Shown piece after piece: positions 1 to 64,000 of a stretch of DNA of 64,000 nucleotides. The DNA comes from Ruminococcus sp. Its GTDB lineage: Bacteria > Bacillota > Clostridia > Oscillospirales > Ruminococcaceae. The translations under genes and the position numbers were made by a program. How positions within the stretch are numbered: the first letter of the stretch is position 1; every line of letters starts with the position of its first letter. The DNA is taken from the NCBI GenBank assembly GCA_017437285.1, contig JAFSBM010000134.1, positions 40,133 to 104,132 on the forward strand. The letters run 5' to 3'. The notes beneath the pieces were generated by a model. That model saw nothing but the letters and a program-made list of their open reading frames with translations, did not search any database and was not told the origin of the DNA.

Positions 1-1010
1 ATTTCATCGTTGAGGAATGCTTTTACAGCCTCCTCGTTGGCTGAATTCACAAGGCAGGGGTATGCTCCACCTCTTGAAATAGCTTCAATTGCGGCACTAA
101 GGCACTTGAATGTCTTATAGTCAGGCTCTGCAAATGTAAGCGTTCCGTAATCCGTAAGGGAAAGCTGTTTTGTGGGACATTCCACTCTTTCGGGATAAAG
201 GAGAGAATACTGAATGGGAATTTTCATATCGGGTACGCCAAGCTGTGCAATTACCGCATAGTCGTTGTACTCCACCGCAGAATGGATAACGCTCTGACGA
301 TGAACAACAATGTCAATCTGCTCGGGTTCAAGGTCGAAAAGCCATTTTGCCTCGATAAATTCAAGTCCCTTATTCATAAGAGTTGCGGAATCAATAGTAA
401 TCTTGTTTCCCATATCCCAGTTGGGATGCTTCAAAGCATCAGCCTTTGTGACATTTTTCAGCTGTTCATAGCTGTAGCCGTAGAAAGGTCCTCCCGATGC
501 TGTAAGAATAATCTTGTTCACCTGCTTTGGGTTATTACCCTGCAAACATTGGAATATAGCCGAATGTTCGCTGTCAACGGGATAAATCTTAACTCCCTTT
601 TCCTTTGCAAGAGATGTTACAAGAGTACCGCCTGCAACAAGGGTTTCCTTATTTGCAAGTGCCACGTCCTTACCTGCGTTAATTGCGGTAAGAGTCGGCA
701 GAAGTCCAACCATTCCCACTACTGAATTGAGAACAATGTCATTTTCTTCAAGTGAAGCAATGCGGCATAAGCCCTCCATTCCGCAAAGTACGGTTATATC
801 CGTATCTGAAAGGCGGCTTTTCAGTTCCTCATACTTGTCATCTCTGAAAATTCCCACATATTTCGGGCGATATTTTCTTGCCTGTTCCTCCAGCATATCA
901 ATGCTGCTGTGGGCGGCAATGGCTATTATTTCAAGTCCGTGTTTTTCGCATACCTCTATGGACTGTGTACCGATAGAGCCTGTTGAGCCTAAAATTGAAA
1001 CCCTTTTCAT
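1..1010 (-). CDS. dxr: 1-deoxy-D-xylulose 5-phosphate reductoisomerase, C-terminus cut by window
   Basis: Second step of the MEP isoprenoid pathway: NADPH-dependent conversion of DXP to MEP in the cytoplasm. The visible 336 residues begin with the nucleotide-binding motif GSTGSIG, followed by ANKETLVAGG, the substrate loop SEHSAIFQCLQG, LTASGGPF and HPNWDMGNKITIDSATLMNKG, all Dxr hallmarks. The reading frame runs open off the left edge, so about the last 50 residues are missing. It is the last gene seen of the pyrH-frr-uppS-cdsA-dxr cluster; UppS consumes the IPP made by this pathway, so the order is functionally coherent. The start is the ATG at 1010, 97 bases after the cdsA stop. Confidence 0.95.
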   Translation of the reverse strand, partial: MKRVSILGSTGSIGTQSIEVCEKHGLEIIAIAAHSSIDMLEEQARKYRPKYVGIFRDDKYEELKSRLSDTDITVLCGMEGLCRIASLEENDIVLNSVVGMVGLLPTLTAINAGKDVALANKETLVAGGTLVTSLAKEKGVKIYPVDSEHSAIFQCLQGNNPKQVNKIILTASGGPFYGYSYEQLKNVTKADALKHPNWDMGNKITIDSATLMNKGLEFIEAKWLFDLEPEQIDIVVHRQSVIHSAVEYNDYAVIAQLGVPDMKIPIQYSLLYPERVECPTKQLSLTDYGTLTFAEPDYKTFKCLSAAIEAISRGGAYPCLVNSANEEAVKAFLNDE

Positions 1011-1079
1011 TAGTATTATTTCTCCTTTGTCTATGGAAATTATCTGGAAAATTATATGAAATTTTATTCCATAAAATAC

Positions 1080-1103
1080 GAAAGGCAACATTCGTCGCCT
1101 TTC
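1080..1103 (-). terminator. weak hairpin between cdsA and dxr
   Basis: GAAAGGC and GCCTTTC form a 7-bp stem with a 10-base loop. The following bases on the minus strand are AT-rich but hold no real T run, so it could be an attenuator, a processing site or nothing. Low confidence. Confidence 0.25.
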
Positions 1104-1107
1104 ATAC

Positions 1108-1995
1108 TTATAATATGTTCAGATTATTAGCAATAGTTATAAGGCAATAAAATGTTGGCAATACAAAAAGTACGCTGTCGAAACGGTCCATAAGACCGCC
1201 GTGACCCGGCATAATTTTTCCGTAATCCTTGAAGCCTATCTGACGCTTTATCATAGACGCTGACAAATCGCCGACTGTGCCGATAACAGCACAAAGCAGA
1301 CCTGTAACGGCTACCGCAATATAACTGCTTACATCCTCTTTCATAGGGTATCTTGCAATCATATTGTTATATACCGCAAAACAAGCAACAAATACAACAG
1401 CTGTGGAAATCATACCGCCGATAAAGCCCTCGATAGTCTTTTTCGGACTTATTTCGGGACAAAGCTTATGCTTTCCAATTGCAACTCCTGTAAAATATGC
1501 GCCTGAATCGGCAATCCACGCTCCGCAAAGTCCAAGAACAAGGAAAAATACGCCGTGCTGGATATTTTCCCTGTCGATACGCACCATTGTACTCATTGCA
1601 TTTGGTACGAAAAGCATTGCGGCAAGTGCAAAAAACACCTGTTCATAGCGGATTTTCTTATGCTGATTGAGCCATATTACAAAAATTCCCATTGAACACA
1701 AAAGTGCAACGCCAAAGAGAATTAATCCACGATTTTCCCTGTACTGTGCGTACATAATGGGTGAATCAATAAAATTGTAATCTGCACTGTAAACCCATGG
1801 AACAGTAATTCCATAAGCCATAACCGAAACGAGTACAGGAATACTCTTTTCAAGTTTTACAGCACGGAGAAGCTCATACAGCATAATTACGGTAATGCCT
1901 GATGTAACAAAAGGCAGAATAAAGGTGTCGTGCAGAATCAGCATAGATATCATTATTACCAATCCCACACCGGCTGAAATCAGACGTGTCCGCAA
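1108..1995 (-). CDS. cdsA: phosphatidate cytidylyltransferase
   Basis: Makes CDP-diacylglycerol from CTP and phosphatidic acid in the membrane, the precursor of all phospholipids. A multi-pass protein of about 295 residues with the CDS signature near the C-terminus: S-x-x-K-R, then KDYG, then PGHGGLMDRFD. The longest frame opens at a GTG at 2004 that touches its own GGAGG. A TTG at 1995, seven bases after GGAGG, is preferred because it gives MRTRLISAG, the usual CdsA N-terminus. This start follows the uppS stop directly, so the two are probably translationally coupled. Confidence 0.93.
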   Translation of the reverse strand: MRTRLISAGVGLVIMISMLILHDTFILPFVTSGITVIMLYELLRAVKLEKSIPVLVSVMAYGITVPWVYSADYNFIDSPIMYAQYRENRGLILFGVALLCSMGIFVIWLNQHKKIRYEQVFFALAAMLFVPNAMSTMVRIDRENIQHGVFFLVLGLCGAWIADSGAYFTGVAIGKHKLCPEISPKKTIEGFIGGMISTAVVFVACFAVYNNMIARYPMKEDVSSYIAVAVTGLLCAVIGTVGDLSASMIKRQIGFKDYGKIMPGHGGLMDRFDSVLFVLPTFYCLITIANNLNIL

Positions 1996-1996
1996 A

Positions 1997-2731
1997 TCAA
2001 ACACCTCCGAATCGGCGATTACGTCTGCCGAACTCTATCAACGCCTTGTCAAGCTCAGCAGGTGTGAAATCAGGCCATAAAATATCTGTAAAATAATATT
2101 CTGCATATGCACACTGCCAGATAAGATAATTTGACAGACGCATTTCTCCCGACGGACGAATTACAAGGTCAACATCGGGAATACCCTTGGTGTAAAGCTC
2201 ATCAGCAATTGACTGCTCATTGATGTCCTCAGGCTTAATTTCGCCATTTACAGCCTTTTGTGCAAGAATTCTTGCAGCGTGGGCAAGTTCATCTCTGCCG
2301 CCGTAGTTTACCGCCATCATCAGCGTCATTTCCGTATAATGGGCAGTATCCTCCTCCAGCTTAATCATTTTCTGCTGGAGATCCTCGTCAAAAGCCGATT
2401 TATCACCAAGGAAAATCATACGTGTATTTTCACTTAAAAAGTTACGTACATCAACAATATATTCACGGAAAAGTTCCATAATGGTGTTGACCTCGTCATC
2501 GGGACGCTGCCAGTTTTCCGTGGAAAAAGCGTAGAATGAAATATTCTTCAAGCCGATATCCTTGCAATAACGGACGATCTTCTTGAAATTCTTCGCCCCC
2601 TCTTTATGACCGAAAGGACGTGGAAGACCTCTTTTTTTCGCCCATCTTCCGTTGCCGTCCATAATAAATCCAACGTGCTGAGGAAGCTGTTCAGGCAGAG
2701 AGACAATCTCTTTTTTACCGAATATAGCCAT
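1997..2731 (-). CDS. uppS: isoprenyl transferase (undecaprenyl diphosphate synthase)
   Basis: A cis-prenyltransferase that condenses IPP onto farnesyl diphosphate to make the C55 lipid carrier for cell-wall synthesis. The 244 residues carry the P-loop-like motif HVGFIMDGNGRWAKKRG, the SFYAFSTENW segment and the C-terminal RPSGEMRLSNYLIWQ motif, all family hallmarks. It lies between frr and cdsA in the common bacterial order. The ribosome site (GGAG) is unusually close to the ATG, with one base between. Confidence 0.95.
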   Translation of the reverse strand: MAIFGKKEIVSLPEQLPQHVGFIMDGNGRWAKKRGLPRPFGHKEGAKNFKKIVRYCKDIGLKNISFYAFSTENWQRPDDEVNTIMELFREYIVDVRNFLSENTRMIFLGDKSAFDEDLQQKMIKLEEDTAHYTEMTLMMAVNYGGRDELAHAARILAQKAVNGEIKPEDINEQSIADELYTKGIPDVDLVIRPSGEMRLSNYLIWQCAYAEYYFTDILWPDFTPAELDKALIEFGRRNRRFGGV

Positions 2732-2740
2732 ACTCCACCA

Positions 2741-3295
2741 TTAAACCGTCATGATTTCCTTTTCCTTGTCAGCTACAGCCTTATCAGCGTCAGCACAGAA
2801 CTTATCTGTAAGATCCTGCACCTTCTTCTCGCAATCTTTAAGGTCATCCTCTGTAATCTCGGAATTCTTCTTCATAGCCTTGAGCTTATCCATTGTATCA
2901 CGGCGGATTGAACGAATAGCAACCTTGCAGTCCTCGCCGTACTTCTTGATGCTCTTGCAAAGCTCCTTACGTCTTTCCTCTGTAAGCTGTGGGAAAGCAA
3001 GACGGATAACATTACCGTCATTTGTGGGGTTAATGCCGATATCAGATGCCTGAATAGCCTTTTCGATAAGCTTTAATGAGGACTTATCCCATGGCTGAAT
3101 TACGAGAATTCTTGCCTCTGAAACGGATACAGCAGCCATCTGGTTTACAGGTGTGGGTGCTCCGTAGTAATCTACCATTACCTTGTCAAGTACAGCAGGA
3201 TTTGCTCTGCCTGCACGTACAGCAGCAAACTCCTTATCAAGAGCGTTAAGGCTCTTAGTCATTTTTTCCTTTGCATTATTAATTGTTTCTTTCAT
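2741..3295 (-). CDS. frr: ribosome recycling factor
   Basis: Splits post-termination ribosomes together with EF-G. The 184-residue length is typical, and the family motifs GRANPAVLDKVMVDYYG, PWDKSSLKLIEKAI, NDGNVIRLAFPQLTEERR and the three-helix C-terminus are all visible. A good ribosome site (AAAGGA) precedes the ATG. It lies 36 bases after pyrH, the usual arrangement. Confidence 0.97.
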   Translation of the reverse strand: MKETINNAKEKMTKSLNALDKEFAAVRAGRANPAVLDKVMVDYYGAPTPVNQMAAVSVSEARILVIQPWDKSSLKLIEKAIQASDIGINPTNDGNVIRLAFPQLTEERRKELCKSIKKYGEDCKVAIRSIRRDTMDKLKAMKKNSEITEDDLKDCEKKVQDLTDKFCADADKAVADKEKEIMTV

Positions 3296-3331
3296 TTGAA
3301 ATCATTCCTTTCGTATTTATAGTAGGTTATA

Positions 3332-4042
3332 TTAATCTTCTGAAACCACAGTACCGATGTTTTCGCCCATTACAGCGTCATAGATATTATCGGGACGGCT
3401 TAAATCGAATACAAGCATCTTCTTGTTATTGTCACGGCACATTGCAGCAGCTGTTGAATCCATAACAGCAAGACCGTCGGCAATAACCTGTGAGAATGTG
3501 AGAGTATCGTACTTCTTGGCATCATCATACTTGTGAGGATCCTTATCATATACACCGTCAACAAGTGTAGCCTTGAGGAAGATATCAGCCTCAATTTCGC
3601 TTGCACGGAGAGAAGCAGCTGTATCGGTTGAGAAGAAGGGGTTACCTGTTCCGCAGCCGAAAATAACTACTCTGCCCTTTTCAAGATGACGAACAGCACG
3701 GTTACGGATATATGGCTCAGCTACAGCCTGCATTGAAATAGCTGTCTGAACACGGACTTCACAGCCAAGGGATTCAAGAACATCTGCAACAGCAAGAGCA
3801 TTCATAGCAGTTGCAAGCATACCGATATGGTCAGCACGTGTTCTGTCCATAGCGCCGCTTGAACGGCCTCTCCAGAAATTCCCGCCGCCTACAACGATTG
3901 CAACCTGAGCGCCTGCGTCAACTACTTTCTTGATACTTGTACAGATTTCTGTAATAACATCATAATTAAGACCACTTTTCTTATCTCCGGCAAGAGCCTC
4001 GCCGCTGAGTTTCAGTAATACTCTTTTGTACTTTGGTTCCAT
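3332..4042 (-). CDS. pyrH: UMP kinase
   Basis: Phosphorylates UMP to UDP in the cytoplasm. The 236-residue amino-acid-kinase fold shows LLKLSGEAL at the N-terminus, [25 protein letters not shown] and [13 protein letters not shown], which are PyrH hallmarks. It is the first gene of the pyrH-frr-uppS-cdsA-dxr cluster, with GAGGTG seven bases before the ATG. A promoter candidate lies about 90 bases upstream. Confidence 0.97.
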
Positions 4043-4132
4043 TTTCGCACCTCATTCGATATTATTATTCCATATAAGAAGCATCTCTACCAAATCAGCC
4101 TAAGGCTATACTTATAAAGACACTCTATATAT

Positions 4133-4161
4133 ATTTTACACTAAATTTCCATTTATGTAAA
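4133..4161 (-). promoter_or_regulatory. sigma-A promoter candidate for the pyrH operon
   Basis: Read on the minus strand, TTTACA and TAAAAT are separated by 17 bases, upstream of pyrH. It matches consensus at five of six positions in each box. No other good match is seen in this gap. Confidence 0.6.
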
Positions 4162-4298
4162 GTCTATTTTTTAATTTTTGCTTAATTTTATTTATTTAAC
4201 TTATCAATTTAAGGATAAATCAGTCTATTTCCTTTCGTTTGGTAATATGTAACAAAAATGTTGAATTTTCTTTGTGCAGTATTTTTTATAAAATTCCC

Positions 4299-4327
4299 TT
4301 GACATTTCCTGAAATCCATGATATAAT
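4299..4327 (+). promoter_or_regulatory. consensus sigma-A promoter for the tRNA-Ser pair
   Basis: TTGACA, 17 bases, TATAAT: a perfect consensus, as expected for stable RNA genes. The first tRNA begins 48 bases after the -10 box. Confidence 0.85.
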
Positions 4328-4375
4328 ATAAAAGCTGAAACACGAGAGTGATAAAAATTTAGCCAATAAAAAAAT

Positions 4376-4464
4376 GGAGAGGTATCGAAGCGGTCATAAC
4401 GAGGCGGTCTTGAAAACCGTTTGACTTAACGGTCACGTGGGTTCGAATCCCACCCTCTCCGCCA
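4376..4464 (+). tRNA. tRNA-Ser (anticodon TGA)
   Basis: A seven-base acceptor GGAGAGG pairs with CCTCTCC, followed by discriminator G and an encoded CCA. The anticodon loop CTTGAAA gives TGA. A long variable arm (TTGACTTAACGGTCA region) and the T arm GGGTTCGAATCCC mark a class II serine tRNA. It reads TCA codons. Confidence 0.95.
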
Positions 4465-4494
4465 ATTTTTTTAACGGCGATTTTTCGTCGGTTT

Positions 4495-4584
4495 GCGGAT
4501 TTACCCAAGTGGTGAAGGGGCTCCCCTGCTAAGGGAGTAGGTCGGGAAACCGGCGCGAGAGTTCAAATCTCTCAATCCGCGCCA
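4495..4584 (+). tRNA. tRNA-Ser (anticodon GCT)
   Basis: The acceptor GCGGATT pairs with AATCCGC, followed by G and an encoded CCA. The anticodon loop CTGCTAA gives GCT, and the variable arm is long, as in class II tRNAs. It lies 30 bases after the first tRNA-Ser and is very likely co-transcribed. It reads AGC and AGT codons. Confidence 0.95.
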
Positions 4585-4604
4585 TCTAATTTAATAGGTG
4601 AATT

Positions 4605-4643
4605 GATACTCCTTGAATTCTTCAAGGAGTATCGTTTTATTTT
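4605..4643 (+). terminator. intrinsic terminator after the tRNA pair
   Basis: GATACTCCTTGA and TCAAGGAGTATC form a perfect 12-bp stem with a 5-base loop, followed by a T-rich tract (GTTTTATTTT). Confidence 0.85.
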
Positions 4644-4667
4644 CAGACAAATACAGGCGGTGAAATT

Positions 4668-5570
4668 ATGATAAATGTAACACTAATCGGAACAGGCGGT
4701 ATGCTCCCCCTCCCTGACCGCTGGCTTACAAGCCTTTGGGTTGAATATAACGGCAATGCCTGCCTTATTGACTGCGGCGAGGGAACACAAATCGCAATTG
4801 CACAGCACAAACTGAAACTGAGCCACCTTGACACTATCCTTATAACTCACACCCACGCTGACCATATATCAGGACTTGCAGGACTCCTCCTTTCCCTCGG
4901 CAACTGCGGCAAAACGAATACGCTGAAAATCTACGGTTATACAGGAATTACCGATACTATCCGCCAACTTCTTTGTATCTGCCCTGTTTTGCCCTTCGAA
5001 CTGGAAATTCACGAACTCCCCCTTGACGGCATAAATTCCTTTGACTGGAATGAGATGAAGATTTCTTCAATCCCCCTCGACCATAGCATTGATTGTCTTG
5101 GATATTCCTTTACCCTTTGCCGCAAACCTGTTTTTGCTCCCGAAAAAGCCAAAGCCTTGGGTATTGATGTGAAATTCTGGAAAACTCTCCACAGCGGAAA
5201 TACCGTTACAATTGACGGAAAAACTTTTACTCCCGATATGGTTACTGCTGAACAGCGGAGTGATATAAAAATCAGCTATATCACCGATACACGATATTTT
5301 GACGGTCTTGCGGATTTTGCAGAAAACTCCGATTTGCTCATTTGTGAGGGTATGTACGGTGATGACGAATACATTGAAAAAATGCTTGAAAAAGGTCATA
5401 TGGTATTTTCTCAAAGTGCCAAACTTGCCGAAAAATCGCATTCAAAGAGGCTCTGGCTTACCCATTACAGCCCTGCACTGACAAATCCAATGGATTACGA
5501 GGAATTTATGAAAAAACTTTTCCCAGAAACAACAATCAGCACAGACGGTGAATCGACTATTCTGAAATAA
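4668..5570 (+). CDS. RNase Z-like metallo-beta-lactamase-fold hydrolase
   Basis: Probable zinc phosphodiesterase of the tRNase Z (ElaC) family. The 300 residues hold the metal motif THTHADH (near residue 60), a downstream LDHSIDCLGY segment like the family's H-x5-GY, the Asp of TDTRY, and a C-terminal EKGHMVFSQSAKLAEKSH-x4-LTHYSP block typical of RNase Z. It follows two tRNA genes, which fits 3'-end maturation, but both of those encode CCA, so its substrate is not settled. It could be another MBL phosphodiesterase. AGGCGGTG precedes the ATG; no separate promoter is obvious, so read-through past the tRNA terminator is possible. Confidence 0.8.
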   Translation: MINVTLIGTGGMLPLPDRWLTSLWVEYNGNACLIDCGEGTQIAIAQHKLKLSHLDTILITHTHADHISGLAGLLLSLGNCGKTNTLKIYGYTGITDTIRQLLCICPVLPFELEIHELPLDGINSFDWNEMKISSIPLDHSIDCLGYSFTLCRKPVFAPEKAKALGIDVKFWKTLHSGNTVTIDGKTFTPDMVTAEQRSDIKISYITDTRYFDGLADFAENSDLLICEGMYGDDEYIEKMLEKGHMVFSQSAKLAEKSHSKRLWLTHYSPALTNPMDYEEFMKKLFPETTISTDGESTILK

Positions 5571-5573
5571 TTC

Positions 5574-5602
5574 TTGACAAAATAAAAATTATATGATATA
5601 AT
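5574..5602 (+). promoter_or_regulatory. consensus sigma-A promoter for the riboswitch operon
   Basis: TTGACA, 17 bases, TATAAT: a perfect match just after the stop of the upstream hydrolase and about 10 bases before the riboswitch begins. Confidence 0.85.
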
Positions 5603-5610
5603 TCAAATGT

Positions 5611-5725
5611 AAAAATAAGGGAAGTCGGGTGAGAATCCCGCACAGTCACGCTACCGTGTTGCGAATTTTTCGCTGAGTCGGATCGCTTTACTTTACCACA
5701 GTTTACGAGCGATGAACTGCGGTAT
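5611..5725 (+). ncRNA. cobalamin riboswitch
   Basis: The core reads AAGGGAAGTCGGGTGAGAAT, then CCCGCACAGTCACGCTACCG, matching the family pattern (GGGAA, GGTGxAAxTCC, CxCGCxACxGT). A B12-box-like GAGTCGGAT follows at 5675. A hairpin from 5696 to 5722 (CCACAGTT with AACTGCGG, one mismatch) followed by TATTTTGTT may be its terminator. GAGCGAT at 5707 can instead pair with ATCGCTC at 5739, giving a possible alternative fold. The downstream pair is a DUF4430 protein and an ECF S component. A covariance-model search would settle the subclass. Confidence 0.75.
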
Positions 5726-5833
5726 TTTGTTGTGCAATATCGCTCTCCTTGTGTATTTTTATACCTCGGAGGGCTATTTTGTTATGCCTTGGCGATGACT
5801 GTTTCCCAATACAAACCGAAAGGAATTTTTAAA

Positions 5834-6250
5834 ATGGAAAAGAAGTCAAACATCAAAAAAATCGTCATTGGCATTGCGGGAATTCTCGTTCTCGCACTCC
5901 TCTGCGTGGGATTGTGGTTTATTAATGCCTCATCAAAAAAGGCTCCCACAGAGGGCGAAAAATCAATTACTGTGCAGGTTATATCCCCAAGGGATAACTA
6001 TTCCTTTGAGCAGAAATACAGCACAGATGAGGAATATCTGGGGAATTTCCTCGAAAGTGAAAAACTCATCGGCTTTGAAACTTCCACCTACGGCAGATTT
6101 ATTAAATCAGCACAGGGATTTGAAGCTAAAGACGAGGAGCAGTCATGGTGGTGCGTTCTCGTCAACGGCGAATCCGCTGTTACCGGAGTTGACGAAATCG
6201 TTATCGAGGACGGGGCAGTTTATTGCCTTGAATTGAAAATCGGATGGTAA
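5834..6250 (+). CDS. DUF4430 (transcobalamin C-terminal-like) membrane-anchored protein
   Basis: A 138-residue protein with one N-terminal membrane segment (IVIGIAGILVLALLCVGLWF) and an extracellular DUF4430-type domain with motifs DEEYLGNFLESEKLIGFE, WWCVLVNGE and VDEIVIEDGAVYCLEL. This fold resembles the beta domain of transcobalamin and intrinsic factor, suggesting corrinoid binding outside the cell. The frame is open further upstream to 5732, but that would run into the riboswitch expression platform. The ATG at 5834 has AAAGGA nine bases before it. It overlaps the next gene by seven bases and sits behind a cobalamin riboswitch, so a cobalamin or cobamide capture role is a reasonable inference. 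Confidence 0.85.
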   Translation: MEKKSNIKKIVIGIAGILVLALLCVGLWFINASSKKAPTEGEKSITVQVISPRDNYSFEQKYSTDEEYLGNFLESEKLIGFETSTYGRFIKSAQGFEAKDEEQSWWCVLVNGESAVTGVDEIVIEDGAVYCLELKIGW

Positions 6251-6747
6251 AAAAAGGCTCTGCACAGCGAATTGCCAAAATTGCCCTTATGGGTGCAATG
6301 CTCTACACCGTGCAGGTTGTGCTGTCATTTTTACCGAATATTGAACTTGTAACCCTGCTCATTGTGATTTTCACAAGAAATTTCGGCAAAGACGGCATAA
6401 CAGCCTGTTTCGTATACGTGGCATTAAACGCTATTTTCAGCGGTTTCGGCTTATGGTGGGCAACTTATCTCATAGTCTGGCCCTTGTTCGCTTTTATGGT
6501 TTACAAGCTGAAAAAAATCGACAGCTGGCTCATATGGGCGATTATCAACGGTTTTTTCGGCTTATGCTTCGGGGCATTATTCGCTCTGCCCTATGCGGTT
6601 GTTTCACCCTCCTATGCCCTCTCCTACTGGATTGCAGGCATAAATTACGATATAGTCCATTGTATCGGTAATTTTGCAGCTGCAATTCTCCTTGGAAAGC
6701 CCATTGAAGCCGCTTTGAAACGTGTTATAAAAATTGAAAATAAATGA
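6244..6747 (+). CDS. ECF transporter substrate-binding (S) component, probable cobalamin uptake
   Basis: A 167-residue protein with about five or six membrane spans, beginning with the basic N-terminus and ALMGAMLYTVQVVL helix typical of ECF S components. It would bind a vitamin and dock on a shared EcfAAT energising module, which is not in this window. Its ATG lies inside the stop region of the DUF4430 gene, so the two are coupled. The cobalamin riboswitch upstream points to a corrinoid or precursor as substrate; that assignment is inference from context. Confidence 0.8.
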   Translation: MVKKGSAQRIAKIALMGAMLYTVQVVLSFLPNIELVTLLIVIFTRNFGKDGITACFVYVALNAIFSGFGLWWATYLIVWPLFAFMVYKLKKIDSWLIWAIINGFFGLCFGALFALPYAVVSPSYALSYWIAGINYDIVHCIGNFAAAILLGKPIEAALKRVIKIENK

Positions 6748-6773
6748 TTTCCTATTCAAAACGGTAATCACAA

Positions 6774-6809
6774 AAAATCCCAACGAGAATTAATCTCCTT
6801 GGGATTTTT
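6774..6809 (+). terminator. intrinsic terminator of the riboswitch operon
   Basis: AAAATCCCAA pairs with TTGGGATTTT, with an inner GAGA/TCTC stem, and ends in a T run. The A run on the other side could let it work in both directions. Confidence 0.8.
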
Positions 6810-6869
6810 CGTATGTCAGGGAATTGACCTGTAATAAATCTCAATTTAGTGACAAATAGACCAAAGCTA

Positions 6870-6898
6870 TTGCAAATCAAAAACTAATGTGCTATAAT
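6870..6898 (+). promoter_or_regulatory. sigma-A promoter of the SGNH hydrolase gene
   Basis: TTGCAA, 17 bases, TATAAT; the start codon follows 34 bases after the -10 box. Confidence 0.7.
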
Positions 6899-6932
6899 AT
6901 AAAATGGTAAAAAATTCATCTAAAGGACTATT

Positions 6933-7895
6933 ATGGACGATTTCTTTTCTTTTTTTAAAAAAATAATATACGGAAATCCCGTATTTCCCGTATTGACTGT
7001 AATTTGTGCCATTTTTGTGGTATTCTTATCAGCTGACAGTTTTATGAAGCCTGATGAAATTCAGCCTGTTGCCTCTTATAAAATTGAGGCTCTGATGTAC
7101 ACAACCACAACTACAACTACGACAACTACCACCACAACTACCACTACCACCACGACAACGACCACAACAACCACAACTACTACCGAAACTACCACCGAAT
7201 CCACAGAAAATTCCGAGGAAACAAATGACAGCACACAAACTACTCCCTCATACAACTACGTTCCCGCAGGCGATTCCCCTAACAGTTCATTCTATCAGGA
7301 CAGAATGGTAATTATCGGTGACTCTATCGCCTACGGCTTCAACGCATACGGCTATATTCCCTATCAGCACAATATTGCCGCAGAATCCCTTGCGGTGTGG
7401 AATATGAACAACTATACCTTTGATATGGGCGGCGGTGCTATGAGTGTCTACGATGCGGCAGGCTACGTCTACTCCCCTCTTTATTATATTTCTGTGGGAA
7501 TGAACGACTTGTACAGCTATTCCGCTGACGATTACGCTTGGAATGTCCGTTGGATTGCCGAGGAAATCCTTGCAAGAGTTCCCACCGCAACTATTGTAGT
7601 AGCAGGAATTACACCTGTTTCCGAGGGAAATTATTACACCACAAACGATAAAATAAGAGAATTCAACAGCTCTCTTGAATGGGTTATAAATGATATGCAG
7701 TCCTCACAGGCGATTTATTTCAATACTCACGATGTTCTGTGCGACTGGAACACAGGTGCTATCGGCTGGGAATATGCAGGCGGTGACGGACTTCACCTGA
7801 ACAGTTCTGCTTATTCCGCAATGCTCAATTACCTTTTCAATTATCTCGATACCACAAATACATATAATCAGATTATTGCCCACGAACAGCCATAA
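6933..7895 (+). CDS. secreted SGNH/GDSL hydrolase with poly-threonine linker
   Basis: A 320-residue ester hydrolase of the SGNH fold, probably acting on cell-surface or dietary polysaccharide esters. An N-terminal membrane segment (residues about 15-33) is followed by an uninterrupted run of 28 threonines (residues 57-84) and a Thr/Glu/Ser-rich stretch. The catalytic domain starts near residue 125 with block I VIIGDSIAYGF, has the block III GMND motif, and ends with the catalytic pair in DGLHLN. The Thr run resembles linkers of ruminococcal secreted enzymes and is likely O-glycosylated (inference). It is a single-gene unit with its own promoter and terminator. Confidence 0.88.
   Translation: MDDFFSFFKKIIYGNPVFPVLTVICAIFVVFLSADSFMKPDEIQPVASYKIEALMYTTTTTTTTTTTTTTTTTTTTTTTTTTTTETTTESTENSEETNDSTQTTPSYNYVPAGDSPNSSFYQDRMVIIGDSIAYGFNAYGYIPYQHNIAAESLAVWNMNNYTFDMGGGAMSVYDAAGYVYSPLYYISVGMNDLYSYSADDYAWNVRWIAEEILARVPTATIVVAGITPVSEGNYYTTNDKIREFNSSLEWVINDMQSSQAIYFNTHDVLCDWNTGAIGWEYAGGDGLHLNSSAYSAMLNYLFNYLDTTNTYNQIIAHEQP
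7101..7184 (+). repeat. ACN trinucleotide tract encoding 28 threonines
   Basis: Twenty-eight consecutive Thr codons mixing ACA, ACC, ACT and ACG. The mixed codons argue that selection holds the amino acid rather than recent slippage creating the run. It is the linker of the SGNH hydrolase. Confidence 0.9.
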
Positions 7896-7933
7896 AAACA
7901 AAAACCGTACAATATTGTGCGGTTTTTGTTTTT
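7893..7933 (+). terminator. intrinsic terminator of the SGNH hydrolase gene
   Basis: AAAAACAAAAACCG pairs with CGGTTTTTGTTTTT, ending in a T run. It abuts the mobile repeat that follows. Confidence 0.8.
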
Positions 7934-8256
7934 ATACCAATCCCTAAAATGTTAGTAGACAAAGATGATGAGCAGAAATGCTGTATGTCAAGGCGGACGA
8001 CGAAAGCATACTGTCGTATGGTGAGGAAGTCCAACGACGACATACAGTATTTATGACATTAGATTTAGGGCATCTCTAAAAACTCGTTTGATTAAAGAAA
8101 AAACAGATAGGTGCGGCAGCTACAAGGAAACCTTCCGAAGGCGTGCTGTCGCACTCCAAGGGAGGTTAACGCAGCAGATGTCGTGCATAGCTGTTTTTTC
8201 TCAAAAGGGGGTTTTTAGAGATGCCCTTTATCTACTATTGTTTTAGGGATTGGTAT
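7934..8256. mobile_element. family A mobile repeat (MITE-like), copy 1, interrupted by family B
   Basis: It is bounded by inverted ends ATACCAATCCCTAAAA and TTTTAGGGATTGGTAT. The interior matches the copy at 60099-60259 closely, and an internal dyad (TGCTGTATGTC against GACATACAGTA) allows a long hairpin. No coding sequence is present. A family B element (8068-8226) splits its right side. No clear target duplication is visible at the family A ends. Confidence 0.85.
8068..8226. mobile_element. family B mobile repeat (MITE-like), copy 1, nested in family A
   Basis: 159 bp with perfect 16-bp inverted ends GGGCATCTCTAAAAAC, flanked by TTTA on both sides (8064-8067 and 8227-8230). The uninterrupted family A copy near 60.2 kb has the continuous sequence at this point, which identifies the inserted DNA and the target duplication. 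It is non-coding, with an inner inverted repeat around GTGCTGTCGCAC. Confidence 0.9.
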
Positions 8257-8267
8257 TATATTGAATT

Positions 8268-8729
8268 TTATATTTCGTTGTTGTAATAACGTGTTATCAA
8301 TTCTTCCATATCCGATGCAACCTTTCGCCAACAACATTCCTCTGCCATTTCCTCGTGTTCCCAAATGTAAATATTACCCTCATCGGCAATTCCGTCAGCA
8401 TTAACACGATAGCAATAATAGTCACCGCAGCCATTTGTGGCGAAAAATATAAATCTGTCAACTCGTTCTATATACACTTCCTTGCTGAAATCATCTTCAA
8501 AAAACGGCAATAAATACTCCCTGTTTGTTTCAACATTTCTTATAATTTCATCTGCCGACAAAAGCAGGTATTTATCTCCGTTCAGCTCCTGCAACAGCTG
8601 TTTTAATTCCTTTGGAAAGCCGTAACCTACAACCCTTTCTGCCCTTTCAATTTCTTCCAACGGACAGGGCGGCTGGATTTTCACGTATTCATTTTCTTTT
8701 GACAAATCTGCAATAAGTTCCTTATACAT
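8268..8729 (-). CDS. SMI1/KNR4 family protein
   Basis: 153 residues with the SMI1/KNR4 (SUKH) pattern: PPCPLEEIERAERVVG, FPKELKQLLQELNGD and FFATNGCGDYYCYRV. In bacteria this fold is often an immunity protein against contact-dependent or polymorphic toxins, but no toxin gene is adjacent, so the role is open. A GTG at 8738 would add three residues; the ATG at 8729 is chosen because GGTGAG lies just before it. It is 20 bases downstream of the alarmone synthetase and probably shares its transcript. Confidence 0.8.
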   Translation of the reverse strand: MYKELIADLSKENEYVKIQPPCPLEEIERAERVVGYGFPKELKQLLQELNGDKYLLLSADEIIRNVETNREYLLPFFEDDFSKEVYIERVDRFIFFATNGCGDYYCYRVNADGIADEGNIYIWEHEEMAEECCWRKVASDMEELITRYYNNEI

Positions 8730-8749
8730 ATATCTCACCGCAACATAGA

Positions 8750-9436
8750 TTATTCCATTATTTCCGTATAAAGTTTCTGCATCTGAATATCAGTTTCCGC
8801 TATTCTTTCAGCACAAAGTCGGAGTTCCTCGGATATTTCGGGAGTAATCGTTCCCGACGGCTTATATCGAAGCTGATGTTCAAGACTTGCCCAGAAATCC
8901 ATAGCTATAGTGCGTATCTGAATTTCCACGGGAACTGTTGTCTTTGATGAAGAAAGATGAACAGGCACATTCAGCACAAGATGAAAGCTTCTGTATCCGC
9001 TGGGCTTGGGATTTTTTATGTAATCCTTTTGTTTAAGCACAACAAAATCATCTCTCCGTGAAAGCATTTCCGCAATTACATAAATATCGTTGATATAACA
9101 GCAGGTAACACGTATTCCTGCAATATCAAGAAGATATTTTCTTGCATTTTCTATGGTAAATGGAATACCCTTTTTTATCAGCTTATTCATAATTGAATCC
9201 GCTGATTTCAGACGGCTTTCGATATTATGTATGGGATTTCTCTGAAATTTTATGTTGAACTCATTGTCAAGAATTCCGAGATATGTCTTGACAACCTCCA
9301 TAGCCGACTCATATATGTGACCGAGCTGCATAAATTCCATAAATGCCTGTGCAACTCGCTCCTGCGTATCGTCCTTGCTTTCAACTATTGCAGGAAGCTG
9401 CTGTATTCCCTCAACAAAAAAATCAATCTGGCTCAT
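8750..9436 (-). CDS. small alarmone synthetase (RelP/RelQ type GTP pyrophosphokinase)
   Basis: A single-domain (p)ppGpp synthetase of 228 residues, transferring pyrophosphate from ATP to GDP or GTP. The synthetase motifs are clear: DIAGIRVTCCYINDIYVI, the G-loop KDYIKNPKPSGYRSFHLV, and VEIQIRTIAMDFWASLEHQ. It has no HD hydrolase, TGS or ACT domain, so it is a small alarmone synthetase rather than Rel. Its assignment to RelP or RelQ would need a phylogeny. AAGGAG precedes the ATG. Confidence 0.92.
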   Translation of the reverse strand: MSQIDFFVEGIQQLPAIVESKDDTQERVAQAFMEFMQLGHIYESAMEVVKTYLGILDNEFNIKFQRNPIHNIESRLKSADSIMNKLIKKGIPFTIENARKYLLDIAGIRVTCCYINDIYVIAEMLSRRDDFVVLKQKDYIKNPKPSGYRSFHLVLNVPVHLSSSKTTVPVEIQIRTIAMDFWASLEHQLRYKPSGTITPEISEELRLCAERIAETDIQMQKLYTEIME

Positions 9437-9463
9437 AAAAATCTCCTTTCCTTCTAATCGCTC

Positions 9464-9492
9464 TTGAAATTTCCGATTAAATTTAGTATAAT
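9464..9492 (+). promoter_or_regulatory. sigma-A promoter of the ogg-type gene
   Basis: TTGAAA, 17 bases, TATAAT, ending 49 bases before the start codon. Confidence 0.65.
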
Positions 9493-9541
9493 ATAATTGG
9501 GTTAAATGTTAGTATCCAAAATCTGAAAACGAGGTGAAATT

Positions 9542-10348
9542 ATGGATTATTCCATAAAAAATAATGATATAATTCTATCTGAAAAAGATTTCAACCTTGA
9601 CGAAACTCTCGACTGTGGTCAGGCTTTCCGCTGGAAAAAAATCCAAAGTGACTATCTCTGCACCTATGAGGGTTCTTTCTTCAATAATAAGCTTGTGATT
9701 TCCGAAAAATCTAAAGGTGAATTTATTCTCCACAATGTTTCCGAAGCGGATTTTCTTGAAATCTGGGCTGATTACTTTGATTTATATACCGACTATTCAC
9801 AGCTGAAAATGATATTCAGCGAGGACGAAACTCTTTCAAAAGCCTGTAATTTTGCAGGAGGAATCCGTCTGCTTAAACAAAACAGCTGGGAATGTCTTAT
9901 TTCCTTTATTATTTCCCAGAATAACAATATCCCACGTATAAAGGGAATTATTGACCGTCTGTGCGATAACTACAGCGGATTTCCCACAGCTGAGCAAATG
10001 AACGGCGTTACAGCTGATGATTTGTCTTATCTCCGCAGCGGTTTCCGTGGAAAATATCTTGCACACGCCGCTGAATGTGTGAATTCGGGTGAAATTGTGC
10101 TGTCCGAAATTGCTGCGGCTCCCATTGACGAGGCAAGAACGGCCCTGAAAAAAATCAAAGGCGTAGGCCCGAAAGTTGCGGAATGTATTCTCCTTTTCGG
10201 TATGCACCGAACTGAGGCATTTCCCATTGATGTATGGATAAAACGTGTTCTTGAAGAATATTATCCCAACGGTTTCCCCAATTACTTAAAGGAAAACGGT
10301 GGAATTGCACAGCAGTATCTTTTCCACTACATACGGAATAAACCTTAA
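9542..10348 (+). CDS. ogg: 8-oxoguanine DNA glycosylase / AP lyase (OGG1-like)
   Basis: Removes 8-oxoguanine from DNA and nicks the abasic site. The 268 residues match OGG1-type enzymes: LDCGQAFRW near residue 25, FIISQNNNIPRIKGIIDRLC, and the helix-hairpin-helix KKIKGVGPKVAECILLF ending in FPIDVWI. The catalytic Lys (in GPKVAEC) and catalytic Asp (in PIDVW) are both present. The N-terminal domain is the OGG type, not MutY. AGGTGA precedes the ATG. Confidence 0.92.
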   Translation: MDYSIKNNDIILSEKDFNLDETLDCGQAFRWKKIQSDYLCTYEGSFFNNKLVISEKSKGEFILHNVSEADFLEIWADYFDLYTDYSQLKMIFSEDETLSKACNFAGGIRLLKQNSWECLISFIISQNNNIPRIKGIIDRLCDNYSGFPTAEQMNGVTADDLSYLRSGFRGKYLAHAAECVNSGEIVLSEIAAAPIDEARTALKKIKGVGPKVAECILLFGMHRTEAFPIDVWIKRVLEEYYPNGFPNYLKENGGIAQQYLFHYIRNKP

Positions 10349-10396
10349 AATTCTGCCAAAGATAAAAAATATATTTATCTTTGGAGGAAAAAATTA

Positions 10397-10657
10397 ATGG
10401 TTAAAGGTGTAAACAAGCAGATAATTGAAGTGAATAATCCCGACAGCATTTATTTTGAACGCTGTATATTTTATCTGAAACCCGGTGTGCGAATTCTTCC
10501 CGTTGAGCTGTCCGACAGGGAAATTACAAAAATTATTGCCCCGTACACATCAGACAGAAAAAAATCATTTCGTCTTAAATTGGGAAGAATTTTAATCACC
10601 GCTGTGTTTTTCCTTGTTGCCGCCTCTGCCGTTATCGCTATGACAATTTCAAAATAA
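10397..10657 (+). CDS. small membrane-anchored protein of unknown function
   Basis: 86 residues. The first 60 form a soluble segment without a known motif, and the last 20 or so form one membrane span (ILITAVFFLVAASAVIAMTI) after a basic stretch, suggesting a cytoplasmic N-terminus. A strong GGAGGA lies before the ATG and the gene follows the glycosylase by 48 bases, so it is probably real and co-transcribed. No family is recognised. Confidence 0.6.
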   Translation: MVKGVNKQIIEVNNPDSIYFERCIFYLKPGVRILPVELSDREITKIIAPYTSDRKKSFRLKLGRILITAVFFLVAASAVIAMTISK

Positions 10658-10677
10658 GTTTTTTTCGAAAAAATATA

Positions 10678-10706
10678 TAGACAAACTGTGAATTTTATGT
10701 TATAAT
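10678..10706 (+). promoter_or_regulatory. sigma-A promoter of the AraC-family gene
   Basis: TAGACA, 17 bases, TATAAT, ending about 40 bases before the ATG at 10747. Confidence 0.65.
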
Positions 10707-10746
10707 AATATTAACAGTTTATTCCAAAACAAAGGAGGGTAAGGAT

Positions 10747-11586
10747 ATGAGTACAAATTCCGATGAACGAATTTTATGTACTCCCACGGCAACTGCTAAA
10801 AGTGCCTTTTTCTATCTCATAGAAATGGGCAGAATTAACAGGGAAAATTCCTGTGCTGAGTTTCATCACGCTGCGGATTCGCTGGTATTTGCCGCTATTA
10901 CCGAGGGCAGCGGAATCCTTACCTACGGTGATGAGGAATACAAATTCAGCAAGGGCGACTGCTTTTTCATTGACTGCCGAATTCCCCACAGCTATAAAGG
11001 CGACGAGGATAATCCTGCTGAAATCTGCTGGATTTATTTCAGCGGTGCAACATCACAGCAATACTACGACAGCTTTATAGCCCAGTCGGAAAATGTATTC
11101 CACCCTGTTTCATTTGAAAAAGTTACTGCGGCTTTACGTGAAATTTATAACCTCAACGAATGCAAAGATATAAATGCGGAAGCTATGACTTCCTGCCTTA
11201 TTGTTCAGCTGCTCACTGAGGCACTCACCTCAACGGGTAAAGCTGAAATGATTGACTCTGCTCTGAAGAAGAAACTCCTTGCAGTAAATGTCTATATTGA
11301 GGAAAATTTCACCAACGACATCACTCTTGAAGGGCTGTCGGCGGAATTTTACATAAGCAAATACTATCTTTCAAGGGAATACAAAAAAATCTACGGCAAA
11401 ACTATTTTTCAGCATATTATTTCCTGCCGTATAAATTACGGAAAACATTTACTGCGGTTTTCCGATAATTCCGTGGAGGAAATTGCTCATCAATGCGGTT
11501 TCAACGACCAAAGCTATTTCGTCCGCCAGTTTAAAAAATCAGAAAATGTAACCTGTTTCGCATACCGCAGAATGTGGAGAAATTAA
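10747..11586 (+). CDS. AraC family transcriptional regulator with cupin sensor
   Basis: 279 residues. An N-terminal cupin-type sensor (TEGSGILTYGDEEYKFSKGD-like beta segment, residues about 45-90) is followed by two AraC helix-turn-helix motifs at the C-terminus (DITLEGLSAEFYISKYYLSR and VEEIAHQCGFNDQSYFVRQF). Such proteins usually sense sugars or other small ligands. AAAGGAGGG precedes the ATG. No sugar operon is adjacent, so its target is unknown. Confidence 0.88.
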   Translation: MSTNSDERILCTPTATAKSAFFYLIEMGRINRENSCAEFHHAADSLVFAAITEGSGILTYGDEEYKFSKGDCFFIDCRIPHSYKGDEDNPAEICWIYFSGATSQQYYDSFIAQSENVFHPVSFEKVTAALREIYNLNECKDINAEAMTSCLIVQLLTEALTSTGKAEMIDSALKKKLLAVNVYIEENFTNDITLEGLSAEFYISKYYLSREYKKIYGKTIFQHIISCRINYGKHLLRFSDNSVEEIAHQCGFNDQSYFVRQFKKSENVTCFAYRRMWRN

Positions 11587-11587
11587 T

Positions 11588-12337
11588 TTACTTTACAAGG
11601 CTGTTTCGTACAGCCTTTTTTATTTGGCAGGTTTTTTCACGGCAATTGGCACAATGCAAAATCTGATTTGAACCCGACCAAAATCGCTCGGGATATTTCC
11701 GCCAAAAATACTCCCAATGAAGTATTACCGCTGTTCCCATAAGGAATAATGACAGACAATAGAAACTCCCCACAAACACCATTGGAGTGAACATCATAAA
11801 ATGTCCCCAGTCGTAAATTCTGCAATTTATACAGCATTTGTTCTTCATTCCGAATGTCTGGAACGGGCAGAAAATCAATATGCAGATATAGTCGCTGATG
11901 AAATAAAATCCCGTCAAAAGCAGTAATTCGGGTTTGCCGATTATTCCCATAAAATAAAGTATACCAACTACGGCATTTCCTGCAAGCCACACTATCATAC
12001 AATTTCCTGCACTTTTATTTTCCTGTTTTACAAATTCAGCAAGCTTTTCCTTTGAATAATTTGGAACAGGCTGAAAATTCCCTTTTACGGCTTTTCCTGC
12101 ACCCATTGAAAGGAATTTCATAGGTAAAAGATGAAGCGTCATCAACCCCATATACACACACCACATTACGTGCATAAAATTTATGCCCTCGCTGACGGGC
12201 GTTGCGGTATATTCAAAAAATGCCTGTTTATCCTTGATATACAGAAATATCATAATTGCAAATGCCGATATTCTAAAGAAAAATTTTACACAATAGGCTA
12301 TTAATTTCGGAGTTGGTTTAATCTTATTACGTGACAT
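11588..12337 (-). CDS. uncharacterised integral membrane protein with cysteine clusters
   Basis: 249 residues with five or six hydrophobic spans. Two Cys-rich motifs stand out: KCCINCRIYDWGHF near residue 167 and HCANCREKTCQIKK near the C-terminus. They could bind metal or form disulphides. No family is recognised with confidence. It converges on the AraC gene and has its own consensus promoter at 12378. Confidence 0.7.
   Translation of the reverse strand: MSRNKIKPTPKLIAYCVKFFFRISAFAIMIFLYIKDKQAFFEYTATPVSEGINFMHVMWCVYMGLMTLHLLPMKFLSMGAGKAVKGNFQPVPNYSKEKLAEFVKQENKSAGNCMIVWLAGNAVVGILYFMGIIGKPELLLLTGFYFISDYICILIFCPFQTFGMKNKCCINCRIYDWGHFMMFTPMVFVGSFYCLSLFLMGTAVILHWEYFWRKYPERFWSGSNQILHCANCREKTCQIKKAVRNSLVK
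11597..11621 (+). terminator. intrinsic terminator of the AraC gene
   Basis: AGGCTGT and ACAGCCT with a 5-base loop, followed by a T run. It lies inside the last codons of the convergent membrane-protein gene. Confidence 0.7.
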
Positions 12338-12377
12338 ATTTCACTTCCATTCAAAAACTGCTAAACCTTTCTGTTTT

Positions 12378-12406
12378 ATTATATCATTTTTTGTCTGTAA
12401 TGTCAA
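12378..12406 (-). promoter_or_regulatory. consensus sigma-A promoter, minus strand
   Basis: TTGACA, 17 bases, TATAAT read on the minus strand, driving the membrane protein that starts at 12337. It is divergent from the promoter at 12422. Confidence 0.8.
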
Positions 12407-12421
12407 ATATTTCTTTTGCAG

Positions 12422-12450
12422 TAGACAAAACTGAAATTATGTGGTAAAAT
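12422..12450 (+). promoter_or_regulatory. sigma-A promoter of the YdbC-like gene
   Basis: TAGACA, 17 bases, TAAAAT. The -35 boxes of this and the divergent promoter lie about 15 bases apart. Confidence 0.6.
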
Positions 12451-12507
12451 ACTATAAGACGGTTTTCCGTAATGAAATTAAAGAAATTGAAGAAATGGAG
12501 AAAAACA

Positions 12508-12741
12508 ATGGCAGAATTAAAATTTGAAATTACAGAATCACTTGGAGTTCTTGCTGAGAATGCAAAGGGCTGGACAAAGGAGCTTAACCTCGTAAGCTGG
12601 AATGACCACGAGCCTAAGTACGATATCCGTGACTGGTCACCCGACCATTCAAGAATGGGCAAGGGCGTTACCCTTACAGCTGACGAGCTTGCATCTTTAA
12701 AGGATATTCTTGGCGAACTTGACCTTGATTCATTTGAGTAA
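12508..12741 (+). CDS. YdbC/PC4-family single-strand DNA-binding protein
   Basis: 77 residues matching the bacterial PC4-like YdbC group: EITESLGVLAENAKGWTKEL at the start, then WNDHEPKYDIRDWSPDHSRM and GKGVTLTADELASLKDIL. Homologues bind single-stranded DNA as dimers and may affect transcription. An upstream in-frame ATG at 12472 exists, but the ATG at 12508 has GGAG just before it and gives the usual family N-terminus. Confidence 0.88.
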   Translation: MAELKFEITESLGVLAENAKGWTKELNLVSWNDHEPKYDIRDWSPDHSRMGKGVTLTADELASLKDILGELDLDSFE

Positions 12742-12793
12742 TATAACACGGCTGCTCTTAATCGGGCAGCCATATTGATATGAGGTGAAAAAT

Positions 12794-13594
12794 ATGATTT
12801 TAGGAATTAATCAGACAAAATCAGCAGGGAAAAATGCTTTCGTAATTACAGAGGACGGATTTCCTGTCTATAAAGCGGAATCCCCATGGACTCCCATTCA
12901 CAAGCTCTCATTATCTATAACCGACGAAGCTGGTCAGCCATTATATAACACAAGCTATTCATTCTACGAAAATTTTACCGAGGAGCTTATACCATTCAAG
13001 TATCTTTTCACAGGTTCACAGAAATTCGACCAATTCTCTGTTACAGATACCGACGGAAAAACAATCGGAAGTTTCTATATTGAAAAAAACGGTTTATGGG
13101 ACTCTAAGGTATGTATAAAATACAACGATAAACTTCTTATCGGATACAGAGTAGGCACAGGTTTTGACGAAAATGTGACTTTCTATAACGGAGATACTGT
13201 TGTGGGACAGCTTACAAAATCAAATGCAATGGTTGCTGATAACAAGGATAATTATATGCTCCATTTTCTTGATGAATACGTTGAATTAAAGCCGCTTCTT
13301 GCATTTTTTGCTATATACTACGATTTTGTTTACCATAACAACACAGGCGAGGCTGTGGTAGGCTACAAGGTAAGCTACAAAAAGAGCCTTCACAAAAATG
13401 TCGATAAATACGATATGGACTTTATCCGCAATAATTTCGGTGAAAATGCCGTTCAGGATATGAACAACTTTTTCAAGGATAGCGTCAAGAAATCCTCATC
13501 CTTGAATTTAAAGCTTTTCTGGACTATTTTCGGCATCGGAGTTGGACTTGCCGCATTTATGGCTTTTGTTATTATTTTCGTTTTCAATCGCTAA
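12794..13594 (+). CDS. tail-anchored protein of unknown function, possibly LURP-one/Tubby-like
   Basis: 266 residues. The body is a run of short beta-rich segments of the form 'FSVTDTDGKTIGSFYIEK' and 'VTFYNGDTVVGQLTKS', which resembles LURP-one/Tubby-like folds such as B. subtilis YxjI, but this is a weak structural inference. A single C-terminal membrane span (IFGIGVGLAAFMAFVIIFVF) ends the protein. GAGGTG precedes the ATG at 12794; a GTG at 12785 overlapping that site is rejected as start. Confidence 0.7.
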   Translation: MILGINQTKSAGKNAFVITEDGFPVYKAESPWTPIHKLSLSITDEAGQPLYNTSYSFYENFTEELIPFKYLFTGSQKFDQFSVTDTDGKTIGSFYIEKNGLWDSKVCIKYNDKLLIGYRVGTGFDENVTFYNGDTVVGQLTKSNAMVADNKDNYMLHFLDEYVELKPLLAFFAIYYDFVYHNNTGEAVVGYKVSYKKSLHKNVDKYDMDFIRNNFGENAVQDMNNFFKDSVKKSSSLNLKLFWTIFGIGVGLAAFMAFVIIFVFNR

Positions 13595-13625
13595 ACCGCT
13601 GAAACATTAAAAATCGCTGATACTT

Positions 13626-13663
13626 AAAAACGGTACCGCACCCAAGTGCGATACCGTTTTTTG
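13626..13663. terminator. bidirectional intrinsic terminator
   Basis: AAAAACGGTA and TACCGTTTTT, with an inner CGCAC/GTGCG stem, sit between convergent genes with A and T runs on both sides. It can serve the upstream plus-strand gene and the minus-strand decarboxylase operon. Confidence 0.85.
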
Positions 13664-13671
13664 TTTTGATA

Positions 13672-14892
13672 TTAGCCAAATACTGTAAGGAGGAAGCCTG
13701 CTGCAATAGCAGAACCGATAACGCCTGCTACGTTTGGTCCCATAGCGTGCATAAGAAGGAAGTTTGAAGGATTAGCCTTCTGTCCCTCCATCTGTGATAC
13801 ACGGGCTGCCATAGGAACAGCGGATACACCTGCTGAACCAATGAGAGGGTTAACCTTTCCGCCTGTGAGGTAGTACATAAGCTTACCAACAAGAAGTCCG
13901 CCAACTGTAGAGAACGCAAATGCTGTAAGTCCAAGTACAATGATAAGGAGTGTCTTGAGGTTGAGGAAGCTGTCAGCAGCTGTTGTAGCACCAACAGAAA
14001 TGCCGAGGAATACTGTGATAATATTCATAAGAGCATTCTGAACTGTATCAGAAAGTCTTTCTGTAACACCACATTCTCTCCAGAGGTTACCAAGCATCAA
14101 CGCACCTACAAGGGGAGCTGTTGAGGGGAGAAGAAGAATTACAAACATTGCTACGATAACAGGGAAAATAATCTTCTCTGTCTTTGATACAACTCTGTTC
14201 TGCTCCATTTTAACCTGACGCTCTTTCTCTGTTGTGAGAAGCTTCATAATAGGCGGCTGAATCATAGGAATAAGTGCCATATATGAATAAGCTGCAATTG
14301 CGATAGGTCCGAGAAGTTCGGGAGCAAGCTTTGTTGTAAGGAAAATAGCAGTAGGTCCGTCAGCACCACCGATGATACCGATAGATGCTGCCTGATTTCC
14401 AGTAAATACGCCTGAAGCTGCTGCACCAAAGAATGCGAGGAATACGCCCATCTGTGCAGCTGCACCAAGAAGAAGGCTCTTGGGGTTTGAGATAAGCGGA
14501 CCGAAGTCTGTCATTGCACCAACGCCCATAAAGATAAGTGATGGGTAAATACCAGCCTTAACACCTATGTAAAGAATGTCAAGAAGTCCGCCGTGAGTGA
14601 GAATTGTTCCGTAACTGTGATAATCGGCATGGTCGGGGTTAAGGAAGTTTGTCCACAGTTCGGGATGATAAAGTGCGTCTGTTGAATCAGGTCCGAAGTA
14701 GGACAGGTTTACAAGCAGACAGCCAAATGCGATACCTACGAGAAGAAGCGGTTCGAACTGCTTCTTGATACCGAGGTAGAGAAGAACGCATGATATTATA
14801 ATCATTATAAGGTTCTTCCAGCCGCCGTCGGCAAAGAAACTGCTGAAACCAGAATCAAGCCACAGGTCTTTAAGGGTCTGAAGAATATCCAT
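13672..14892 (-). CDS. oadB: Na+-pumping decarboxylase beta subunit
   Basis: The membrane subunit that couples decarboxylation of carboxybiotin to Na+ export. The 406 residues have about ten spans and the family signatures GIIGGADGPTAIFLTTKLAP and a C-terminal SQMEGQKANPSNFLLMHAMG. Family members serve oxaloacetate, methylmalonyl-CoA or glutaconyl-CoA decarboxylases; the adjacent pyruvate-carboxylase-like transferase points to oxaloacetate. It is the last gene of the four-gene operon. Confidence 0.93.
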   Translation of the reverse strand: MDILQTLKDLWLDSGFSSFFADGGWKNLIMIIISCVLLYLGIKKQFEPLLLVGIAFGCLLVNLSYFGPDSTDALYHPELWTNFLNPDHADYHSYGTILTHGGLLDILYIGVKAGIYPSLIFMGVGAMTDFGPLISNPKSLLLGAAAQMGVFLAFFGAAASGVFTGNQAASIGIIGGADGPTAIFLTTKLAPELLGPIAIAAYSYMALIPMIQPPIMKLLTTEKERQVKMEQNRVVSKTEKIIFPVIVAMFVILLLPSTAPLVGALMLGNLWRECGVTERLSDTVQNALMNIITVFLGISVGATTAADSFLNLKTLLIIVLGLTAFAFSTVGGLLVGKLMYYLTGGKVNPLIGSAGVSAVPMAARVSQMEGQKANPSNFLLMHAMGPNVAGVIGSAIAAGFLLTVFG

Positions 14893-14904
14893 TTTCCGCC
14901 CTCC

Positions 14905-15300
14905 TTACGCAATGATAACCAGCGGAGAGCCTGTATCAACTACTGCACCCTTGCTTGTAACAATCTGTGCAACAGTGCCGTCCTTAGGAGCAACGATTTC
15001 GTTCTCCATTTTCATAGCTTCGAGAATAACAAGTACCTGTCCTGACTTTACAACGTCGCCCTGATTTACATCAATACGGAGAATGTTTCCGGGCATAGGA
15101 GCAGCAACAGTTTCGCCTGCTGCAAGATTTACAGGAGCAGCGGGAGCAGCTGCAACAGGTGCAGCGGCAGGTGCAGCAGCAGGAGCAGCAGCTGCGGCAG
15201 GTGCAGGTGCAAGTGCCTCATATTCGTCAAGAAGAATTGCCTTGCCCTTTTCTACTTCAACCTCATAGGTCTTTCCATTTAAAGTTACTTTATACTTCAT
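14905..15300 (-). CDS. biotin carboxyl carrier subunit
   Basis: 131 residues. An N-terminal YKVTLNGKTYEVEVEKG segment is followed by a flexible Ala/Pro linker (residues about 30-58) and a biotinyl domain with the EAMKMENEI motif, whose Lys takes the biotin. It shuttles the carboxyl group from the alpha subunit to the membrane beta subunit. It lies 2 bases after the OadG-like gene. Confidence 0.92.
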   Translation of the reverse strand: MKYKVTLNGKTYEVEVEKGKAILLDEYEALAPAPAAAAAPAAAPAAAPVAAAPAAPVNLAAGETVAAPMPGNILRIDVNQGDVVKSGQVLVILEAMKMENEIVAPKDGTVAQIVTSKGAVVDTGSPLVIIA

Positions 15301-15302
15301 AA

Positions 15303-15686
15303 TTATTTTATCTCCTTAATTGATATAAATCTCAACTCGTTGAGTGGTGTTTCAAGCTTATCTGCTGTGATTGCCATAATTAAAGCAGCATCTCTGTCAG
15401 CAATTCCGTTGAGCTTGACTTTTCCTGCTGAACCCGGTGCAGCAGGTATATCCTTTGCAGCTGTTGGAGCAGCGGCAGGTGTTGTCTTTGTTTCAGCAGC
15501 CTTGGCAGCAGCAAGCTTTGCGTCACGCTTTTTGAATATTGAGCCTGAAATGTAAAGTATAACCATAAGCATTACAATGCCGAGGAATACTACACCATAG
15601 CCTACGAGAGCAACGATAGCTGCATCGCCTACACTCATTTTTGTACCGCTGTCGGCAGCCTGAGTGGCAAGAAGTGTCGGATTCAT
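15303..15686 (-). CDS. OadG family small membrane subunit
   Basis: 127 residues with one N-terminal membrane span (IVALVGYGVVFLGIVMLMVILYI), an Ala/Pro/Lys-rich linker, and a C-terminal segment KLNGIADRDAALIMAITADKLETPLNELRFISIKEI. This is the OadG/delta-type subunit that tethers the soluble transferase to the pump. Its place between the alpha and biotin carrier genes supports this. Confidence 0.85.
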   Translation of the reverse strand: MNPTLLATQAADSGTKMSVGDAAIVALVGYGVVFLGIVMLMVILYISGSIFKKRDAKLAAAKAAETKTTPAAAPTAAKDIPAAPGSAGKVKLNGIADRDAALIMAITADKLETPLNELRFISIKEIK

Positions 15687-15719
15687 TATACATTTCTCCT
15701 TTCAGTAAATTCGGAAGTA

Positions 15720-17117
15720 TTACATTTCCTCGATTGTATATACTGATATCTTTTCAGCCTCAGCCTTCTTATTTTCAAGGAATTTGAGTGTCTGGTCGGG
15801 ATAGCAGATATAGCTCATTACATCTTCTTCGCAACGGCAGAGGTCGCCAAGAGCCTCTCTTGCAGCTGCGAAGTCCTCACCTGTACGCTTAACGTCCTCA
15901 ATACGGCAGTCAACGGGCTGGTCATCGCCGAGAACCTTCTTTGAAAGCTCAGGGTCAATAGGAGCAGGAGCAATACCGTACTCGCCCTTGATGTAGTTCT
16001 TAACTTCCTTAGAAATATTCTTGTAACGCTCGCCAATGAGGACGTTTGTTACAGCCTGATTTCCTACCATCTGTGAAAGAGGAGTTACAAGGGGCGGATA
16101 ACCTAAATCAGCACGTACCTTTGGAATTTCAGCAAGTGCAGCCTCGAACTTGTCCATAGCCTTCATATCTGTAAGGTTAGCAATCATATTTGAAAGCATA
16201 CCGCCGGGAACCTTATAAACAAGTGCCTGAGCGTCTGTAGCAAGGCTCTTGGGGTTAAGCTGACCATTGTCAACATACTTCTGCTTGATAGGCTTGAAGT
16301 AAGCGTCAACCTTATTGATGATATCCTCGTTAAGACCTGTGTCAATGCCGTACTGCTGGAGAGCGTAGAACATTGTTTCTGTTGAAGGCTGTGAAGTACC
16401 GCCTGAGAATGAAGAACAAGCAGTATCAATTACGTCAATTCCTGACTCGATAGCCTTCATAATTGTCATATAAGCCATACCTGTTGTACAGTGTGTGTGG
16501 AGTACAAGAGTCATATCGCCGATAGCGTCCTTGATGCCCTTGATGAGATGCTCTGCCTCGTAAGGTGACATTGTACCTGCCATATCCTTAAGACAGATTG
16601 TATCAAAGCCCATTGTCTTGAGTTCCTTACACATTTCAATGTACTTTTCAACTGTATGAACAGGACTCTGTGTGTATGAAATACAGCCTGATGCAACTGT
16701 TCTTTCCTTTGCATACTTCTTTGTTGCATTGAGAGCTGTTTCGATGTTTCTGAAATCGTTGAGAGCGTCAAAAATACGGATTACATCAATACCATTCTTG
16801 ATTGAAAGCTCGATGAACTTTTCAACAACGTCATCGTGGTAGTGCTTGTAACCTAAGAGGTTCTGACCTCTGAGAAGCATCTGAAGTCTTGTGTTGGGGA
16901 GATTTTTTCTGAGGTTTCTCAGTCTTTCCCATGGATCTTCGTTGAGGTAACGAAGGCAAGAGTCAAATGTAGCTCCGCCCCAGCACTCTACTGAATAGTA
17001 GCCTGCCTTGTCCATATCGGCAAGGATACCCTCATAGTCGCCGTAGGGCAGACGTGTTGCCATAAGCGACTGGTTGGCATCACGCAGAATTGTTTCGGTA
17101 AGCTGTACTTTTTTCAT
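15720..17117 (-). CDS. oadA: oxaloacetate decarboxylase alpha subunit (carboxyltransferase)
   Basis: Moves the carboxyl group from oxaloacetate to biotin. The 465 residues open with the carboxyltransferase motif TETILRDANQSLMATRLPYG, contain the metal and substrate segments LRGQNLLGYKHY, DTICLKDMAGTMSPYEA and LVLHTHCTTGMAY, and end without a biotinyl domain, which is a separate subunit here. The operon (alpha, OadG-like, biotin carrier, beta) is a complete Na+ pump that conserves energy from decarboxylation. AGGAGG precedes the ATG. Confidence 0.92.
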   Translation of the reverse strand: MKKVQLTETILRDANQSLMATRLPYGDYEGILADMDKAGYYSVECWGGATFDSCLRYLNEDPWERLRNLRKNLPNTRLQMLLRGQNLLGYKHYHDDVVEKFIELSIKNGIDVIRIFDALNDFRNIETALNATKKYAKERTVASGCISYTQSPVHTVEKYIEMCKELKTMGFDTICLKDMAGTMSPYEAEHLIKGIKDAIGDMTLVLHTHCTTGMAYMTIMKAIESGIDVIDTACSSFSGGTSQPSTETMFYALQQYGIDTGLNEDIINKVDAYFKPIKQKYVDNGQLNPKSLATDAQALVYKVPGGMLSNMIANLTDMKAMDKFEAALAEIPKVRADLGYPPLVTPLSQMVGNQAVTNVLIGERYKNISKEVKNYIKGEYGIAPAPIDPELSKKVLGDDQPVDCRIEDVKRTGEDFAAAREALGDLCRCEEDVMSYICYPDQTLKFLENKKAEAEKISVYTIEEM

Positions 17118-17225
17118 GTAACATCCTCCTGAAAAATAATAATATATTAATGAGAGTACACTATAAATCGCCTTGATTTTTCCTTACTCTCATACTGTGT
17201 AATTGAAAAAAATCCAATCAAATCA

Positions 17226-17254
17226 ATTATATCATATCTCAAAAAATATTTCCA
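17226..17254 (-). promoter_or_regulatory. promoter candidate of the decarboxylase operon
   Basis: TGGAAA, 17 bases, TATAAT on the minus strand. The -10 box is perfect and the -35 box is moderate. The resulting leader would be about 100 bases. Confidence 0.45.
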
Positions 17255-17280
17255 GTCTTTTTATATATTTTTTTATTTTA

Positions 17281-17295
17281 ACTTTAGAGATGCCC
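17281..17295 (-). repeat. solo end of family B repeat
   Basis: On the minus strand it reads GGGCATCTCTAAAGT, matching the family B terminus, with no partner end nearby. It lies between the decarboxylase promoter and the terminator of the next gene. Confidence 0.55.
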
Positions 17296-17306
17296 TTTAT
17301 AAAAAT

Positions 17307-17356
17307 AAACCGTTAGCCCTTAGCAGTAAATTTAACGCTAAAGGCTAACGGTTTTT
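17307..17356 (-). terminator. terminator hairpin of the GTPase-NYN gene, displaced by an insertion
   Basis: AAACCGTTAGCC and GGCTAACGGTTT form the outer stem, with a CTTAGC/GCTAAAG inner stem. The 10-base CTAACGGTTT in this hairpin also occurs at 17520-17529, across the stop codon of the GTPase-NYN gene. This suggests the hairpin once overlapped the stop codon and was pushed 160 bases away. Confidence 0.7.
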
Positions 17357-17357
17357 A

Positions 17358-17516
17358 TTGCTCCACCAACTAAACCTTGCCAAAAAGACGAAGGCAGAAA
17401 GGGAATTTATCAAGGAAGAAAAACGCAGGAATGCTGCCGCATTTCAAGTTTTTCTGACGCAGAGAAATTTTATTTATGTCGAGTATTTGACGGTAAGGTT
17501 TAGTTTGGTGGAGCAA
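17358..17516. mobile_element. short inverted-repeat element (family C), single copy
   Basis: 159 bp bounded by TTGCTCCACCAACTAAACCTT and its near-perfect inverse (22 bases, one extra base). It is flanked by a 10-bp direct repeat, CTAACGGTTT, that looks like a target duplication. No transposase is encoded. No second copy is seen in this window. Confidence 0.65.
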
Positions 17517-17519
17517 AAA

Positions 17520-20075
17520 CTAACGGTTTATCATATCACGTATTTCAGAATTTGCGTCCTCTATTCGTTTTTTCAGTTCTCGTGCAGTCATACGCATTGC
17601 ACCGCTGCCAAGAATTATAAGCTGCTCAACTCCGTCTGAGGTGGCAACACGAACACGATGTTTTCCCGATAATTCATGTGTTACACGCTCAATATAACTG
17701 TCGGCAGTTTCCGATTCCTTTGTATATACAACATTTACATTAAAATGTCGCTCAACTTCACGGTGCTTGCCCTTGACCTTGTATGCGTCAAAAACGATAA
17801 TTATTTCATATCCGCACCAGCCCTGATAATTGCTGAGAATTTTTATAAGTTCCGCCCTTGCAGCATCAAGATTAGTTTCGGATATTTTTTTCAGTTCGTC
17901 CCACGCAAAAATTATGTTGTAACCGTCCACAAGAAGATAATCGGGACCCTCATAATTGGGCAGTTTGACAGGCTTTGAGTAGTCTTTTTTCACCTTTGCG
18001 GATTTGAAAACATTCCTCGGTTCTTTGTCAATCTTGCCATAAGTCATCTCAAAGATTTCCATAAGTTCTTCCTCGGATGCCGCCTTTGAAGTGCTGTGCC
18101 TGCGGACTTTTACGGGATTTTCAGTTTCTTCCGCTGCCCTTTGAATCATCGAGGGCAAGTGCATATATTCCGCCGCCTCATCCCACTTGATATTCATTCC
18201 TGCACCGTGACTGCAAAATACAGAATCAGCCGTATTTTCAACGTCAGAATCGCAGTTGTAGCCGATTTTCTCAATTATTTCCTCGGCATTATGACACTCT
18301 CTGTAACCGCCGTTTATGCAGGTCAATCTGCCTTTTCCACGGGTATATCCCACAACTTCCGAAATATAGTCATTCATCTCAGCAACAGGGGCAGAACCAC
18401 GTATTACAGCCATTTCCCCTGCTGTTTCGGGAGAACTGAAATCCGCTGACATTCGCTGTAAATCAGCCAACGCCCTGCCTGTATTCTCCATAGGAATTTC
18501 CAGTTCATAATCGTAAAATGGTTCAAGGAGAATATTCTCAACATTACGCAAGCCGTGACGAACGGCACGATATGTCGCCTGTCGGAAATCCCCTCCCTCG
18601 GTATGTTTCAGATGTGCTTTTCCTGCACAAATTGTGATTTTCATATCGGTAATGGGCGAACCTGTGAGAGTTCCGATATGCTCCTTTTCTTCAAGGTGAG
18701 TGAGAATTAATCTCTGCCAGTTAAGGGCTAAATCGTCCTCGCTTACAGCTGTATCAAATACAAGTCCGCTGCCACGGGGCAAGGGTTCAAGTATGAGATG
18801 AACTTCCGCATAATGACGCAAAGGCTCATAATGTCCCATTCCCTCCACGGTTTCCGCAATTGTTTCCTTATAGGCAACTGCTCCGCTGCCGAATGTCACC
18901 TCATAGCCGAATCTGTCAAATATCAGACGGCTTAAAACCTCCAGTTGAACTGCTCCCATAAGCTGAATGTGAATCTGCCGCAGCTGCTCATTCCACACAA
19001 TATGAAGCTGGGGGTCCTCATCTTCAAGGCGACGCATTTCCTTTAAAGCGTCAAATACATTTTTATTTTCAGGGAGAATTATCTGATATGTCATAACAGG
19101 CTCTAAAAATGCCCTCTCGGAATTTGGAATACAGCCTATTCCCTGCCCTGAATAGGTATTTTCAAGACCTGTAACGGTGCAGACTTCTCCTGCATATGCC
19201 GTGTCTGCGGTGCGGAATTTCTCAGCTGAATAAAATCGGAGAGAACTGATTTTCTCGTTGATTTTCTCGCCCTCATTGCTGAGATATTCAAGCTCTGAAC
19301 GGACTTTCAGACTTCCGCCCATAATTTTCATATGAGTAAGGCGGCTGCCCTTGCTGTCGTAGGAAATCTTGTATACTTTTGCTCCGAATTCATCGGAATA
19401 CTCCCCTGCTACAGTGTATTTGTCAAGGGCATCGAGGAATTCAGCAATGCCCTGTTCCTTTAATGCAGAGCCAAAAAAGCAGGGAAAAATTCGCCTTTGT
19501 GAAATTGCTCTTGAAATGCTTTCATCGGAAAGGGTATCGCTTTCGAGAAATTCTTCCATTAATTCCTCGTCCCCTGCCGCCGCATTTTCCGCAAGTTCCT
19601 CAGCATCGGAAAAATCCGCTATATCATTGGATAAACGGCTTCTTATGCTGTTGAGGACGTGAAGTTTATCCGCACCTGTCAAGTCCATTTTGTTTACGAA
19701 AATAAAAACAGGCACTTCATATCTCTGCAAAAGCTTCCACAGAGTTGCAGTATGGCTTTGAACTCCGTCAGTTCCGCTGATAACGAGAATTGCATAGTCA
19801 AGCACCTGCATTGTACGCTCAGTTTCAGCGGAAAAATCCACGTGTCCCGGAGTATCAAGCAGAGTAAAATGAGTGTTGCCGTGGGTAAGTTCTGCCTGAC
19901 TTGCGAAAATTGTAATACCACGGTCACGCTCTATTGAATTTGTATCAAGAAATGAATTGCCCTTATCGACTCTGCCGATATGCTGAATTACCCCTGTTTC
20001 GTGGAGCAAAGCCTCCGCAAGAGTTGTTTTTCCTGAGTCAACGTGGGCGGTTATGCCAAGGATTATATTTTTCAT
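17520..20075 (-). CDS. TetM-like ribosome-associated GTPase fused to a YacP/Rae1-type NYN nuclease domain
   Basis: 851 residues. Residues 1 to about 650 are an EF-G/TetM-like GTPase with G1 AHVDSGKT, switch I RDRGITIF, G3 DTPGHVDF and G4 NKMD, then translation-factor domains II to V. Residues about 713-851 are a YacP/Rae1-type NYN (PIN-like) domain with VDGYN, VFDAYK, ETADSYI and ATSDG; the acidic residues at about 717, 763, 792 and 814 are intact. TetM-type proteins act at the ribosomal A site, and B. subtilis Rae1 cleaves mRNA at the ribosome, so the fusion suggests a GTP-driven factor that cuts mRNA (inference). Tetracycline resistance is not implied. The ATG at 20075 with GAGG seven bases before is chosen over a GTG at 20087. 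Confidence 0.88.
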   Translation of the reverse strand: MKNIILGITAHVDSGKTTLAEALLHETGVIQHIGRVDKGNSFLDTNSIERDRGITIFASQAELTHGNTHFTLLDTPGHVDFSAETERTMQVLDYAILVISGTDGVQSHTATLWKLLQRYEVPVFIFVNKMDLTGADKLHVLNSIRSRLSNDIADFSDAEELAENAAAGDEELMEEFLESDTLSDESISRAISQRRIFPCFFGSALKEQGIAEFLDALDKYTVAGEYSDEFGAKVYKISYDSKGSRLTHMKIMGGSLKVRSELEYLSNEGEKINEKISSLRFYSAEKFRTADTAYAGEVCTVTGLENTYSGQGIGCIPNSERAFLEPVMTYQIILPENKNVFDALKEMRRLEDEDPQLHIVWNEQLRQIHIQLMGAVQLEVLSRLIFDRFGYEVTFGSGAVAYKETIAETVEGMGHYEPLRHYAEVHLILEPLPRGSGLVFDTAVSEDDLALNWQRLILTHLEEKEHIGTLTGSPITDMKITICAGKAHLKHTEGGDFRQATYRAVRHGLRNVENILLEPFYDYELEIPMENTGRALADLQRMSADFSSPETAGEMAVIRGSAPVAEMNDYISEVVGYTRGKGRLTCINGGYRECHNAEEIIEKIGYNCDSDVENTADSVFCSHGAGMNIKWDEAAEYMHLPSMIQRAAEETENPVKVRRHSTSKAASEEELMEIFEMTYGKIDKEPRNVFKSAKVKKDYSKPVKLPNYEGPDYLLVDGYNIIFAWDELKKISETNLDAARAELIKILSNYQGWCGYEIIIVFDAYKVKGKHREVERHFNVNVVYTKESETADSYIERVTHELSGKHRVRVATSDGVEQLIILGSGAMRMTARELKKRIEDANSEIRDMINR

Positions 20076-20140
20076 CGGATACCTCACATATTAAAGAACT
20101 TTTCCTAGAAGTTCTGAATATACTGGATTAGGTGATAAAT

Positions 20141-20806
20141 ATGAGCAGAAAAAGCCGAAAAAGAAGAAAAAATCAGCCGATATGCCGCATATCAGCCATT
20201 TTTATTTCAATTGCAATAGTATCAATTGCAGCTTTTTTATTTGTAAAGCTTGATAATGCTGTCAGACCGTCGGCACAAATGCAGGCGGAAACTCTCTCAA
20301 AGCATACCGCATACGAGATTATAACCGATACTATTTCCCAGTATGCCGTGGAAAACGACTGCTCCTACAGCAAATTTTCAACGGTGGTATATGACGAATA
20401 CGGCAATGTTTCATCCGTTGAGGCACTTGTGGGAAACATAAATCTCATTCAGTCTGAATTGGCAGGGCAGATTAATGAAAATCTCTGCAATTCCGAAAAT
20501 ACAACAGCTGAAATTCCATTGGGAAACATCAGCGGTTTATATCTTTTGGCAGGAAAAGGCCCTGATATAAAGGTGGAAATTTGCCCTGTGGGAACGGCAG
20601 ATGTAAAGCTGAAAAGTACCTTTGATTCCGCAGGCATAAATCAGTCACGACATAGAATTTCTGCGGAAATACAGGCAGAAATGACAGCCTCATTCCCCTT
20701 GTACAGCTTTAATACAAAGGTTAATTTTGAATATCTCATTGCGGAAACAATCATCGTTGGCGATGTTCCCGAATATTCCGCAAGAGCATGGGCTGAAATT
20801 ACCTGA
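20141..20806 (+). CDS. yunB: sporulation protein YunB
   Basis: 221 residues with a basic N-terminus and one membrane span (AIFISIAIVSIAAFLFV), then the YunB domain: AEIPLGNISGLYLLAGKGP, IKVEICPVGTADVKLKSTF, SAGINQSRHRISAEI and AETIIVGDVPEYSA. In Bacillus, yunB is needed for normal spore formation and is expressed in the mother cell. Its presence suggests the strain, or a recent ancestor, sporulates. AGGTGA lies five bases before the ATG at 20141. It is divergent from the GTPase-NYN gene, 65 bases apart. Confidence 0.9.
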   Translation: MSRKSRKRRKNQPICRISAIFISIAIVSIAAFLFVKLDNAVRPSAQMQAETLSKHTAYEIITDTISQYAVENDCSYSKFSTVVYDEYGNVSSVEALVGNINLIQSELAGQINENLCNSENTTAEIPLGNISGLYLLAGKGPDIKVEICPVGTADVKLKSTFDSAGINQSRHRISAEIQAEMTASFPLYSFNTKVNFEYLIAETIIVGDVPEYSARAWAEIT

Positions 20807-20807
20807 A

Positions 20808-21344
20808 TTATCTTCTGCGGAATTTCGGCATAAGACGCTTTATGTACAATACATATAATGCTCCGAGGTTGAAATCGTACAGCACATAAATAATATTTGC
20901 AAGAACGAGAAGAATTAATCCGCCGTATTTTCCTAAATCATTCATATCCGTAAGCATCTGATCCAAGCCGAATACAAAGACAGTTACCATAAAGAATGAA
21001 ATCAGACATATATTATAAATCGCCAGCTTTATGACATACCGCAACGGCTTGAATTTGAAATTTTCGAGATACATCCGCACCATCGGATAGTGGCCGAACA
21101 GCATTACAAATACAAGTGCCGCTTCCTTATCCGCAGTTATGAGCATTGACAGAATACTGACAGAAGTGTAGGTTAGCCATGCCCACCCCATACTTACTTC
21201 CTCTGCAATTATCATTAGAAATATGCCTGCAACCATTGGAAGTATAAGGTAAAAAAAGGGCATTATTCCCGAAAGAAACATACATAGCAGACACAGTGCA
21301 GATACGATTCCTCCAAGGGCAACCTTGTAGCTTATGTCCTTCAT
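20808..21344 (-). CDS. multi-pass membrane protein, possibly ECF S-like or DUF2232-like
   Basis: 178 residues with about five spans, starting MKDISYKVALGGIVSALCLL, a pattern shared by ECF S components and by the spore-associated YybS/DUF2232 group. The substrate is unknown. Its ATG overlaps the stop of the SDR gene by four bases, so it closes the long alaS operon. It converges on yunB, and the two stop codons are almost adjacent. Confidence 0.7.
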   Translation of the reverse strand: MKDISYKVALGGIVSALCLLCMFLSGIMPFFYLILPMVAGIFLMIIAEEVSMGWAWLTYTSVSILSMLITADKEAALVFVMLFGHYPMVRMYLENFKFKPLRYVIKLAIYNICLISFFMVTVFVFGLDQMLTDMNDLGKYGGLILLVLANIIYVLYDFNLGALYVLYIKRLMPKFRRR

Positions 21345-22093
21345 ACTCCCTTTTTCCTCTCCTGCATTTTATATGTGACTCTTGCAACGAGGCTGTGAGG
21401 GAGCATTTTTGCACCATATGAACCAAGCTTTATCATAAGTCCCGGAATTGCTATGAGCTTTCCCGAAAGTGCCGCCTTTATGCCGCATTCTGCCGCATAT
21501 TCAGCTGAAATGGGCTTCATACTGAATGAAACTCCTGCTCTGTTATTGAATTCCGTGTCAACAGGTCCGGGGCATAAAACGGTAATTTTTACCCTTGAAC
21601 CCTCACGGCGAAGTTCCTCTGCAACTGCCGCAGACAGCTTCAATACATAGCTTTTTGAGGCGTAATATGCCGCCATAAGAGGGCCTGTGAGATATGCCGC
21701 AGATGACGCTACATTGAGGATAATTCCCCTGTCACGCTCTCTGAATTCACGCAAAAAAAGTTTCATCAGCATATGAACTGCCGTAATATTCACATTTATC
21801 ATTTCAAGCTCTTTTTCCATATCATTTTCAGAAAATCTGCCGAAAACTCCAAAGCCTGCATTATTTACAAGCATATCAACTTTTTTGCCCTTACAGAAAT
21901 TATAAACCTTTAAAACCTCCGATTTTTCGGACAAATCTGCGACTATAATCTCGCATTTGCCAAGTCTTTCCTGCATTTCTTCAAGAGCCTTTACATTTCT
22001 TCCTGTGAGAATAAGCTCCCAGCCACGATTGTGGAGATTTTCCGCTATTTTCTTTCCAATTCCCGATGTTGCGCCTGTTACAAGTGCTTTCAT
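21341..22093 (-). CDS. short-chain dehydrogenase/reductase
   Basis: 250 residues of the classical SDR fold: nucleotide motif TGATSGIGKKIA, NNAGFG, and the catalytic Ser of ASSAAYL with YYASKS (Tyr-x3-Lys). It probably reduces a keto or hydroxyl group of a lipid or sugar with NAD(P)H. The ATG at 22093 has GAGGTGA before it; the longer frame from 22126 is rejected. It is one of the final genes of the alaS operon. Confidence 0.88.
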   Translation of the reverse strand: MKALVTGATSGIGKKIAENLHNRGWELILTGRNVKALEEMQERLGKCEIIVADLSEKSEVLKVYNFCKGKKVDMLVNNAGFGVFGRFSENDMEKELEMINVNITAVHMLMKLFLREFRERDRGIILNVASSAAYLTGPLMAAYYASKSYVLKLSAAVAEELRREGSRVKITVLCPGPVDTEFNNRAGVSFSMKPISAEYAAECGIKAALSGKLIAIPGLMIKLGSYGAKMLPHSLVARVTYKMQERKKGV

Positions 22094-22126
22094 TCTATTC
22101 ACCTCTGTATTGTATTGATGTGCCAA

Positions 22127-23209
22127 CTAACTGTTGAAATTTTCTGATATATGTTCCATTCCAAGTATAAACAATGTCTGCTCATAATCGGCTTTGTTAA
22201 TATGCTCGACGCTGCCGCCGTTAAAGCAGTCCGCTGAAACAATATCAATTTTGCTGTAATGCTTTGTCAGAAATGGTATCAGGCAATCAGCTGTTTCATC
22301 TCCGATTACAAGGAGCGATTTTTCATTGTTTACCGTTGTTTCAATTTCTATAAATTCCATATCTTTTCCAAGATACAAGTCATAGGGGTTATCCGACTTC
22401 AATGCCTCCATATCGTAAAGGCTTATATCCTGCACAACTCCCTGTGAATCCGTTCCCTTACAGCTTACAATTTCAGTTCCGTCGTCATATTCGTATATGT
22501 CTATTATGTCACTTCGGGATTCCATATATCCTGTGCGGCTGTAAAGATTTCCGCAATAATTGTCCGATACGTGACGGATTGCGTATTTATCGTAAGAAAC
22601 AGGAATAAATCCCAGCTTCTGAGCAACTGTTCTGTATACGCAATATGCTCCGTAGCTTGTCCATTTCGTATCACTTCTGTAGTAAATATAGTTTTCGCTT
22701 AAATTTTTCAATATTGTGTATGCGTCAATGGGGCGGATTTTTACATCAAGATTTTGAAGTATTTCCTCTGAAATCTGTTTTTCCGTTACGGAAATCAGAT
22801 ACGAGGGCAGTTTATCTCCGTAAATTCCCGCTGATGTGGGAACAGCTGTAAAATAGACTGCTCCCTCATAATCCTTTGCAAAGGCATTTACCGCATTGGC
22901 ACAATTTACTCCCTCAGACAGGCTATGCTCGTCAATTGAAAGCAGTCTGTCCTCGGTGATATAAACGCCGTTTACAAGAGGCTCTCCTGCCTTTGCACCG
23001 ATTTGTGCCGCAGCTGAACGCAATTCGTTTCCAAAGAAAAAATCAGCTGCAATATTCTCCGAAAGTATATCGGCGGCTTCTCCATTGGCTATATTTTTTA
23101 ATGTGATTTTATTATTATCATTTACCGCCATATTTATTACCGATACTACAGATGCGGCGGTTATAATTGACATAACAACAATTGATGTTATTTTCTCAGC
23201 AAGCTTCAT
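22127..23209 (-). CDS. DHHW/AlgX-like protein lacking catalytic residues
   Basis: 360 residues with an N-terminal membrane anchor and an AlgJ/AlgX-like SGNH-type domain. These proteins normally pair with an MBOAT protein to O-acetylate polysaccharides. The family's DTHW or DHHW motif here reads DTKWTSYGAY (the His is Lys), and the Ser of the GDS motif is replaced in VIGDETADC (Ser to Glu). The catalytic dyad is therefore gone while the fold motifs remain. It lies just after the MBOAT gene. It may be a binding or scaffold protein, or a degenerating enzyme. Confidence 0.78.
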   Translation of the reverse strand: MKLAEKITSIVVMSIITAASVVSVINMAVNDNNKITLKNIANGEAADILSENIAADFFFGNELRSAAAQIGAKAGEPLVNGVYITEDRLLSIDEHSLSEGVNCANAVNAFAKDYEGAVYFTAVPTSAGIYGDKLPSYLISVTEKQISEEILQNLDVKIRPIDAYTILKNLSENYIYYRSDTKWTSYGAYCVYRTVAQKLGFIPVSYDKYAIRHVSDNYCGNLYSRTGYMESRSDIIDIYEYDDGTEIVSCKGTDSQGVVQDISLYDMEALKSDNPYDLYLGKDMEFIEIETTVNNEKSLLVIGDETADCLIPFLTKHYSKIDIVSADCFNGGSVEHINKADYEQTLFILGMEHISENFNS

Positions 23210-23221
23210 ATCTCCGCCTCC

Positions 23222-24595
23222 TTACAGCATCATTATCATTGATTCTGACTGACCGCTGAATGACATAAGCGCTGTGCAGATTATAAGCAGCACCGCTGAT
23301 ACAATAGGAGTAAGAACTGCCAGAATTCCTTTAAATCTGCTTTCCTTTACCCTTGATATTGTATTTCTGAACAAGTCTGTTGAAGCGTAAATCGCCAGAA
23401 GAATTATTACAATATTATATTTCAGCATATGTGCCGCCGCAGAATCAGCAAGATTTCCATTGCCGCCGAACATTATACCGATATATTTAAATCCTCTTGA
23501 AATACTGCCCTGTGCAAGGAATACAGTTATGAGAGTAATCGTCATCATTGTGTAGATTATTCCGCTTGGTCTGATTCGTTTCTGATTGTTCAGCTTATTT
23601 TCAATAACAACTGCAATTCCCAGCAACATTCCCCAAAAAGCCGCACCTGAACTGAAACCGTACCACATTCCTGTAATTGTCCAGACGCATACAAAAATCA
23701 GCTTATTTACATAGGGATTTTCAAAATTTGCTGAAAATGGTGCTGTGATGTATTTTCTGAACCAATGGACAAGCTGAATATGCCAGCCCGATACGAATAC
23801 TCGTATTTTTTTTGTGAACAGCGGATAATTGAAGCTGTTGGGGAATTTCATACCAAAGCATCTGCATAAACCGCAGCTCATATCTGAAAATCCCGACAAA
23901 GTGAAATACAGACAAAGAATATATGCAATAATTCCAAGCCACGCACCTGCGGCTGAAAGCTCGTCAATGGGCGTATTTCTTACAGCTGAATTGAGAGAAT
24001 AAAGAGAATCTGCTATAAGCAGCTTTTTTGCAAGTCCCTTTGTAAATCCGAGTAATCCGCTGCCGATTTCAGATATGTTATAGCGACGGTTGCGGAGGGT
24101 ATAAACAAAGGTGTCATAGCTTACAATTGTTCCCATAATCAGCCTTGGAAACATCATCAGATACAGAGAAAAGCGAATGAAATTTTTGTCACATTTAGAA
24201 TTTCCCCTGTAAATATCGGCAAGATAGCCGATTGCTGACAGGGTAAAAATTGAAATTCCCACAGGGAAAATATTCTGTGCAATTCCTGTGAAGCTGTGAA
24301 GATATGCAAAATAACTGCTTCTGAAAGAAATAAGCATAATTACGTCAAAAAGTATTCCCACCGCAAGAGGAATGCTCTTGTATTTCGGCGGAATATGATA
24401 TATTGAAAGTCCTGCAAGGTAATTCACAAGGCAATAAATTATTATGAATACGGCAGGACGAAATCCCATAAAACAGCAGAATATCAGGCTTTCTCCATAA
24501 AGTATCCAGTCTTTCAGCTTATTCGGAGTTACCGTATAAAGCAAAAGGGATACGGGAAAAAACAGATATATAAACAGCAGACTGCTATATGTCAT
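23222..24595 (-). CDS. MBOAT-family acyltransferase-like membrane protein with His-to-Tyr change
   Basis: 457 residues with about eleven spans and the AlgI/DltB pattern: SGFSDMSCGLCRCFG, then GWHIQLVHWFRKYITAPF, then a segment aligned with the family's LWHG motif. There the near-invariant catalytic His is Tyr: TGMWYGFSSGAAFWG, codon TAC. This would be expected to abolish acyl transfer. It overlaps the preceding RNase M5-like gene by eleven bases and is followed by the DHHW partner. Related systems acetylate peptidoglycan, alginate or teichoic acid. Confidence 0.82.
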   Translation of the reverse strand: MTYSSLLFIYLFFPVSLLLYTVTPNKLKDWILYGESLIFCCFMGFRPAVFIIIYCLVNYLAGLSIYHIPPKYKSIPLAVGILFDVIMLISFRSSYFAYLHSFTGIAQNIFPVGISIFTLSAIGYLADIYRGNSKCDKNFIRFSLYLMMFPRLIMGTIVSYDTFVYTLRNRRYNISEIGSGLLGFTKGLAKKLLIADSLYSLNSAVRNTPIDELSAAGAWLGIIAYILCLYFTLSGFSDMSCGLCRCFGMKFPNSFNYPLFTKKIRVFVSGWHIQLVHWFRKYITAPFSANFENPYVNKLIFVCVWTITGMWYGFSSGAAFWGMLLGIAVVIENKLNNQKRIRPSGIIYTMMTITLITVFLAQGSISRGFKYIGIMFGGNGNLADSAAAHMLKYNIVIILLAIYASTDLFRNTISRVKESRFKGILAVLTPIVSAVLLIICTALMSFSGQSESMIMML

Positions 24596-25184
24596 TTTTC
24601 ATCTCCTTTACCGCCGCCATATGCTCTGCAAGCTCCTCGGCGGTCATCATCGTGTTAAGCACCTCAAGCAATGCCCCTGCGGAAAGCATTGAGGGAAGTC
24701 CAAGGCGGCTTTGCAGCTTTTTCCGCAGAATACTGCTTTCATTGCCGCCGCTTAATCCAAGTTCAAACATTGTAAGCTTTGTTATATCCCTCGGAGCTGT
24801 TCGCTCTGAGGCTGTAATTCCTGCCTTTGAAAAGGCTTCACGGAGAATTTTTGCGTCAATTCCCTCAACACCCAGTTTTCCCTCAGCAGAGGGCTTTGTC
24901 TTACGCTTTTCTTTGCCGAAAATATCGGGAATATGGACATTTATGATACTCCCCTTTTTTATTGCTCCCTTAATGTAGCCACGGATTTTCCGCCCTGCAT
25001 TGTCGGAATCGGTAAGTATGATTATTCCCGTTTTTTCCGCATAATATCGTATAAGCTCCAGTTTTTCCTTATCCTTGAAAATGCCGAAGCCGTTTGTCAC
25101 AATTATAACGCCGTCAATTATTGAGGTCAGCTTGATTTTGTCGTACTTTCCCTCTACAATTACAGCCTGTTCAAGTTTTATCAT
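24585..25184 (-). CDS. TOPRIM protein, RNase M5-like
   Basis: 199 residues. The TOPRIM motifs are EQAVIVEGKYDKIKL (the catalytic Glu) and IIILTDSDNAGRKIRGYIKG (the DxD pair), followed by GKLGVEGIDAKILREAFSKAG, close to RNase M5, which trims 5S rRNA. The tail of about 60 residues matches the DUF4093-type extension of clostridial homologues. It overlaps holA by four bases. RNase M5 identity is likely, but other TOPRIM nucleases cannot be excluded. Confidence 0.75.
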   Translation of the reverse strand: MIKLEQAVIVEGKYDKIKLTSIIDGVIIVTNGFGIFKDKEKLELIRYYAEKTGIIILTDSDNAGRKIRGYIKGAIKKGSIINVHIPDIFGKEKRKTKPSAEGKLGVEGIDAKILREAFSKAGITASERTAPRDITKLTMFELGLSGGNESSILRKKLQSRLGLPSMLSAGALLEVLNTMMTAEELAEHMAAVKEMKNDI

Positions 25185-26272
25185 CGTTTCACCTTTAACA
25201 TACGTGTTACTGCCTGCTCAATTTCATATCTTGGCTCGCAGGCTGTTGAGTTCATTTTTACCGCTGTATCACGGAGAATTATAATACATTTTCTGAGCAT
25301 TTCAATGCTCATTCCCGAAGATGAACTGAAAGCGTTCCTCATAACAAATGCCCTGCCGAAATAACCGAAATCCTCTGCGGCTCTATCTGCCGATATACCG
25401 CTTTTTTTTGCACAGGCGGCACGGTATAAATCGTTGAATGAGGAGAAAATAGCATGAAATACAAGAGTTCTGTTATCCTTTGTGATATTCATTTCGTCAA
25501 TGGCTTCAAATGCCGATTTAGCGTCAAAAGATGCCACCGCCGCCGATAATTTGTACACCGTCATATCACTTCTGCGGCTGACGAGTTCATCAATCATTTC
25601 CGCAGTAATTTCCCGACCTGCCGCATATGCTAAAAGCTTGTCAAGTTCGCTGTTGATTACAAGTTCGTCACAAAGGCAGAGTTCAGCTAAAATTCGGGCA
25701 TTATTTAGGGAAATCGCTCCCCCTCCTGCCGCCGCTTTATTTGTGATAATACGTGATAAATCCTGCGGAGTTTTTATGGGCATTTCACATACCGCACCGT
25801 TTTTATCAGCAAAATCAGCAAGCTTTTTATTCTTGTCCTTTGACTTTATCACATTTCTTTTAGCCTTGTAATCCCATTGCATTTCCACGTCAAAGCCTGT
25901 GACATTGAAAATTACAATTGACTGGTCAGGGATATTTTTCAAGGCGGAAAACAGGGTTTTATTTATATCCTCAGCCTTTTTTCCTCGCATATCCTCACGG
26001 GGCTTTTCGCAGTTATAGTCGTTTATCAGAATACAGTTGTACTCCGACATCATATTGAACTGCCCTACAAGTTCCTCCAGCTGGGATATGTCAAATCGCT
26101 TTCCGTCAAGCTTAGTTAGGGCAAATTCCTCATTGCCGCCAACTGCCGCCTTAACGATTTTTCTTGTGGCGGTTTCGACCCCTGCCTTATCACCGCCGAA
26201 TATATAGTATATTCGCCTGAATGAGCCTTTTTTCAGCTCCGCTTCAAGCTCCTTGATATTCAGATATGCCAT
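25181..26272 (-). CDS. holA: DNA polymerase III delta subunit
   Basis: The clamp-loader subunit that opens the beta clamp. The 363 residues start with the family pattern YYIFGGDKAGVETATRKIV and show FDISQLEELVGQFNMMSEYNCILI, then AVASFDAKSAFEAIDEM and the C-terminal collar region. It overlaps comEC upstream and the RNase M5-like gene downstream, so the genes are tightly coupled. The comEC-holA order is common in Firmicutes. Confidence 0.92.
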   Translation of the reverse strand: MAYLNIKELEAELKKGSFRRIYYIFGGDKAGVETATRKIVKAAVGGNEEFALTKLDGKRFDISQLEELVGQFNMMSEYNCILINDYNCEKPREDMRGKKAEDINKTLFSALKNIPDQSIVIFNVTGFDVEMQWDYKAKRNVIKSKDKNKKLADFADKNGAVCEMPIKTPQDLSRIITNKAAAGGGAISLNNARILAELCLCDELVINSELDKLLAYAAGREITAEMIDELVSRRSDMTVYKLSAAVASFDAKSAFEAIDEMNITKDNRTLVFHAIFSSFNDLYRAACAKKSGISADRAAEDFGYFGRAFVMRNAFSSSSGMSIEMLRKCIIILRDTAVKMNSTACEPRYEIEQAVTRMLKVKR

Positions 26273-28275
26273 TAAAGACTCCTTATTTTACAGTTCCCCG
26301 ATTTTATGGATACAATCTCAAAATTATTGCCGTTATTGTTTATTAAATAGCCGTTTTCAGGCAGATTTTCGCCATTTTTCACCTTGCCGTATATGAAATA
26401 AACATCAGCATCAGTTTGCACAGCCTTATCCTCGCTGACAAAGGCAATTGTGAAATTCTCCACCGTTACCACCAATGCTCCGTCAGAAAATTCGGCTTTA
26501 TACAGGGGATTTTCAAATCCCTTTATCCCCTCTGTGCAGGTATAAAGCTGCTGCGGCGGAAATTTAAATCCTTTGGAATATGACACCTCATCACGGGGAA
26601 TATTTTCCGTCAGCAGCACACGATAATTGCCGATTGTTCCCTTTTGTGTAAGGTATTTTTCCACGTAATCCTCGTTATCACCTTTCAGGTCAACTACAAT
26701 TGATTCGCCATTGCATGATATAACAACTGCCGCCGATTTTTCCTCTCCAAGAACCGCAATAACAGGGCGATTTCCGCTGATTATCAGCGTTCCAAAGCTT
26801 GCGATAATAACTCCGCAGCTAATCAATGCTGCTGAATTTGCAACGGCTTTCCGATTTCTGCTGAAAAGATATACAGCCGCAACTGCTACAGCACCGAAAA
26901 TAAATATCATGGGCAGCCTATGGTCAAACCGTGGAATATTGAGAAAATCAAGCCTTGAAATATACTGTGATGCGGCTAAAAACGTAGTCAGAAGAAGTTC
27001 CGCAGGAAGAAGAATGAACGTGAAAACTCCGCCTGTTATGACATATAAAAATCCGCAAATCATTGCAAAAGTACACACGGGAAGAAATACGATATTTGCC
27101 AATGGAGAAATAAGCGACACTTCATCAAAAAAGTATATAGATGCAGGCATAACAGCCACAGATACGCAAACAGCTGAAACTGCCGATTTTGCCGCAGTTA
27201 CCCATGAATTTTCAGAACTGATGTTTTTCGCAATATACGGTGCAAAAACGGCTATTCCATATGTGCCGCAGAATGACAAAATAAATCCCGTTGAATATAC
27301 GGCATAACAGTCGAAAAGACAAATAATCAACGCCGCAATTGATATGGAATTCAGAGAATCGCTCTGCTGACCGAAAATCTCCGCAAGATAAAAAATGTCA
27401 AGCATCATTGCGGCTCTCACCGCTGAAACAGGATAATCCGCCATAGCTGTCAGAAGAAACAAAACTATATTCAGCAGGGCAAACCGCAGATATTTATTCA
27501 GCCTGAGCAGTTTGAGAAATCCCATAATTACAGCACCGATTGCTGATACGTGAAGTCCCGAAACCGACAGTATATGGCCAATTCCAAGGCTGTACAAAGC
27601 GGTTTCCGTCTGCTCACTTATATCATCGCTGCCACCGAAAACCATACCGCTTAAAACTGCACCTGTGTCACCTGTCATATTTATAATCATTCGCTCCGTC
27701 ATCTTTTCACGATATGCACGGAGATAACGGCTTATAGGCGGATTTTCAGCCTTTTTAAGGGAAATTCCGCTTATTTTCTCGCCCTCTAAATAAATATGAC
27801 GTGACTTGTTATAGGTCATTCCGTCGAAAATATAATCTCTTTCGGGAAGAATAAACCGACAGCTTTCAATTTCTACGGTATCTCCCAATTCAGCATCTAT
27901 AATTGTATTTGTGAAGATATTCAACCTTGCATCACAATCGCCGTTTATACTTCCTTTTAATGTATATGACGCTAAATCACGGTTATGTTCTGTATAGTCT
28001 ATTATTTCACCGCTGAAACTCCCCTCTGTCTGTGCATATGATGTAATTTTATCATAGACAAAATGAGTGTAACAGCGATTAACTGCAACCGCACCTGCAA
28101 AAAACAGGGTAATTATTAAATAATCAACAGCCTTAAAACTGCGTATTTTGCCGTATATAGCCAAAATCGCAACCGTAGACAATGCAAGCAATATGCCGGT
28201 ACTGTCAAAAAAGAATGAAGCGAAAAACAATCCCGACACATATGCTGCTGCCGCCCCAATCATTTTCCGCTTCAT
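26272..28275 (-). CDS. comEC: ComEC/Rec2-family competence channel
   Basis: 667 residues. The membrane domain has the ComEC motif GIGHILSVSGLHVSAIGAVI near residue 240 and many spans, and would form the DNA uptake channel. The C-terminal region (about residue 530 on) occupies the place of the metallo-beta-lactamase domain but lacks both the DVGQG motif and any HxHxDH, so it is degenerate. A TTG start at 28308 is possible, but the ATG at 28275, four bases after the previous stop, is preferred. Confidence 0.85.
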   Translation of the reverse strand: MKRKMIGAAAAYVSGLFFASFFFDSTGILLALSTVAILAIYGKIRSFKAVDYLIITLFFAGAVAVNRCYTHFVYDKITSYAQTEGSFSGEIIDYTEHNRDLASYTLKGSINGDCDARLNIFTNTIIDAELGDTVEIESCRFILPERDYIFDGMTYNKSRHIYLEGEKISGISLKKAENPPISRYLRAYREKMTERMIINMTGDTGAVLSGMVFGGSDDISEQTETALYSLGIGHILSVSGLHVSAIGAVIMGFLKLLRLNKYLRFALLNIVLFLLTAMADYPVSAVRAAMMLDIFYLAEIFGQQSDSLNSISIAALIICLFDCYAVYSTGFILSFCGTYGIAVFAPYIAKNISSENSWVTAAKSAVSAVCVSVAVMPASIYFFDEVSLISPLANIVFLPVCTFAMICGFLYVITGGVFTFILLPAELLLTTFLAASQYISRLDFLNIPRFDHRLPMIFIFGAVAVAAVYLFSRNRKAVANSAALISCGVIIASFGTLIISGNRPVIAVLGEEKSAAVVISCNGESIVVDLKGDNEDYVEKYLTQKGTIGNYRVLLTENIPRDEVSYSKGFKFPPQQLYTCTEGIKGFENPLYKAEFSDGALVVTVENFTIAFVSEDKAVQTDADVYFIYGKVKNGENLPENGYLINNNGNNFEIVSIKSGNCKIRSL

Positions 28276-28279
28276 ATTA

Positions 28280-28819
28280 TTATTTAAAGAACAAGGGCAG
28301 CTTTTCAAGGAAGATTATATCTGTTCTGTCGGCGGCATCGCCCTCCGCAAGAACAGCCGCTTCAGCCGCAATTTCTCCTCCTGCACCCTCCACAAGCTTT
28401 TCAAGCGCTTTAAGTGATTCGCCTGTGCTTATAACATCATCTACCACAAGCACACGCTTTCCCTTTATCATTTCAGCCTTTTCCGCTGAGAGATAGAGAG
28501 TCTGCTCCTTAGCCGTTGTAATTGATTTTACTGTAACGGATATAGGCTCGCTCATATAAAGCTTTATTGATTTTCTTGCGACAATATATGGCTTTCCGCA
28601 TTGTCTTGCCATTTCATATCCAAGTGGAATACCCTTTGACTCTGCTGTGAGAATTACATCAAATTCAGGGCATTTCCCAAGGAGAGCCTCTGCTGATTTC
28701 ACAGTAAGCTCTACATCGGAAAACATAACAAATGCCGCAATATCTATCTTTTCATTAAGGGGACACAGAGGAAGCTCACGTTCAAGACCTGCAATGGTCA
28801 TCTTGTATGTGCCTGCCAT
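28280..28819 (-). CDS. phosphoribosyltransferase, adenine/xanthine-PRT-like
   Basis: 179 residues with the PRPP-binding loop VLVVDDVISTGESLKALE and an upstream LTAESKGIPLGYEMARQCG-KPYIVARKS block, as in adenine phosphoribosyltransferase and in the PurR/Xpt group. It likely salvages a purine base using PRPP, although a regulatory PRT fold is possible. It lies 12 bases after the HIT gene in the alaS operon. Confidence 0.82.
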   Translation of the reverse strand: MAGTYKMTIAGLERELPLCPLNEKIDIAAFVMFSDVELTVKSAEALLGKCPEFDVILTAESKGIPLGYEMARQCGKPYIVARKSIKLYMSEPISVTVKSITTAKEQTLYLSAEKAEMIKGKRVLVVDDVISTGESLKALEKLVEGAGGEIAAEAAVLAEGDAADRTDIIFLEKLPLFFK

Positions 28820-28831
28820 AGTTTTTCCCCC

Positions 28832-29185
28832 TTATTCAGTCTTGCCAAGGGATTCAGGTCCCCAGCCCATTTTTACGCCTGCAAGCATATGGAAGTGGAT
28901 ATGCTTTACAGTCTGTCCTGCGTCATCTCCGCAGTTGTTGATTATACGATAGCTTTCAATGCCCTCAGCCTTTGCAATTTTTGCAGCAGCTTCGAATACC
29001 TTTGCGATAACAGCTGAATTGCTCTCGTTAACCTCGTTTGCACAGCAGATATGCTCCTTTGGTACAATGAGATAATGCACGGGAGCAATAGGAGCAATGT
29101 CCTTGAAGCTGAATACAAACTCATCCTCATACACCTTTGCAGAGGGAATTTCGCCATTTATAATTTTACAGAATAAGCAGTCCAT
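28832..29185 (-). CDS. HIT family nucleotide-binding protein
   Basis: 117 residues starting MDCLFCKIINGEIPSAKVYE, with the histidine triad HIHFHMLAG near the C-terminus. These proteins hydrolyse purine nucleoside phosphoramidates and adenylyl-amino acids. Position between alaS and a phosphoribosyltransferase is common in clostridia. Confidence 0.94.
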   Translation of the reverse strand: MDCLFCKIINGEIPSAKVYEDEFVFSFKDIAPIAPVHYLIVPKEHICCANEVNESNSAVIAKVFEAAAKIAKAEGIESYRIINNCGDDAGQTVKHIHFHMLAGVKMGWGPESLGKTE

Positions 29186-29196
29186 AGTTATACCTC

Positions 29197-31830
29197 TTAC
29201 TTTATAAATTCCTTTACAATATCAGCAAATGATGCAACTGCCTCGTCAGCCTTTGCAACATCGCCCATACCTGCCATAGCACTGTCAGGACGTCCGCCGC
29301 CCTTACCGCCTGTAACTGCGGCTGTCTGCTGAACAAGCTTTCCTGCTGAAGCACCTTTCTTCAAAGCCTCAGCTGTACATACGCAGTAAAGTGTACCCTT
29401 TTCGCCGTTAACGCCTGCGAAAAGTGCAATGATAGCCTCAGCCTTATCCTTAACGCTGTCGCCCATTTTACGGAGTGCATCGGGAGCTGTTCCGTCTGCT
29501 CTTGCAGCAATTACCTTAACTCCGTTTACTTCAACAGCATTGTCGAACATAGCAGCTGCCTTTGCGTTAGCTGCCTGCTGTGCAAGGCTTTCGAGAGCCT
29601 TTTCCTTTTCCTTTAACTCAGCTGTTACAGCTGCACACTTTTCGGGAAGTTCGTTAATATTAGCAAGCTTCAATGCACCTGCTGCCTTTACGATTGTATT
29701 CTTGTACTCATTGAGAAGTTCAAGAACTCCAAGACCTGTTACAGCTTCGATACGTCTTACACCTGCTGCAACAGAGCTTTCGGAAACAATTCTGAAAAGT
29801 CCGATTTGTGCTGTATTTGAAATATGTGTACCGCCGCAGAATTCAACTGAATTGTCAGCAGTTACTACACGTACTGTATCGCCGTACTTCTCGCCAAAGA
29901 GAGCCATAGCACCAAGCTTTCTTGCTTCGTCAATCGGCATTTCTTCCATAGTAACAGGAAGTGCCTTCATAATTTCAGCATTTACAAGAGCCTCAACCTT
30001 TGCGATTTCCTCAGCTGTAAGTCCGCTGAAATGGTTGAAGTCGAAACGGCAAGCCTTGTCGTTTACAAGCTGTCCTGCCTGATGAACGTGGTCACCGAGA
30101 ACTTCACGGAGAGCATACTGGAGAAGGTGTGCAGATGTATGATTCTTCATAATTGCCATACGTCTGTCGCTGTCAATAGCAGCTGTTACCTTATCGCCCT
30201 TTGAAAGTGTACCCTCTGTAACAGATGCAATATGGAGGAAGTGTCCCTCAGATTTCATTGTATCTGCAACAACAGCTGTATTTGCACCGTTGCCGATTGT
30301 ACCTGTATCGCCTACCTGTCCGCCGCTTTCAGCATAGAAAGGAGTCTTATCAAGAACGATTACAACATCTTCGCCCTCGTTAGCGGAGTCAACCTCTGCA
30401 CCGTCCTTGTAAATAGCAAGGATTTCAGCTTCTGCTGTGAAATCGGTATAACCTGTGAATACTGTCTTTTCAGCGTCAACCTTTATGCTGTTGTCAGCCC
30501 ATGATGAACCTGCCTTTGCAAGGTGGTCAGCCTTTGCTTTTGCTCTCTGCTCCTGTGCAAGCTCTCTGAAACGGTCAACATCAACTGTATATCCCTTTTC
30601 CTCACAGATTTCAATTGTAAGGTCAATTGGGAAGCCGTATGTATCGGAAAGTCTGAATGCGTCATCACCTGAAAGAACAGTACTGCCGTTCTCAGCAAGT
30701 GCAGCTGTGTAGCTGTTGAGCATTTCAGTTCCCTTGTCAACTGTCTTAGCAAATGCTTCTTCCTCAACACCGATAATCTTCTTGATGTAGTCGCTCTTTT
30801 CAGCAAGTTCGGGATATGCACCTGCATTTTCTTTAATTACTGTATCGCAGACCTCACAGAGGAAAGGACGTGTAATTCCTAAAAGTCTGCCGTGACGTGC
30901 AGCACGTCTTAACAGACGGCGGAGAACGTAGCCTCTGCCCTCATTTGAGGGGAGAATACCGTCGCCAACCATAAATGTTGTACTTCTGATATGGTCGGTA
31001 ATAACACGGAGGGAAACATCTGTCTTTGCGTCCTCCTTGTATGAAACTCCTGCAATTGAAGAGATGTGCTTCATAATGTTCTGAACTGTATCAACTTCAA
31101 AAATATTGTCAACAGTCTGCATTACGCAAGCAAGTCTTTCAAGTCCCATACCTGTATCAATGTTCTTGCTTGCCATTTCTGTATATGTGCCGTTGCCGTC
31201 GCTGTCGAACTGGCTGAATACGAGGTTCCAGATTTCGATGATGTTATCAGCGTCACCCTCTGCCTCAAATCCTGCACGGTCAAGGCTGCGGTTTTCGCCT
31301 ACACGGTCAAAGTGGATTTCGCTGCAAGGACCGCAGGGACCTGAACCATGCTCCCAGAAATTGTCCTTTTTGCCAAGGCGGATAATTCTATCCTTTGGGA
31401 TTCCCACATTATTCATCCAAAGCTGTTCAGCCTCGTCATCGCTCTCATAAATTGTAACCCAGAGTCTGCCGGCAGGGATTTCAAGTACGCCTGTGAGGAA
31501 TTCCCATGCCCAGTCAATAGCCTCTGCCTTGAAGTAATCACCGAATGAGAAGTTACCAAGCATTTCAAAATATGTACCGTGACGTGCAGTTTTACCAACG
31601 CTCTCGATATCGGGAGTTCTGATGCACTTCTGACAAGTTGTAACTCTTACATTTGGAGGAACAGCCTGTCCGAGGAAGTATTTCTTCAAGGGAGCCATTC
31701 CTGAATTTATCAAAAGCAAGCTCTTGTCGCCCTGTGGTACAAGGGCTGCACTTGCCATTCTTGTATGATTTTTGCTTTCAAAGAATGAAAGATATTTTTC
31801 ACGAAGGTCATTCAAACCTGTCCAATTCAT
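29197..31830 (-). CDS. alaS: alanyl-tRNA synthetase
   Basis: Charges tRNA-Ala. The 877-residue length is typical. The class II catalytic core begins LREKYLSFFESKNHTRMASA and has RYVLRRLLRRAARHGRLLG; the editing domain shows the zinc motifs HTSAHLL and CGGTHISNT; the C-terminal DHHA1 region ends with GKGGGRPDSAMAGMG. It is the first gene of a ten-gene minus-strand run to 20808 with overlaps or short gaps throughout. The leader is about 75 bases and shows no T-box. Confidence 0.98.
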   Translation of the reverse strand: MNWTGLNDLREKYLSFFESKNHTRMASAALVPQGDKSLLLINSGMAPLKKYFLGQAVPPNVRVTTCQKCIRTPDIESVGKTARHGTYFEMLGNFSFGDYFKAEAIDWAWEFLTGVLEIPAGRLWVTIYESDDEAEQLWMNNVGIPKDRIIRLGKKDNFWEHGSGPCGPCSEIHFDRVGENRSLDRAGFEAEGDADNIIEIWNLVFSQFDSDGNGTYTEMASKNIDTGMGLERLACVMQTVDNIFEVDTVQNIMKHISSIAGVSYKEDAKTDVSLRVITDHIRSTTFMVGDGILPSNEGRGYVLRRLLRRAARHGRLLGITRPFLCEVCDTVIKENAGAYPELAEKSDYIKKIIGVEEEAFAKTVDKGTEMLNSYTAALAENGSTVLSGDDAFRLSDTYGFPIDLTIEICEEKGYTVDVDRFRELAQEQRAKAKADHLAKAGSSWADNSIKVDAEKTVFTGYTDFTAEAEILAIYKDGAEVDSANEGEDVVIVLDKTPFYAESGGQVGDTGTIGNGANTAVVADTMKSEGHFLHIASVTEGTLSKGDKVTAAIDSDRRMAIMKNHTSAHLLQYALREVLGDHVHQAGQLVNDKACRFDFNHFSGLTAEEIAKVEALVNAEIMKALPVTMEEMPIDEARKLGAMALFGEKYGDTVRVVTADNSVEFCGGTHISNTAQIGLFRIVSESSVAAGVRRIEAVTGLGVLELLNEYKNTIVKAAGALKLANINELPEKCAAVTAELKEKEKALESLAQQAANAKAAAMFDNAVEVNGVKVIAARADGTAPDALRKMGDSVKDKAEAIIALFAGVNGEKGTLYCVCTAEALKKGASAGKLVQQTAAVTGGKGGGRPDSAMAGMGDVAKADEAVASFADIVKEFIK

Positions 31831-31861
31831 AAATTATTTCTCCTTTTTCGCAAATATTGCG

Positions 31862-31945
31862 ATTTTTATAAAGGGCATTATGCCTGTACGCATATAAACC
31901 CACATAATAATATTATAGTACTGATTGTAAAAAATGTCAAGACTT
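31862..31945 (-). repeat. duplicated promoter region, copy 1 (alaS)
   Basis: About 70 bp around the alaS promoter match the stretch at 33789-33878 with roughly 85% identity by eye, including both boxes, the spacer start and a GGGCAT at the far end. This looks like a duplicated regulatory block. Confidence 0.7.
31912..31940 (-). promoter_or_regulatory. consensus sigma-A promoter of the alaS operon
   Basis: TTGACA, 17 bases, TATAAT on the minus strand, a perfect match. Confidence 0.88.
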
Positions 31946-31973
31946 TTGATGAAAAAAGTTGGCGGAGCGATAA

Positions 31974-32003
31974 ATAAAAAGTCCGCCTGACGACGGACTT
32001 TTC
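31974..32003 (-). terminator. intrinsic terminator of the lipoprotein/membrane protein pair
   Basis: AAAAGTCCG and CGGACTTTT with an 8-base loop, then a T-rich run on the minus strand. Confidence 0.8.
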
Positions 32004-32012
32004 ACCTTAAAC

Positions 32013-32843
32013 TCATAAGCTGTCAGAAGATATGTAAATTGTTTGACCTGTATCAACTGAATTCTGAATAGATTGCTGTGGATTTGCAACTATAATAACA
32101 GGTTCTGCCACTGTTGTTTCTGATGAATCAGCATCAGATTGATCAAGTTCTTCAATTGCCCATTCTGTCCACTCAATACCAAGACACAGTAAAATTATAA
32201 CAGCTGACGCAAGGGATACAAGCAGATACAGAATCGTGAAAAAGACTGCTCTTCCACTGAAAAGTTTCAGGTATTGAATAAGATTGATACCAATTATATT
32301 CTTCAAAAGAATATTAGCATATATCGGGCTGCCCAAAACCAGCAGAATTGATAAAATGCATGCCAAAGGAAATGCAAGTACAAACAGATGCAGAATTACC
32401 CAACGGATTGCGAGAACAATTGTTTCCAGCAGACAGATAATGCGGGCAGCTTTTCCATATGGCATACTGTCACGAAGTTTCTCGCACGTTTTCATAAGTA
32501 AATTGAAGAGAAACATTGCCGCACCATTCAGAGCCTCCAATACTACACTGATAAAATTAACCAAAGCAAGACATACAGTTGATGCAAATAAAAATATGTT
32601 AATAAGAAAAAGGACTATTAAACCTAAAAAAAACAGTGTTACAATTACCATAGCAATGGCTTCGCCGCCGCTGTAAATCATATCATGAATAAAGTAAATA
32701 CCAACCAGAACAACTAAAGTAATAAAGATAAAAGCAATTTTCTCCAAAGCCTTGCTGCAAAGTTTAAATACCGTACCTATAAACAGGAAAGGAAGTGCGA
32801 TAACTGCCAATATGTTGACTGCAATAGCTTTCAGAATGTTCAT
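32013..32843 (-). CDS. multi-pass membrane protein of unknown function
   Basis: 276 residues with about six hydrophobic spans and an acidic, Gln/Ser/Thr-rich tail of about 50 residues (WAIEELDQSDADSSETT) expected outside the membrane. No family is recognised. Its ATG overlaps the stop of the lipoprotein gene by four bases, so the two are translationally coupled and probably work together. Confidence 0.75.
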   Translation of the reverse strand: MNILKAIAVNILAVIALPFLFIGTVFKLCSKALEKIAFIFITLVVLVGIYFIHDMIYSGGEAIAMVIVTLFFLGLIVLFLINIFLFASTVCLALVNFISVVLEALNGAAMFLFNLLMKTCEKLRDSMPYGKAARIICLLETIVLAIRWVILHLFVLAFPLACILSILLVLGSPIYANILLKNIIGINLIQYLKLFSGRAVFFTILYLLVSLASAVIILLCLGIEWTEWAIEELDQSDADSSETTVAEPVIIVANPQQSIQNSVDTGQTIYISSDSL

Positions 32844-33742
32844 GATACCGCCTCCTTTGCGTAGCTGCCAAAGCAGAATTCAATATATTCAGCATAGAGT
32901 CCGCTGTGAGGAACTCTGATTTTAATTATATCATCATTTTTGATATTGAGATATGAGAAATATGTATCGTCAATATCCTGTCCAATTAACGGCGAACCGT
33001 CACAGTAGGACGGTGTACCCAAAATACCTTTTTCGCTGTGAGCAAACTCCTCCAGCGGCATACCTGTACGCAAACCGCCCCACAGAACACATCTGCCGCT
33101 GCTGAAGCTGACACCAAGTATTTCTTCCGGCTTATCAGGCGAAAGCAGAATATGCAAACCTGCAATATCCTTGCAGCCAACCCATAGTGGCTCACCTGTT
33201 CTGCCTTCCAGAATAGATTTATCGAATTCAAAATTCTGTGTCAGCGACTCAATGTCGTAAATCTTATCATCAATCTGTATACGATGAGTATATGGCGATG
33301 TTTTCAGGATATCCTTGCTTGTTTCGGGCAATGAAACAGGCTTAAAATTCAAAGTAATAGAAGTATCATGCTCGGCTTTAACGGTGAATTTCTTCTCTTT
33401 CAACTTTTTAACATCTTTAACAGCGAAAGGAAGCAAAAACTGCGGCTCCAGCTTTACATCACATACAACATACTCACCAGGCACTACATATTCAGAACTT
33501 ATAAATTCATTGAAAGGTGTCAATTCCAAACTAACGGGATCATCATCTGAGTTCTCTCCTTGCAGAATTAATGTAATACACGTTTCATCCTTTATATCCT
33601 CAAGCAAAGAATCAAACGACTCAGGAATTTCTGAAACAGATGCACTGATTGTAGCTTTATAGAGCTTTGTCTTTCTATCCGTACAGCTGCACAACCCAAT
33701 CATCATAGTTACAGAAAGAAACAAAGTAATCAGATTTCTCAT
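32840..33742 (-). CDS. lipoprotein of unknown function
   Basis: 300 residues. The N-terminus is a lipoprotein signal (ITLFLSVTMMIGLCSC, lipobox LCSC with Cys near residue 20). The rest is beta-rich with no motif I recognise; a WVGCKDIAGLHILLSPDKPE segment and a FSSGRCVLWGGLRTGMPLEE segment stand out. It starts an operon with the membrane protein and has a consensus promoter that duplicates that of alaS. Confidence 0.75.
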   Translation of the reverse strand: MRNLITLFLSVTMMIGLCSCTDRKTKLYKATISASVSEIPESFDSLLEDIKDETCITLILQGENSDDDPVSLELTPFNEFISSEYVVPGEYVVCDVKLEPQFLLPFAVKDVKKLKEKKFTVKAEHDTSITLNFKPVSLPETSKDILKTSPYTHRIQIDDKIYDIESLTQNFEFDKSILEGRTGEPLWVGCKDIAGLHILLSPDKPEEILGVSFSSGRCVLWGGLRTGMPLEEFAHSEKGILGTPSYCDGSPLIGQDIDDTYFSYLNIKNDDIIKIRVPHSGLYAEYIEFCFGSYAKEAVS

Positions 33743-33770
33743 TTGTTTTATATTCTCCTTTATGTTTTTT

Positions 33771-33805
33771 AGGGCATCTTTAAAATAAAGGGCATCTCTA
33801 AATTA
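33771..33805 (+). repeat. two tandem partial ends of family B repeat
   Basis: AGGGCATCTTTAAA at 33771 and GGGCATCTCTAAATT at 33790 lie 19 bases apart in the same orientation, in the leader of the lipoprotein gene. They look like decayed ends of family B elements. Confidence 0.5.
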
Positions 33806-33878
33806 TTTTCACGCACATATAAGCCCATATTATAATATTATAGTACCGATTGGCAAAAATGTCAAGACTTTTGATAAA
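33789..33878 (-). repeat. duplicated promoter region, copy 2 (lipoprotein gene)
   Basis: Matches 31862-31945 over about 70 bp, including TTGACA, TATAAT and flanking bases on both sides. Confidence 0.7.
33837..33865 (-). promoter_or_regulatory. consensus sigma-A promoter of the lipoprotein operon
   Basis: TTGACA, 17 bases, TATAAT on the minus strand. Confidence 0.85.
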
Positions 33879-33911
33879 AAAACGGTTTTTAACAACAATC
33901 CCTACAGGTGA

Positions 33912-33949
33912 AAAAAGACGCTCCGAAAAATCAGAACGTCTTTTTCATA
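33912..33949 (-). terminator. intrinsic terminator of the MFS gene
   Basis: AAAAAGACG and CGTCTTTTT with partly paired inner bases, ending in a T run on the minus strand. Confidence 0.8.
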
Positions 33950-33969
33950 TTAAAATTTAGAGGTTCCCT

Positions 33970-35238
33970 TTACTCTAATTCACGCAATGCCTTTACTCTG
34001 CGGAAAATCAGACACCATATAACACCCGATACTCCGATAATAAAGAACATTATTGCAGCTCCCGAACCTTTTCCCGTGCCGAATATATTTATCAGTAAAT
34101 TGCTATCCGTAGCTGCCATTAACGGTTCAAATACTTTGTCAACTAAAAATCCGCCTGAAAAATAGCCGAGGGGAATCGTGAAAAACTGCAATGTATTTCT
34201 CACGGAATAGACTCTCCCTTGCATTTCCTTTGGAACATTGCTGCGAAAAATTACGTCATAATTTGCACTCATCAACGGTATTGCAATCCAGCCGAAAAAT
34301 GTACCGATACACCATATAACCGTGTTATTTCCCAATGCAAAGGCAAAATTCTCAACGCTCATTGAAAGCAGCAGACAATTGCAGATAACCTTAATTCTGC
34401 TTTTCGGCTCAGGGTAAATTGTTGCTATAACACTTCCCAGCAACGTGAAAACGCCGACACAACTATTTACAATTCCGTATGCCGCCTCGTCAGCCTTTGA
34501 AAGCACCAATGCAGGCATAGTGGCACTACAAATTGAGGCTATGAGGTTAATTCCCGACAGAAAAATTATCAGAAATAAAATTCCACGGTTATTCTTGAGA
34601 TATACCAATCCGCTTTTGGCAAGCTGTAAAATTGATTCGTTTTTTTCGCTGTCCTGCTGTATTTTCGGAATTCTGATAAAAATCAGCAACGAAAAAAATG
34701 CCGCTGCAAATGTAAGCAAATCAAACATTATAACAGCTTCAATGCCTGCAAAAGCCATTACCGCCGCTGAAATTACCGGTGTGAGGATAGATACAAGAGA
34801 ATTCGAGAAGTATCTCAATCCACCTGTTTTCTGATAGTGCTTTTCGGGTGTGAGCAGAGTTACTGCCACATCTGATGCAGGTGACTGCACAGAATTCATA
34901 AGACCGTTGAGGGCATTGAGAATATACAGATGCCATATCTCAAGACTGCCGTTTTTCAGCAATATCAGGGTAATTACCGTACATAAAGCGGCAAAGCTGT
35001 CACAGACGAGCATAATTGTCTTTTTATTCCACTTATCGCTTATTGCTCCCGAAAATATGCTCATTATAACATAGGGGGCATAGGAAGAAACGCTGAGCAA
35101 TGCTGTTGTAAGTGCCGAACCGCTGTCCTGATAAAGCATTATTATCAAGGCAAAGCTTGTCATTGAGCTGCCCAATGATGAAAATGATTGGGTAAGCCAC
35201 AGAATAATAAAATTTTTAAGTTCTTTTAAGGTTTTCAT
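33970..35238 (-). CDS. MFS efflux transporter, MefA-like (DHA3 group)
   Basis: 422 residues with twelve spans. The N-terminal pattern FIILWLTQSFSSLGSSMTSF and the loop motif GAISDKWNKKTIMLVCD are those of DHA3 drug pumps such as MefA; PEKHYQKTGGLRYFSNSLVS and a GRVYSVRNTLQFFTIPLG segment also fit. It probably exports a macrolide or other ribosome-targeting drug by proton antiport. Upstream are a promoter, a hairpin, a 12-codon leader peptide and competing stems (see 35242-35352), which suggests drug-inducible translation. The true substrate is unknown. Confidence 0.85.
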   Translation of the reverse strand: MKTLKELKNFIILWLTQSFSSLGSSMTSFALIIMLYQDSGSALTTALLSVSSYAPYVIMSIFSGAISDKWNKKTIMLVCDSFAALCTVITLILLKNGSLEIWHLYILNALNGLMNSVQSPASDVAVTLLTPEKHYQKTGGLRYFSNSLVSILTPVISAAVMAFAGIEAVIMFDLLTFAAAFFSLLIFIRIPKIQQDSEKNESILQLAKSGLVYLKNNRGILFLIIFLSGINLIASICSATMPALVLSKADEAAYGIVNSCVGVFTLLGSVIATIYPEPKSRIKVICNCLLLSMSVENFAFALGNNTVIWCIGTFFGWIAIPLMSANYDVIFRSNVPKEMQGRVYSVRNTLQFFTIPLGYFSGGFLVDKVFEPLMAATDSNLLINIFGTGKGSGAAIMFFIIGVSGVIWCLIFRRVKALRELE

Positions 35239-35241
35239 AAT

Positions 35242-35330
35242 ACCTTGCTCCTTTTCAGATTAAATTTAAACCGATTCGCAAGGTATGACGGTGAAATATC
35301 TCCACGTAATCCGTCATTCCTTACGTGGAG
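35242..35330 (-). promoter_or_regulatory. translational attenuator of the MFS gene
   Basis: Three competing stems can be drawn on the minus strand. Stem 1:2 is a perfect 10 bp (35321-35330 with 35300-35309), and its first strand is part of the leader peptide codons. The loop region 35311-35322 can instead pair with 35280-35291 (12 bp, one mismatch). That segment overlaps ACCTTGC (35278-35284), which can pair with GCAAGGT (35242-35248) between the ribosome site and start codon of the pump gene. A ribosome stalled in the leader would shift the fold and free the start, the logic known from ermC. Function is inferred. Confidence 0.65.
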
Positions 35331-35352
35331 CTGTGCAGGTGCATAACAACAT
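35314..35352 (-). CDS. regulatory leader peptide MLLCTCTAPRKE
   Basis: A 12-residue frame, ATG to TGA, with AGGGGTGA five bases before the ATG, a stronger ribosome site than that of many real genes here. It ends inside the attenuator hairpin. The A-P-R-K stretch resembles known drug-dependent stall motifs (XPX and clusters of basic residues), which is suggestive only. It lies 75 bases before the MFS start. Confidence 0.65.
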   Translation of the reverse strand: MLLCTCTAPRKE

Positions 35353-35375
35353 TACAATCACCCCTATAAAAATAA

Positions 35376-35405
35376 TAGCGATGTACACCGCTGTATACAT
35401 CACTA
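35376..35405. promoter_or_regulatory. dyad directly after the -10 box of the MFS promoter
   Basis: Thirteen-base arms TAGCGATGTACAC and GTATACATCACTA are separated by four bases. The two mismatches become G-U pairs in RNA, so this can be a repressor operator or a 5'-end mRNA hairpin. It starts right at the expected transcription start. Confidence 0.6.
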
Positions 35406-35432
35406 TTATAACATGAATTAAATAAAAGTCAA
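35405..35432 (-). promoter_or_regulatory. sigma-A promoter of the MFS gene
   Basis: TTGACT, 16 bases, TATAAT on the minus strand, giving a leader of about 160 bases. Confidence 0.75.
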
Positions 35433-35452
35433 TACCTTTTTAAAGATTTTTA

Positions 35453-37303
35453 TCAGCAGCCCCAGAACTGATACATTTCAAATACAAGTACAGTTGCAAC
35501 TGTCAATACATTCCAGATGATATTGAGAATATATCGCCATGCCTTTGCCTTATTGTCAGCCTTGGAGCAAAGTGCTGTTACATCCGATACAACGGCAATT
35601 GCCGCAAATACTGCACATATTGCAGATGCTGCCGCAAATATAATTCCAAGCGGTTTTGTAACTCCAATTGGTGAAACAAGCATAGGAACAGCTGCCGCAA
35701 TTGGTGCTAATTTAAAAAGCTGTGCAAGGCTGATTTGCTTTGAGCCTTTATATGTCTTACGCTTTTTAGCAAGAACAAGTATGAATTTTACTAAGACAAT
35801 TATTCCCGATGCAATCGCCATTATAAAAAATACAGCAATAAGTGCAATTTTCGGAATGAACATATTATCCTGAATAAAAGACATTATTCCCATATCAGCT
35901 ATCTTCGTGCCGTCGTCAAGAACTTTCACAGCTATAGTTTCCGAACCTGCTCCCTCCTGCACAAAGGAATATAAACCATTACCAATGTAAGTAATATCTG
36001 CTATACCTGCAACTGTATATTTGCCCTCCTCAACACGGGTTACGGGTATACAATTAAGAGAGGTTAAAAGCTTTAAAATCCCTTTGTGATATGAACGGGA
36101 GCTTATATAAATTCCGCTTAAATCCTCTTTTTCCGTATCCCCAGCGTCAGTTGCGGAGGATGTTTTTGCTTTGCCCAATATTAACTCAGGAATACCATTG
36201 ATTATTTCTACCGCACTTGATGTGTTGGTAAATACTGCAACTCCCCAGTCAGATTCGGGGTCAAAAAGGAAATTACTGCTGCAAGACGCTGTTCCGCCAT
36301 TATGCCAATATGTCATTACATTGTACTCAGCATTCCAGAAACCGTAATTGCATTTAACTGTGTCAGTATCGCCGTAAAAACTGCTGCCCTCAAAAATCAT
36401 TGCTTGTGTTTCGGGATTTTCAAAAAGCGGTGCAGATTCGTCTGTAAGTGCCTTTCCGTATTTTGCAATATCCTCAATTGTACCGCAGGCTGAACCTGCA
36501 GGATAAATGGGAATAAAGAATAAATCTGCTCCTGTAGCAATAACATTGCCGCCCATTGCCGAATAAGCTTTCAGCTTTTCACGCTGTTCACGAACCCACG
36601 GATTATCGTTGAAATCGGGAGCAACAGAGGTCTGCTCCATTCCAATCTTGTCAAAAATATGGTTGTTTACATAGTCAACATAGCTTTCGCCGCTTACACG
36701 CTCCACAATTAAACCTGCCAAAGCCGCACCATAGTTTGAATATGATGAAACTTCATCCGGCCGCCAAATCTGTGCAGGCTCTAAATCCTGTACCATTTCT
36801 TCAAGGGTTGTAAGTTCATTTTCATCATCTACAAAAATATTATATGTACTTTCGCACCAGCCTGCATTGTGATTCATCAAATTGAGCATTGTGATTTTAT
36901 CATCATATTTCAGATTTTTCAAATAGCCCTCAGGAAGATATGTGCGGATATCTTCGTTGAGGTCAATTTTCCCCTGCTCATACAATTGCAGAACGCTTAC
37001 CCATGTGAGAGTTTTTGTAATACTTCCCCATTCGTAAACGGAATTTTCATCAGATGAAATATGATTTTCCATATCAATTTCTCCGTAATATCCTGTGTAA
37101 ACCGTTTCATCGCCGTGAAAAACAGTTACGGCAAAGGAGGAATAGGGAATATCCTTTATGTGTTCTTCTATTTCAGACTGAATATCAGTTACCGCAACTC
37201 CCGAGGGTGTTTCCTCTGCTGCAAATGATGAAATACTGCCCATTTGCAGACATACTGCCGCTGACATAGCAGCGGAAATAATACATTTAAAATATTTTTT
37301 CAT
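35453..37303 (-). CDS. membrane-anchored serine beta-lactamase-like hydrolase
   Basis: 616 residues. A signal peptide (MKKYFKCIISAAMSAAVCLQ..., cleavage near SFAAEE) is followed by a class C beta-lactamase/PBP4*-type domain with SITK (catalytic Ser-x-x-Lys), YSN and HNGG. The C-terminal 150 residues hold four membrane spans. Such proteins are esterases, D-aminopeptidases or peptidoglycan hydrolases. The ATG at 37303 has AAGGAG five bases before; the longer frame from 37378 is rejected. It ends the GntR-ABC operon, suggesting a role in the same cell-envelope stress response. Confidence 0.85.
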   Translation of the reverse strand: MKKYFKCIISAAMSAAVCLQMGSISSFAAEETPSGVAVTDIQSEIEEHIKDIPYSSFAVTVFHGDETVYTGYYGEIDMENHISSDENSVYEWGSITKTLTWVSVLQLYEQGKIDLNEDIRTYLPEGYLKNLKYDDKITMLNLMNHNAGWCESTYNIFVDDENELTTLEEMVQDLEPAQIWRPDEVSSYSNYGAALAGLIVERVSGESYVDYVNNHIFDKIGMEQTSVAPDFNDNPWVREQREKLKAYSAMGGNVIATGADLFFIPIYPAGSACGTIEDIAKYGKALTDESAPLFENPETQAMIFEGSSFYGDTDTVKCNYGFWNAEYNVMTYWHNGGTASCSSNFLFDPESDWGVAVFTNTSSAVEIINGIPELILGKAKTSSATDAGDTEKEDLSGIYISSRSYHKGILKLLTSLNCIPVTRVEEGKYTVAGIADITYIGNGLYSFVQEGAGSETIAVKVLDDGTKIADMGIMSFIQDNMFIPKIALIAVFFIMAIASGIIVLVKFILVLAKKRKTYKGSKQISLAQLFKLAPIAAAVPMLVSPIGVTKPLGIIFAAASAICAVFAAIAVVSDVTALCSKADNKAKAWRYILNIIWNVLTVATVLVFEMYQFWGC

Positions 37304-37313
37304 ATATACTCCT

Positions 37314-38084
37314 TTATTTATCATATGTTTCAATGCCTTTAAGGTATACCTTTGTTGAAATAAAATAGGAAAGCACAAACAGTCCAGATATTACAACTGC
37401 TGAACTTATTTCTATATTACGTATCAGCTTATCATATTCGCCATTCTGATATTTTACAAGCATTTCCATTAATTTTACCTTAATTTCGCTTCCATCCACG
37501 AGTAAAGGTCCAAACAGAAAATAAACAATTGTAACATAAACCAGAAGAATAATAACAATACCTTTTATCTTGGCACCCTTCTCACTGCCGAAACGCAGAG
37601 CAAAAGGAATATCAACGGCTCTCAATAAAATAACCATAAAAAAACACGGTAATATAAGCCATTTTATATCCATTGTTTTTTCAATTCCAATGCTTTTTGT
37701 CCAGCCATTAAAGAAAGCATTAGTGATTATCACTGAAACAATGCCGATTACTGCAAAAAATAAAGATATAATGTATTTTACAAGTACTTGTCCTTTAGGA
37801 AGCTGTGGTGTGGAGCTTATGAAATATGCCCATTTCTTACTTTCATCAGCCTTTAGAACTATTGTTGAAATAGAGTCAACCAATGCTATTGACATTATAT
37901 AAAGGAAAATCATTATAATACTATCATCAGCTATTATTCTCATCCCGTATTCTAATGATTGAAATTCGCCCTCTTCAAAAGAAGAGGATAAAAGCATTAA
38001 TGAACTCATTAACGGAAGAAAAAGAAAGCTGAAAATACAGGCTAATCTGTTTTGTCGTAATTCCTTATAAAGCAACCCTTTCAT
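37314..38084 (-). CDS. ABC-2 type transporter permease
   Basis: 256 residues with six spans, MKGLLYKELRQNRLACIFSF at the N-terminus, and a VLKADESKKWAYFISSTP loop typical of YtrC/D-like ABC-2 permeases. Its start overlaps the stop of the preceding permease by one base. It probably forms a heterodimer with that permease driven by the ATPase at 38934. Confidence 0.82.
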   Translation of the reverse strand: MKGLLYKELRQNRLACIFSFLFLPLMSSLMLLSSSFEEGEFQSLEYGMRIIADDSIIMIFLYIMSIALVDSISTIVLKADESKKWAYFISSTPQLPKGQVLVKYIISLFFAVIGIVSVIITNAFFNGWTKSIGIEKTMDIKWLILPCFFMVILLRAVDIPFALRFGSEKGAKIKGIVIILLVYVTIVYFLFGPLLVDGSEIKVKLMEMLVKYQNGEYDKLIRNIEISSAVVISGLFVLSYFISTKVYLKGIETYDK

Positions 38085-38929
38085 CAGTCATATCTCCTTT
38101 CTGCCATTCGCTTGTTGACAAATAAACCGCATATTAGAAGTGCTATTATAAGCGGTATTGCAAGAACTCCCATAACATCAAAAAATGCTGCACAATTTGC
38201 AAACATCGGATTTTCCACAGGCATAATCCAGCTTTCAGGCGGTATCTCAAGATTTTGAGGTATATCAAGCTTAACCCCTTTCATATTGAGATACACAATT
38301 TTGTCATTTGGAAGCTTTACAAGGAAAATCACGCTCATAAATAAAACAATCAAAATTAATATTCTGATAAAAGTTGCAGCATTTACTTCCTTTTTATCCC
38401 TTGCTTTCAAAATAAAGGGAAATGTCAGAAAATCGGCAAAGGTGTTTAACAGTACAACTACTGCCCATAGCTTAAATGTAAAACCAATATTCGGTTTGAG
38501 TTCTAAAATGCTGCTTAAAACAATACAGTTTAAAACTGAAAGCAGAAAAGACTTAATTATAGTGGTAATTCTGTTAATCATCAGAACTAATGCCTTATCA
38601 GTACTGCTGCAAGGAAGTGTAAAGGCAAAAGTTCTCCAATTTGTGTTCACGTCGGAAATTATAGTTGTATATGTCACTTGTGAAGTAAAGTAAGCTATGC
38701 CGACTACCGAAGCATAAAATATCACATTCATTATAAAAGAAAACATTGCTGCATCTTCAGCATTGTTTATTTCAATAGCTGAAAACGCTTCTTTTAAATT
38801 GCCGATTTTTATACTTAAAGCAACAAGCCAATAAAACAGCATAAAATTAACAGTTCCAAAAAGCAGCAGGAATTTTCCCTTGAATGATATGATGAAGTCC
38901 CTGTACATCAATACCTTTAACTTTGACAT
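38084..38929 (-). CDS. ABC-2 type transporter permease
   Basis: 281 residues with six spans: MSKLKVLMYRDFIISFKGKF, then a TFALPCSSTDKALVLMINRI loop, then LLICGLFVNKRMAERRYD at the end. Second half of the permease pair of the GntR-regulated ABC operon. It lies four bases after the ATPase gene. Confidence 0.82.
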   Translation of the reverse strand: MSKLKVLMYRDFIISFKGKFLLLFGTVNFMLFYWLVALSIKIGNLKEAFSAIEINNAEDAAMFSFIMNVIFYASVVGIAYFTSQVTYTTIISDVNTNWRTFAFTLPCSSTDKALVLMINRITTIIKSFLLSVLNCIVLSSILELKPNIGFTFKLWAVVVLLNTFADFLTFPFILKARDKKEVNAATFIRILILIVLFMSVIFLVKLPNDKIVYLNMKGVKLDIPQNLEIPPESWIMPVENPMFANCAAFFDVMGVLAIPLIIALLICGLFVNKRMAERRYD

Positions 38930-38933
38930 ATAA

Positions 38934-39815
38934 TCACCGCCATTCTTTCTTGCTCTTGTTTACATAATATACCATAATTTCTTCAAGAGTAGTGCGGTCA
39001 AATACAAGTCCCGAATACTTACGCTTCATTTCATCGCTGTTTCTGACCATAACCTCAGCACCGAAATCATTTAAACGGACGCTGACTATATCCGATGAGT
39101 CAATGTCTTTGTAGTCATTCTTTGTACATTTTATTACTGAATGGTCAGCTAAAATATCGTCCTTATAACCGCTTATGAGGATTTTTCCCTTGTCGATAAA
39201 AGTAACGCTGTCAGCAATTTTTTCAAGGTCACTGGTGATATGACTGCTCATCAGAATACTGTGTTCCTCATTCTGCAAGTATTCAAGGAATATGTCCAGA
39301 ATTTCATTACGCACTACAGGGTCAAGTCCTGTTGTAGCCTCGTCCATAACAAGCAATTCCGCATTGTGGGACAACGCACAGGCAATCTGCAATTTCATCT
39401 TCATTCCCTTTGAAAAGTTGCCGATTTTTTTCTTTCTCGGCAGCTGAAACATATCAAGATATTCCGTATATTTCTGGTTGTTCCAATCTTTATACAAACC
39501 CCCGAAAATTTTCCCCATATGATTTGCATTGAAAATATCGTGAAAGGGCAGTTCGTCAAAAACTACCGCAATACGCTCTTTTATTTCTCTTTCATCTTTT
39601 TTATGGTCAAGACCGAACATCTTTATTTCTCCCTCATCAATGGGAACAAGATTGAGAATACTGCGGATAGTTGTCGTTTTGCCTGCTCCATTTTGTCCGA
39701 TAAAGCCCATTATACTGCCCTTTGGCACGTTAAAATTAATATTGTCAAGAGTAAAGCCGTCATACTTTTTAGTGACGTTTTTCAGTTCAATTGCATTTTC
39801 AAAAATCTCGCTCAT
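38934..39815 (-). CDS. ABC transporter ATP-binding protein
   Basis: 293 residues with Walker A GQNGAGKTT, Q-loop region, signature FSKGMKMKL (a variant of LSGGQ), Walker B LLVMDEATTGLD and the switch His in MSSHITSDL. Closest in style to YtrB-like exporters regulated by short GntR proteins. It overlaps the regulator gene by four bases. Confidence 0.93.
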   Translation of the reverse strand: MSEIFENAIELKNVTKKYDGFTLDNINFNVPKGSIMGFIGQNGAGKTTTIRSILNLVPIDEGEIKMFGLDHKKDEREIKERIAVVFDELPFHDIFNANHMGKIFGGLYKDWNNQKYTEYLDMFQLPRKKKIGNFSKGMKMKLQIACALSHNAELLVMDEATTGLDPVVRNEILDIFLEYLQNEEHSILMSSHITSDLEKIADSVTFIDKGKILISGYKDDILADHSVIKCTKNDYKDIDSSDIVSVRLNDFGAEVMVRNSDEMKRKYSGLVFDRTTLEEIMVYYVNKSKKEWR

Positions 39816-40189
39816 AACTGACCTCCATAAACCATTTCTAATATTTCCCGAAGCTCATCAAGCTCCATTCCGCACAGCTTTGCCTTATCACAGACATTAG
39901 TGAGCATTTCTTCAATCTGACGGAGCTGCTCCTCACGGAATAATTCCATATTCCGTGCTTTTACAAAGCTGCCCTTGCCCGTGTAGGACTCGATATAGCC
40001 CTCACGTTCAAGTTCCTCATATGCTCTTTTTGTTGTAATAACACTGATTCTCAACTGCTGTGCCAAGGCTCTCATTGACGGAAGGGCGTCCCCCTCTTTC
40101 AATCTGCCGTCTAAAATCATTTCTTTAATTTGGGAGGTTATCTGGTTATAGATAGGCTCTCCCGATGAATTGCTTATAATAATATCCAT
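39812..40189 (-). CDS. GntR family regulator, YtrA subfamily
   Basis: 125 residues: a winged helix-turn-helix (PIYNQITSQIKEMILDGRLK, LPSMRALAQQLRISVITTKRAYEELEREGYI) and a short C-terminal dimerisation tail, as in YtrA. YtrA regulates an ABC operon in response to cell-wall antibiotics in B. subtilis. A perfect palindrome at 40258 just after its own -10 box is the probable operator, so it likely represses its own operon. Confidence 0.92.
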   Translation of the reverse strand: MDIIISNSSGEPIYNQITSQIKEMILDGRLKEGDALPSMRALAQQLRISVITTKRAYEELEREGYIESYTGKGSFVKARNMELFREEQLRQIEEMLTNVCDKAKLCGMELDELREILEMVYGGQL

Positions 40190-40257
40190 AGGTGTGCACT
40201 CCTAATCTTTGCAATATCTGCCAGCTGTTGCAGATACCACGAAATTCAAATTTGAAT

Positions 40258-40282
40258 AATGTATATACTCGATATATACATT
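40258..40282. promoter_or_regulatory. palindromic operator of the GntR operon
   Basis: AATGTATATA and TATATACATT, perfect 10-base arms with five bases between, overlapping the end of the -10 box and the transcription start. The position fits autorepression by the YtrA-like protein. Confidence 0.8.
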
Positions 40283-40308
40283 ATACACACATATACACAA
40301 TTTGTCAA
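40280..40308 (-). promoter_or_regulatory. consensus sigma-A promoter of the GntR operon
   Basis: TTGACA, 17 bases, TATAAT on the minus strand. Confidence 0.88.
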
Positions 40309-40358
40309 GGGGTTTCCAAAAATTTTTTTTAAAAAAATTTAATGGTATCTCTAACAAC

Positions 40359-40402
40359 AAAAAAATCTCCTGCACCACCGAAGTAATACAGGAGATTTTT
40401 GA
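40359..40402 (-). terminator. intrinsic terminator of the BspA-dockerin gene
   Basis: AAAAATCTCCTG and CAGGAGATTTTT with a 16-base loop and T runs on both sides, just after the stop at 40422. Confidence 0.85.
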
Positions 40403-40421
40403 ATTTTTATGTCATATTATA

Positions 40422-43400
40422 TCAATCCCAACTTGGCTCTTTACCCGTTGAAACCATTGCGTAATACGAAAGAATTTTTGATGCGTCAGAGGAATCAATT
40501 ACACCGTCTTTATTTACATCAGCCGCTATATTTTGCTCCTTTGTAAATGTTTCATCTTCACCTGTCTGGATTTTTGCATATTCCGCAAGTACAAGTGAGG
40601 CATCGGAAGAATCAATCATTCCGTCACCATTTATATCGCCTGTTTCAATTGAATCATACATCTTCTCAATATCCACAAATTTTCTCTCATACTTTTCAGC
40701 GTATGCCTGTGCTGTTGAACCCTCATAACCGTAAATTGTCGAGCGAGATGAAATTGTATGACTGCTGTCATCTATTTCACATTTGGGATTTTCAATAGCG
40801 ATTGATTTCATACTGTTACAGCTATTGAACGCACCCTTTGCAATACTTGCAATATTTTCAGGAATTGTAACGTGTTTCAAATCAAAGCAATTATAAAACG
40901 CATCTGAACCAATACTTGTAAGAGTTGACGGGAATGTTATTGATTTTAAAGAAGTACATCTGCTGAATGTTCTGTCATTAATTGTTGTAACACCCTCAGG
41001 AATTACAACCGCTTCCAAAGCGTAACAGGCTTCAAACGCTTCTCTGCCTATACTTGTAACACTATCGGGAATTGTAATTTCAACAAGCTTTTTACACTCA
41101 TTAAAAGCAATATCGCCTATAGATTCAACTCCGTCAGGAATATTTATTTCAGTCAATTCATAACAATGCATAAATGCACCCTCACCAATACTTTTAATTG
41201 TATCGGGAAGCTTTATTGAAGTAACCTGCTGACAGCTATAGAAAGCATATTCATCAATTTCTGTAACAGTATCGGGAACAACAATAGAAGTAATTCCTTG
41301 ATTATCAATAAATGCCGTACCCATAATATGCGAAACAGTTTCGGGAATAACAATATCCCCTGTAAGGTCAGTTCCGTCCATTAATATGCCATTTACAACA
41401 ACGAATGGACTCTTTTTTCTTTCAGCTTCAATCCATGCAGTATTTGAAAATGTACGTGAGCCGAAATACTCAATGCTTTCGGGGAATGTTACGGAACTCA
41501 AAGCAATACAATGCTGAAATGCACCATTTTCAATTCTTGTAACATTATCGGGAATTACAATTGATGGAAGGGAAGAACAGCCGTAAAATGCGTCTTTCTT
41601 TATAATTGTAATGTTTTCAGATAATTCAACAGATTCAAGATCATTACAGCCTGAAAAGGTTTGTCCGCCAATAGCCTTAACGCTGTCGGACATTTTAATG
41701 GATTTAAGATTTTCAGCATCTTTAAAAGCAGAATCACTGATTATAGTAACACCGTCAGGAACGGTATATTCCTCAGCATCACTTCCCATGGGATAAAGCA
41801 AAAGGGTATTCATTTTCTTATCGAACAGAACACCGTCTACAGAAGTGTAATTCTTGTTATTTTCACTTACATTGATTGACTCTATTGAAGCGAAATCCAC
41901 AAAGGAAGTTTTATCTATTCTTACAACATTTTCAGGGATTGTAAGGGATTTTAAGGCTTTACACTCTACAAATGCAAGCTCTCCGATAGATTGAAGGCTT
42001 TTCGGAAGTGTGATTGTTTCTATTTTAGCACAGTACATAAATGCAACATCACCGATACTTGTAACGCCTTCTTCAATAACCACATTTTTTATATTATAAT
42101 TTTTGAACCATGGCGAACCATAGGCTATTATCCAATCCTCCATAGCTCCCTCACCTTTTACAATGAGAGTTCCCTCGCTGTCAAGAGTCCATGTAAGATT
42201 ATCGCCCTGCTTACCGCAATTACCCGATTTAACAATTGTTACAGCAGGCTTTGTGGTAGTTATTGGCTCAGTTGCAGTAATAGTCGTTGTTGTAAGAGTG
42301 GTTGCAGAATTTTTTGTGGTTGTGACTTTTTTGGTAGTAGTTGTTGCAGGCTTTACGGTTGTTGTGGTTTTGGATTTGGTTGTTGTCGTTGCAGGTTTTA
42401 CAGTTGATGTGGTTTTAGATTTAGTTGTTGTCGTTGCAGGCTTTACGGTTGTGGTAGTTTTAGGTTTAGTTGTTGTAGTTGCAGGTTTTACAGTTGTGGT
42501 AGTTTTAGATTTGGTTGTTGTAGTTGCAGTAGTTGTAGAAACGGGTTGAGTTGTAGTTACAGATTCCTCGTCAATAGATAAAAATTCTCTTTCGTATTTC
42601 TCAGCATAATCATAGGCTGTGGAATTTGATTTTCCGCATATAACTGCTTTTTCGGGAATAGTTCCTGCATCATCGAAAATTTCACATTCCGAATTGAGAA
42701 ATGTAATTTTCTCCAGATTTTCCTGTGCATTCATTGAATGTTCACCAAGTGCGTCAATAGTTTCGGGAAGTATAATCTCTGTCACTTCCTCAAAATGATT
42801 GAATGGATTCATTCCAAGAGATGTAATTCCCTTTTCAATTACAACTTTTTTTACTGTGCCTTTGCAATCCATGGAATAGAACAGCAAACTTTCATAAGAA
42901 ATTTCACCCTCACCGCTTACAGTAAGCGTTCCTTTATCATCCAAATTCCATTTTAAATCGCCGTCATCTGAAACTCCCTTGTCAATAATATAACCGTCGG
43001 GATTTTCGTCAAGCGGCATAAATTCTCTGTTATATTTTTCCGCATAAGCCTCTGCCGTTGACCCTTTATAGCCGTAAATAATTGTATTGGAAAAAATTGT
43101 TTCAGGCTCGTCATGAAAATAACATTCAGGATTTTCAATAACAATTGACATCAGGTTTTCACAGCCGTCAAATGAACGATAATCAATCATCATTACACTT
43201 TCAGGCAGTTTAACTGTAATCAAAGAATCACAGCCATAGAAAGAAAATACATCTGCAATTTCCACAGTATCAGGAATTGTAACTGAGCTAAGACTGCGGC
43301 AATTATAGAACACACCGTAATCAATATTTGTAACGCCATCGGGAATTACAATTGAAGTTATGTTCTTGCAATTCATAAAGGCATAATCCCCGATTACATT

Positions 43401-44540
43401 TACACTATCGGGAAAAACAACTGATTTAAGATATTCAGCATCTTCAAAAGCATTGCATCCAACATAAGTTACACCGTCGGGAATAACATATTCCTCATTT
43501 TTCAATCCATTGGGATACTTTACAATTTTTTTCTGCTCCTTATCAAAAAGCACACCGTCAATACTTGCAAAAAAACCATTATCCTCTGAAACATTAATTT
43601 CAACAAGTGAATCACAATTGTCAAATACATATCTTCCTAACTTAATAAAACAACCGCCCAATGTAATTGACTTTATATTCTTGCAGCTGCAAAAAGCATT
43701 ATCCTCAATGCTCATAACACTATCCGAAAGAACCACTGATTTCAGAAGTTCTGCACTATTAAAGGCATTTTTTCCGATTACCGACACACCGTCAGGAACT
43801 ACATATTCCTCACCGATTTTTTCCGAGGGATATTGTAAAAGTATATTTTTATTTTTGTCAAAAAGAACATCGTCTATAGATTCATAATTTTTATTTTTTT
43901 CATCTACGTTAATTTCAGTCAGCGAAGTGCAATATGAAAAAACTCCCGTTCCCATACTTTCAACAGAAGCAGGCAATTCAACTGTTTTGAGATTATAGCA
44001 AAATTGCAGTACATTATCGCCAATTTCCAGAACTCCCTCAGGAAAAGTGAAAGATGTAAGGGATTCACATGATTCAAATGCAGCATTTTCCAGACTTGTC
44101 ACAGTTTTCGGAAGTGTGACGGAAGCCAGTTTTTCACATCTTCCAAAAGCAGAAATACCGATATTTGTAACACCCTCGGGAATTGTTGCGGAAACAATAT
44201 CCGCACAGCCTTCAAATGCAAAATTACCGATACTTGTTACACCGTTTTCGATTATGACTTTTTTGATATCAGTTCTTGAAAACCACGGAGATTCGCCAAA
44301 ATCCCATGATTTCATATTTCCCTCACCTGTAATGGTAAGAACTCCCTCACTGTCAAGAGTCCACTTGAGATTATCCCCCTGCTCACCGCAGTCGCCGGAT
44401 TTTAAATCTTCATCTGCTCCGTATGAATTAACGGCAATGGAAGGCATATCAAAAGGTTTAAGCGGCATTGCTCCAAGACTGCTGACAGCAAACAAAGATA
44501 CTGCCGTTGCACAAACAAGTGATTTTTTGATTTTTTTCAT
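40422..44540 (-). CDS. secreted BspA-like leucine-rich-repeat protein with C-terminal dockerin
   Basis: 1372 residues. Signal peptide (MKKIKKSLVCATAVSLFAVS), then two blocks of LRR_5 (BspA) repeats with units like 'SVTIPDTVEIADVFSFYGCD'. They are separated by a Thr/Lys/Pro-rich linker (residues about 660-768) built from repeated KSKTTTTVKPATTTT units. Both blocks open with a similar module (DCGEQGDNLKWTLDSEG and NCGKQGDNLTWTLDSEG), so the array arose by internal duplication. The end (residues about 1300-1370) is a type I dockerin with two calcium loops, DINGDGMIDSSDAS and DVNKDGVIDSSDAS, for docking on a cohesin scaffold. The frame extends to 44663, but only through a mobile repeat; the ATG at 44540 has GGGAG upstream. 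Confidence 0.92.
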   Translation of the reverse strand: MKKIKKSLVCATAVSLFAVSSLGAMPLKPFDMPSIAVNSYGADEDLKSGDCGEQGDNLKWTLDSEGVLTITGEGNMKSWDFGESPWFSRTDIKKVIIENGVTSIGNFAFEGCADIVSATIPEGVTNIGISAFGRCEKLASVTLPKTVTSLENAAFESCESLTSFTFPEGVLEIGDNVLQFCYNLKTVELPASVESMGTGVFSYCTSLTEINVDEKNKNYESIDDVLFDKNKNILLQYPSEKIGEEYVVPDGVSVIGKNAFNSAELLKSVVLSDSVMSIEDNAFCSCKNIKSITLGGCFIKLGRYVFDNCDSLVEINVSEDNGFFASIDGVLFDKEQKKIVKYPNGLKNEEYVIPDGVTYVGCNAFEDAEYLKSVVFPDSVNVIGDYAFMNCKNITSIVIPDGVTNIDYGVFYNCRSLSSVTIPDTVEIADVFSFYGCDSLITVKLPESVMMIDYRSFDGCENLMSIVIENPECYFHDEPETIFSNTIIYGYKGSTAEAYAEKYNREFMPLDENPDGYIIDKGVSDDGDLKWNLDDKGTLTVSGEGEISYESLLFYSMDCKGTVKKVVIEKGITSLGMNPFNHFEEVTEIILPETIDALGEHSMNAQENLEKITFLNSECEIFDDAGTIPEKAVICGKSNSTAYDYAEKYEREFLSIDEESVTTTQPVSTTTATTTTKSKTTTTVKPATTTTKPKTTTTVKPATTTTKSKTTSTVKPATTTTKSKTTTTVKPATTTTKKVTTTKNSATTLTTTTITATEPITTTKPAVTIVKSGNCGKQGDNLTWTLDSEGTLIVKGEGAMEDWIIAYGSPWFKNYNIKNVVIEEGVTSIGDVAFMYCAKIETITLPKSLQSIGELAFVECKALKSLTIPENVVRIDKTSFVDFASIESINVSENNKNYTSVDGVLFDKKMNTLLLYPMGSDAEEYTVPDGVTIISDSAFKDAENLKSIKMSDSVKAIGGQTFSGCNDLESVELSENITIIKKDAFYGCSSLPSIVIPDNVTRIENGAFQHCIALSSVTFPESIEYFGSRTFSNTAWIEAERKKSPFVVVNGILMDGTDLTGDIVIPETVSHIMGTAFIDNQGITSIVVPDTVTEIDEYAFYSCQQVTSIKLPDTIKSIGEGAFMHCYELTEINIPDGVESIGDIAFNECKKLVEITIPDSVTSIGREAFEACYALEAVVIPEGVTTINDRTFSRCTSLKSITFPSTLTSIGSDAFYNCFDLKHVTIPENIASIAKGAFNSCNSMKSIAIENPKCEIDDSSHTISSRSTIYGYEGSTAQAYAEKYERKFVDIEKMYDSIETGDINGDGMIDSSDASLVLAEYAKIQTGEDETFTKEQNIAADVNKDGVIDSSDASKILSYYAMVSTGKEPSWD

Positions 44541-44584
44541 AATACAGCCACTCCCTAAAAAATTTATATGCACAAATTGCATAT

Positions 44585-44684
44585 GGGCATCTCTAAAAAC
44601 TCGTTTGATTAAAGAAAAAACAGATAGGTGCAGCAGATATCGTGCATAGCTGTTTTTTCTCAAAAGGGGTTTTTAGAGATGCCC
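44585..44684. mobile_element. family B mobile repeat, short copy, in the leader of the BspA-dockerin gene
   Basis: 100 bp with full GGGCATCTCTAAAAAC ends but missing about 57 bp of the centre. ATAT flanks both sides (44581-44584 and 44685-44688). It lies between the promoter (44693) and start codon of the dockerin gene, so it is transcribed as a hairpin in the leader. Confidence 0.88.
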
Positions 44685-44692
44685 ATATATAT

Positions 44693-44721
44693 ATTATACA
44701 TTATCTGCTATATTTTGTCAA
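44693..44721 (-). promoter_or_regulatory. consensus sigma-A promoter of the BspA-dockerin gene
   Basis: TTGACA, 17 bases, TATAAT on the minus strand. The -10 box is followed by four bases, the ATAT target duplication and the family B element. Confidence 0.85.
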
Positions 44722-44751
44722 TGGTTTCGGAAAACTTTTGTTAATGGTGCA

Positions 44752-44798
44752 ACAACACAAAAACCGCACATCGCCATTAAACAGCTTTGTGCGGTTGG
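44752..44798 (-). terminator. intrinsic terminator of the aldo/keto reductase operon
   Basis: AACCGCAC and GTGCGGTT, extended by ACACC/TGTGT flanks, ending in a T-rich tract on the minus strand. Confidence 0.8.
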
Positions 44799-44803
44799 TG
44801 TTG

Positions 44804-45928
44804 CTATTTATCAAGATGTTTCGATGCCTCGTCAAGAAGCTCTATAATTGGCAAATGCTGAGGACAGACGCTTTCACATTGACCGCAGCCGATACAGTCA
44901 TTTGCCTTTCCGCTGTTAACTGTCAAGCCTCTGTAAGCGTTGCCTGAACGCCATTCCTCGCCGTAAAGTCTTATGGTGTTGAGTATGCGGAAAACCTCAG
45001 GAATGTTAATTCCCGACGGACAGCCGTCACAGCAGTAACGACAGGCAGTACAGCCTACAAGGGGCGAATTGAACATAACTTCATTGACTTCCTCGATAAG
45101 CTTTTTCTCATCCTCGGAAAGGGGTTCAAAATTTGTGAATGTGTTCAGATTATCCTGCATCTGCTCGTCATTTGACATTCCCGAAAGAATTGTGATAATT
45201 CCCGGAAGTGAGCCTACAAATCGCAATGCCCATGATGCAATTGAGGAATCAGGTCTTGCGGCTTTCAGCTTTTCTTCAAGTTCGGGAAGAAGATTTGCAA
45301 GAGTTCCGCCCTTGACAGGTTCCATAATTATCATTGGAATATTTCGTCTTGTGAGGATTTCAAACAGCTTTCCCGAATGGACAATGGGATTTTTCCAATC
45401 CGCATAATTCAGCTGAATTTGTACGAATTCAATTTCTGGATGCTTATCAAGAACATCTTCAAGAAGTTCGGGAGTTCCGTGATATGAAAAGCCAAAATGC
45501 TTGATTTTTCCCTGACGCTTTTTTTCAATTCCCCAGTTGAAGCAGTCATAATTTTCATAATCGTTGTAATTATTTCCGTCCTCCAACGAGTGAAGAAGAT
45601 AAAAGTCGAAATAGTCAACACCTGCACGTTCAAGCTGTTCATTGAAAATTCTGTCCCTGTCCTCTGCTGATTTCATACACCATGCAGGAAGCTTTGTTGC
45701 AAGCTTGAAGCTTTCTCTTGGATAGCGTTTTACAAGACACTCTCTTGCAGCAACTTCCGATTTTCCGCTGTGGTAAACGTATGCGGTATCGAAATAATTC
45801 AGTCCTGCTGCCATATATTTGTCAATCATTCGGCAAACGTGGTCATAGTCGATTTCTCCGTCCTTTTCGGGAAGCCGCATAAGTCCGAAGCCTAATTTTG
45901 AAACATCAAAAAGTTCATTTTTTTCCAT
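44804..45928 (-). CDS. aldo/keto reductase with two 4Fe-4S cluster motifs
   Basis: 374 residues. The TIM-barrel starts LGFGLMRLPEKDGEIDYD, with the catalytic Asp and Tyr in YFDTAYVYHSGKSE and the PYRIDOXAL-independent AKR pattern DYFDFYLLHSLEDGN. The C-terminus is ferredoxin-like: CTACRYCCDGCPSGI and CIGCGQCESVCPQHLP. Such proteins are common in anaerobes; their substrates are mostly unknown. It is five bases after the DUF1893 gene. Confidence 0.9.
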   Translation of the reverse strand: MEKNELFDVSKLGFGLMRLPEKDGEIDYDHVCRMIDKYMAAGLNYFDTAYVYHSGKSEVAARECLVKRYPRESFKLATKLPAWCMKSAEDRDRIFNEQLERAGVDYFDFYLLHSLEDGNNYNDYENYDCFNWGIEKKRQGKIKHFGFSYHGTPELLEDVLDKHPEIEFVQIQLNYADWKNPIVHSGKLFEILTRRNIPMIIMEPVKGGTLANLLPELEEKLKAARPDSSIASWALRFVGSLPGIITILSGMSNDEQMQDNLNTFTNFEPLSEDEKKLIEEVNEVMFNSPLVGCTACRYCCDGCPSGINIPEVFRILNTIRLYGEEWRSGNAYRGLTVNSGKANDCIGCGQCESVCPQHLPIIELLDEASKHLDK

Positions 45929-45932
45929 AATA

Positions 45933-46358
45933 TCACCTGCTGTTTTTCAAATTTTCCAGTTTATTTCTGATAGCTGCAAGGGCATCGTGAGGGTTGTCAA
46001 TATTCATAACAGCCGTTTCAATTGGGCATAATCCAGTATTGTCACGATTTCTCACAGCCTCAGTCAGAATTGTGTATGATGTGGGAATATTGTGATTTTT
46101 CAGCGTTTCAAGGGCAGGGCGGCTTATTACATCGGCATATATTTCCTTGACTTCAAGGAGTATATACAAATATGCCGCACCTTTTCCCACAACCTTATCA
46201 GCCGCCGAAAATCCCTGCAAACTCATTCCCTCGTCAAGCCATTTTAAAAGAGGTGCAACTCCTCGCATAGTGCTTGTATGCACGTTTAAATCATCGCATA
46301 CAACGCAGGTGAAACCACCCTCACAAATGAGTTTTTTTGCTTTTTCAAGATTATCCAT
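45933..46358 (-). CDS. DUF1893 domain protein
   Basis: 141 residues that cover a whole DUF1893 (TM1506-like, cytidine-deaminase-fold) domain: CVVCDDLNVHTSTMRGVAPL, KVVGKGAAYLYILLEVKEIYA, and a C-terminal NRDNTGLCPIETAV. The function is unknown. It lies between an ECF S component and an aldo/keto reductase, all in one operon, so a shared ligand is possible. Confidence 0.88.
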   Translation of the reverse strand: MDNLEKAKKLICEGGFTCVVCDDLNVHTSTMRGVAPLLKWLDEGMSLQGFSAADKVVGKGAAYLYILLEVKEIYADVISRPALETLKNHNIPTSYTILTEAVRNRDNTGLCPIETAVMNIDNPHDALAAIRNKLENLKNSR

Positions 46359-46360
46359 TA

Positions 46361-46909
46361 TCAGTTTTTGTCAGCCTTTCTCAATGGGGAAACGATAAGA
46401 GGGATAAGTACAAGCTGTAAGATAATTCCAACTACTCCAACCTTTATGCTTGTGAGGATAATTTCAGGCTTGATTACGGTATTAAAGCAGTAAAAACCTG
46501 TGATAATTGCAATTCCACGAACTGCTCTGCCTGCAAGCTGTGTTAAGAGAACCTTTGGAATATCCGACATTTTCGCATCTTTGAGGATACCTGCACAAAT
46601 GCCGTAAACAGCAAGTTCAATCATCATAAATGGGAGCATTGCCGCCATAGGCATACCTGTGAGTGCAAAGCTGACAAGGGGACTCAAAAGACCTGCAATT
46701 CCTGTGGCATAAGGTCCCATGAGAAGTCCGGCGAGGATAATCGGCAGGTGCATAGGCAGCAGCATTTCACCCAATGCTGTGCCAACTCCCATAGAGCCGC
46801 CCAGTAAATGCACAAGCTGCGGCAGGGCTACGGCAGAAAGCATAGCCAATATTGCTCCTGCGGTCTGTGCTTTCAGGGATAATTTCTGTTTTGTGATTGA
46901 TGTAGTCAT
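46361..46909 (-). CDS. ECF transporter S component of unknown substrate
   Basis: 182 residues with about five spans and a LLPMHLPIILAGLLMGPYAT block seen in ECF S components. It lies directly upstream of the DUF1893 and reductase genes and has a good promoter at 46938. No riboswitch is visible, so the ligand cannot be named. Confidence 0.8.
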   Translation of the reverse strand: MTTSITKQKLSLKAQTAGAILAMLSAVALPQLVHLLGGSMGVGTALGEMLLPMHLPIILAGLLMGPYATGIAGLLSPLVSFALTGMPMAAMLPFMMIELAVYGICAGILKDAKMSDIPKVLLTQLAGRAVRGIAIITGFYCFNTVIKPEIILTSIKVGVVGIILQLVLIPLIVSPLRKADKN

Positions 46910-46937
46910 ATTCAGACCTCCTTTTTATACTGGTTAA

Positions 46938-46966
46938 ATTATAACATATTTTAGATGAAATGTAAA
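46938..46966 (-). promoter_or_regulatory. sigma-A promoter of the ECF-DUF1893-reductase operon
   Basis: TTTACA, 17 bases, TATAAT on the minus strand. Confidence 0.75.
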
Positions 46967-47057
46967 TGGATTTTTGAATACAAGTTCAAATGTGTAGGAA
47001 ATTGATATTGATTTTTCATCTGACAAATTGTTAAAATAAAAAAATAATTTTATTTCC

Positions 47058-47086
47058 TTGACTTATTATTTAATATATGTTACTAT
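47058..47086 (+). promoter_or_regulatory. sigma-A promoter of pncB
   Basis: TTGACT, 17 bases, TACTAT. It is followed by four bases, TTAA and a family B element, so the leader carries the element before the pncB start at 47364. Confidence 0.7.
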
Positions 47087-47094
47087 CATATTAA

Positions 47095-47251
47095 GGGCAT
47101 CTCTAAAAACTCGTTTGATTAAAGAAAAACAGATAGGTATGACAGCTGCAAGGAAACCTACCGAAGGCGTGCTGTCGCACTCCAAGGGAGGTTGACGAAG
47201 CAGATGATGTACATAACTGTTCTTCCTCAAAAGGGGTTTTTAGAGATGCCC
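47095..47251. mobile_element. family B mobile repeat in the pncB leader
   Basis: 157 bp with GGGCATCTCTAAAAAC ends and TTAA on both sides (47091-47094 and 47252-47255). It is transcribed as part of the pncB 5' leader. Confidence 0.9.
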
Positions 47252-47363
47252 TTAAATAGCAAAGCTTTTTTAAAGTTTATACAAGAGATTGAAAAGACCG
47301 TTGGTGACGGCAGATGTGGCGGTAGATTGATTCTACTGCTTTTTTATCGAAAGGAATTATATT

Positions 47364-48560
47364 ATGAAACTTAATCCGATTATTATTTCTCTCCTTGATA
47401 CCGATTTATACAAGTTCAATATGAATCAGGTGATTTTCCATAAGCATACTGACCTTTGCGGACAGTATTATTTCAAGTGCCGCAGTAAGGATGCCGTTTT
47501 TACAGCGGAAATGGTAGAGGAAATAAACGAACAGATTGACCACCTATGCAGCCTTACATTCAAAAAAGAGGAACTTGATTATCTCCGTTCAATCCGTTTT
47601 ATCAAGAATGACTATGTGGAATTTCTTCGTTTGTGGAAACCTATCCGTGATTATGTCAACGCATATCTTGACGAAAACGGTGAACTGCAAATCGTAGTTG
47701 ACGGCCCTATTTTCTCAGCAATGCAGTTCGAAATTTACCTTCTGGAAATTGTAAACGAGGTTTATTTCAGAATGAATTATGATTATGATAAGCTGAAAAA
47801 ATCCGCAGAGGAGCGTCTTGAAAAGAAAATACAGACTCTGAATGACGGCACGTATACATTCAAATTTGCGGAATTCGGCTGCCGCAGACGACTTTCAAGA
47901 GAGTGGCAGGATGTTGTTGTAAAGCGTTTTGCAACTGAAACCGACAAGTGCGTGGGAACTTCAAATGTTTACCTTGCAATGAAGTACAACATAACTCCCA
48001 TTGGTACGTATGCTCATGAGTTTGTGCAGATGTATCAGGGAATTGACTCGATTCCGCTGGCATATACAAACCACTACGCTATGCAGGATTGGTATGATGA
48101 ATACAAGGGCGATAACGGTACAGCCTTGACAGATACAATAACGACTGACCTGTTTTTACTTGACTTCAACCGTTCTATGGTAAACAATTACACAGGAGTT
48201 CGTCACGACAGCGGTGACCCCTTTGCATGGGGTGACAAGATAATTGCACATTACAAGAAATATGGAGTTGACCCGAAAACAAAGCTGCTTTTATTCAGCG
48301 ACAGCCTTGATTTTGACCGTGCCCAGAAGTTGTATGATTATTTCTGTGATAAGACTAAGGTTTCCTTTGGAATTGGCACATTCTGCTCCAACGATACAGA
48401 AGAAAAGGCATTGAATATAGTTGTAAAGCTGCAATTTGTAAACGGCAGACCTGTTGCAAAGCTTTCTGATGATTGCGGAAAATCCATGTGCCGTGATAAC
48501 GAATATCTTGAATATCTTCGCCGTGCCGTTGATTTCAGACTGAAAAGAGAAGCTGAATAA
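47364..48560 (+). CDS. pncB: nicotinate phosphoribosyltransferase
   Basis: Salvages nicotinate to nicotinate mononucleotide for NAD. The 398 residues show LLDTDLYKFNMNQVIFHKH at the N-terminus, AEFGCRRRLSREWQ, GTYAHEFVQMYQG, and VRHDSGDPFAWGDKII, the usual PncB landmarks. The expected phosphate-binding GIGTFCSND segment is present. AAAGGA precedes the ATG. It is a single-gene unit. Confidence 0.94.
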   Translation: MKLNPIIISLLDTDLYKFNMNQVIFHKHTDLCGQYYFKCRSKDAVFTAEMVEEINEQIDHLCSLTFKKEELDYLRSIRFIKNDYVEFLRLWKPIRDYVNAYLDENGELQIVVDGPIFSAMQFEIYLLEIVNEVYFRMNYDYDKLKKSAEERLEKKIQTLNDGTYTFKFAEFGCRRRLSREWQDVVVKRFATETDKCVGTSNVYLAMKYNITPIGTYAHEFVQMYQGIDSIPLAYTNHYAMQDWYDEYKGDNGTALTDTITTDLFLLDFNRSMVNNYTGVRHDSGDPFAWGDKIIAHYKKYGVDPKTKLLLFSDSLDFDRAQKLYDYFCDKTKVSFGIGTFCSNDTEEKALNIVVKLQFVNGRPVAKLSDDCGKSMCRDNEYLEYLRRAVDFRLKREAE

Positions 48561-48691
48561 AATATCATTCTATGGGGGAATGTTGCGGTATTCCCTTATG
48601 ATTTACCCTGCATTTGAAAGCACAAAAAGTCGGGCAAATATTCAAAATCAATGTTATAATATAATTACAGCAGCGGAAATGATGTTTTCAA

Positions 48692-48707
48692 GGGCATCTC
48701 TAAAAAC
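48692..48707 (+). repeat. solo end of family B repeat
   Basis: GGGCATCTCTAAAAAC, a perfect 16-base terminus with no partner, 33 bases after a TATAAT at 48655 and before the AraC-family gene at 48741. Confidence 0.6.
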
Positions 48708-48740
48708 AGAAAATTCAAGAATTAACAGGGAAGTGATAAT

Positions 48741-49562
48741 GTGAACAATCTTACAGAGGGGATTCAGAATTCAGTAAAATATATCGAGGATAATCTTACA
48801 TCGGAACTTGATATAAACGATATTTCTGCAAGAGCATATCTTTCACCGTTTTATTTTCAAAAGATTTTCTGTGTTCTCTGTGGAGTTACGGTTGGGGAAT
48901 ATATTCGCAACAGACGGCTTACACTTGCTGCGGAAGAATTATCCTCAGGAACTCCGAGAGTTCTTGATATTGCGTTGAAATACGGTTATGAGTCGCAGGA
49001 CAGTTTTTCAAGAGCATTTACAAAATTCCATGGAATTACACCGTCTGCTGCAAAGGAAAAAGGTGCAAAGCTGAAAAATTTTGCACCAATACAGATTATT
49101 CTAACATTGAAAGGCGGAACGATTATGGATTACAGAGTTGTTGAAAAAGCGGCATTTACGATTATGGGAAAAATGAGAAAATTCAATACAGAAAGCTCAT
49201 ATACGGAAATCCCGAAATTCTGGCAGGAGCATTATGCATCAGGCGGCGGAGAACTTATAAAGGGTGTTTTCGGAGCGTGTGTTGACAGCGACGGTAAAAA
49301 TTTTGATTATTATATTGCAGACCTTTATCTGCCATGTTTTGATATTCCTGACGAATGTGCAGTACATACTTTTCCTGCGGGAATATGGGCGGTATTTCCT
49401 TATTCGGGAAAATGTCCGGAAGCTTTGCAGGAAGTCAATACAAAAATATGGAGTGAATGGGTACCAAATTGTAAGGAATACGAACTTGCAGGAAATTATA
49501 GTATTGAATTTTATGAAAGCCCTGAAAAGGGAGAAATATGGATTCCTATAAGAGGAAAGTAA
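48741..49562 (+). CDS. AraC-type regulator with GyrI-like ligand domain
   Basis: 273 residues. The helix-turn-helix pair is N-terminal (LDINDISARAYLSPFYFQKI and RVLDIALKYGYESQDSFSRA), followed from about residue 125 by a GyrI-like small-molecule binding domain (YRVVEKAAFTIMGK, then YYIADLYLPCF, then GIWAVFPYSGKCPEAL). This Rob-like layout senses amphipathic compounds in other bacteria. GGAAGTGA precedes the ATG. The regulated genes are not evident. Confidence 0.88.
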   Translation: MNNLTEGIQNSVKYIEDNLTSELDINDISARAYLSPFYFQKIFCVLCGVTVGEYIRNRRLTLAAEELSSGTPRVLDIALKYGYESQDSFSRAFTKFHGITPSAAKEKGAKLKNFAPIQIILTLKGGTIMDYRVVEKAAFTIMGKMRKFNTESSYTEIPKFWQEHYASGGGELIKGVFGACVDSDGKNFDYYIADLYLPCFDIPDECAVHTFPAGIWAVFPYSGKCPEALQEVNTKIWSEWVPNCKEYELAGNYSIEFYESPEKGEIWIPIRGK

Positions 49563-49599
49563 GGGGTTAAACCTTTTCAATGCACAGTATAAAAATAAA

Positions 49600-49756
49600 G
49601 GGCATCTCTAAAAAACCCCCTTTTGAGAAAAAACAGCTATGCACGTCATCTATTTCGTCAACCTCCCTCGGAGTGCGAAAGCACGCCGAGGGAGGTTTCC
49701 TTGCAGCTGTCATACCTATCTGCTTTTTTTAATCAAACGGTTTTTTAGAGATGCCC
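49600..49756. mobile_element. family B mobile repeat between convergent genes
   Basis: 157 bp, inverted relative to copy 1, with GGGCATCTCTAAAAAAC-type ends. Flanks are TAAA and ATAA, so the target duplication is imperfect or shifted by one base. It fills the gap between the AraC gene and the ASCH-DUF1810 gene and could end transcription from either side. Confidence 0.88.
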
Positions 49757-49762
49757 ATAATA

Positions 49763-50548
49763 TTAAACTTCAAGGACAGCTGTTGTCCTTTCATCTTCGC
49801 TTCCCATACAGAATTTATCCAAAACCTGCTGAAAAACATCTTGTTCCGATGCCGCATATTTGAACAAAGTCATACAGGAACGGAGCTTGAAAGCGTCGGG
49901 ATGTCCGAATACAACCATTGCATCATCACACTCAAGTTCCAGCAGCACCGAAGAAATTTCAACCAGTCTTTTTCCGAGAATGGGATGAGCGTAATAATCC
50001 CTCGCCTCATCAATATCCTTGATTGAATAGTATGCCGTTATGCCACTCCAGCCCAGTCCATGAATCTGCGGGAATATATACCACATCCAATGAGTTACTT
50101 TTTTGCCGTTTTTTATTTCTGAAAGTGCAGTTTCATAGATTTCACCAAATTCCAGCTGGTTATTCTGTGCATCTGTAAATCTCTGCAAATCTGTCAGATA
50201 AAACTCAATTCCCAATACGCCGTATTTTTCCTGCCTTTCCTTTGGATAATATTCGTCCATATGGTCAGGAACAGGGATTTCATCAGCTGCATAGCCCATT
50301 TTCTCTTTCGGCAGATTTTCATAAAGCTGTGCAAAAGAATCAAAATGATGCAAAGCTGTAATCCTTACTGTAAGCTTTTGGGAATTATCGTCAATAAGGG
50401 TAAATTCTATGAAATCCCCTGCTTTCACTTGCTGACGCTTTTCGTCATTCAGCCGCAATTCCACCGTTTTTATGCCGCTTTTGATTTTCTGAAAGGGTGA
50501 ATTTTTAAGTTTCATCCGATGCAGAACGGCATCTGTATGATATTTCAT
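49763..50548 (-). CDS. ASCH domain fused to DUF1810
   Basis: 261 residues. Residues 1 to about 120 are an ASCH (PUA-like) domain: MKLKNSPFQKIKSGIKTVEL, LNDEKRQQVKAGDFIEF. Residues about 121-261 are a DUF1810 domain: LQRFTDAQNNQLEFGEIYE, KVTHWMWYIFPQIHGLG, and CMTLFKYAASEQDVFQQVLD. ASCH domains bind nucleic acid or nucleotides; DUF1810 is of unknown function. The fusion suggests action on a modified nucleotide or RNA (inference). It follows a TasA-like gene by 18 bases, with AAGGAG before the ATG. Confidence 0.85.
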   Translation of the reverse strand: MKYHTDAVLHRMKLKNSPFQKIKSGIKTVELRLNDEKRQQVKAGDFIEFTLIDDNSQKLTVRITALHHFDSFAQLYENLPKEKMGYAADEIPVPDHMDEYYPKERQEKYGVLGIEFYLTDLQRFTDAQNNQLEFGEIYETALSEIKNGKKVTHWMWYIFPQIHGLGWSGITAYYSIKDIDEARDYYAHPILGKRLVEISSVLLELECDDAMVVFGHPDAFKLRSCMTLFKYAASEQDVFQQVLDKFCMGSEDERTTAVLEV

Positions 50549-50566
50549 AAACTTAATTCTCCTTTG

Positions 50567-51124
50567 TTATGAGGTGCTGACAGGTTCAAAAGGCAACTCG
50601 CCCTCACCGTCATCGTTAATTGTTTGTTCCGTCTGCGTAACAATATTTACACTAAGAGTGTATCCGTCCCTTGGTGCTTTTTTTGTCTGTTTACAGTCAG
50701 TCAGCAGATTTGTTGAAGTTCCGCCTTTCGGGAGAATACTATTGTAGTAATAATAGCCGTCAGCTTTTTTAGTCCAATCTGTGCCATATTCCACAGTATA
50801 ATCCGTACCCTCCAAAGGCGTAACTGCAAGGGTATTTCCATTTGCATCCTGCCACGATACTATAACCTTTGCACGGACATACACATCAAACTCATTGTTA
50901 TTTGTAACCGTAACATTCTTTTTTTCAAGAACATCATCATTATTCTTGACAAAAGTTTCGTTTATCGTTGGTTTTATATTTTCCATTGGCTCAAAGGAAT
51001 TTTTAACTGTTGGTGTTTCCATTTTCAATGCAGCATATGCCCCATTTGTTCCGAAAACCAAGGAAATCAACGATGCAGACACGAATAATGCCAGCAATAA
51101 TTGTTTTTTTCTTGTTTTAATCAT
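50567..51124 (-). CDS. secreted TasA/CalY-like protein
   Basis: 185 residues with a signal peptide ending near GTNGAYAALK, then a beta-rich body with VTNNNEFDVYVRAKVIVSW, typical of the camelysin/TasA group that SipW-type peptidases process. The N-terminal half after cleavage is Asn/Lys-rich. It lies 24 bases after the giant repeat protein and is probably co-transcribed. A matrix-fibre or minor-subunit role is inferred from the locus. Confidence 0.7.
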   Translation of the reverse strand: MIKTRKKQLLLALFVSASLISLVFGTNGAYAALKMETPTVKNSFEPMENIKPTINETFVKNNDDVLEKKNVTVTNNNEFDVYVRAKVIVSWQDANGNTLAVTPLEGTDYTVEYGTDWTKKADGYYYYNSILPKGGTSTNLLTDCKQTKKAPRDGYTLSVNIVTQTEQTINDDGEGELPFEPVSTS

Positions 51125-51148
51125 ATCGTGTCTGCACCTCCTTTAAAG

Positions 51149-54100
51149 TTAAAATTTGTTGTTGATGTTTGTTTCATCGCCGAGAAGCTTGTTGTCATTG
51201 CGGGTATTTGTGAATTCTACTGTTACAGCGGAATCTGTCGCTAATACTTGAATATTCTTAGCAGCTGTAGACTCGTACTTCCATGACCAGTCGTCAAGTT
51301 CGGTTACGGTATATTCCCCTGACGGAATATATTCAATAGTTGCGGAACCTTTTCCTGTAACAGCTACAACCATATCAATATTTTTTGAAGTATTTTTAAC
51401 ATTGAACAGGAATGTTTCATTATCCTGAACATCACCTTTTTTAGTGATTGTCAGTTTGCGTGGCTCAGCCTTTGCATAATAGGTTGCCTCTTTGATAATT
51501 CCGTCAACTGCCATTGGCGTGATTTTACCGCTATCATCTACCCAATTATCAGGTACAGAATCTGTACAAGCCTCATCAGTAAACCAGCCGACAAAATAGT
51601 ATGTATCGGCAATATGAGGTACAGAACCGCTTACGCTGCCTGCATGGGCATTAGCACTATTCAGAGAGGGTGTGACATAACAACCGTCAATATTCGTACC
51701 CACAACTCCATTCACCACAATGCGGTAATTGATTTCAACAGGCTCAGATACGTAATAGAAAGTAATCACGTTTAATTCACTATCATTTGTTATGATTTTA
51801 CTCTGTGTAAGACGGCTGGCATCTGTTTTACTTCCGTCAACGTAGTAACCTGCTCTCTCCATAGCCGTACCGATATAACGCTCGCCGTATTTGCCCTGAC
51901 CTTTCTGAGTGGAGGCTTCTTCTGTTCCGAAAAGCCATTCATCAGTTCCGAGAATCTTATGCTCAATTTTGTAATCATGTACTGTAAGAGTATAGTAAAA
52001 ACGAAGAACAAGAATTTTTCCGCTTTCAAGTGTACCAGAAGCATGATATTTACCATCTTGCTCAGTATATTCTGTTACCCAATTATCGCCCTCCTGATTC
52101 TCCTCAAGAGGCTTGCCCTGAGTATTTACCCAAACAGCATTTGCATCAAATTGGTGTCCTTTATATTCATTTGTTTGTCGGCTTACAATATCGCCAACAT
52201 TTCCTGTTGAAAATTCACGTGACTGAATTGTCCATGTTCCGTCAAGATTTTCTGTAAGATGCTCAACAAGGAACATAGGAGATTCATTTTCAGTATAGTA
52301 GAATTTAATAACATTTTTGTCGGGATAAGCCGTCAGAACGATACGTTTCTGATATTCATCGGGAACGTACATATCAATCATTTTAAATCTTTCAGTTGTA
52401 ACAGCTTCCTCTGTAAGTTTCTTGACTTCCTCAACTGTTTCAATTCCGCCATTTTCATTTTTGAATTTATTATCACCTGTTGCGGCATTGATGTATTTTA
52501 CAGTATACTTCACATTAGCGAGATGAATATAATAGAATGTGTAATCAACGGTATAGGTATAGTCTGTATTGCCCTCAGTATATGGAGAACCGTCCATATT
52601 TACCTTAGTGATTGTTACAGTTGGATCAGTAATATTCGTATCTTCCGCAAACATAATAGCATGGCTTGCCAATTCGGGGAAATAACCTTTATTATAATCT
52701 GCCCACAATTCAGGGAGTGCCTTTGCGGAAAATGTCTTTGTTCGTCCGTCCTGTAACTGACCTGTTGTATCATCAGCAATCTGTCTGCTTGTACTCATAT
52801 CGAGAACATATTTGCCGTTACTTAACAGATATTCGCCGTTTGCATCCTTTTGGGCATCTGCACCAATATAGTGAATCGTGTAACGAATCATCTTGTCAGC
52901 AATCCATTCCGCATAGATTTTCAAATCCTTGTTGACAGGCATATTATTAGGCAGAAATGCCACCTTTTCGTTTGTTTCTTCATCAATATAGAACCAACCA
53001 ACAAAGTCATAACCCTCACGGCTGATTGTTGACGGATAATTTACAGGCTCACCATGAGGCACATCAACGTCATTGTTGGCATTTTCACCGTCAGGAATAG
53101 CCGCACTATTTTTCATATCGTTATATGTTTCATAGAATTTTACATTGTGAGTTACCTTTTCCCAGTAAGCATACACGGAAAGGTCAGCGTCGTCCATAGT
53201 CTTACCGCTGTCCCATTCCACAGGCACATAAGCACTTGGTGAATATGACCAGCCCACAAAGCTATACGCACCTTTTTCATATGAAGCAGGGTAATGATTA
53301 CTCTCCATAACCTCTTTTGTAATAGGTTCTGCGGCGGATATTCTCTGACCGTATACAAGATGTGCATCTTTAATATTATTACCGACATTGTAGAAGCTGA
53401 CTATATGAGGATTTCTTGTGTAATAGAATGTGGAATTTTGAGTTGCATTTGTTACAGAACCTGGTTTTTCATTAGCAATATATGATTTTTCCAGCTTTAC
53501 TCCATAGTATTCATAAGGTGTAATCTGAGTCCATGTATTATATGCCATTTTATACGTGATAAGCGGCTGCTTTACATATTCTCTGCCTTCATGTAGTTCT
53601 GTATTTGTTTCCTCATTTGGAATTGCAGAGTAGTAAATATGGAAATACTGATCATTCAATGTCTCATTTGCCCACCATGCGACAAATCGTGTTGCATCAG
53701 GGTCATCAGGCTCATTGATTATTTCAGCAGATAAAGTTGTATATACTTTGAGTGTAGCATTATCGCCTTTTATTGTACGATATTTACAGCCGTCAACAGG
53801 AGCCCATTCAGGAGTTGAATAACTCCCACTTGTGGGAACTACACCTGTCGGCCATAAATCTGTAATTATCTGATTATATTTGACGTTATTGACTGTTAGA
53901 TAATGATACTTATAACCGTCAATAATATCATAGCCGTATGTATAGCGTGAATCACTTATCTCAGGAAGCGATGAAACACTATACCCCCATGTCATCGACT
54001 GAGGAGTGGTATTGGTTGTAGCAGATGCAAGCTGATATTTGCCGATTTCGGAATAATCAGGAGTATCCAGCTTTTTTGAAATACTCAGATTATTTCCGGG

Positions 54101-56185
54101 ATCATCAGAAACACCATATCCGCCAGCGTGAGTTACGTGTCTTCCCCCGTGCTGATTAAGCCACTGACCATTTTGACCAATACGCCAACAACCTGGATTT
54201 TCAACCCAAGTAATTTCAACTGTTTTCTCACCTGATGTAAAATTTGAAGAACCAGCTCCTATTTCGAGATAGTATCCTCTTTCATCAGTAACATAATATG
54301 TATCACCGCTTACATGCTGAAAATTCAGTGTATATGCATCTTTATCGTTTTGATTTTTACTCAGTACAAGCTTATTTTCATTGTTTTGCTCGTTGGTCAG
54401 AACACGGTCACTTTGATTGTTGGAAATATGATACCATACGATATAGTCACCATCAGAGAGAATACCTCTGCTGTTAGGACGCATATTCTTATATGGCACT
54501 AAATCGCCACTCTGTACACGTGCATAATAGAACTTCAAATCATAAGTTCTGCGTTTATAATAGACGTTGATTACGGTTGAATTATCACCCATAACCGTTG
54601 CTGAAATTTCGCTTTTTTCTTCATCGAATACAAAATAATCATATTCATATCTTGTATCAATTTTACTATATTCTACAGTAAATCTATCTCCTATCTCATT
54701 GCTGGGAACTTCTTCCTGAACAACATCACTTGAAAATTCAAGATTTTCAATGTTGAATTCATCAGCATTTGGGTCGAATGTAACATAGTCGCCCGAAGTT
54801 GCGTTCATAGTTACAGTACCCCAGTAACTGTAGTCACTGTCGTTGGAATTTTCATTGGTATTGGCATTTTCTTTCCAGTAAATTACATTATAGGTAGCGT
54901 CAGCTGCAACCCACTTTGCCTTAAATGTTATATCAAAATCGGGGATTGGAACTGCCAGTCCAGCTTTAAGATTGGAAGCTATTTCTTCAGCTTTTTCACG
55001 CTGCTTTTCGGTGAGAGAATCATTTGCAACCTCCCAATGGTCAAAGGTATAACCTGCCTTACTTGGAGCAGCTATTCTGAAATCTGTTTCATATCGTGCA
55101 TAAACAGGCTCAACACCGTGACCGCCGTCAAGCTCAAAGTTAATAAGATGATATTCTCTGTCGTAATAAATTTCAAGAACAGTTGAACCGTCAGCTGCAA
55201 CTGTTGTGTCATCGTAATCCAGCATTATAAAGCCGTCTAACTGATTTCCCAAATCTGTTGAAACTGAAATTACAGAACCAACAGGTGCTTCTTTTATAAT
55301 TGAATTGCCGAATGAATAGAAATCATCATATTTATTCTGATAATATGTGCTGATATGATATTCAGCAGGCTGTGGGAGATAAACCACATAATAAATGTGA
55401 TTTTCAGAAATACTCTCTATGTTCAGTTTAAGGGATTCGCCTTTTGTAAGTGTATTTTCGTCTACTCCGTTAAACCAGCAATTTGCTGTTGAATCCCAAT
55501 CGGATTCTGTTGCAATATATGCCTCATAACCTGTACGAACAGGGCTTGATACCTCAGCATCCAATCCTGTACCTTTGGCAATTGTTGCGATATAGTCGTT
55601 GGCAACTGAACCCACCATATCAGGAGATTCATTATTGTAAAGATACTTAATCGTTACAGTATATGTAATAAATTCGCTGTCTGCCGCAGCGGTATTTACA
55701 TCTTCAAGAACAGCAGGTGATTCCTTTTTAATCGGTGCAATAGGCTCAGCAGGCTTTATTGGTTCAACTTGCTCAATCGGTAAAGCCTCCTCAATGATTG
55801 TAACCTTAACGCTGTGACTTTCCGTAACATTAGTGCCATTAGTAACCTCACAGCGAATGTCAGTTGTATTATCTGATTGCAGAAATTTCTCTACAAGATT
55901 ATAGCTGATTTCGCAAGAGGACGCAGTCTGACCGTAAATATCCACCCAATCAGAGGAATCTGCATTGAAAATCTGCCATTGATATGACTCGGAATTGCTG
56001 TCGCTTAAATAAATTGTTTCTTTCTCATCAAAAGAAAGAACTATTTCAGATACTGCCTCACCCTTATGAATGATATAAATATCGGAATCTTCGGAGCTTA
56101 CGGTATTGATAGGAACTGAACAAATAAGCATAACTAAAGCTATAACAAGTGAAAATATTCTTGTGTATGCAGTTGTTTTTTTCAT
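51149..56185 (-). CDS. giant secreted InlB-B-repeat adhesin-like protein
   Basis: 1678 residues. Signal peptide (residues 1 to about 30), Ig-like N-terminal domain, then several InlB B-repeat/Flg_new-type units with the GY-x-F-x-GW pattern (for example GYTFDHWEVAND, YSFVGWSYSP, GYDFVGWFYID), many Tyr-rich segments and MucBP-like stretches. It ends with a SpaA-like prealbumin-type Ig domain (PRKLTITKKGDVQDNETFLF ... SGEYTVTELDDWSWKYES). Unlike most such proteins there is no LPXTG motif or membrane span after this domain; it stops at LLGDETNINNKF. It may be held by partner subunits of the TasA-like locus, or the anchor has been lost. Confidence 0.85.
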   Translation of the reverse strand: MKKTTAYTRIFSLVIALVMLICSVPINTVSSEDSDIYIIHKGEAVSEIVLSFDEKETIYLSDSNSESYQWQIFNADSSDWVDIYGQTASSCEISYNLVEKFLQSDNTTDIRCEVTNGTNVTESHSVKVTIIEEALPIEQVEPIKPAEPIAPIKKESPAVLEDVNTAAADSEFITYTVTIKYLYNNESPDMVGSVANDYIATIAKGTGLDAEVSSPVRTGYEAYIATESDWDSTANCWFNGVDENTLTKGESLKLNIESISENHIYYVVYLPQPAEYHISTYYQNKYDDFYSFGNSIIKEAPVGSVISVSTDLGNQLDGFIMLDYDDTTVAADGSTVLEIYYDREYHLINFELDGGHGVEPVYARYETDFRIAAPSKAGYTFDHWEVANDSLTEKQREKAEEIASNLKAGLAVPIPDFDITFKAKWVAADATYNVIYWKENANTNENSNDSDYSYWGTVTMNATSGDYVTFDPNADEFNIENLEFSSDVVQEEVPSNEIGDRFTVEYSKIDTRYEYDYFVFDEEKSEISATVMGDNSTVINVYYKRRTYDLKFYYARVQSGDLVPYKNMRPNSRGILSDGDYIVWYHISNNQSDRVLTNEQNNENKLVLSKNQNDKDAYTLNFQHVSGDTYYVTDERGYYLEIGAGSSNFTSGEKTVEITWVENPGCWRIGQNGQWLNQHGGRHVTHAGGYGVSDDPGNNLSISKKLDTPDYSEIGKYQLASATTNTTPQSMTWGYSVSSLPEISDSRYTYGYDIIDGYKYHYLTVNNVKYNQIITDLWPTGVVPTSGSYSTPEWAPVDGCKYRTIKGDNATLKVYTTLSAEIINEPDDPDATRFVAWWANETLNDQYFHIYYSAIPNEETNTELHEGREYVKQPLITYKMAYNTWTQITPYEYYGVKLEKSYIANEKPGSVTNATQNSTFYYTRNPHIVSFYNVGNNIKDAHLVYGQRISAAEPITKEVMESNHYPASYEKGAYSFVGWSYSPSAYVPVEWDSGKTMDDADLSVYAYWEKVTHNVKFYETYNDMKNSAAIPDGENANNDVDVPHGEPVNYPSTISREGYDFVGWFYIDEETNEKVAFLPNNMPVNKDLKIYAEWIADKMIRYTIHYIGADAQKDANGEYLLSNGKYVLDMSTSRQIADDTTGQLQDGRTKTFSAKALPELWADYNKGYFPELASHAIMFAEDTNITDPTVTITKVNMDGSPYTEGNTDYTYTVDYTFYYIHLANVKYTVKYINAATGDNKFKNENGGIETVEEVKKLTEEAVTTERFKMIDMYVPDEYQKRIVLTAYPDKNVIKFYYTENESPMFLVEHLTENLDGTWTIQSREFSTGNVGDIVSRQTNEYKGHQFDANAVWVNTQGKPLEENQEGDNWVTEYTEQDGKYHASGTLESGKILVLRFYYTLTVHDYKIEHKILGTDEWLFGTEEASTQKGQGKYGERYIGTAMERAGYYVDGSKTDASRLTQSKIITNDSELNVITFYYVSEPVEINYRIVVNGVVGTNIDGCYVTPSLNSANAHAGSVSGSVPHIADTYYFVGWFTDEACTDSVPDNWVDDSGKITPMAVDGIIKEATYYAKAEPRKLTITKKGDVQDNETFLFNVKNTSKNIDMVVAVTGKGSATIEYIPSGEYTVTELDDWSWKYESTAAKNIQVLATDSAVTVEFTNTRNDNKLLGDETNINNKF

Positions 56186-56229
56186 CCGTATTCCTCCTTT
56201 CGATATTTATAAATTATGAAAATCCCCTA

Positions 56230-56814
56230 TTATGATTCGTTTGACGCTCTGTCGTAAGTCTGTTCCGCTGTTTCATCACCAATCTTCTGGTAAAGATATG
56301 CGGTAAATTTAAGACCAAAATTTTCACCATTATACTTCTGTGAAACGTACAAAGTATCTTTTTCAATAATATTTATAGGAGAATTAAAATCATCTCCCGT
56401 ATAGACATATACATTATCAACAACTTTCTGCCAATGGCTGCAAAGTGAATATCTAACAGTATTCGGAATGGTTTTTTCCTCAACCTTTACATAAAGATAT
56501 GAGGGAATTCCTGTTTTGTCCGTTATAGTAATTTGCGGGTCTTTCGGAATATTTACCCCAGGCATTACCTTATAGCTGTTTTCAATAACTTTTTCGGATT
56601 TTAGTAGTTCATATCTTCCGCTGTTTTGAATTTTAGCTTTGCTTTCGTTAAGAGTTACATTCTTTGCAAGCTCTGATGCAAATTCAACTGAGCCGTTCAG
56701 ACTTACCTTGCGGACATATTTTGCGTGAAGTCCTGAGGTAATCATTACTGCGGAAATCACAGCAGCAATTCCCACAACAAGGAGAATGTATCTTTTTATT
56801 CGTTTTTTCGGCAT
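56230..56814 (-). CDS. TasA-like SipW substrate
   Basis: 194 residues: basic start MPKKRIKRYILLVVGIAAVI, a cleavage-like region SGLHAKYVRK that resembles the SGxYAKY of TasA precursors, then a beta-rich body (ITDKTGIPSYLYVKVEEKTI). GGAGGAG lies just before the ATG at 56814; the longer frame from 56928 overlaps the upstream gene and is rejected. It is 10 bases after the previous TasA-like gene. Confidence 0.72.
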   Translation of the reverse strand: MPKKRIKRYILLVVGIAAVISAVMITSGLHAKYVRKVSLNGSVEFASELAKNVTLNESKAKIQNSGRYELLKSEKVIENSYKVMPGVNIPKDPQITITDKTGIPSYLYVKVEEKTIPNTVRYSLCSHWQKVVDNVYVYTGDDFNSPINIIEKDTLYVSQKYNGENFGLKFTAYLYQKIGDETAEQTYDRASNES

Positions 56815-56824
56815 ACGCTCCTCC

Positions 56825-57388
56825 TTAATCAATCTGTGTGAACGATACCACAGCCTCAAAGTGTGCTGAAAGCGAGTCACCCTGACCGCCATGAGCTGCC
56901 ATAATATTATCGTAACAGTCCTTATCAATAGTGACCTTTAAAATTTTTATTGTTTCTGTGGTCTGCCCTGCATCTAAATCTGCAAATTCTCCGAAATCCA
57001 AAGTTGCCACGTTTGCTGTTTCGGGAGTGTCATCATTAAATATTTTGGTGTCACCGTTAAATGTAAACTTTGCTCCTTTTAGCATATCATCTGGAAAAGC
57101 AATTTCAAAACCGCATCTGACATCAACCTCCGAGGGATTTGAAAGCTTTATTTCATATTCATATGAATATTCGTCCTTTGAGCCGTCAGAGGCAAAAACC
57201 CACGTATCATTATTAAAACTTGCAAGAGGTGAAAATTCAGCTACAGCGGCAATATTTCCCGATTCGCTTTTATTTGAATATTTTGCATAAAGTCCCGACA
57301 CGAGATAAATTGAAAGCATAGTCAGACATAACAGGACTGCGGCAAGCTTTAAAAATATATTCGATTTGGAATAGAATTCATTACGCAT
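56825..57388 (-). CDS. TasA-like SipW substrate
   Basis: 187 residues with a signal segment LKLAAVLLCLTMLSIYLVSG followed by LYAKYSNKSES, the TasA-type cleavage region, then a beta sandwich-like body with ESGNIAAVAEFSPLASFN and a late DAGQTTETIKILKVTIDKDC. It follows the family B repeat and is separated by it from the sipW gene, so the repeat may limit its expression. Confidence 0.75.
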   Translation of the reverse strand: MRNEFYSKSNIFLKLAAVLLCLTMLSIYLVSGLYAKYSNKSESGNIAAVAEFSPLASFNNDTWVFASDGSKDEYSYEYEIKLSNPSEVDVRCGFEIAFPDDMLKGAKFTFNGDTKIFNDDTPETANVATLDFGEFADLDAGQTTETIKILKVTIDKDCYDNIMAAHGGQGDSLSAHFEAVVSFTQID

Positions 57389-57441
57389 TGCTCATCACCT
57401 GCTTTATCGTTAATCTGATTCCTTGGATTGCTCACCTTTTA

Positions 57442-57599
57442 GGGCATCTCTAAAAACCCCTTTTGAGAAAAAACAGCTATGCACGTCATCTGCTTCATCA
57501 ACCTCCCTTGGAGTGCGACAGCACGCCTTCGGAAGGTTTCCTTGCAGCTGTCGTACCTATCTGTTTTTTCTTTAATCAAACGAGTTTTTAGAGATGCCC
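57442..57599. mobile_element. family B mobile repeat inside the SipW/TasA operon
   Basis: 158 bp with GGGCATCTCTAAAAAC ends; TTA flanks both sides. Its right part supplies the last nine codons and the stop (KGISKNSFD, TAA) of the second signal peptidase. As a long hairpin in the operon it may reduce read-through to the genes from 57388 on. Confidence 0.9.
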
Positions 57600-58132
57600 T
57601 TAAGTCGTCTGATTTCTTCCTTGATAGCTTCTATATCCTTATTATCCTGCTCTTTCTTTCGGCGGAATGACATTTCGGGAATGAGAAATGCCACAGCTAT
57701 TATTAAAACTATGCCGAAACCTGATTTCAGAAAATTGACTATAACGCCAATAAAGGGAATACTTTTTACAACCATTCCCTTTATATTTTTCTTGTTTATA
57801 GGTTCATCGGCTGTATTATTTGCATCGCCCTTTGTTGTTACCATATCGCCGTCAATATCAATGATACGGTGAACAACAAGATAGGACGATTCCTGATATA
57901 CCACAATATCTCCGATTTTGTAATCATCCTCCTCATGGACGATTATCAAATCATTTACGCTGAGTTCAGTTTCCATACTTCCCGAAAGAACAACAGCAGA
58001 GCCATAGCCGAATGGCATTGGCATTGCGTTGCCCACCAGCGTTTCAGCATTCCACGAATACAGCTTCAAACCGATTACTACAGCCGCAAATGCTATCAGC
58101 ATTATGCGGAATATGCTTAGTGTTTTTTTCAT
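57572..58132 (-). CDS. sipW: ER-type (SipW-like) signal peptidase I, second copy
   Basis: 186 residues with an N-terminal membrane segment, catalytic Ser in VVLSGSMETELS, catalytic His (not Lys) in YLVVHRIIDI, and the Asp box VTTKGDANNTADEP, then a second membrane span. The Ser-His-Asp set is that of SipW/ER-type peptidases that process TasA/CalY proteins. The final residues KGISKNSFD and the stop come from a family B element. Its start overlaps the anchored subunit gene by four bases. Confidence 0.9.
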   Translation of the reverse strand: MKKTLSIFRIMLIAFAAVVIGLKLYSWNAETLVGNAMPMPFGYGSAVVLSGSMETELSVNDLIIVHEEDDYKIGDIVVYQESSYLVVHRIIDIDGDMVTTKGDANNTADEPINKKNIKGMVVKSIPFIGVIVNFLKSGFGIVLIIAVAFLIPEMSFRRKKEQDNKDIEAIKEEIRRLKGISKNSFD

Positions 58133-59022
58133 GCAGATTCCTCCGATTTTCTTTCCTTTATGAGGGAAGAAATGATAAGAATCAGAATTGCGGAAATGAT
58201 AATAATTACATACAGCTTCACATTGAATCTGTCACCTGTCTTAGGCGGAAGAATTCCCGAATCTTCGGCATCGGGGTCATCGCTGTATGAAGCTGTGGTG
58301 TTGATGCGTATATGAAGTTCAAGGTCATCTTCAACAGCAAGATTGCCAAGCATTGTATCAAATTCATCATTTCCCTGCTCAAAGGGCCACTCCCATTCAA
58401 GGGTATACACATCATATCTTCCTGTGCCAAGAATACTGTCGTGATTGACATTATTCAGCTCCAGAACAGGAACTTTTTCACTGCTGCTTCCCGAAATATA
58501 GGTATTTTCATGATTCCATACACGGACTTCAACGGGTATATTAAAATCTGTGCCTGTTATCCACGATTCCATATTAAGATTGTACATCAGCGGAACATCA
58601 CCTGTATTTGCAAGTGTAAAAACATACTTATTTGAAGTTCCGGGAGCAATTAGTTTATCACCGTTATTATCCTGACCTTTTACAGTCAATTTATTTTCGT
58701 CATTTTCATAAGAAATGCGGAAAATTTCCACATCTGTTTCAGCCTGCCATACGGTTTTTTCATCATAAGCAGAAAATGACGGATTTGCAAGCTGTGCAAT
58801 TCCATTCATTCCGTTGTTTTGTGCATATACATCATTTTTCGGCTCATTGATTACTTTTACAACCGTAGTGCCTGTTGACTCTGTCAACGGAATTATATTT
58901 GTAAATTCTCTTTCTGAATACTTGCTTATCTGACTGAAAAGAACAGCTAATGACGCTGCTTCACACAGCAGAAGCAGTATTACAACGATACCAAGAATTC
59001 TGCTTTTCTTTTTAGCAGTCAT
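58129..59022 (-). CDS. cell-wall-anchored TasA-like protein with PPKTG sorting signal
   Basis: 297 residues. A membrane segment (SRILGIVVILLLLCEAASLA) starts the protein, followed by a TasA-like beta body (NDENKLTVKGQDNNGDKLIA, APGTSNKYVFTLANTGDVPL). It ends with LPPKTGDRFNVK, a membrane span and the basic tail KERK, a sortase signal. This member is the likely wall anchor for the fibre. AAAGGGGG lies before the ATG at 59022. Two hairpins (59056-59119) precede it, which may lower its amount relative to the major subunit. Confidence 0.82.
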   Translation of the reverse strand: MTAKKKSRILGIVVILLLLCEAASLAVLFSQISKYSEREFTNIIPLTESTGTTVVKVINEPKNDVYAQNNGMNGIAQLANPSFSAYDEKTVWQAETDVEIFRISYENDENKLTVKGQDNNGDKLIAPGTSNKYVFTLANTGDVPLMYNLNMESWITGTDFNIPVEVRVWNHENTYISGSSSEKVPVLELNNVNHDSILGTGRYDVYTLEWEWPFEQGNDEFDTMLGNLAVEDDLELHIRINTTASYSDDPDAEDSGILPPKTGDRFNVKLYVIIIISAILILIISSLIKERKSEESA

Positions 59023-59055
59023 TGCTGTTCCCCCTTTCATTTTCCTCAGCATTTG

Positions 59056-59119
59056 CGGCAGTCCGAGTAATCGGACTGTCGGAAATACGGAAGATGCAGG
59101 CACCGCCACAAGTGCCTGC
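59056..59119 (-). promoter_or_regulatory. two tandem hairpins between fibre subunit genes
   Basis: GCAGGCAC/GTGCCTGC (8 bp) and CGRCAGTCCGA/TCGGACTGYCG (11 bp with one G-U) lie between the TasA-like gene and the anchored subunit gene. Neither is followed by a T run, so they look like RNA stability or attenuation elements that set subunit ratios. Confidence 0.6.
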
Positions 59120-59166
59120 TTTCTTCAATTAATTATTAGTCATCAATCAACTGCAAATTCAGTACA

Positions 59167-59964
59167 TTAGTCAAGCTGAGTTACTGAGATAGAAATCTTA
59201 ATAGCTTCATTCAGACAATAATCTGTATCTTCTATAAGTGTAGTAGCGGGAACAAGTGTTGTACCTGCCGCAAGGTCACCGAGAAGAGTATCCTGCTTAT
59301 CGTAAGTACCTGCACCTTTGGCATCAAAATCCCATTCCCATGTAAGGTTAAGTGTGCCGATTTCACTTGCAAGGTCTAAGTTAGCGTCAATTGAATTGTT
59401 AGTAAGTCCTTCAAGTTTTGTTTCAACCTCAGACAACTTACCACCGTCTACTAAAGTAGATGTTCCATCGCCATTAACCTGTGTAAGAGTAAACTTAACA
59501 GGATAATAGTCATCAGTATTGTCAAATTTATCATCGACTTTGCCTGTTGTCATATCGGGTAAATCAGTTTTAGCGTTAAGGAAAACTTCCTTAACTTCAT
59601 CAACAACAACGTCCAGCTTTACATCAACTTCGGGAGTTCCTGCAATAGCAAATGTGATACCTTCAGTATTCTTTGTACCGGGAGCAACAAGCTTATTATC
59701 ATTTGAAGATTCAACTGTAAGTGTTGTATTGTCTGTGTCTGCTGTAATTCCACCTGGTGTATTACCGCCGCCAACAGACATATATGTTTTGTCAAACAAT
59801 GAGCCTGAGGCTGTTACAGTAACTCCAAACTTTGCAACTCTTGCAGAATCATCAGCATTATCGGATGTAACGTATTTTGCGTAAGTACCGCTTACAATAC
59901 TTGTTGATAACATTGTGGCAATCATAAGACCGCCTGCTAAACGCATTGACTTATTTTTTTTCAT
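59167..59964 (-). CDS. TasA-like major fibre subunit candidate
   Basis: 265 residues. Signal peptide ends in MLSTSIVSGTYAKYVTSDNA, a classic SipW/TasA cleavage region, then ARVAKFGVTVTASGSLFDKT, and a paired NKLVAPGTKNTEGITFAIAG segment characteristic of TasA/CalY proteins. It follows the first signal peptidase and precedes the hairpins, as expected for the main subunit. AAAGGGG lies before the ATG at 59964. Confidence 0.85.
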   Translation of the reverse strand: MKKNKSMRLAGGLMIATMLSTSIVSGTYAKYVTSDNADDSARVAKFGVTVTASGSLFDKTYMSVGGGNTPGGITADTDNTTLTVESSNDNKLVAPGTKNTEGITFAIAGTPEVDVKLDVVVDEVKEVFLNAKTDLPDMTTGKVDDKFDNTDDYYPVKFTLTQVNGDGTSTLVDGGKLSEVETKLEGLTNNSIDANLDLASEIGTLNLTWEWDFDAKGAGTYDKQDTLLGDLAAGTTLVPATTLIEDTDYCLNEAIKISISVTQLD

Positions 59965-59982
59965 GGAATTAACCCCTTTCAT

Positions 59983-60098
59983 AAGAATATTGTTTATTCC
60001 TCCCTGCTGTCAGCACATGGGAGATATTATATAATCCGTCTCCGACGTGGCAATCGGGGAAGAATAACATAACGTGTTTAATTTGCGGATTCATTATC
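59983..60098 (-). other. structured leader upstream of the TasA-like gene
   Basis: On the minus strand, CTCCC ... GGGAG with an inner TGCTGACAGCA, and CGTCGGAGACGG, form stems in about 115 bases between the first signal peptidase and the TasA-like gene. No known riboswitch pattern matched by eye. It may be a processing or attenuation region. Confidence 0.4.
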
Positions 60099-60259
60099 AT
60101 ACCAATCCCTAAAATGTTAGTAGACAAAGATGATGAGCAGAAATGCTGTATGTCAAGGCGGACGACGAAAGCATACTGTCTGTATGGTGAGGAAGTCCAA
60201 CGATGACAGGCAGTATTTATGCCATTAGATTTGTCTGCTGTTGTTTTAGGGATTGGTAT
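60099..60259. mobile_element. family A mobile repeat, copy 2
   Basis: 161 bp with ATACCAATCCCTAAAA and TTTTAGGGATTGGTAT ends, uninterrupted, and otherwise like the copy at 7934. Its right end supplies the last codons and stop of the first signal peptidase. Confidence 0.88.
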
Positions 60260-60917
60260 TAGAATCCTTCTTTTCAGCAGCTGCTCTGAGGGCTTCAAGC
60301 TCTGCAAGAAGTGCTGCTGTATCTTTCTGATTTTCCTTTTCATAGCGTCTGCGTCTGATTAAATCATATCCCACAAGGAGAATCAGCGGAAGTATTACAC
60401 AGATTACAAGACCTGCTGTACTCTGCATAAACATTGCGATATTGCCTGCACCCGGAATTCTGCTCTTGTAAATTCCTACAAGCTTATCCTCCGAAACAGC
60501 CATTCTATCCTCTGTATTATTGGCATCACCCTTTGTACGGAATGAAAGCTTTCCGTCCTCGTCAATAACCTCAATAACACGGTGAGTCAATATGCTGTTG
60601 CTTGTACTTTCAGGGTCAAAAAATGCGATTACATCTTTAACCTGTACATCTTTACCGTCAATCTGCTTTACAATAATCAAGTCGCCGTCGCTTATTTCAG
60701 GCTCCATAGAGCCTGTCAGTACAATCAGCGGACAATAGCCTCCGATTTTCGGTACTTCATCTTTGTTTGTCTGACTTTTGATTATAAGGGTTATATTTAC
60801 AGCAAGTATGGGGATTAGTATTACACATAATATAACTCCGATTATTGTCATTATCTTGTTTGCTTTTGTGTTTTCTGTTTTGTTTACATTTGTGTTCTCT
60901 GTTTTTTTACTGTTCAT
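60246..60917 (-). CDS. sipW: ER-type (SipW-like) signal peptidase I, first copy
   Basis: 223 residues with a long Asn/Lys/Glu-rich N-terminus, a membrane span, catalytic Ser in VLTGSMEPEISDGD, catalytic His in ILTHRVIEV, and Asp box FRTKGDANNTEDR, then a second span and a charged coiled tail. The last residues NTNP and TAA are read from a family A element. The ATG at 60917 has GGTGA eight bases before it; a GTG at 60929 is possible. It starts the SipW/TasA operon. Confidence 0.9.
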   Translation of the reverse strand: MNSKKTENTNVNKTENTKANKIMTIIGVILCVILIPILAVNITLIIKSQTNKDEVPKIGGYCPLIVLTGSMEPEISDGDLIIVKQIDGKDVQVKDVIAFFDPESTSNSILTHRVIEVIDEDGKLSFRTKGDANNTEDRMAVSEDKLVGIYKSRIPGAGNIAMFMQSTAGLVICVILPLILLVGYDLIRRRRYEKENQKDTAALLAELEALRAAAEKKDSNTNP

Positions 60918-61001
60918 TTCTTTTATCACCTTTAATATACTATTAGTTTATAATGTTTTAAAGTATACATTATAATCAATAAAGCTTTTTTCTTTAAACT
61001 T

Positions 61002-61030
61002 ATTGTATCATATTTCTATAAATTTGTCAA
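61002..61030 (-). promoter_or_regulatory. sigma-A promoter of the SipW/TasA operon
   Basis: TTGACA, 17 bases, TACAAT on the minus strand, 85 bases before the first signal peptidase. Confidence 0.8.
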
Positions 61031-61119
61031 TATAAAATGAAATTTAGTGCAAAACATTGTTAAAATTAACAAACCAACGATATACCATATGTGCATTTTA
61101 CCGTTATAATATAAAAAAA

Positions 61120-61175
61120 GAATATTGTTAAATAAGCACCTCTCACACAAATCAGTTGCTTATTTAACAATATTC
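61120..61175. repeat. 19-bp perfect palindrome with 18-base loop
   Basis: GAATATTGTTAAATAAGCA at 61120-61138 is the exact inverse of 61157-61175. It is AT-rich and not a typical terminator. A TATAAT lies 10 bases to its left on the plus strand, but no good -35 box is seen. No gene overlaps it. Confidence 0.7.
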
Positions 61176-61272
61176 ACAGTCAATTCAAAAATCTCACACT
61201 TGTTTATTGCCAATTTTTCGGAAATAAATCATATTTTTCATCTGCAAATCGGCAAATAATAAATGACTTTTT

Positions 61273-61331
61273 TATATGGCTATCCTCTGAATTTTTAGTT
61301 CGTACTGGTGGATTTTGTGTTGTACAAATTC
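61273..61331 (-). repeat. direct repeat of a gene leader, copy 1
   Basis: About 58 bp nearly identical to 62515-62577. In the second copy this sequence is the leader and ribosome site of the gene at 61333-62517; here it follows that gene's stop but no long frame begins after it, so it may mark a lost tandem gene. Confidence 0.6.
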
Positions 61332-61332
61332 G

Positions 61333-62517
61333 TTAATCAATATGCTTCACTGAAAACCAGAACACATAATCTTTCGGAACAGGTGTTCCCGGAGAACGAT
61401 GAACAGTATGCAATATATCATTTGAATGGTCAAGTTCATCGGTATCTGCGAATGTATCACTAAAGCAGTCAAATGTCCATTTAATTCCTGCATCATCAAG
61501 TATCCGTGTAATTTCCGTAAATGTAGCATCATCAGGAATCGGTGGAATTTCATGCATATCCTCGTTATCATTGTCACGGACAACATATATTTTATTGCCC
61601 ATGTTATGAAAAAAAGCTATTGAACCTATCTCAAAATATTTCGTGCTTATGTAAACCGTTTCGTATGGATTTTCAATACCTTCTGCCTCTAAGGATTTTA
61701 CAATTTGCTCATAATTTTCCCCTTCCGCTTCAAAAAATGCCGAAAATGCCGTAAGTCTTTTCTGTTCTTCTTTTTCTTTTATCTGTTTCTCTAAGTTTTC
61801 CTTTTCTCTGATTTCCCTTTCGATTTTGTACATAGCATTATCAAAACCGCTTTCATCATACAGGCTGATTCCGTCAATAGACTTGATATTTCCTGAATTT
61901 TTGTAATATTCAATTTCAATGTCCATTTCATATAATCGGCAGGTATCAATATAATCCGTTAATACATTTTCATACAGATACACACTATAATCGGCAAAAG
62001 ATAAATAATAACTTGTATGATAAGTACTTCTGGTCCTGCGACTGTTCCCTGTTGAATAACGGTGTGTACCCAACCAAATCTGCATAGAATCAATTGATAT
62101 TGTATCTGTTTTATTTTCAATTGCATCGCACAAAAGATAATATGCATACTGTATTTTTAACGGACTTTTGCCATTTATATCAACAGCTCCATACTTTTTG
62201 GATACAGGCAGAAAACATGACGCCAACAAAATCAGACTTATTATAATAAGTGATTTTTTTACAAATGAGCTGCTAAGCAAATCTTTTACAATATCTATCA
62301 GTTTATTCAATGATTTTATATTCAATAAAATTAAAAGAATCACAAATATGATAATAATAAGCACTGCATAATTTAAAAGCGCATCAAGAAAAATCAATAG
62401 TGGAGAATTTGTTTTTACACAGCTATTAGTAAGCAATTCTTTCAGATAAAAAGATAATATAAATGAAACAGCAACTGAAAGAATTAATGCTATTTGAAAC
62501 TTTGTTTCTTTTTTCAT
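61333..62517 (-). CDS. membrane protein with C-terminal PASTA-like segment
   Basis: 394 residues. Three or four N-terminal spans to about residue 105, then a soluble domain with a charged coil (KIEREIREKENLEKQIKEKE, residues about 230-260). The last 70 residues resemble a PASTA domain: an IPDDATFTEITRILDDAGI helix and an RSPGTPVPKDYVFWFSV strand. PASTA domains bind peptidoglycan, but the match is by eye. No full family is recognised. AGAGGA lies before the ATG. Confidence 0.65.
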   Translation of the reverse strand: MKKETKFQIALILSVAVSFILSFYLKELLTNSCVKTNSPLLIFLDALLNYAVLIIIIFVILLILLNIKSLNKLIDIVKDLLSSSFVKKSLIIISLILLASCFLPVSKKYGAVDINGKSPLKIQYAYYLLCDAIENKTDTISIDSMQIWLGTHRYSTGNSRRTRSTYHTSYYLSFADYSVYLYENVLTDYIDTCRLYEMDIEIEYYKNSGNIKSIDGISLYDESGFDNAMYKIEREIREKENLEKQIKEKEEQKRLTAFSAFFEAEGENYEQIVKSLEAEGIENPYETVYISTKYFEIGSIAFFHNMGNKIYVVRDNDNEDMHEIPPIPDDATFTEITRILDDAGIKWTFDCFSDTFADTDELDHSNDILHTVHRSPGTPVPKDYVFWFSVKHID

Positions 62518-62577
62518 ATAACTATCCTCTGAATTTTTAGTTCGTACAGGTGGATTTTTTTGTGCTGTACAAATTTA
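62515..62577 (-). repeat. direct repeat of a gene leader, copy 2
   Basis: The leader and ribosome site of the gene at 61333-62517, repeated at 61273-61331. Confidence 0.6.
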
Positions 62578-62587
62578 AATTTTTTGA

Positions 62588-62800
62588 TTATTTCATTACT
62601 ATAACTATAATCATAAAAATCGTCATTAAGATACTGACAACTCCTGTTGCATTTAAGTAAAAATTTAACTTTTTCCCCAAGTTTTCTACTGTATCATCCT
62701 TGCTTTTCTTTAGTAGATATATCATTCTGATAAGCATTGCAATATCTATCATTAGAAACATTACCGCAAAAATAAGAGGTATCAATACATTCAATTCCAT
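62588..62800 (-). CDS. small two-span membrane protein
   Basis: 70 residues with two hydrophobic spans (LIPLIFAVMFLMIDIAMLI and LNATGVVSILMTIFMIIVIV) and a basic loop between. AAGGAG precedes the ATG. It resembles small integral proteins of unknown function; no partner is recognised. It lies between two other uncharacterised genes on the same strand. Confidence 0.6.
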   Translation of the reverse strand: MELNVLIPLIFAVMFLMIDIAMLIRMIYLLKKSKDDTVENLGKKLNFYLNATGVVSILMTIFMIIVIVMK

Positions 62801-62904
62801 AAATAATCTCCTTTTTTAATTCTTATTTTTCAGTCTGTCAGACTACTCACAAATCCCAATTATAAACAGATTTTCTATGTTATTCTGTTGTGTAAATTTG
62901 AATT

Positions 62905-63678
62905 TTATGATAATCCAAACAGCCTGCAAAGAGTATTTTCAAATTCACGAAATTGATAATTACCCGAAACACTTGAAACCCTCTCATTTTCTGTAGACAA
63001 ATTTCCTACTAAAATCACCTTTTTTTCCAAATTCGTCTTTTCTCTTACACCAATACACCATAACCACTTTAAAAACACAGGCTCGTTAAAATATGTATCC
63101 AACTGCTTGTATTTAATACCTGATTGAAAATGCTCTACGCCAAGTAATTCATCACTTATGCAATCAAAAACCTTTATATATAATTCATCTTTATAAAGCC
63201 CCTCAATTAAGTATGGTCGGCTGAAAATGCCGCAAACATGGAAATATAAATATTTGTTGCAAATCTGTATTGCATAAATATCACCATGATTCCATTCTGT
63301 GCGAAACACAAATGTTTTTCTCCGCTTTTTAGGCTTTGGATTTACAGTATCAAGCTTTTCATAAAGCTTCTGCAATTCAATTGCTCTCGCTTCCTGATCT
63401 TTCTTGGTAAAAAATAAAGTCGCATCACTATAATTTAAAATAACATCTTTAGCCTTATCTCTTACAGAATCGGACAGCACTCCATACTCCCATTCAACTA
63501 AAGCAAAACCAGTCCAAAATGGGCAAAGTTCCTCAATATCGTCCTCATCAGGCAAATCATTAAGAAAATATTCCTCTATTTCCTTGACGCTATAACCTAA
63601 TCCATACAACTCGCAAAAAAAGTTTTTTACATCCAATGCCGTATCATGACCAAAGATTTTTGTACTTATAGCTGACAT
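62905..63678 (-). CDS. uncharacterised soluble protein
   Basis: 257 residues, no signal or membrane span. An N-terminal acidic part (EIEEYFLNDLPDEDDIEELC, then PFWTGFALVEWEYGVL) and a C-terminal part with FVFRTEWNHGDIYAIQICNK, which resembles bacterial immunity-like proteins that read 'GDVYAYRI', though I do not assign a family. GGAGGA lies six bases before the ATG at 63678; the longer frame from 63729 is rejected. Confidence 0.65.
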   Translation of the reverse strand: MSAISTKIFGHDTALDVKNFFCELYGLGYSVKEIEEYFLNDLPDEDDIEELCPFWTGFALVEWEYGVLSDSVRDKAKDVILNYSDATLFFTKKDQEARAIELQKLYEKLDTVNPKPKKRRKTFVFRTEWNHGDIYAIQICNKYLYFHVCGIFSRPYLIEGLYKDELYIKVFDCISDELLGVEHFQSGIKYKQLDTYFNEPVFLKWLWCIGVREKTNLEKKVILVGNLSTENERVSSVSGNYQFREFENTLCRLFGLS

Positions 63679-63847
63679 GTATTTTCCTCCTTGAACAGAA
63701 TTTCTACGACCACCCATATTATACCACACTCCCCCGATATTTTCAATAGAAAAAGCTAAAAAATTTATCCCATAATATTTTTCTCCAAATCTGCGTTGTC
63801 AATAGATAGGACCCCAACCAAAAAAATTCCAAGATAAAAGGTATATT

Positions 63848-63904
63848 GAAAGTTGAAGCCCTTTGGAGTGGAGCGTAGCGTAACGAAGAAGGGCTTCAAC
63901 TTTC
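63848..63904 (-). terminator. hairpin at the end of the transposase gene
   Basis: GAAAGTTGAAGCCCTT and AAGGGCTTCAACTTTC, a perfect 16-bp stem with a 25-base loop, overlapping the stop codon of the transposase fragment. It may be a terminator or part of the insertion sequence end. Confidence 0.65.
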
Positions 63905-64000
63905 AGCGCTCGCTGCCAGCTTCTCTCTCAACAGTTGAGCAGGACTTTTTCTGCCAAGTGTTCTCATAGTCTTGTTATTGCTCCATTCCAGATGCTCTGC
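63896..64000 (-). CDS. transposase (integrase-core type), C-terminal fragment cut by window
   Basis: 34 codons visible: EHLEWSNNKTMRTLGRKSP, then AQLLREKLAAS, then the stop. The pattern WNN-R-x-T-LG-x-x-P is the usual tail of DDE integrase-core transposases. The N-terminal part lies beyond the right edge. The family cannot be named from this fragment. Confidence 0.6.
   Translation of the reverse strand, partial: AEHLEWSNNKTMRTLGRKSPAQLLREKLAASAES

Follow-up and report, generated by a model that had tools for sequence, protein, structure and literature searches.

A Rae1-type nuclease fused to an EF-G/Tet-branch GTPase probably stands in for separate Rae1 in many Clostridia

In this work, we characterized a Ruminococcus gene in which an EF-G-type translational GTPase and a Rae1-type NYN nuclease share a single reading frame. 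The gene lies in a stretch of 64,000 nucleotides, referred to here as the window. Our preferred explanation is that the protein is a Rae1 that has moved from its usual locus, is joined to a ribosome-binding GTPase and cuts mRNA on paused ribosomes, and we give this reading a probability of roughly 0.55. The fused nuclease is probably the Rae1 of its genome, as suggested by a distribution complementary to that of separate Rae1 and by the empty rae1 slot of some genomes. The gene is read on the minus strand, a point left unstated in the earlier note, which had reported one frame uniting the two parts; that frame was confirmed at 851 residues from an ATG at 20075 to a stop codon at 17520-17522. 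The ATG is preceded by GAGG at 6 bases, and a GTG at 20087 is a second in-frame start candidate. The gene sits between an oadA-type carboxylase gene downstream and a divergent yunB frame, from which its ATG is separated by 56 bases; no functional link between the fusion and yunB is shown. The features are as follows.

17520..20075, minus strand: GTPase-NYN fusion gene, 851 aa plus stop
18288..20075, minus strand: EF-G-type translational GTPase body, domains G, II, III, IV and V (residues 1-596)
18579..18623, minus strand: domain IV tip loop (residues 485-499) with H488, K490, H491, T492 and GGDFR
18156..18287, minus strand: conserved tail after domain V (residues 597-640) with conserved C621, W631 and H639
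17943..18155, minus strand: linker (residues 641-711)
17523..17942, minus strand: NYN_YacP (Rae1-type) nuclease domain (residues 712-851) with D717, D763, D792 and D814
20132..20806, plus strand: YunB, sporulation protein, divergent neighbour

The window also encodes, at 20811-21344 on the minus strand, a 178-aa protein that looks membrane-like by eye and has no Pfam match at 1e-5.

A Pfam profile search of the 851-aa product recovered GTP_EFTU at residues 3-221 (175.5 bits vs. a cut-off of 26.5), EF-G_D2 at 231-308 (24.8 bits, under the cut-off of 27), EFG_III at 325-396 (27 bits, equal to the cut-off), EFG_IV at 398-510 (61.6 bits) and EFG_C at 516-596 (59.6 bits), followed by NYN_YacP (PF05991) at 714-849 with 169.5 bits vs. 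a cut-off of 24.6 (E 8.2e-50). The GTPase motifs and the EF-G order of domains place the body in the EF-G/Tet superfamily, with EF-G_D2 under its own cut-off. For the NYN part, the match to B. subtilis YacP (5mq8/5mq9) has an E of about 2.7e-29. Thus, the reading of the protein as an EF-G/TetM-like GTPase with a C-terminal NYN domain agrees with the profile search, and the NYN assignment holds at the level of sequence. The four acidic residues fall exactly where the earlier note had put them, and D717, D763, D792 and D814 are invariant in 115/115 distinct fused frames, as is E796. The G motifs, which had been called intact, were checked at four residues that proved invariant or nearly so among the fused frames reaching each position: D13 in 109/109 (6 frames fall short of it), K129 in 111/111, N128 in 108/111 and H78 in 109/110. 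Judged by these residues, both active sites of the fusion are intact.

Between the two parts lies a conserved tail, with C594 conserved just ahead of it, and then the linker. On sequence comparison the tail is the fusion junction, being common to the nuclease-less sister GTPases described below, whose ends fall near there. Two tail-region cysteines (C594 and C621, 115/115) and a histidine (H639, 111/115) could form a putative metal site. The linker is predicted to be disordered, its stretches 652-668 and 680-704 having pLDDT values under 50 in the model, and the region corresponding to residues 646-711 of the window protein varies from 56 to 122 residues across 115 fusions, with a median of 71. 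The GTPase body is predicted to resemble ribosome-bound EF-G, with a fold that also matches TetM, and in structure searches it resembled factors solved on 70S ribosomes. Since the lists from whole-model searches with two models were filled by GTPase-body matches, the NYN fold is assigned from sequence comparison and not from structure. A fold search of a viral library gave general GTPases on top.

The fusion is not peculiar to this contig. Among the 80 best matches on named contigs, a set biased to close kin rather than a census, 79 are single-frame fusions; the 80 comprise 27 Oscillospiraceae, 25 Lachnospiraceae, 7 members of other families and 21 that lack a family name. Carriers include Ruminococcus flavefaciens FD-1, Intestinimonas butyriciproducens An565, Anaerovorax odorimutans DSM 5092 and Fusibacter sp. 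3D3. The sole split relative, L108 (21-2423), has a stop that parts the GTPase frame from an NYN frame beginning about 20 bases past it, at a Met in the tail, by either genuine fission or a sequencing error. This one relative is what favors a frameshift, an assembly error or a dead nuclease domain as the explanation. Against it stand the 79/80 single frames, several of them from named isolates, for which neither a frameshift nor a misassembly can account, and the four acids kept in all 115 frames; we therefore consider the artefact and the dead nuclease refuted for the family, and their residual probability negligible. Two of the outcomes that would have undone the original observation, two genes joined in error and absence of the fusion from related genomes, are thereby contradicted.

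Evidence concerning function comes from the distribution of the fusion relative to that of separate Rae1. We searched 341 genomes, sampled evenly from the class, with PF05991 at E 0.001 or better, which gave 218 positive genomes; 73 of these received a second look, after which the matches split into two size classes. An open frame of at least 500 aa at the match was labelled a fusion and one of at most 230 aa a separate Rae1; six frames with lengths of 313-481 aa, plus a partial match (G248), were placed in neither class. On these definitions, the fusion is present in 116 of the 341 genomes and separate Rae1 in 96, with only one genome (G330) having both and 130 counted as neither. The two forms are thus nearly exclusive (Fisher p 5e-20, for genomes that are not independent and with kinship uncorrected). 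A GTPase match was also found for 113 of the 116 fusion genomes, the exceptions at the threshold of 1e-190 being G232, G310 and G320. In G224, NYN (190 aa) and GTPase (760 aa) occupy frames on different contigs, and the NYN was counted as separate. Outside the class, 141 readable PF05991 matches of a phylum sample comprised 12 fusions, 125 separate forms and 4 intermediates. The genome of the window itself has PF05991 matches at the fusion gene only. Because 130/341 genomes count as having neither form, the function is dispensable in the class.

Gene order points in the same direction. In 20 separate-NYN loci, hand-picked for spread rather than drawn at random, the nuclease gene adjoins rlmB or sigH in 19 and both in 14. 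We take rlmB, by its name, to be an rRNA methylase gene; mrnC also lies near separate rae1. The fusion gene of the window lies outside the rlmB-rae1-sigH order, which is typical of Rae1 rather than defining for it. When 16 fusion genomes, likewise chosen for spread and not at random, were searched with a SigH protein at 1e-25, 13 gave a match and three, including the genome of the window, did not. In 5/16 (G155, G021, G112, G170 and G337), rlmB lies directly beside sigH and the rae1 slot is empty, with no frame of at least 60 aa between the two genes, and none of these five has a PF05991 match besides the fusion. In the 8 other SigH-positive genomes rlmB was not found beside sigH, so that the state of the slot is unreadable there. 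Comparisons within families are consistent with relocation: in one family (f25), the slot is occupied in a genome lacking the fusion (G109) and empty in one possessing it (G155), and in another (f57) the slot is occupied in a genome that also has the fusion (G330) and empty in a second fusion genome (G112). G330 may show an intermediate state. The connection to Rae1 and the phylogenetic spread, both raised in the earlier note, are thereby sharpened to a complementary distribution covering 116/341 genomes, with empty slots and a lone PF05991 match in the genome of the window.

The origin of the fusion was approached through trees of its two halves. In a GTPase tree of 74 rows, all 48 fused rows fall in one clade (SH-aLRT 100, by a quick method without bootstrapping). 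The 19 nuclease-less sisters lie outside this clade, and four Tet-like proteins (L004 and L147 to L149) lie further out still; of the three among these four that were scanned, L004 scores above a Tet cut-off, and L147 and L149 score below. A profile of the fusion GTPase gave 778-818 bits with the nuclease-less sisters, 1112-1145 with three fusions, and 370 and 411 with the Tet-like L148 and L147. The sisters are about 630-690 aa long and end near the start of the fusion's linker, and those fetched have the same domain IV tip and tail as the fusion; they differ from it in having no nuclease. In the class sample, a GTPase match was unaccompanied by a long NYN frame in 23 genomes, of which 18 were counted as nuclease-less, five (G051, G131, G168, G224 and G328) being excluded for a partial or unclear frame or match. 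Eleven of the 18 have separate Rae1 and 7 have no PF05991 match. The association of the nuclease-less GTPase with separate Rae1 (11/18 vs. 84/207 genomes) is not significant (p 0.13), and in the absence of clear co-occurrence a partnership in trans is unsupported.

The NYN tree has one group (98/93) that holds the fused domains and, among them, two separate NYNs, from G243 and G262; a tree constrained to a fused-only clade is not rejected (p 0.18). Of the two trees, that of the GTPase half supports a single fusion event well, whereas that of the NYN half is no more than compatible with one. Separate NYN genes lie amid the fused ones in this tree at L219 (3995-4507), which still adjoins sigH, and at L216 (3986-4504), which has neither rlmB nor sigH nearby; both are in genomes with a nuclease-less GTPase, and they would represent either the donor type or a secondary split. 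Compared with B. subtilis Rae1/YacP, the fusion has the same nuclease domain and the same four acids; that Rae1 stands alone at about 170 aa and is typically encoded between rlmB and sigH, whereas the fusion is out of that slot and has a shorter C-terminus. The window fusion has 134 residues after the first catalytic Asp vs. 160-165 in 37 separate NYNs, and 41/115 fused nucleases, including that of the window, fall at least 16 residues short of all 37. As speculation, the C-terminus may be shorter because the GTPase has assumed some of its contacts.

Whether the protein is a tetracycline-resistance factor deserves particular attention, since Atkinson 2015 (PMC4342817) describes, in ten Clostridiales, Tet proteins that bear a YacP-like NYN domain and raises a possible resistance mechanism. 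A ribosomal protection protein whose added RNase domain contributes to resistance would fit that suggestion, the predicted match to the TetM fold, the occurrence of fusions on large extrachromosomal replicons (Monoglobus pectinilyticus and Agathobacter rectalis, the latter annotated as a TetM/TetW/TetO/TetS protein) and the fact that the closest NCBIfam model is tet_protect (NF012153). However, the score with that model is 421.1 bits vs. a cut-off of 775, that with the TetM/W/O/S model (NF033148) is 277.6 vs. 1100, and three other fusions scanned likewise fall under the curated Tet cut-offs. The protein also scores under the EF-G cut-off (TIGR00484, 310 bits vs. 659.4), and two further EF-G-like genes, L002 and L003, so judged by eye, are present in the host. 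These are two of three further EFG_IV proteins of the host genome; the third, a separate 639-aa protein (L004 256-2175, on contig C95 of G000), has 1261.8 bits vs. the TetM/TetW/TetO/TetS cut-off of 1100. Tet proteins are described as placing the tip of domain IV in the A site, overlapping the EF-G site, with Pro509 and Val510 of TetM meeting the drug site (PMC8161019, PMC7456112). In the aligned fusions and sisters these columns, read against a TetM-like reference (L150, P509 and V510), hold Lys and His: K490 is K in 114/115 fusions and Q in one, and H491 is H in 115/115. In a gapless block, H488 lines up with His573, which sits at the tip of domain IV in Thermus EF-G. Loop 1 of the fusions and their tail also differ from those of TetM and TetO. 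In a plasmid collection, 1297 records match, of which three cover at least 80% of the query; a protein annotated there as tetB(P) is just 31.5% identical to the window protein. Carriage by about a third of the class (116/341) and the 56 bases that separate the ATG from the yunB frame also argue against resistance, as does the neighborhood: no operon partner was seen, and none of the neighbor families is found at more than 6 of the 115 fused loci, many of which have short flanks. On the cut-offs, the tip residues, the separate Tet protein of the host and the distribution, we rejected tetracycline resistance as the main role, and we regard the resistance explanation as a whole as distinctly improbable. 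Of the description 'TetM-like', what stands is that the GTPase branch adjoins Tet-like proteins; closeness to TetM in score or at the drug-site tip does not. The plasmid records also include a nuclease-less sister of about 630 aa on Ligilactobacillus salivarius megaplasmids (H3-H35), 47-49% identical to the window protein and in most rows annotated as a TetM/W/O/S resistance protein, possibly a mislabel. A phage collection gave 114 matching records, and the two that cover at least 80% of the query are both unverified 'Bacteriophage sp.' scaffolds from faeces; L243 (MT835514.1) has the fusion with an AddB-type gene and is probably bacterial, and L242 (MT835563.1) has the fusion, endolysin-like repeats and otherwise few matches.

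Two other explanations accept the domains and give them different work. The NYN domain might mature rRNA or tRNA, with the GTPase merely bringing it to ribosomes or assembling subunits. This is the older general proposal for such domains, cited in Atkinson 2015 (PMC4342817), and the location of separate rae1 beside rlmB and near mrnC agrees with it; we nevertheless judge it decidedly unlikely, given that the cited text describes B. subtilis Rae1 as acting on mRNA in the A site (PMC6613710, PMC10100781, PMC12320835) and that the fused body is predicted to resemble factors bound to whole 70S ribosomes. Alternatively, the halves might work apart, the GTPase having a factor role of its own, e.g., in rescue or back-translocation, and the fusion serving to keep Rae1 dosage or folding together. 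The sisters with the same tip and tail in 18/341 genomes speak for this, and since 7 of these genomes have no PF05991 match, the GTPase is useful by itself; the predicted disorder of the linker is in keeping with it as well. Retention of one frame in 79/80 best-match relatives, with both active sites apparently intact, tells against it and makes it rather unlikely.

We therefore return to the tethered Rae1 that cuts mRNA on paused ribosomes. B. subtilis Rae1 is described as an A-site endoribonuclease to which prolonged stalling may give access (PMC6613710, PMC10100781, PMC12320835), and we infer that the fusion binds ribosomes, turns over GTP and cuts mRNA in a rescue role, in the following order of steps. 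Rae1, an endonuclease of Firmicutes whose cleavage of mRNA depends on translation, would have shifted from the rlmB-sigH slot and been fused to the C-terminus of an EF-G/Tet-branch GTPase, probably once, in an ancestor of many Clostridia. The GTPase body would bind paused or stalled ribosomes with an empty A site, where the tip of domain IV would probe the decoding site, and GTP hydrolysis would let the body leave, timing its exit. The NYN domain, on its flexible linker, could then enter the vacated A site or reach the mRNA of a neighboring ribosome, and its cut would allow decay and tmRNA rescue to follow. Because domain IV and free Rae1 are both placed in the A site, a single simultaneous act, as the earlier note had pictured, is sterically doubtful, and a hand-over on one ribosome or cutting on a neighbor is more likely on this reasoning; the linker is estimated to be long enough for either, at about 3.5 angstrom per residue. 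The motor is unneeded for the chemistry, since the cited text describes B. subtilis Rae1 without any such GTPase. Several observations count against the proposal, namely the competition for the A site, the shorter C-termini of 41/115 fused nucleases, the placing of the G243 and G262 NYNs among the fused ones, the restriction of the slot evidence to 5/16 genomes, the 130/341 genomes with neither form and the lack of clear co-occurrence between sisters and separate Rae1. A more ambitious version, in which the protein is a self-delivering, GTP-timed mRNA cutter whose own motor clears or inspects the A site and then hands over to the nuclease, replacing free Rae1 in a large share of Clostridia, is one that we hold only tentatively.

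The architecture itself is that of the group in Atkinson 2015, to which the window gene belongs as far as that text tells (PMC4342817). That work files the group under Tet, whereas we find a wider spread, a role as stand-in for separate Rae1 and a non-Tet tip. We recognized no other report of the fusion in the literature searched, and Condon 2018, on the distribution of Rae1, may already mention it. The present analysis adds a distribution nearly exclusive with that of separate Rae1, an empty rae1 slot in some genomes, one clade of fused GTPases with nuclease-less sisters and a non-Tet tip; priority for the distribution result is not established. The likely mislabelling as Tet proteins of the Agathobacter rectalis fusion and of most L. 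salivarius sisters could inflate resistome counts. A natural fusion of the nuclease to an EF-G-like GTPase, present in 116/341 genomes, offers a direct handle on how Rae1 finds paused ribosomes and on how stalling is coupled to mRNA cutting in bacteria, and GTPase-dead and nuclease-dead mutants of one protein could separate delivery from cutting. If the GTP-timed cutter proves true, the nuclease-less sisters would form a quality-control branch of GTPases beside the Tet proteins, and this would hint that Tet resistance proteins arose beside physiological factors for the handling of stalls.
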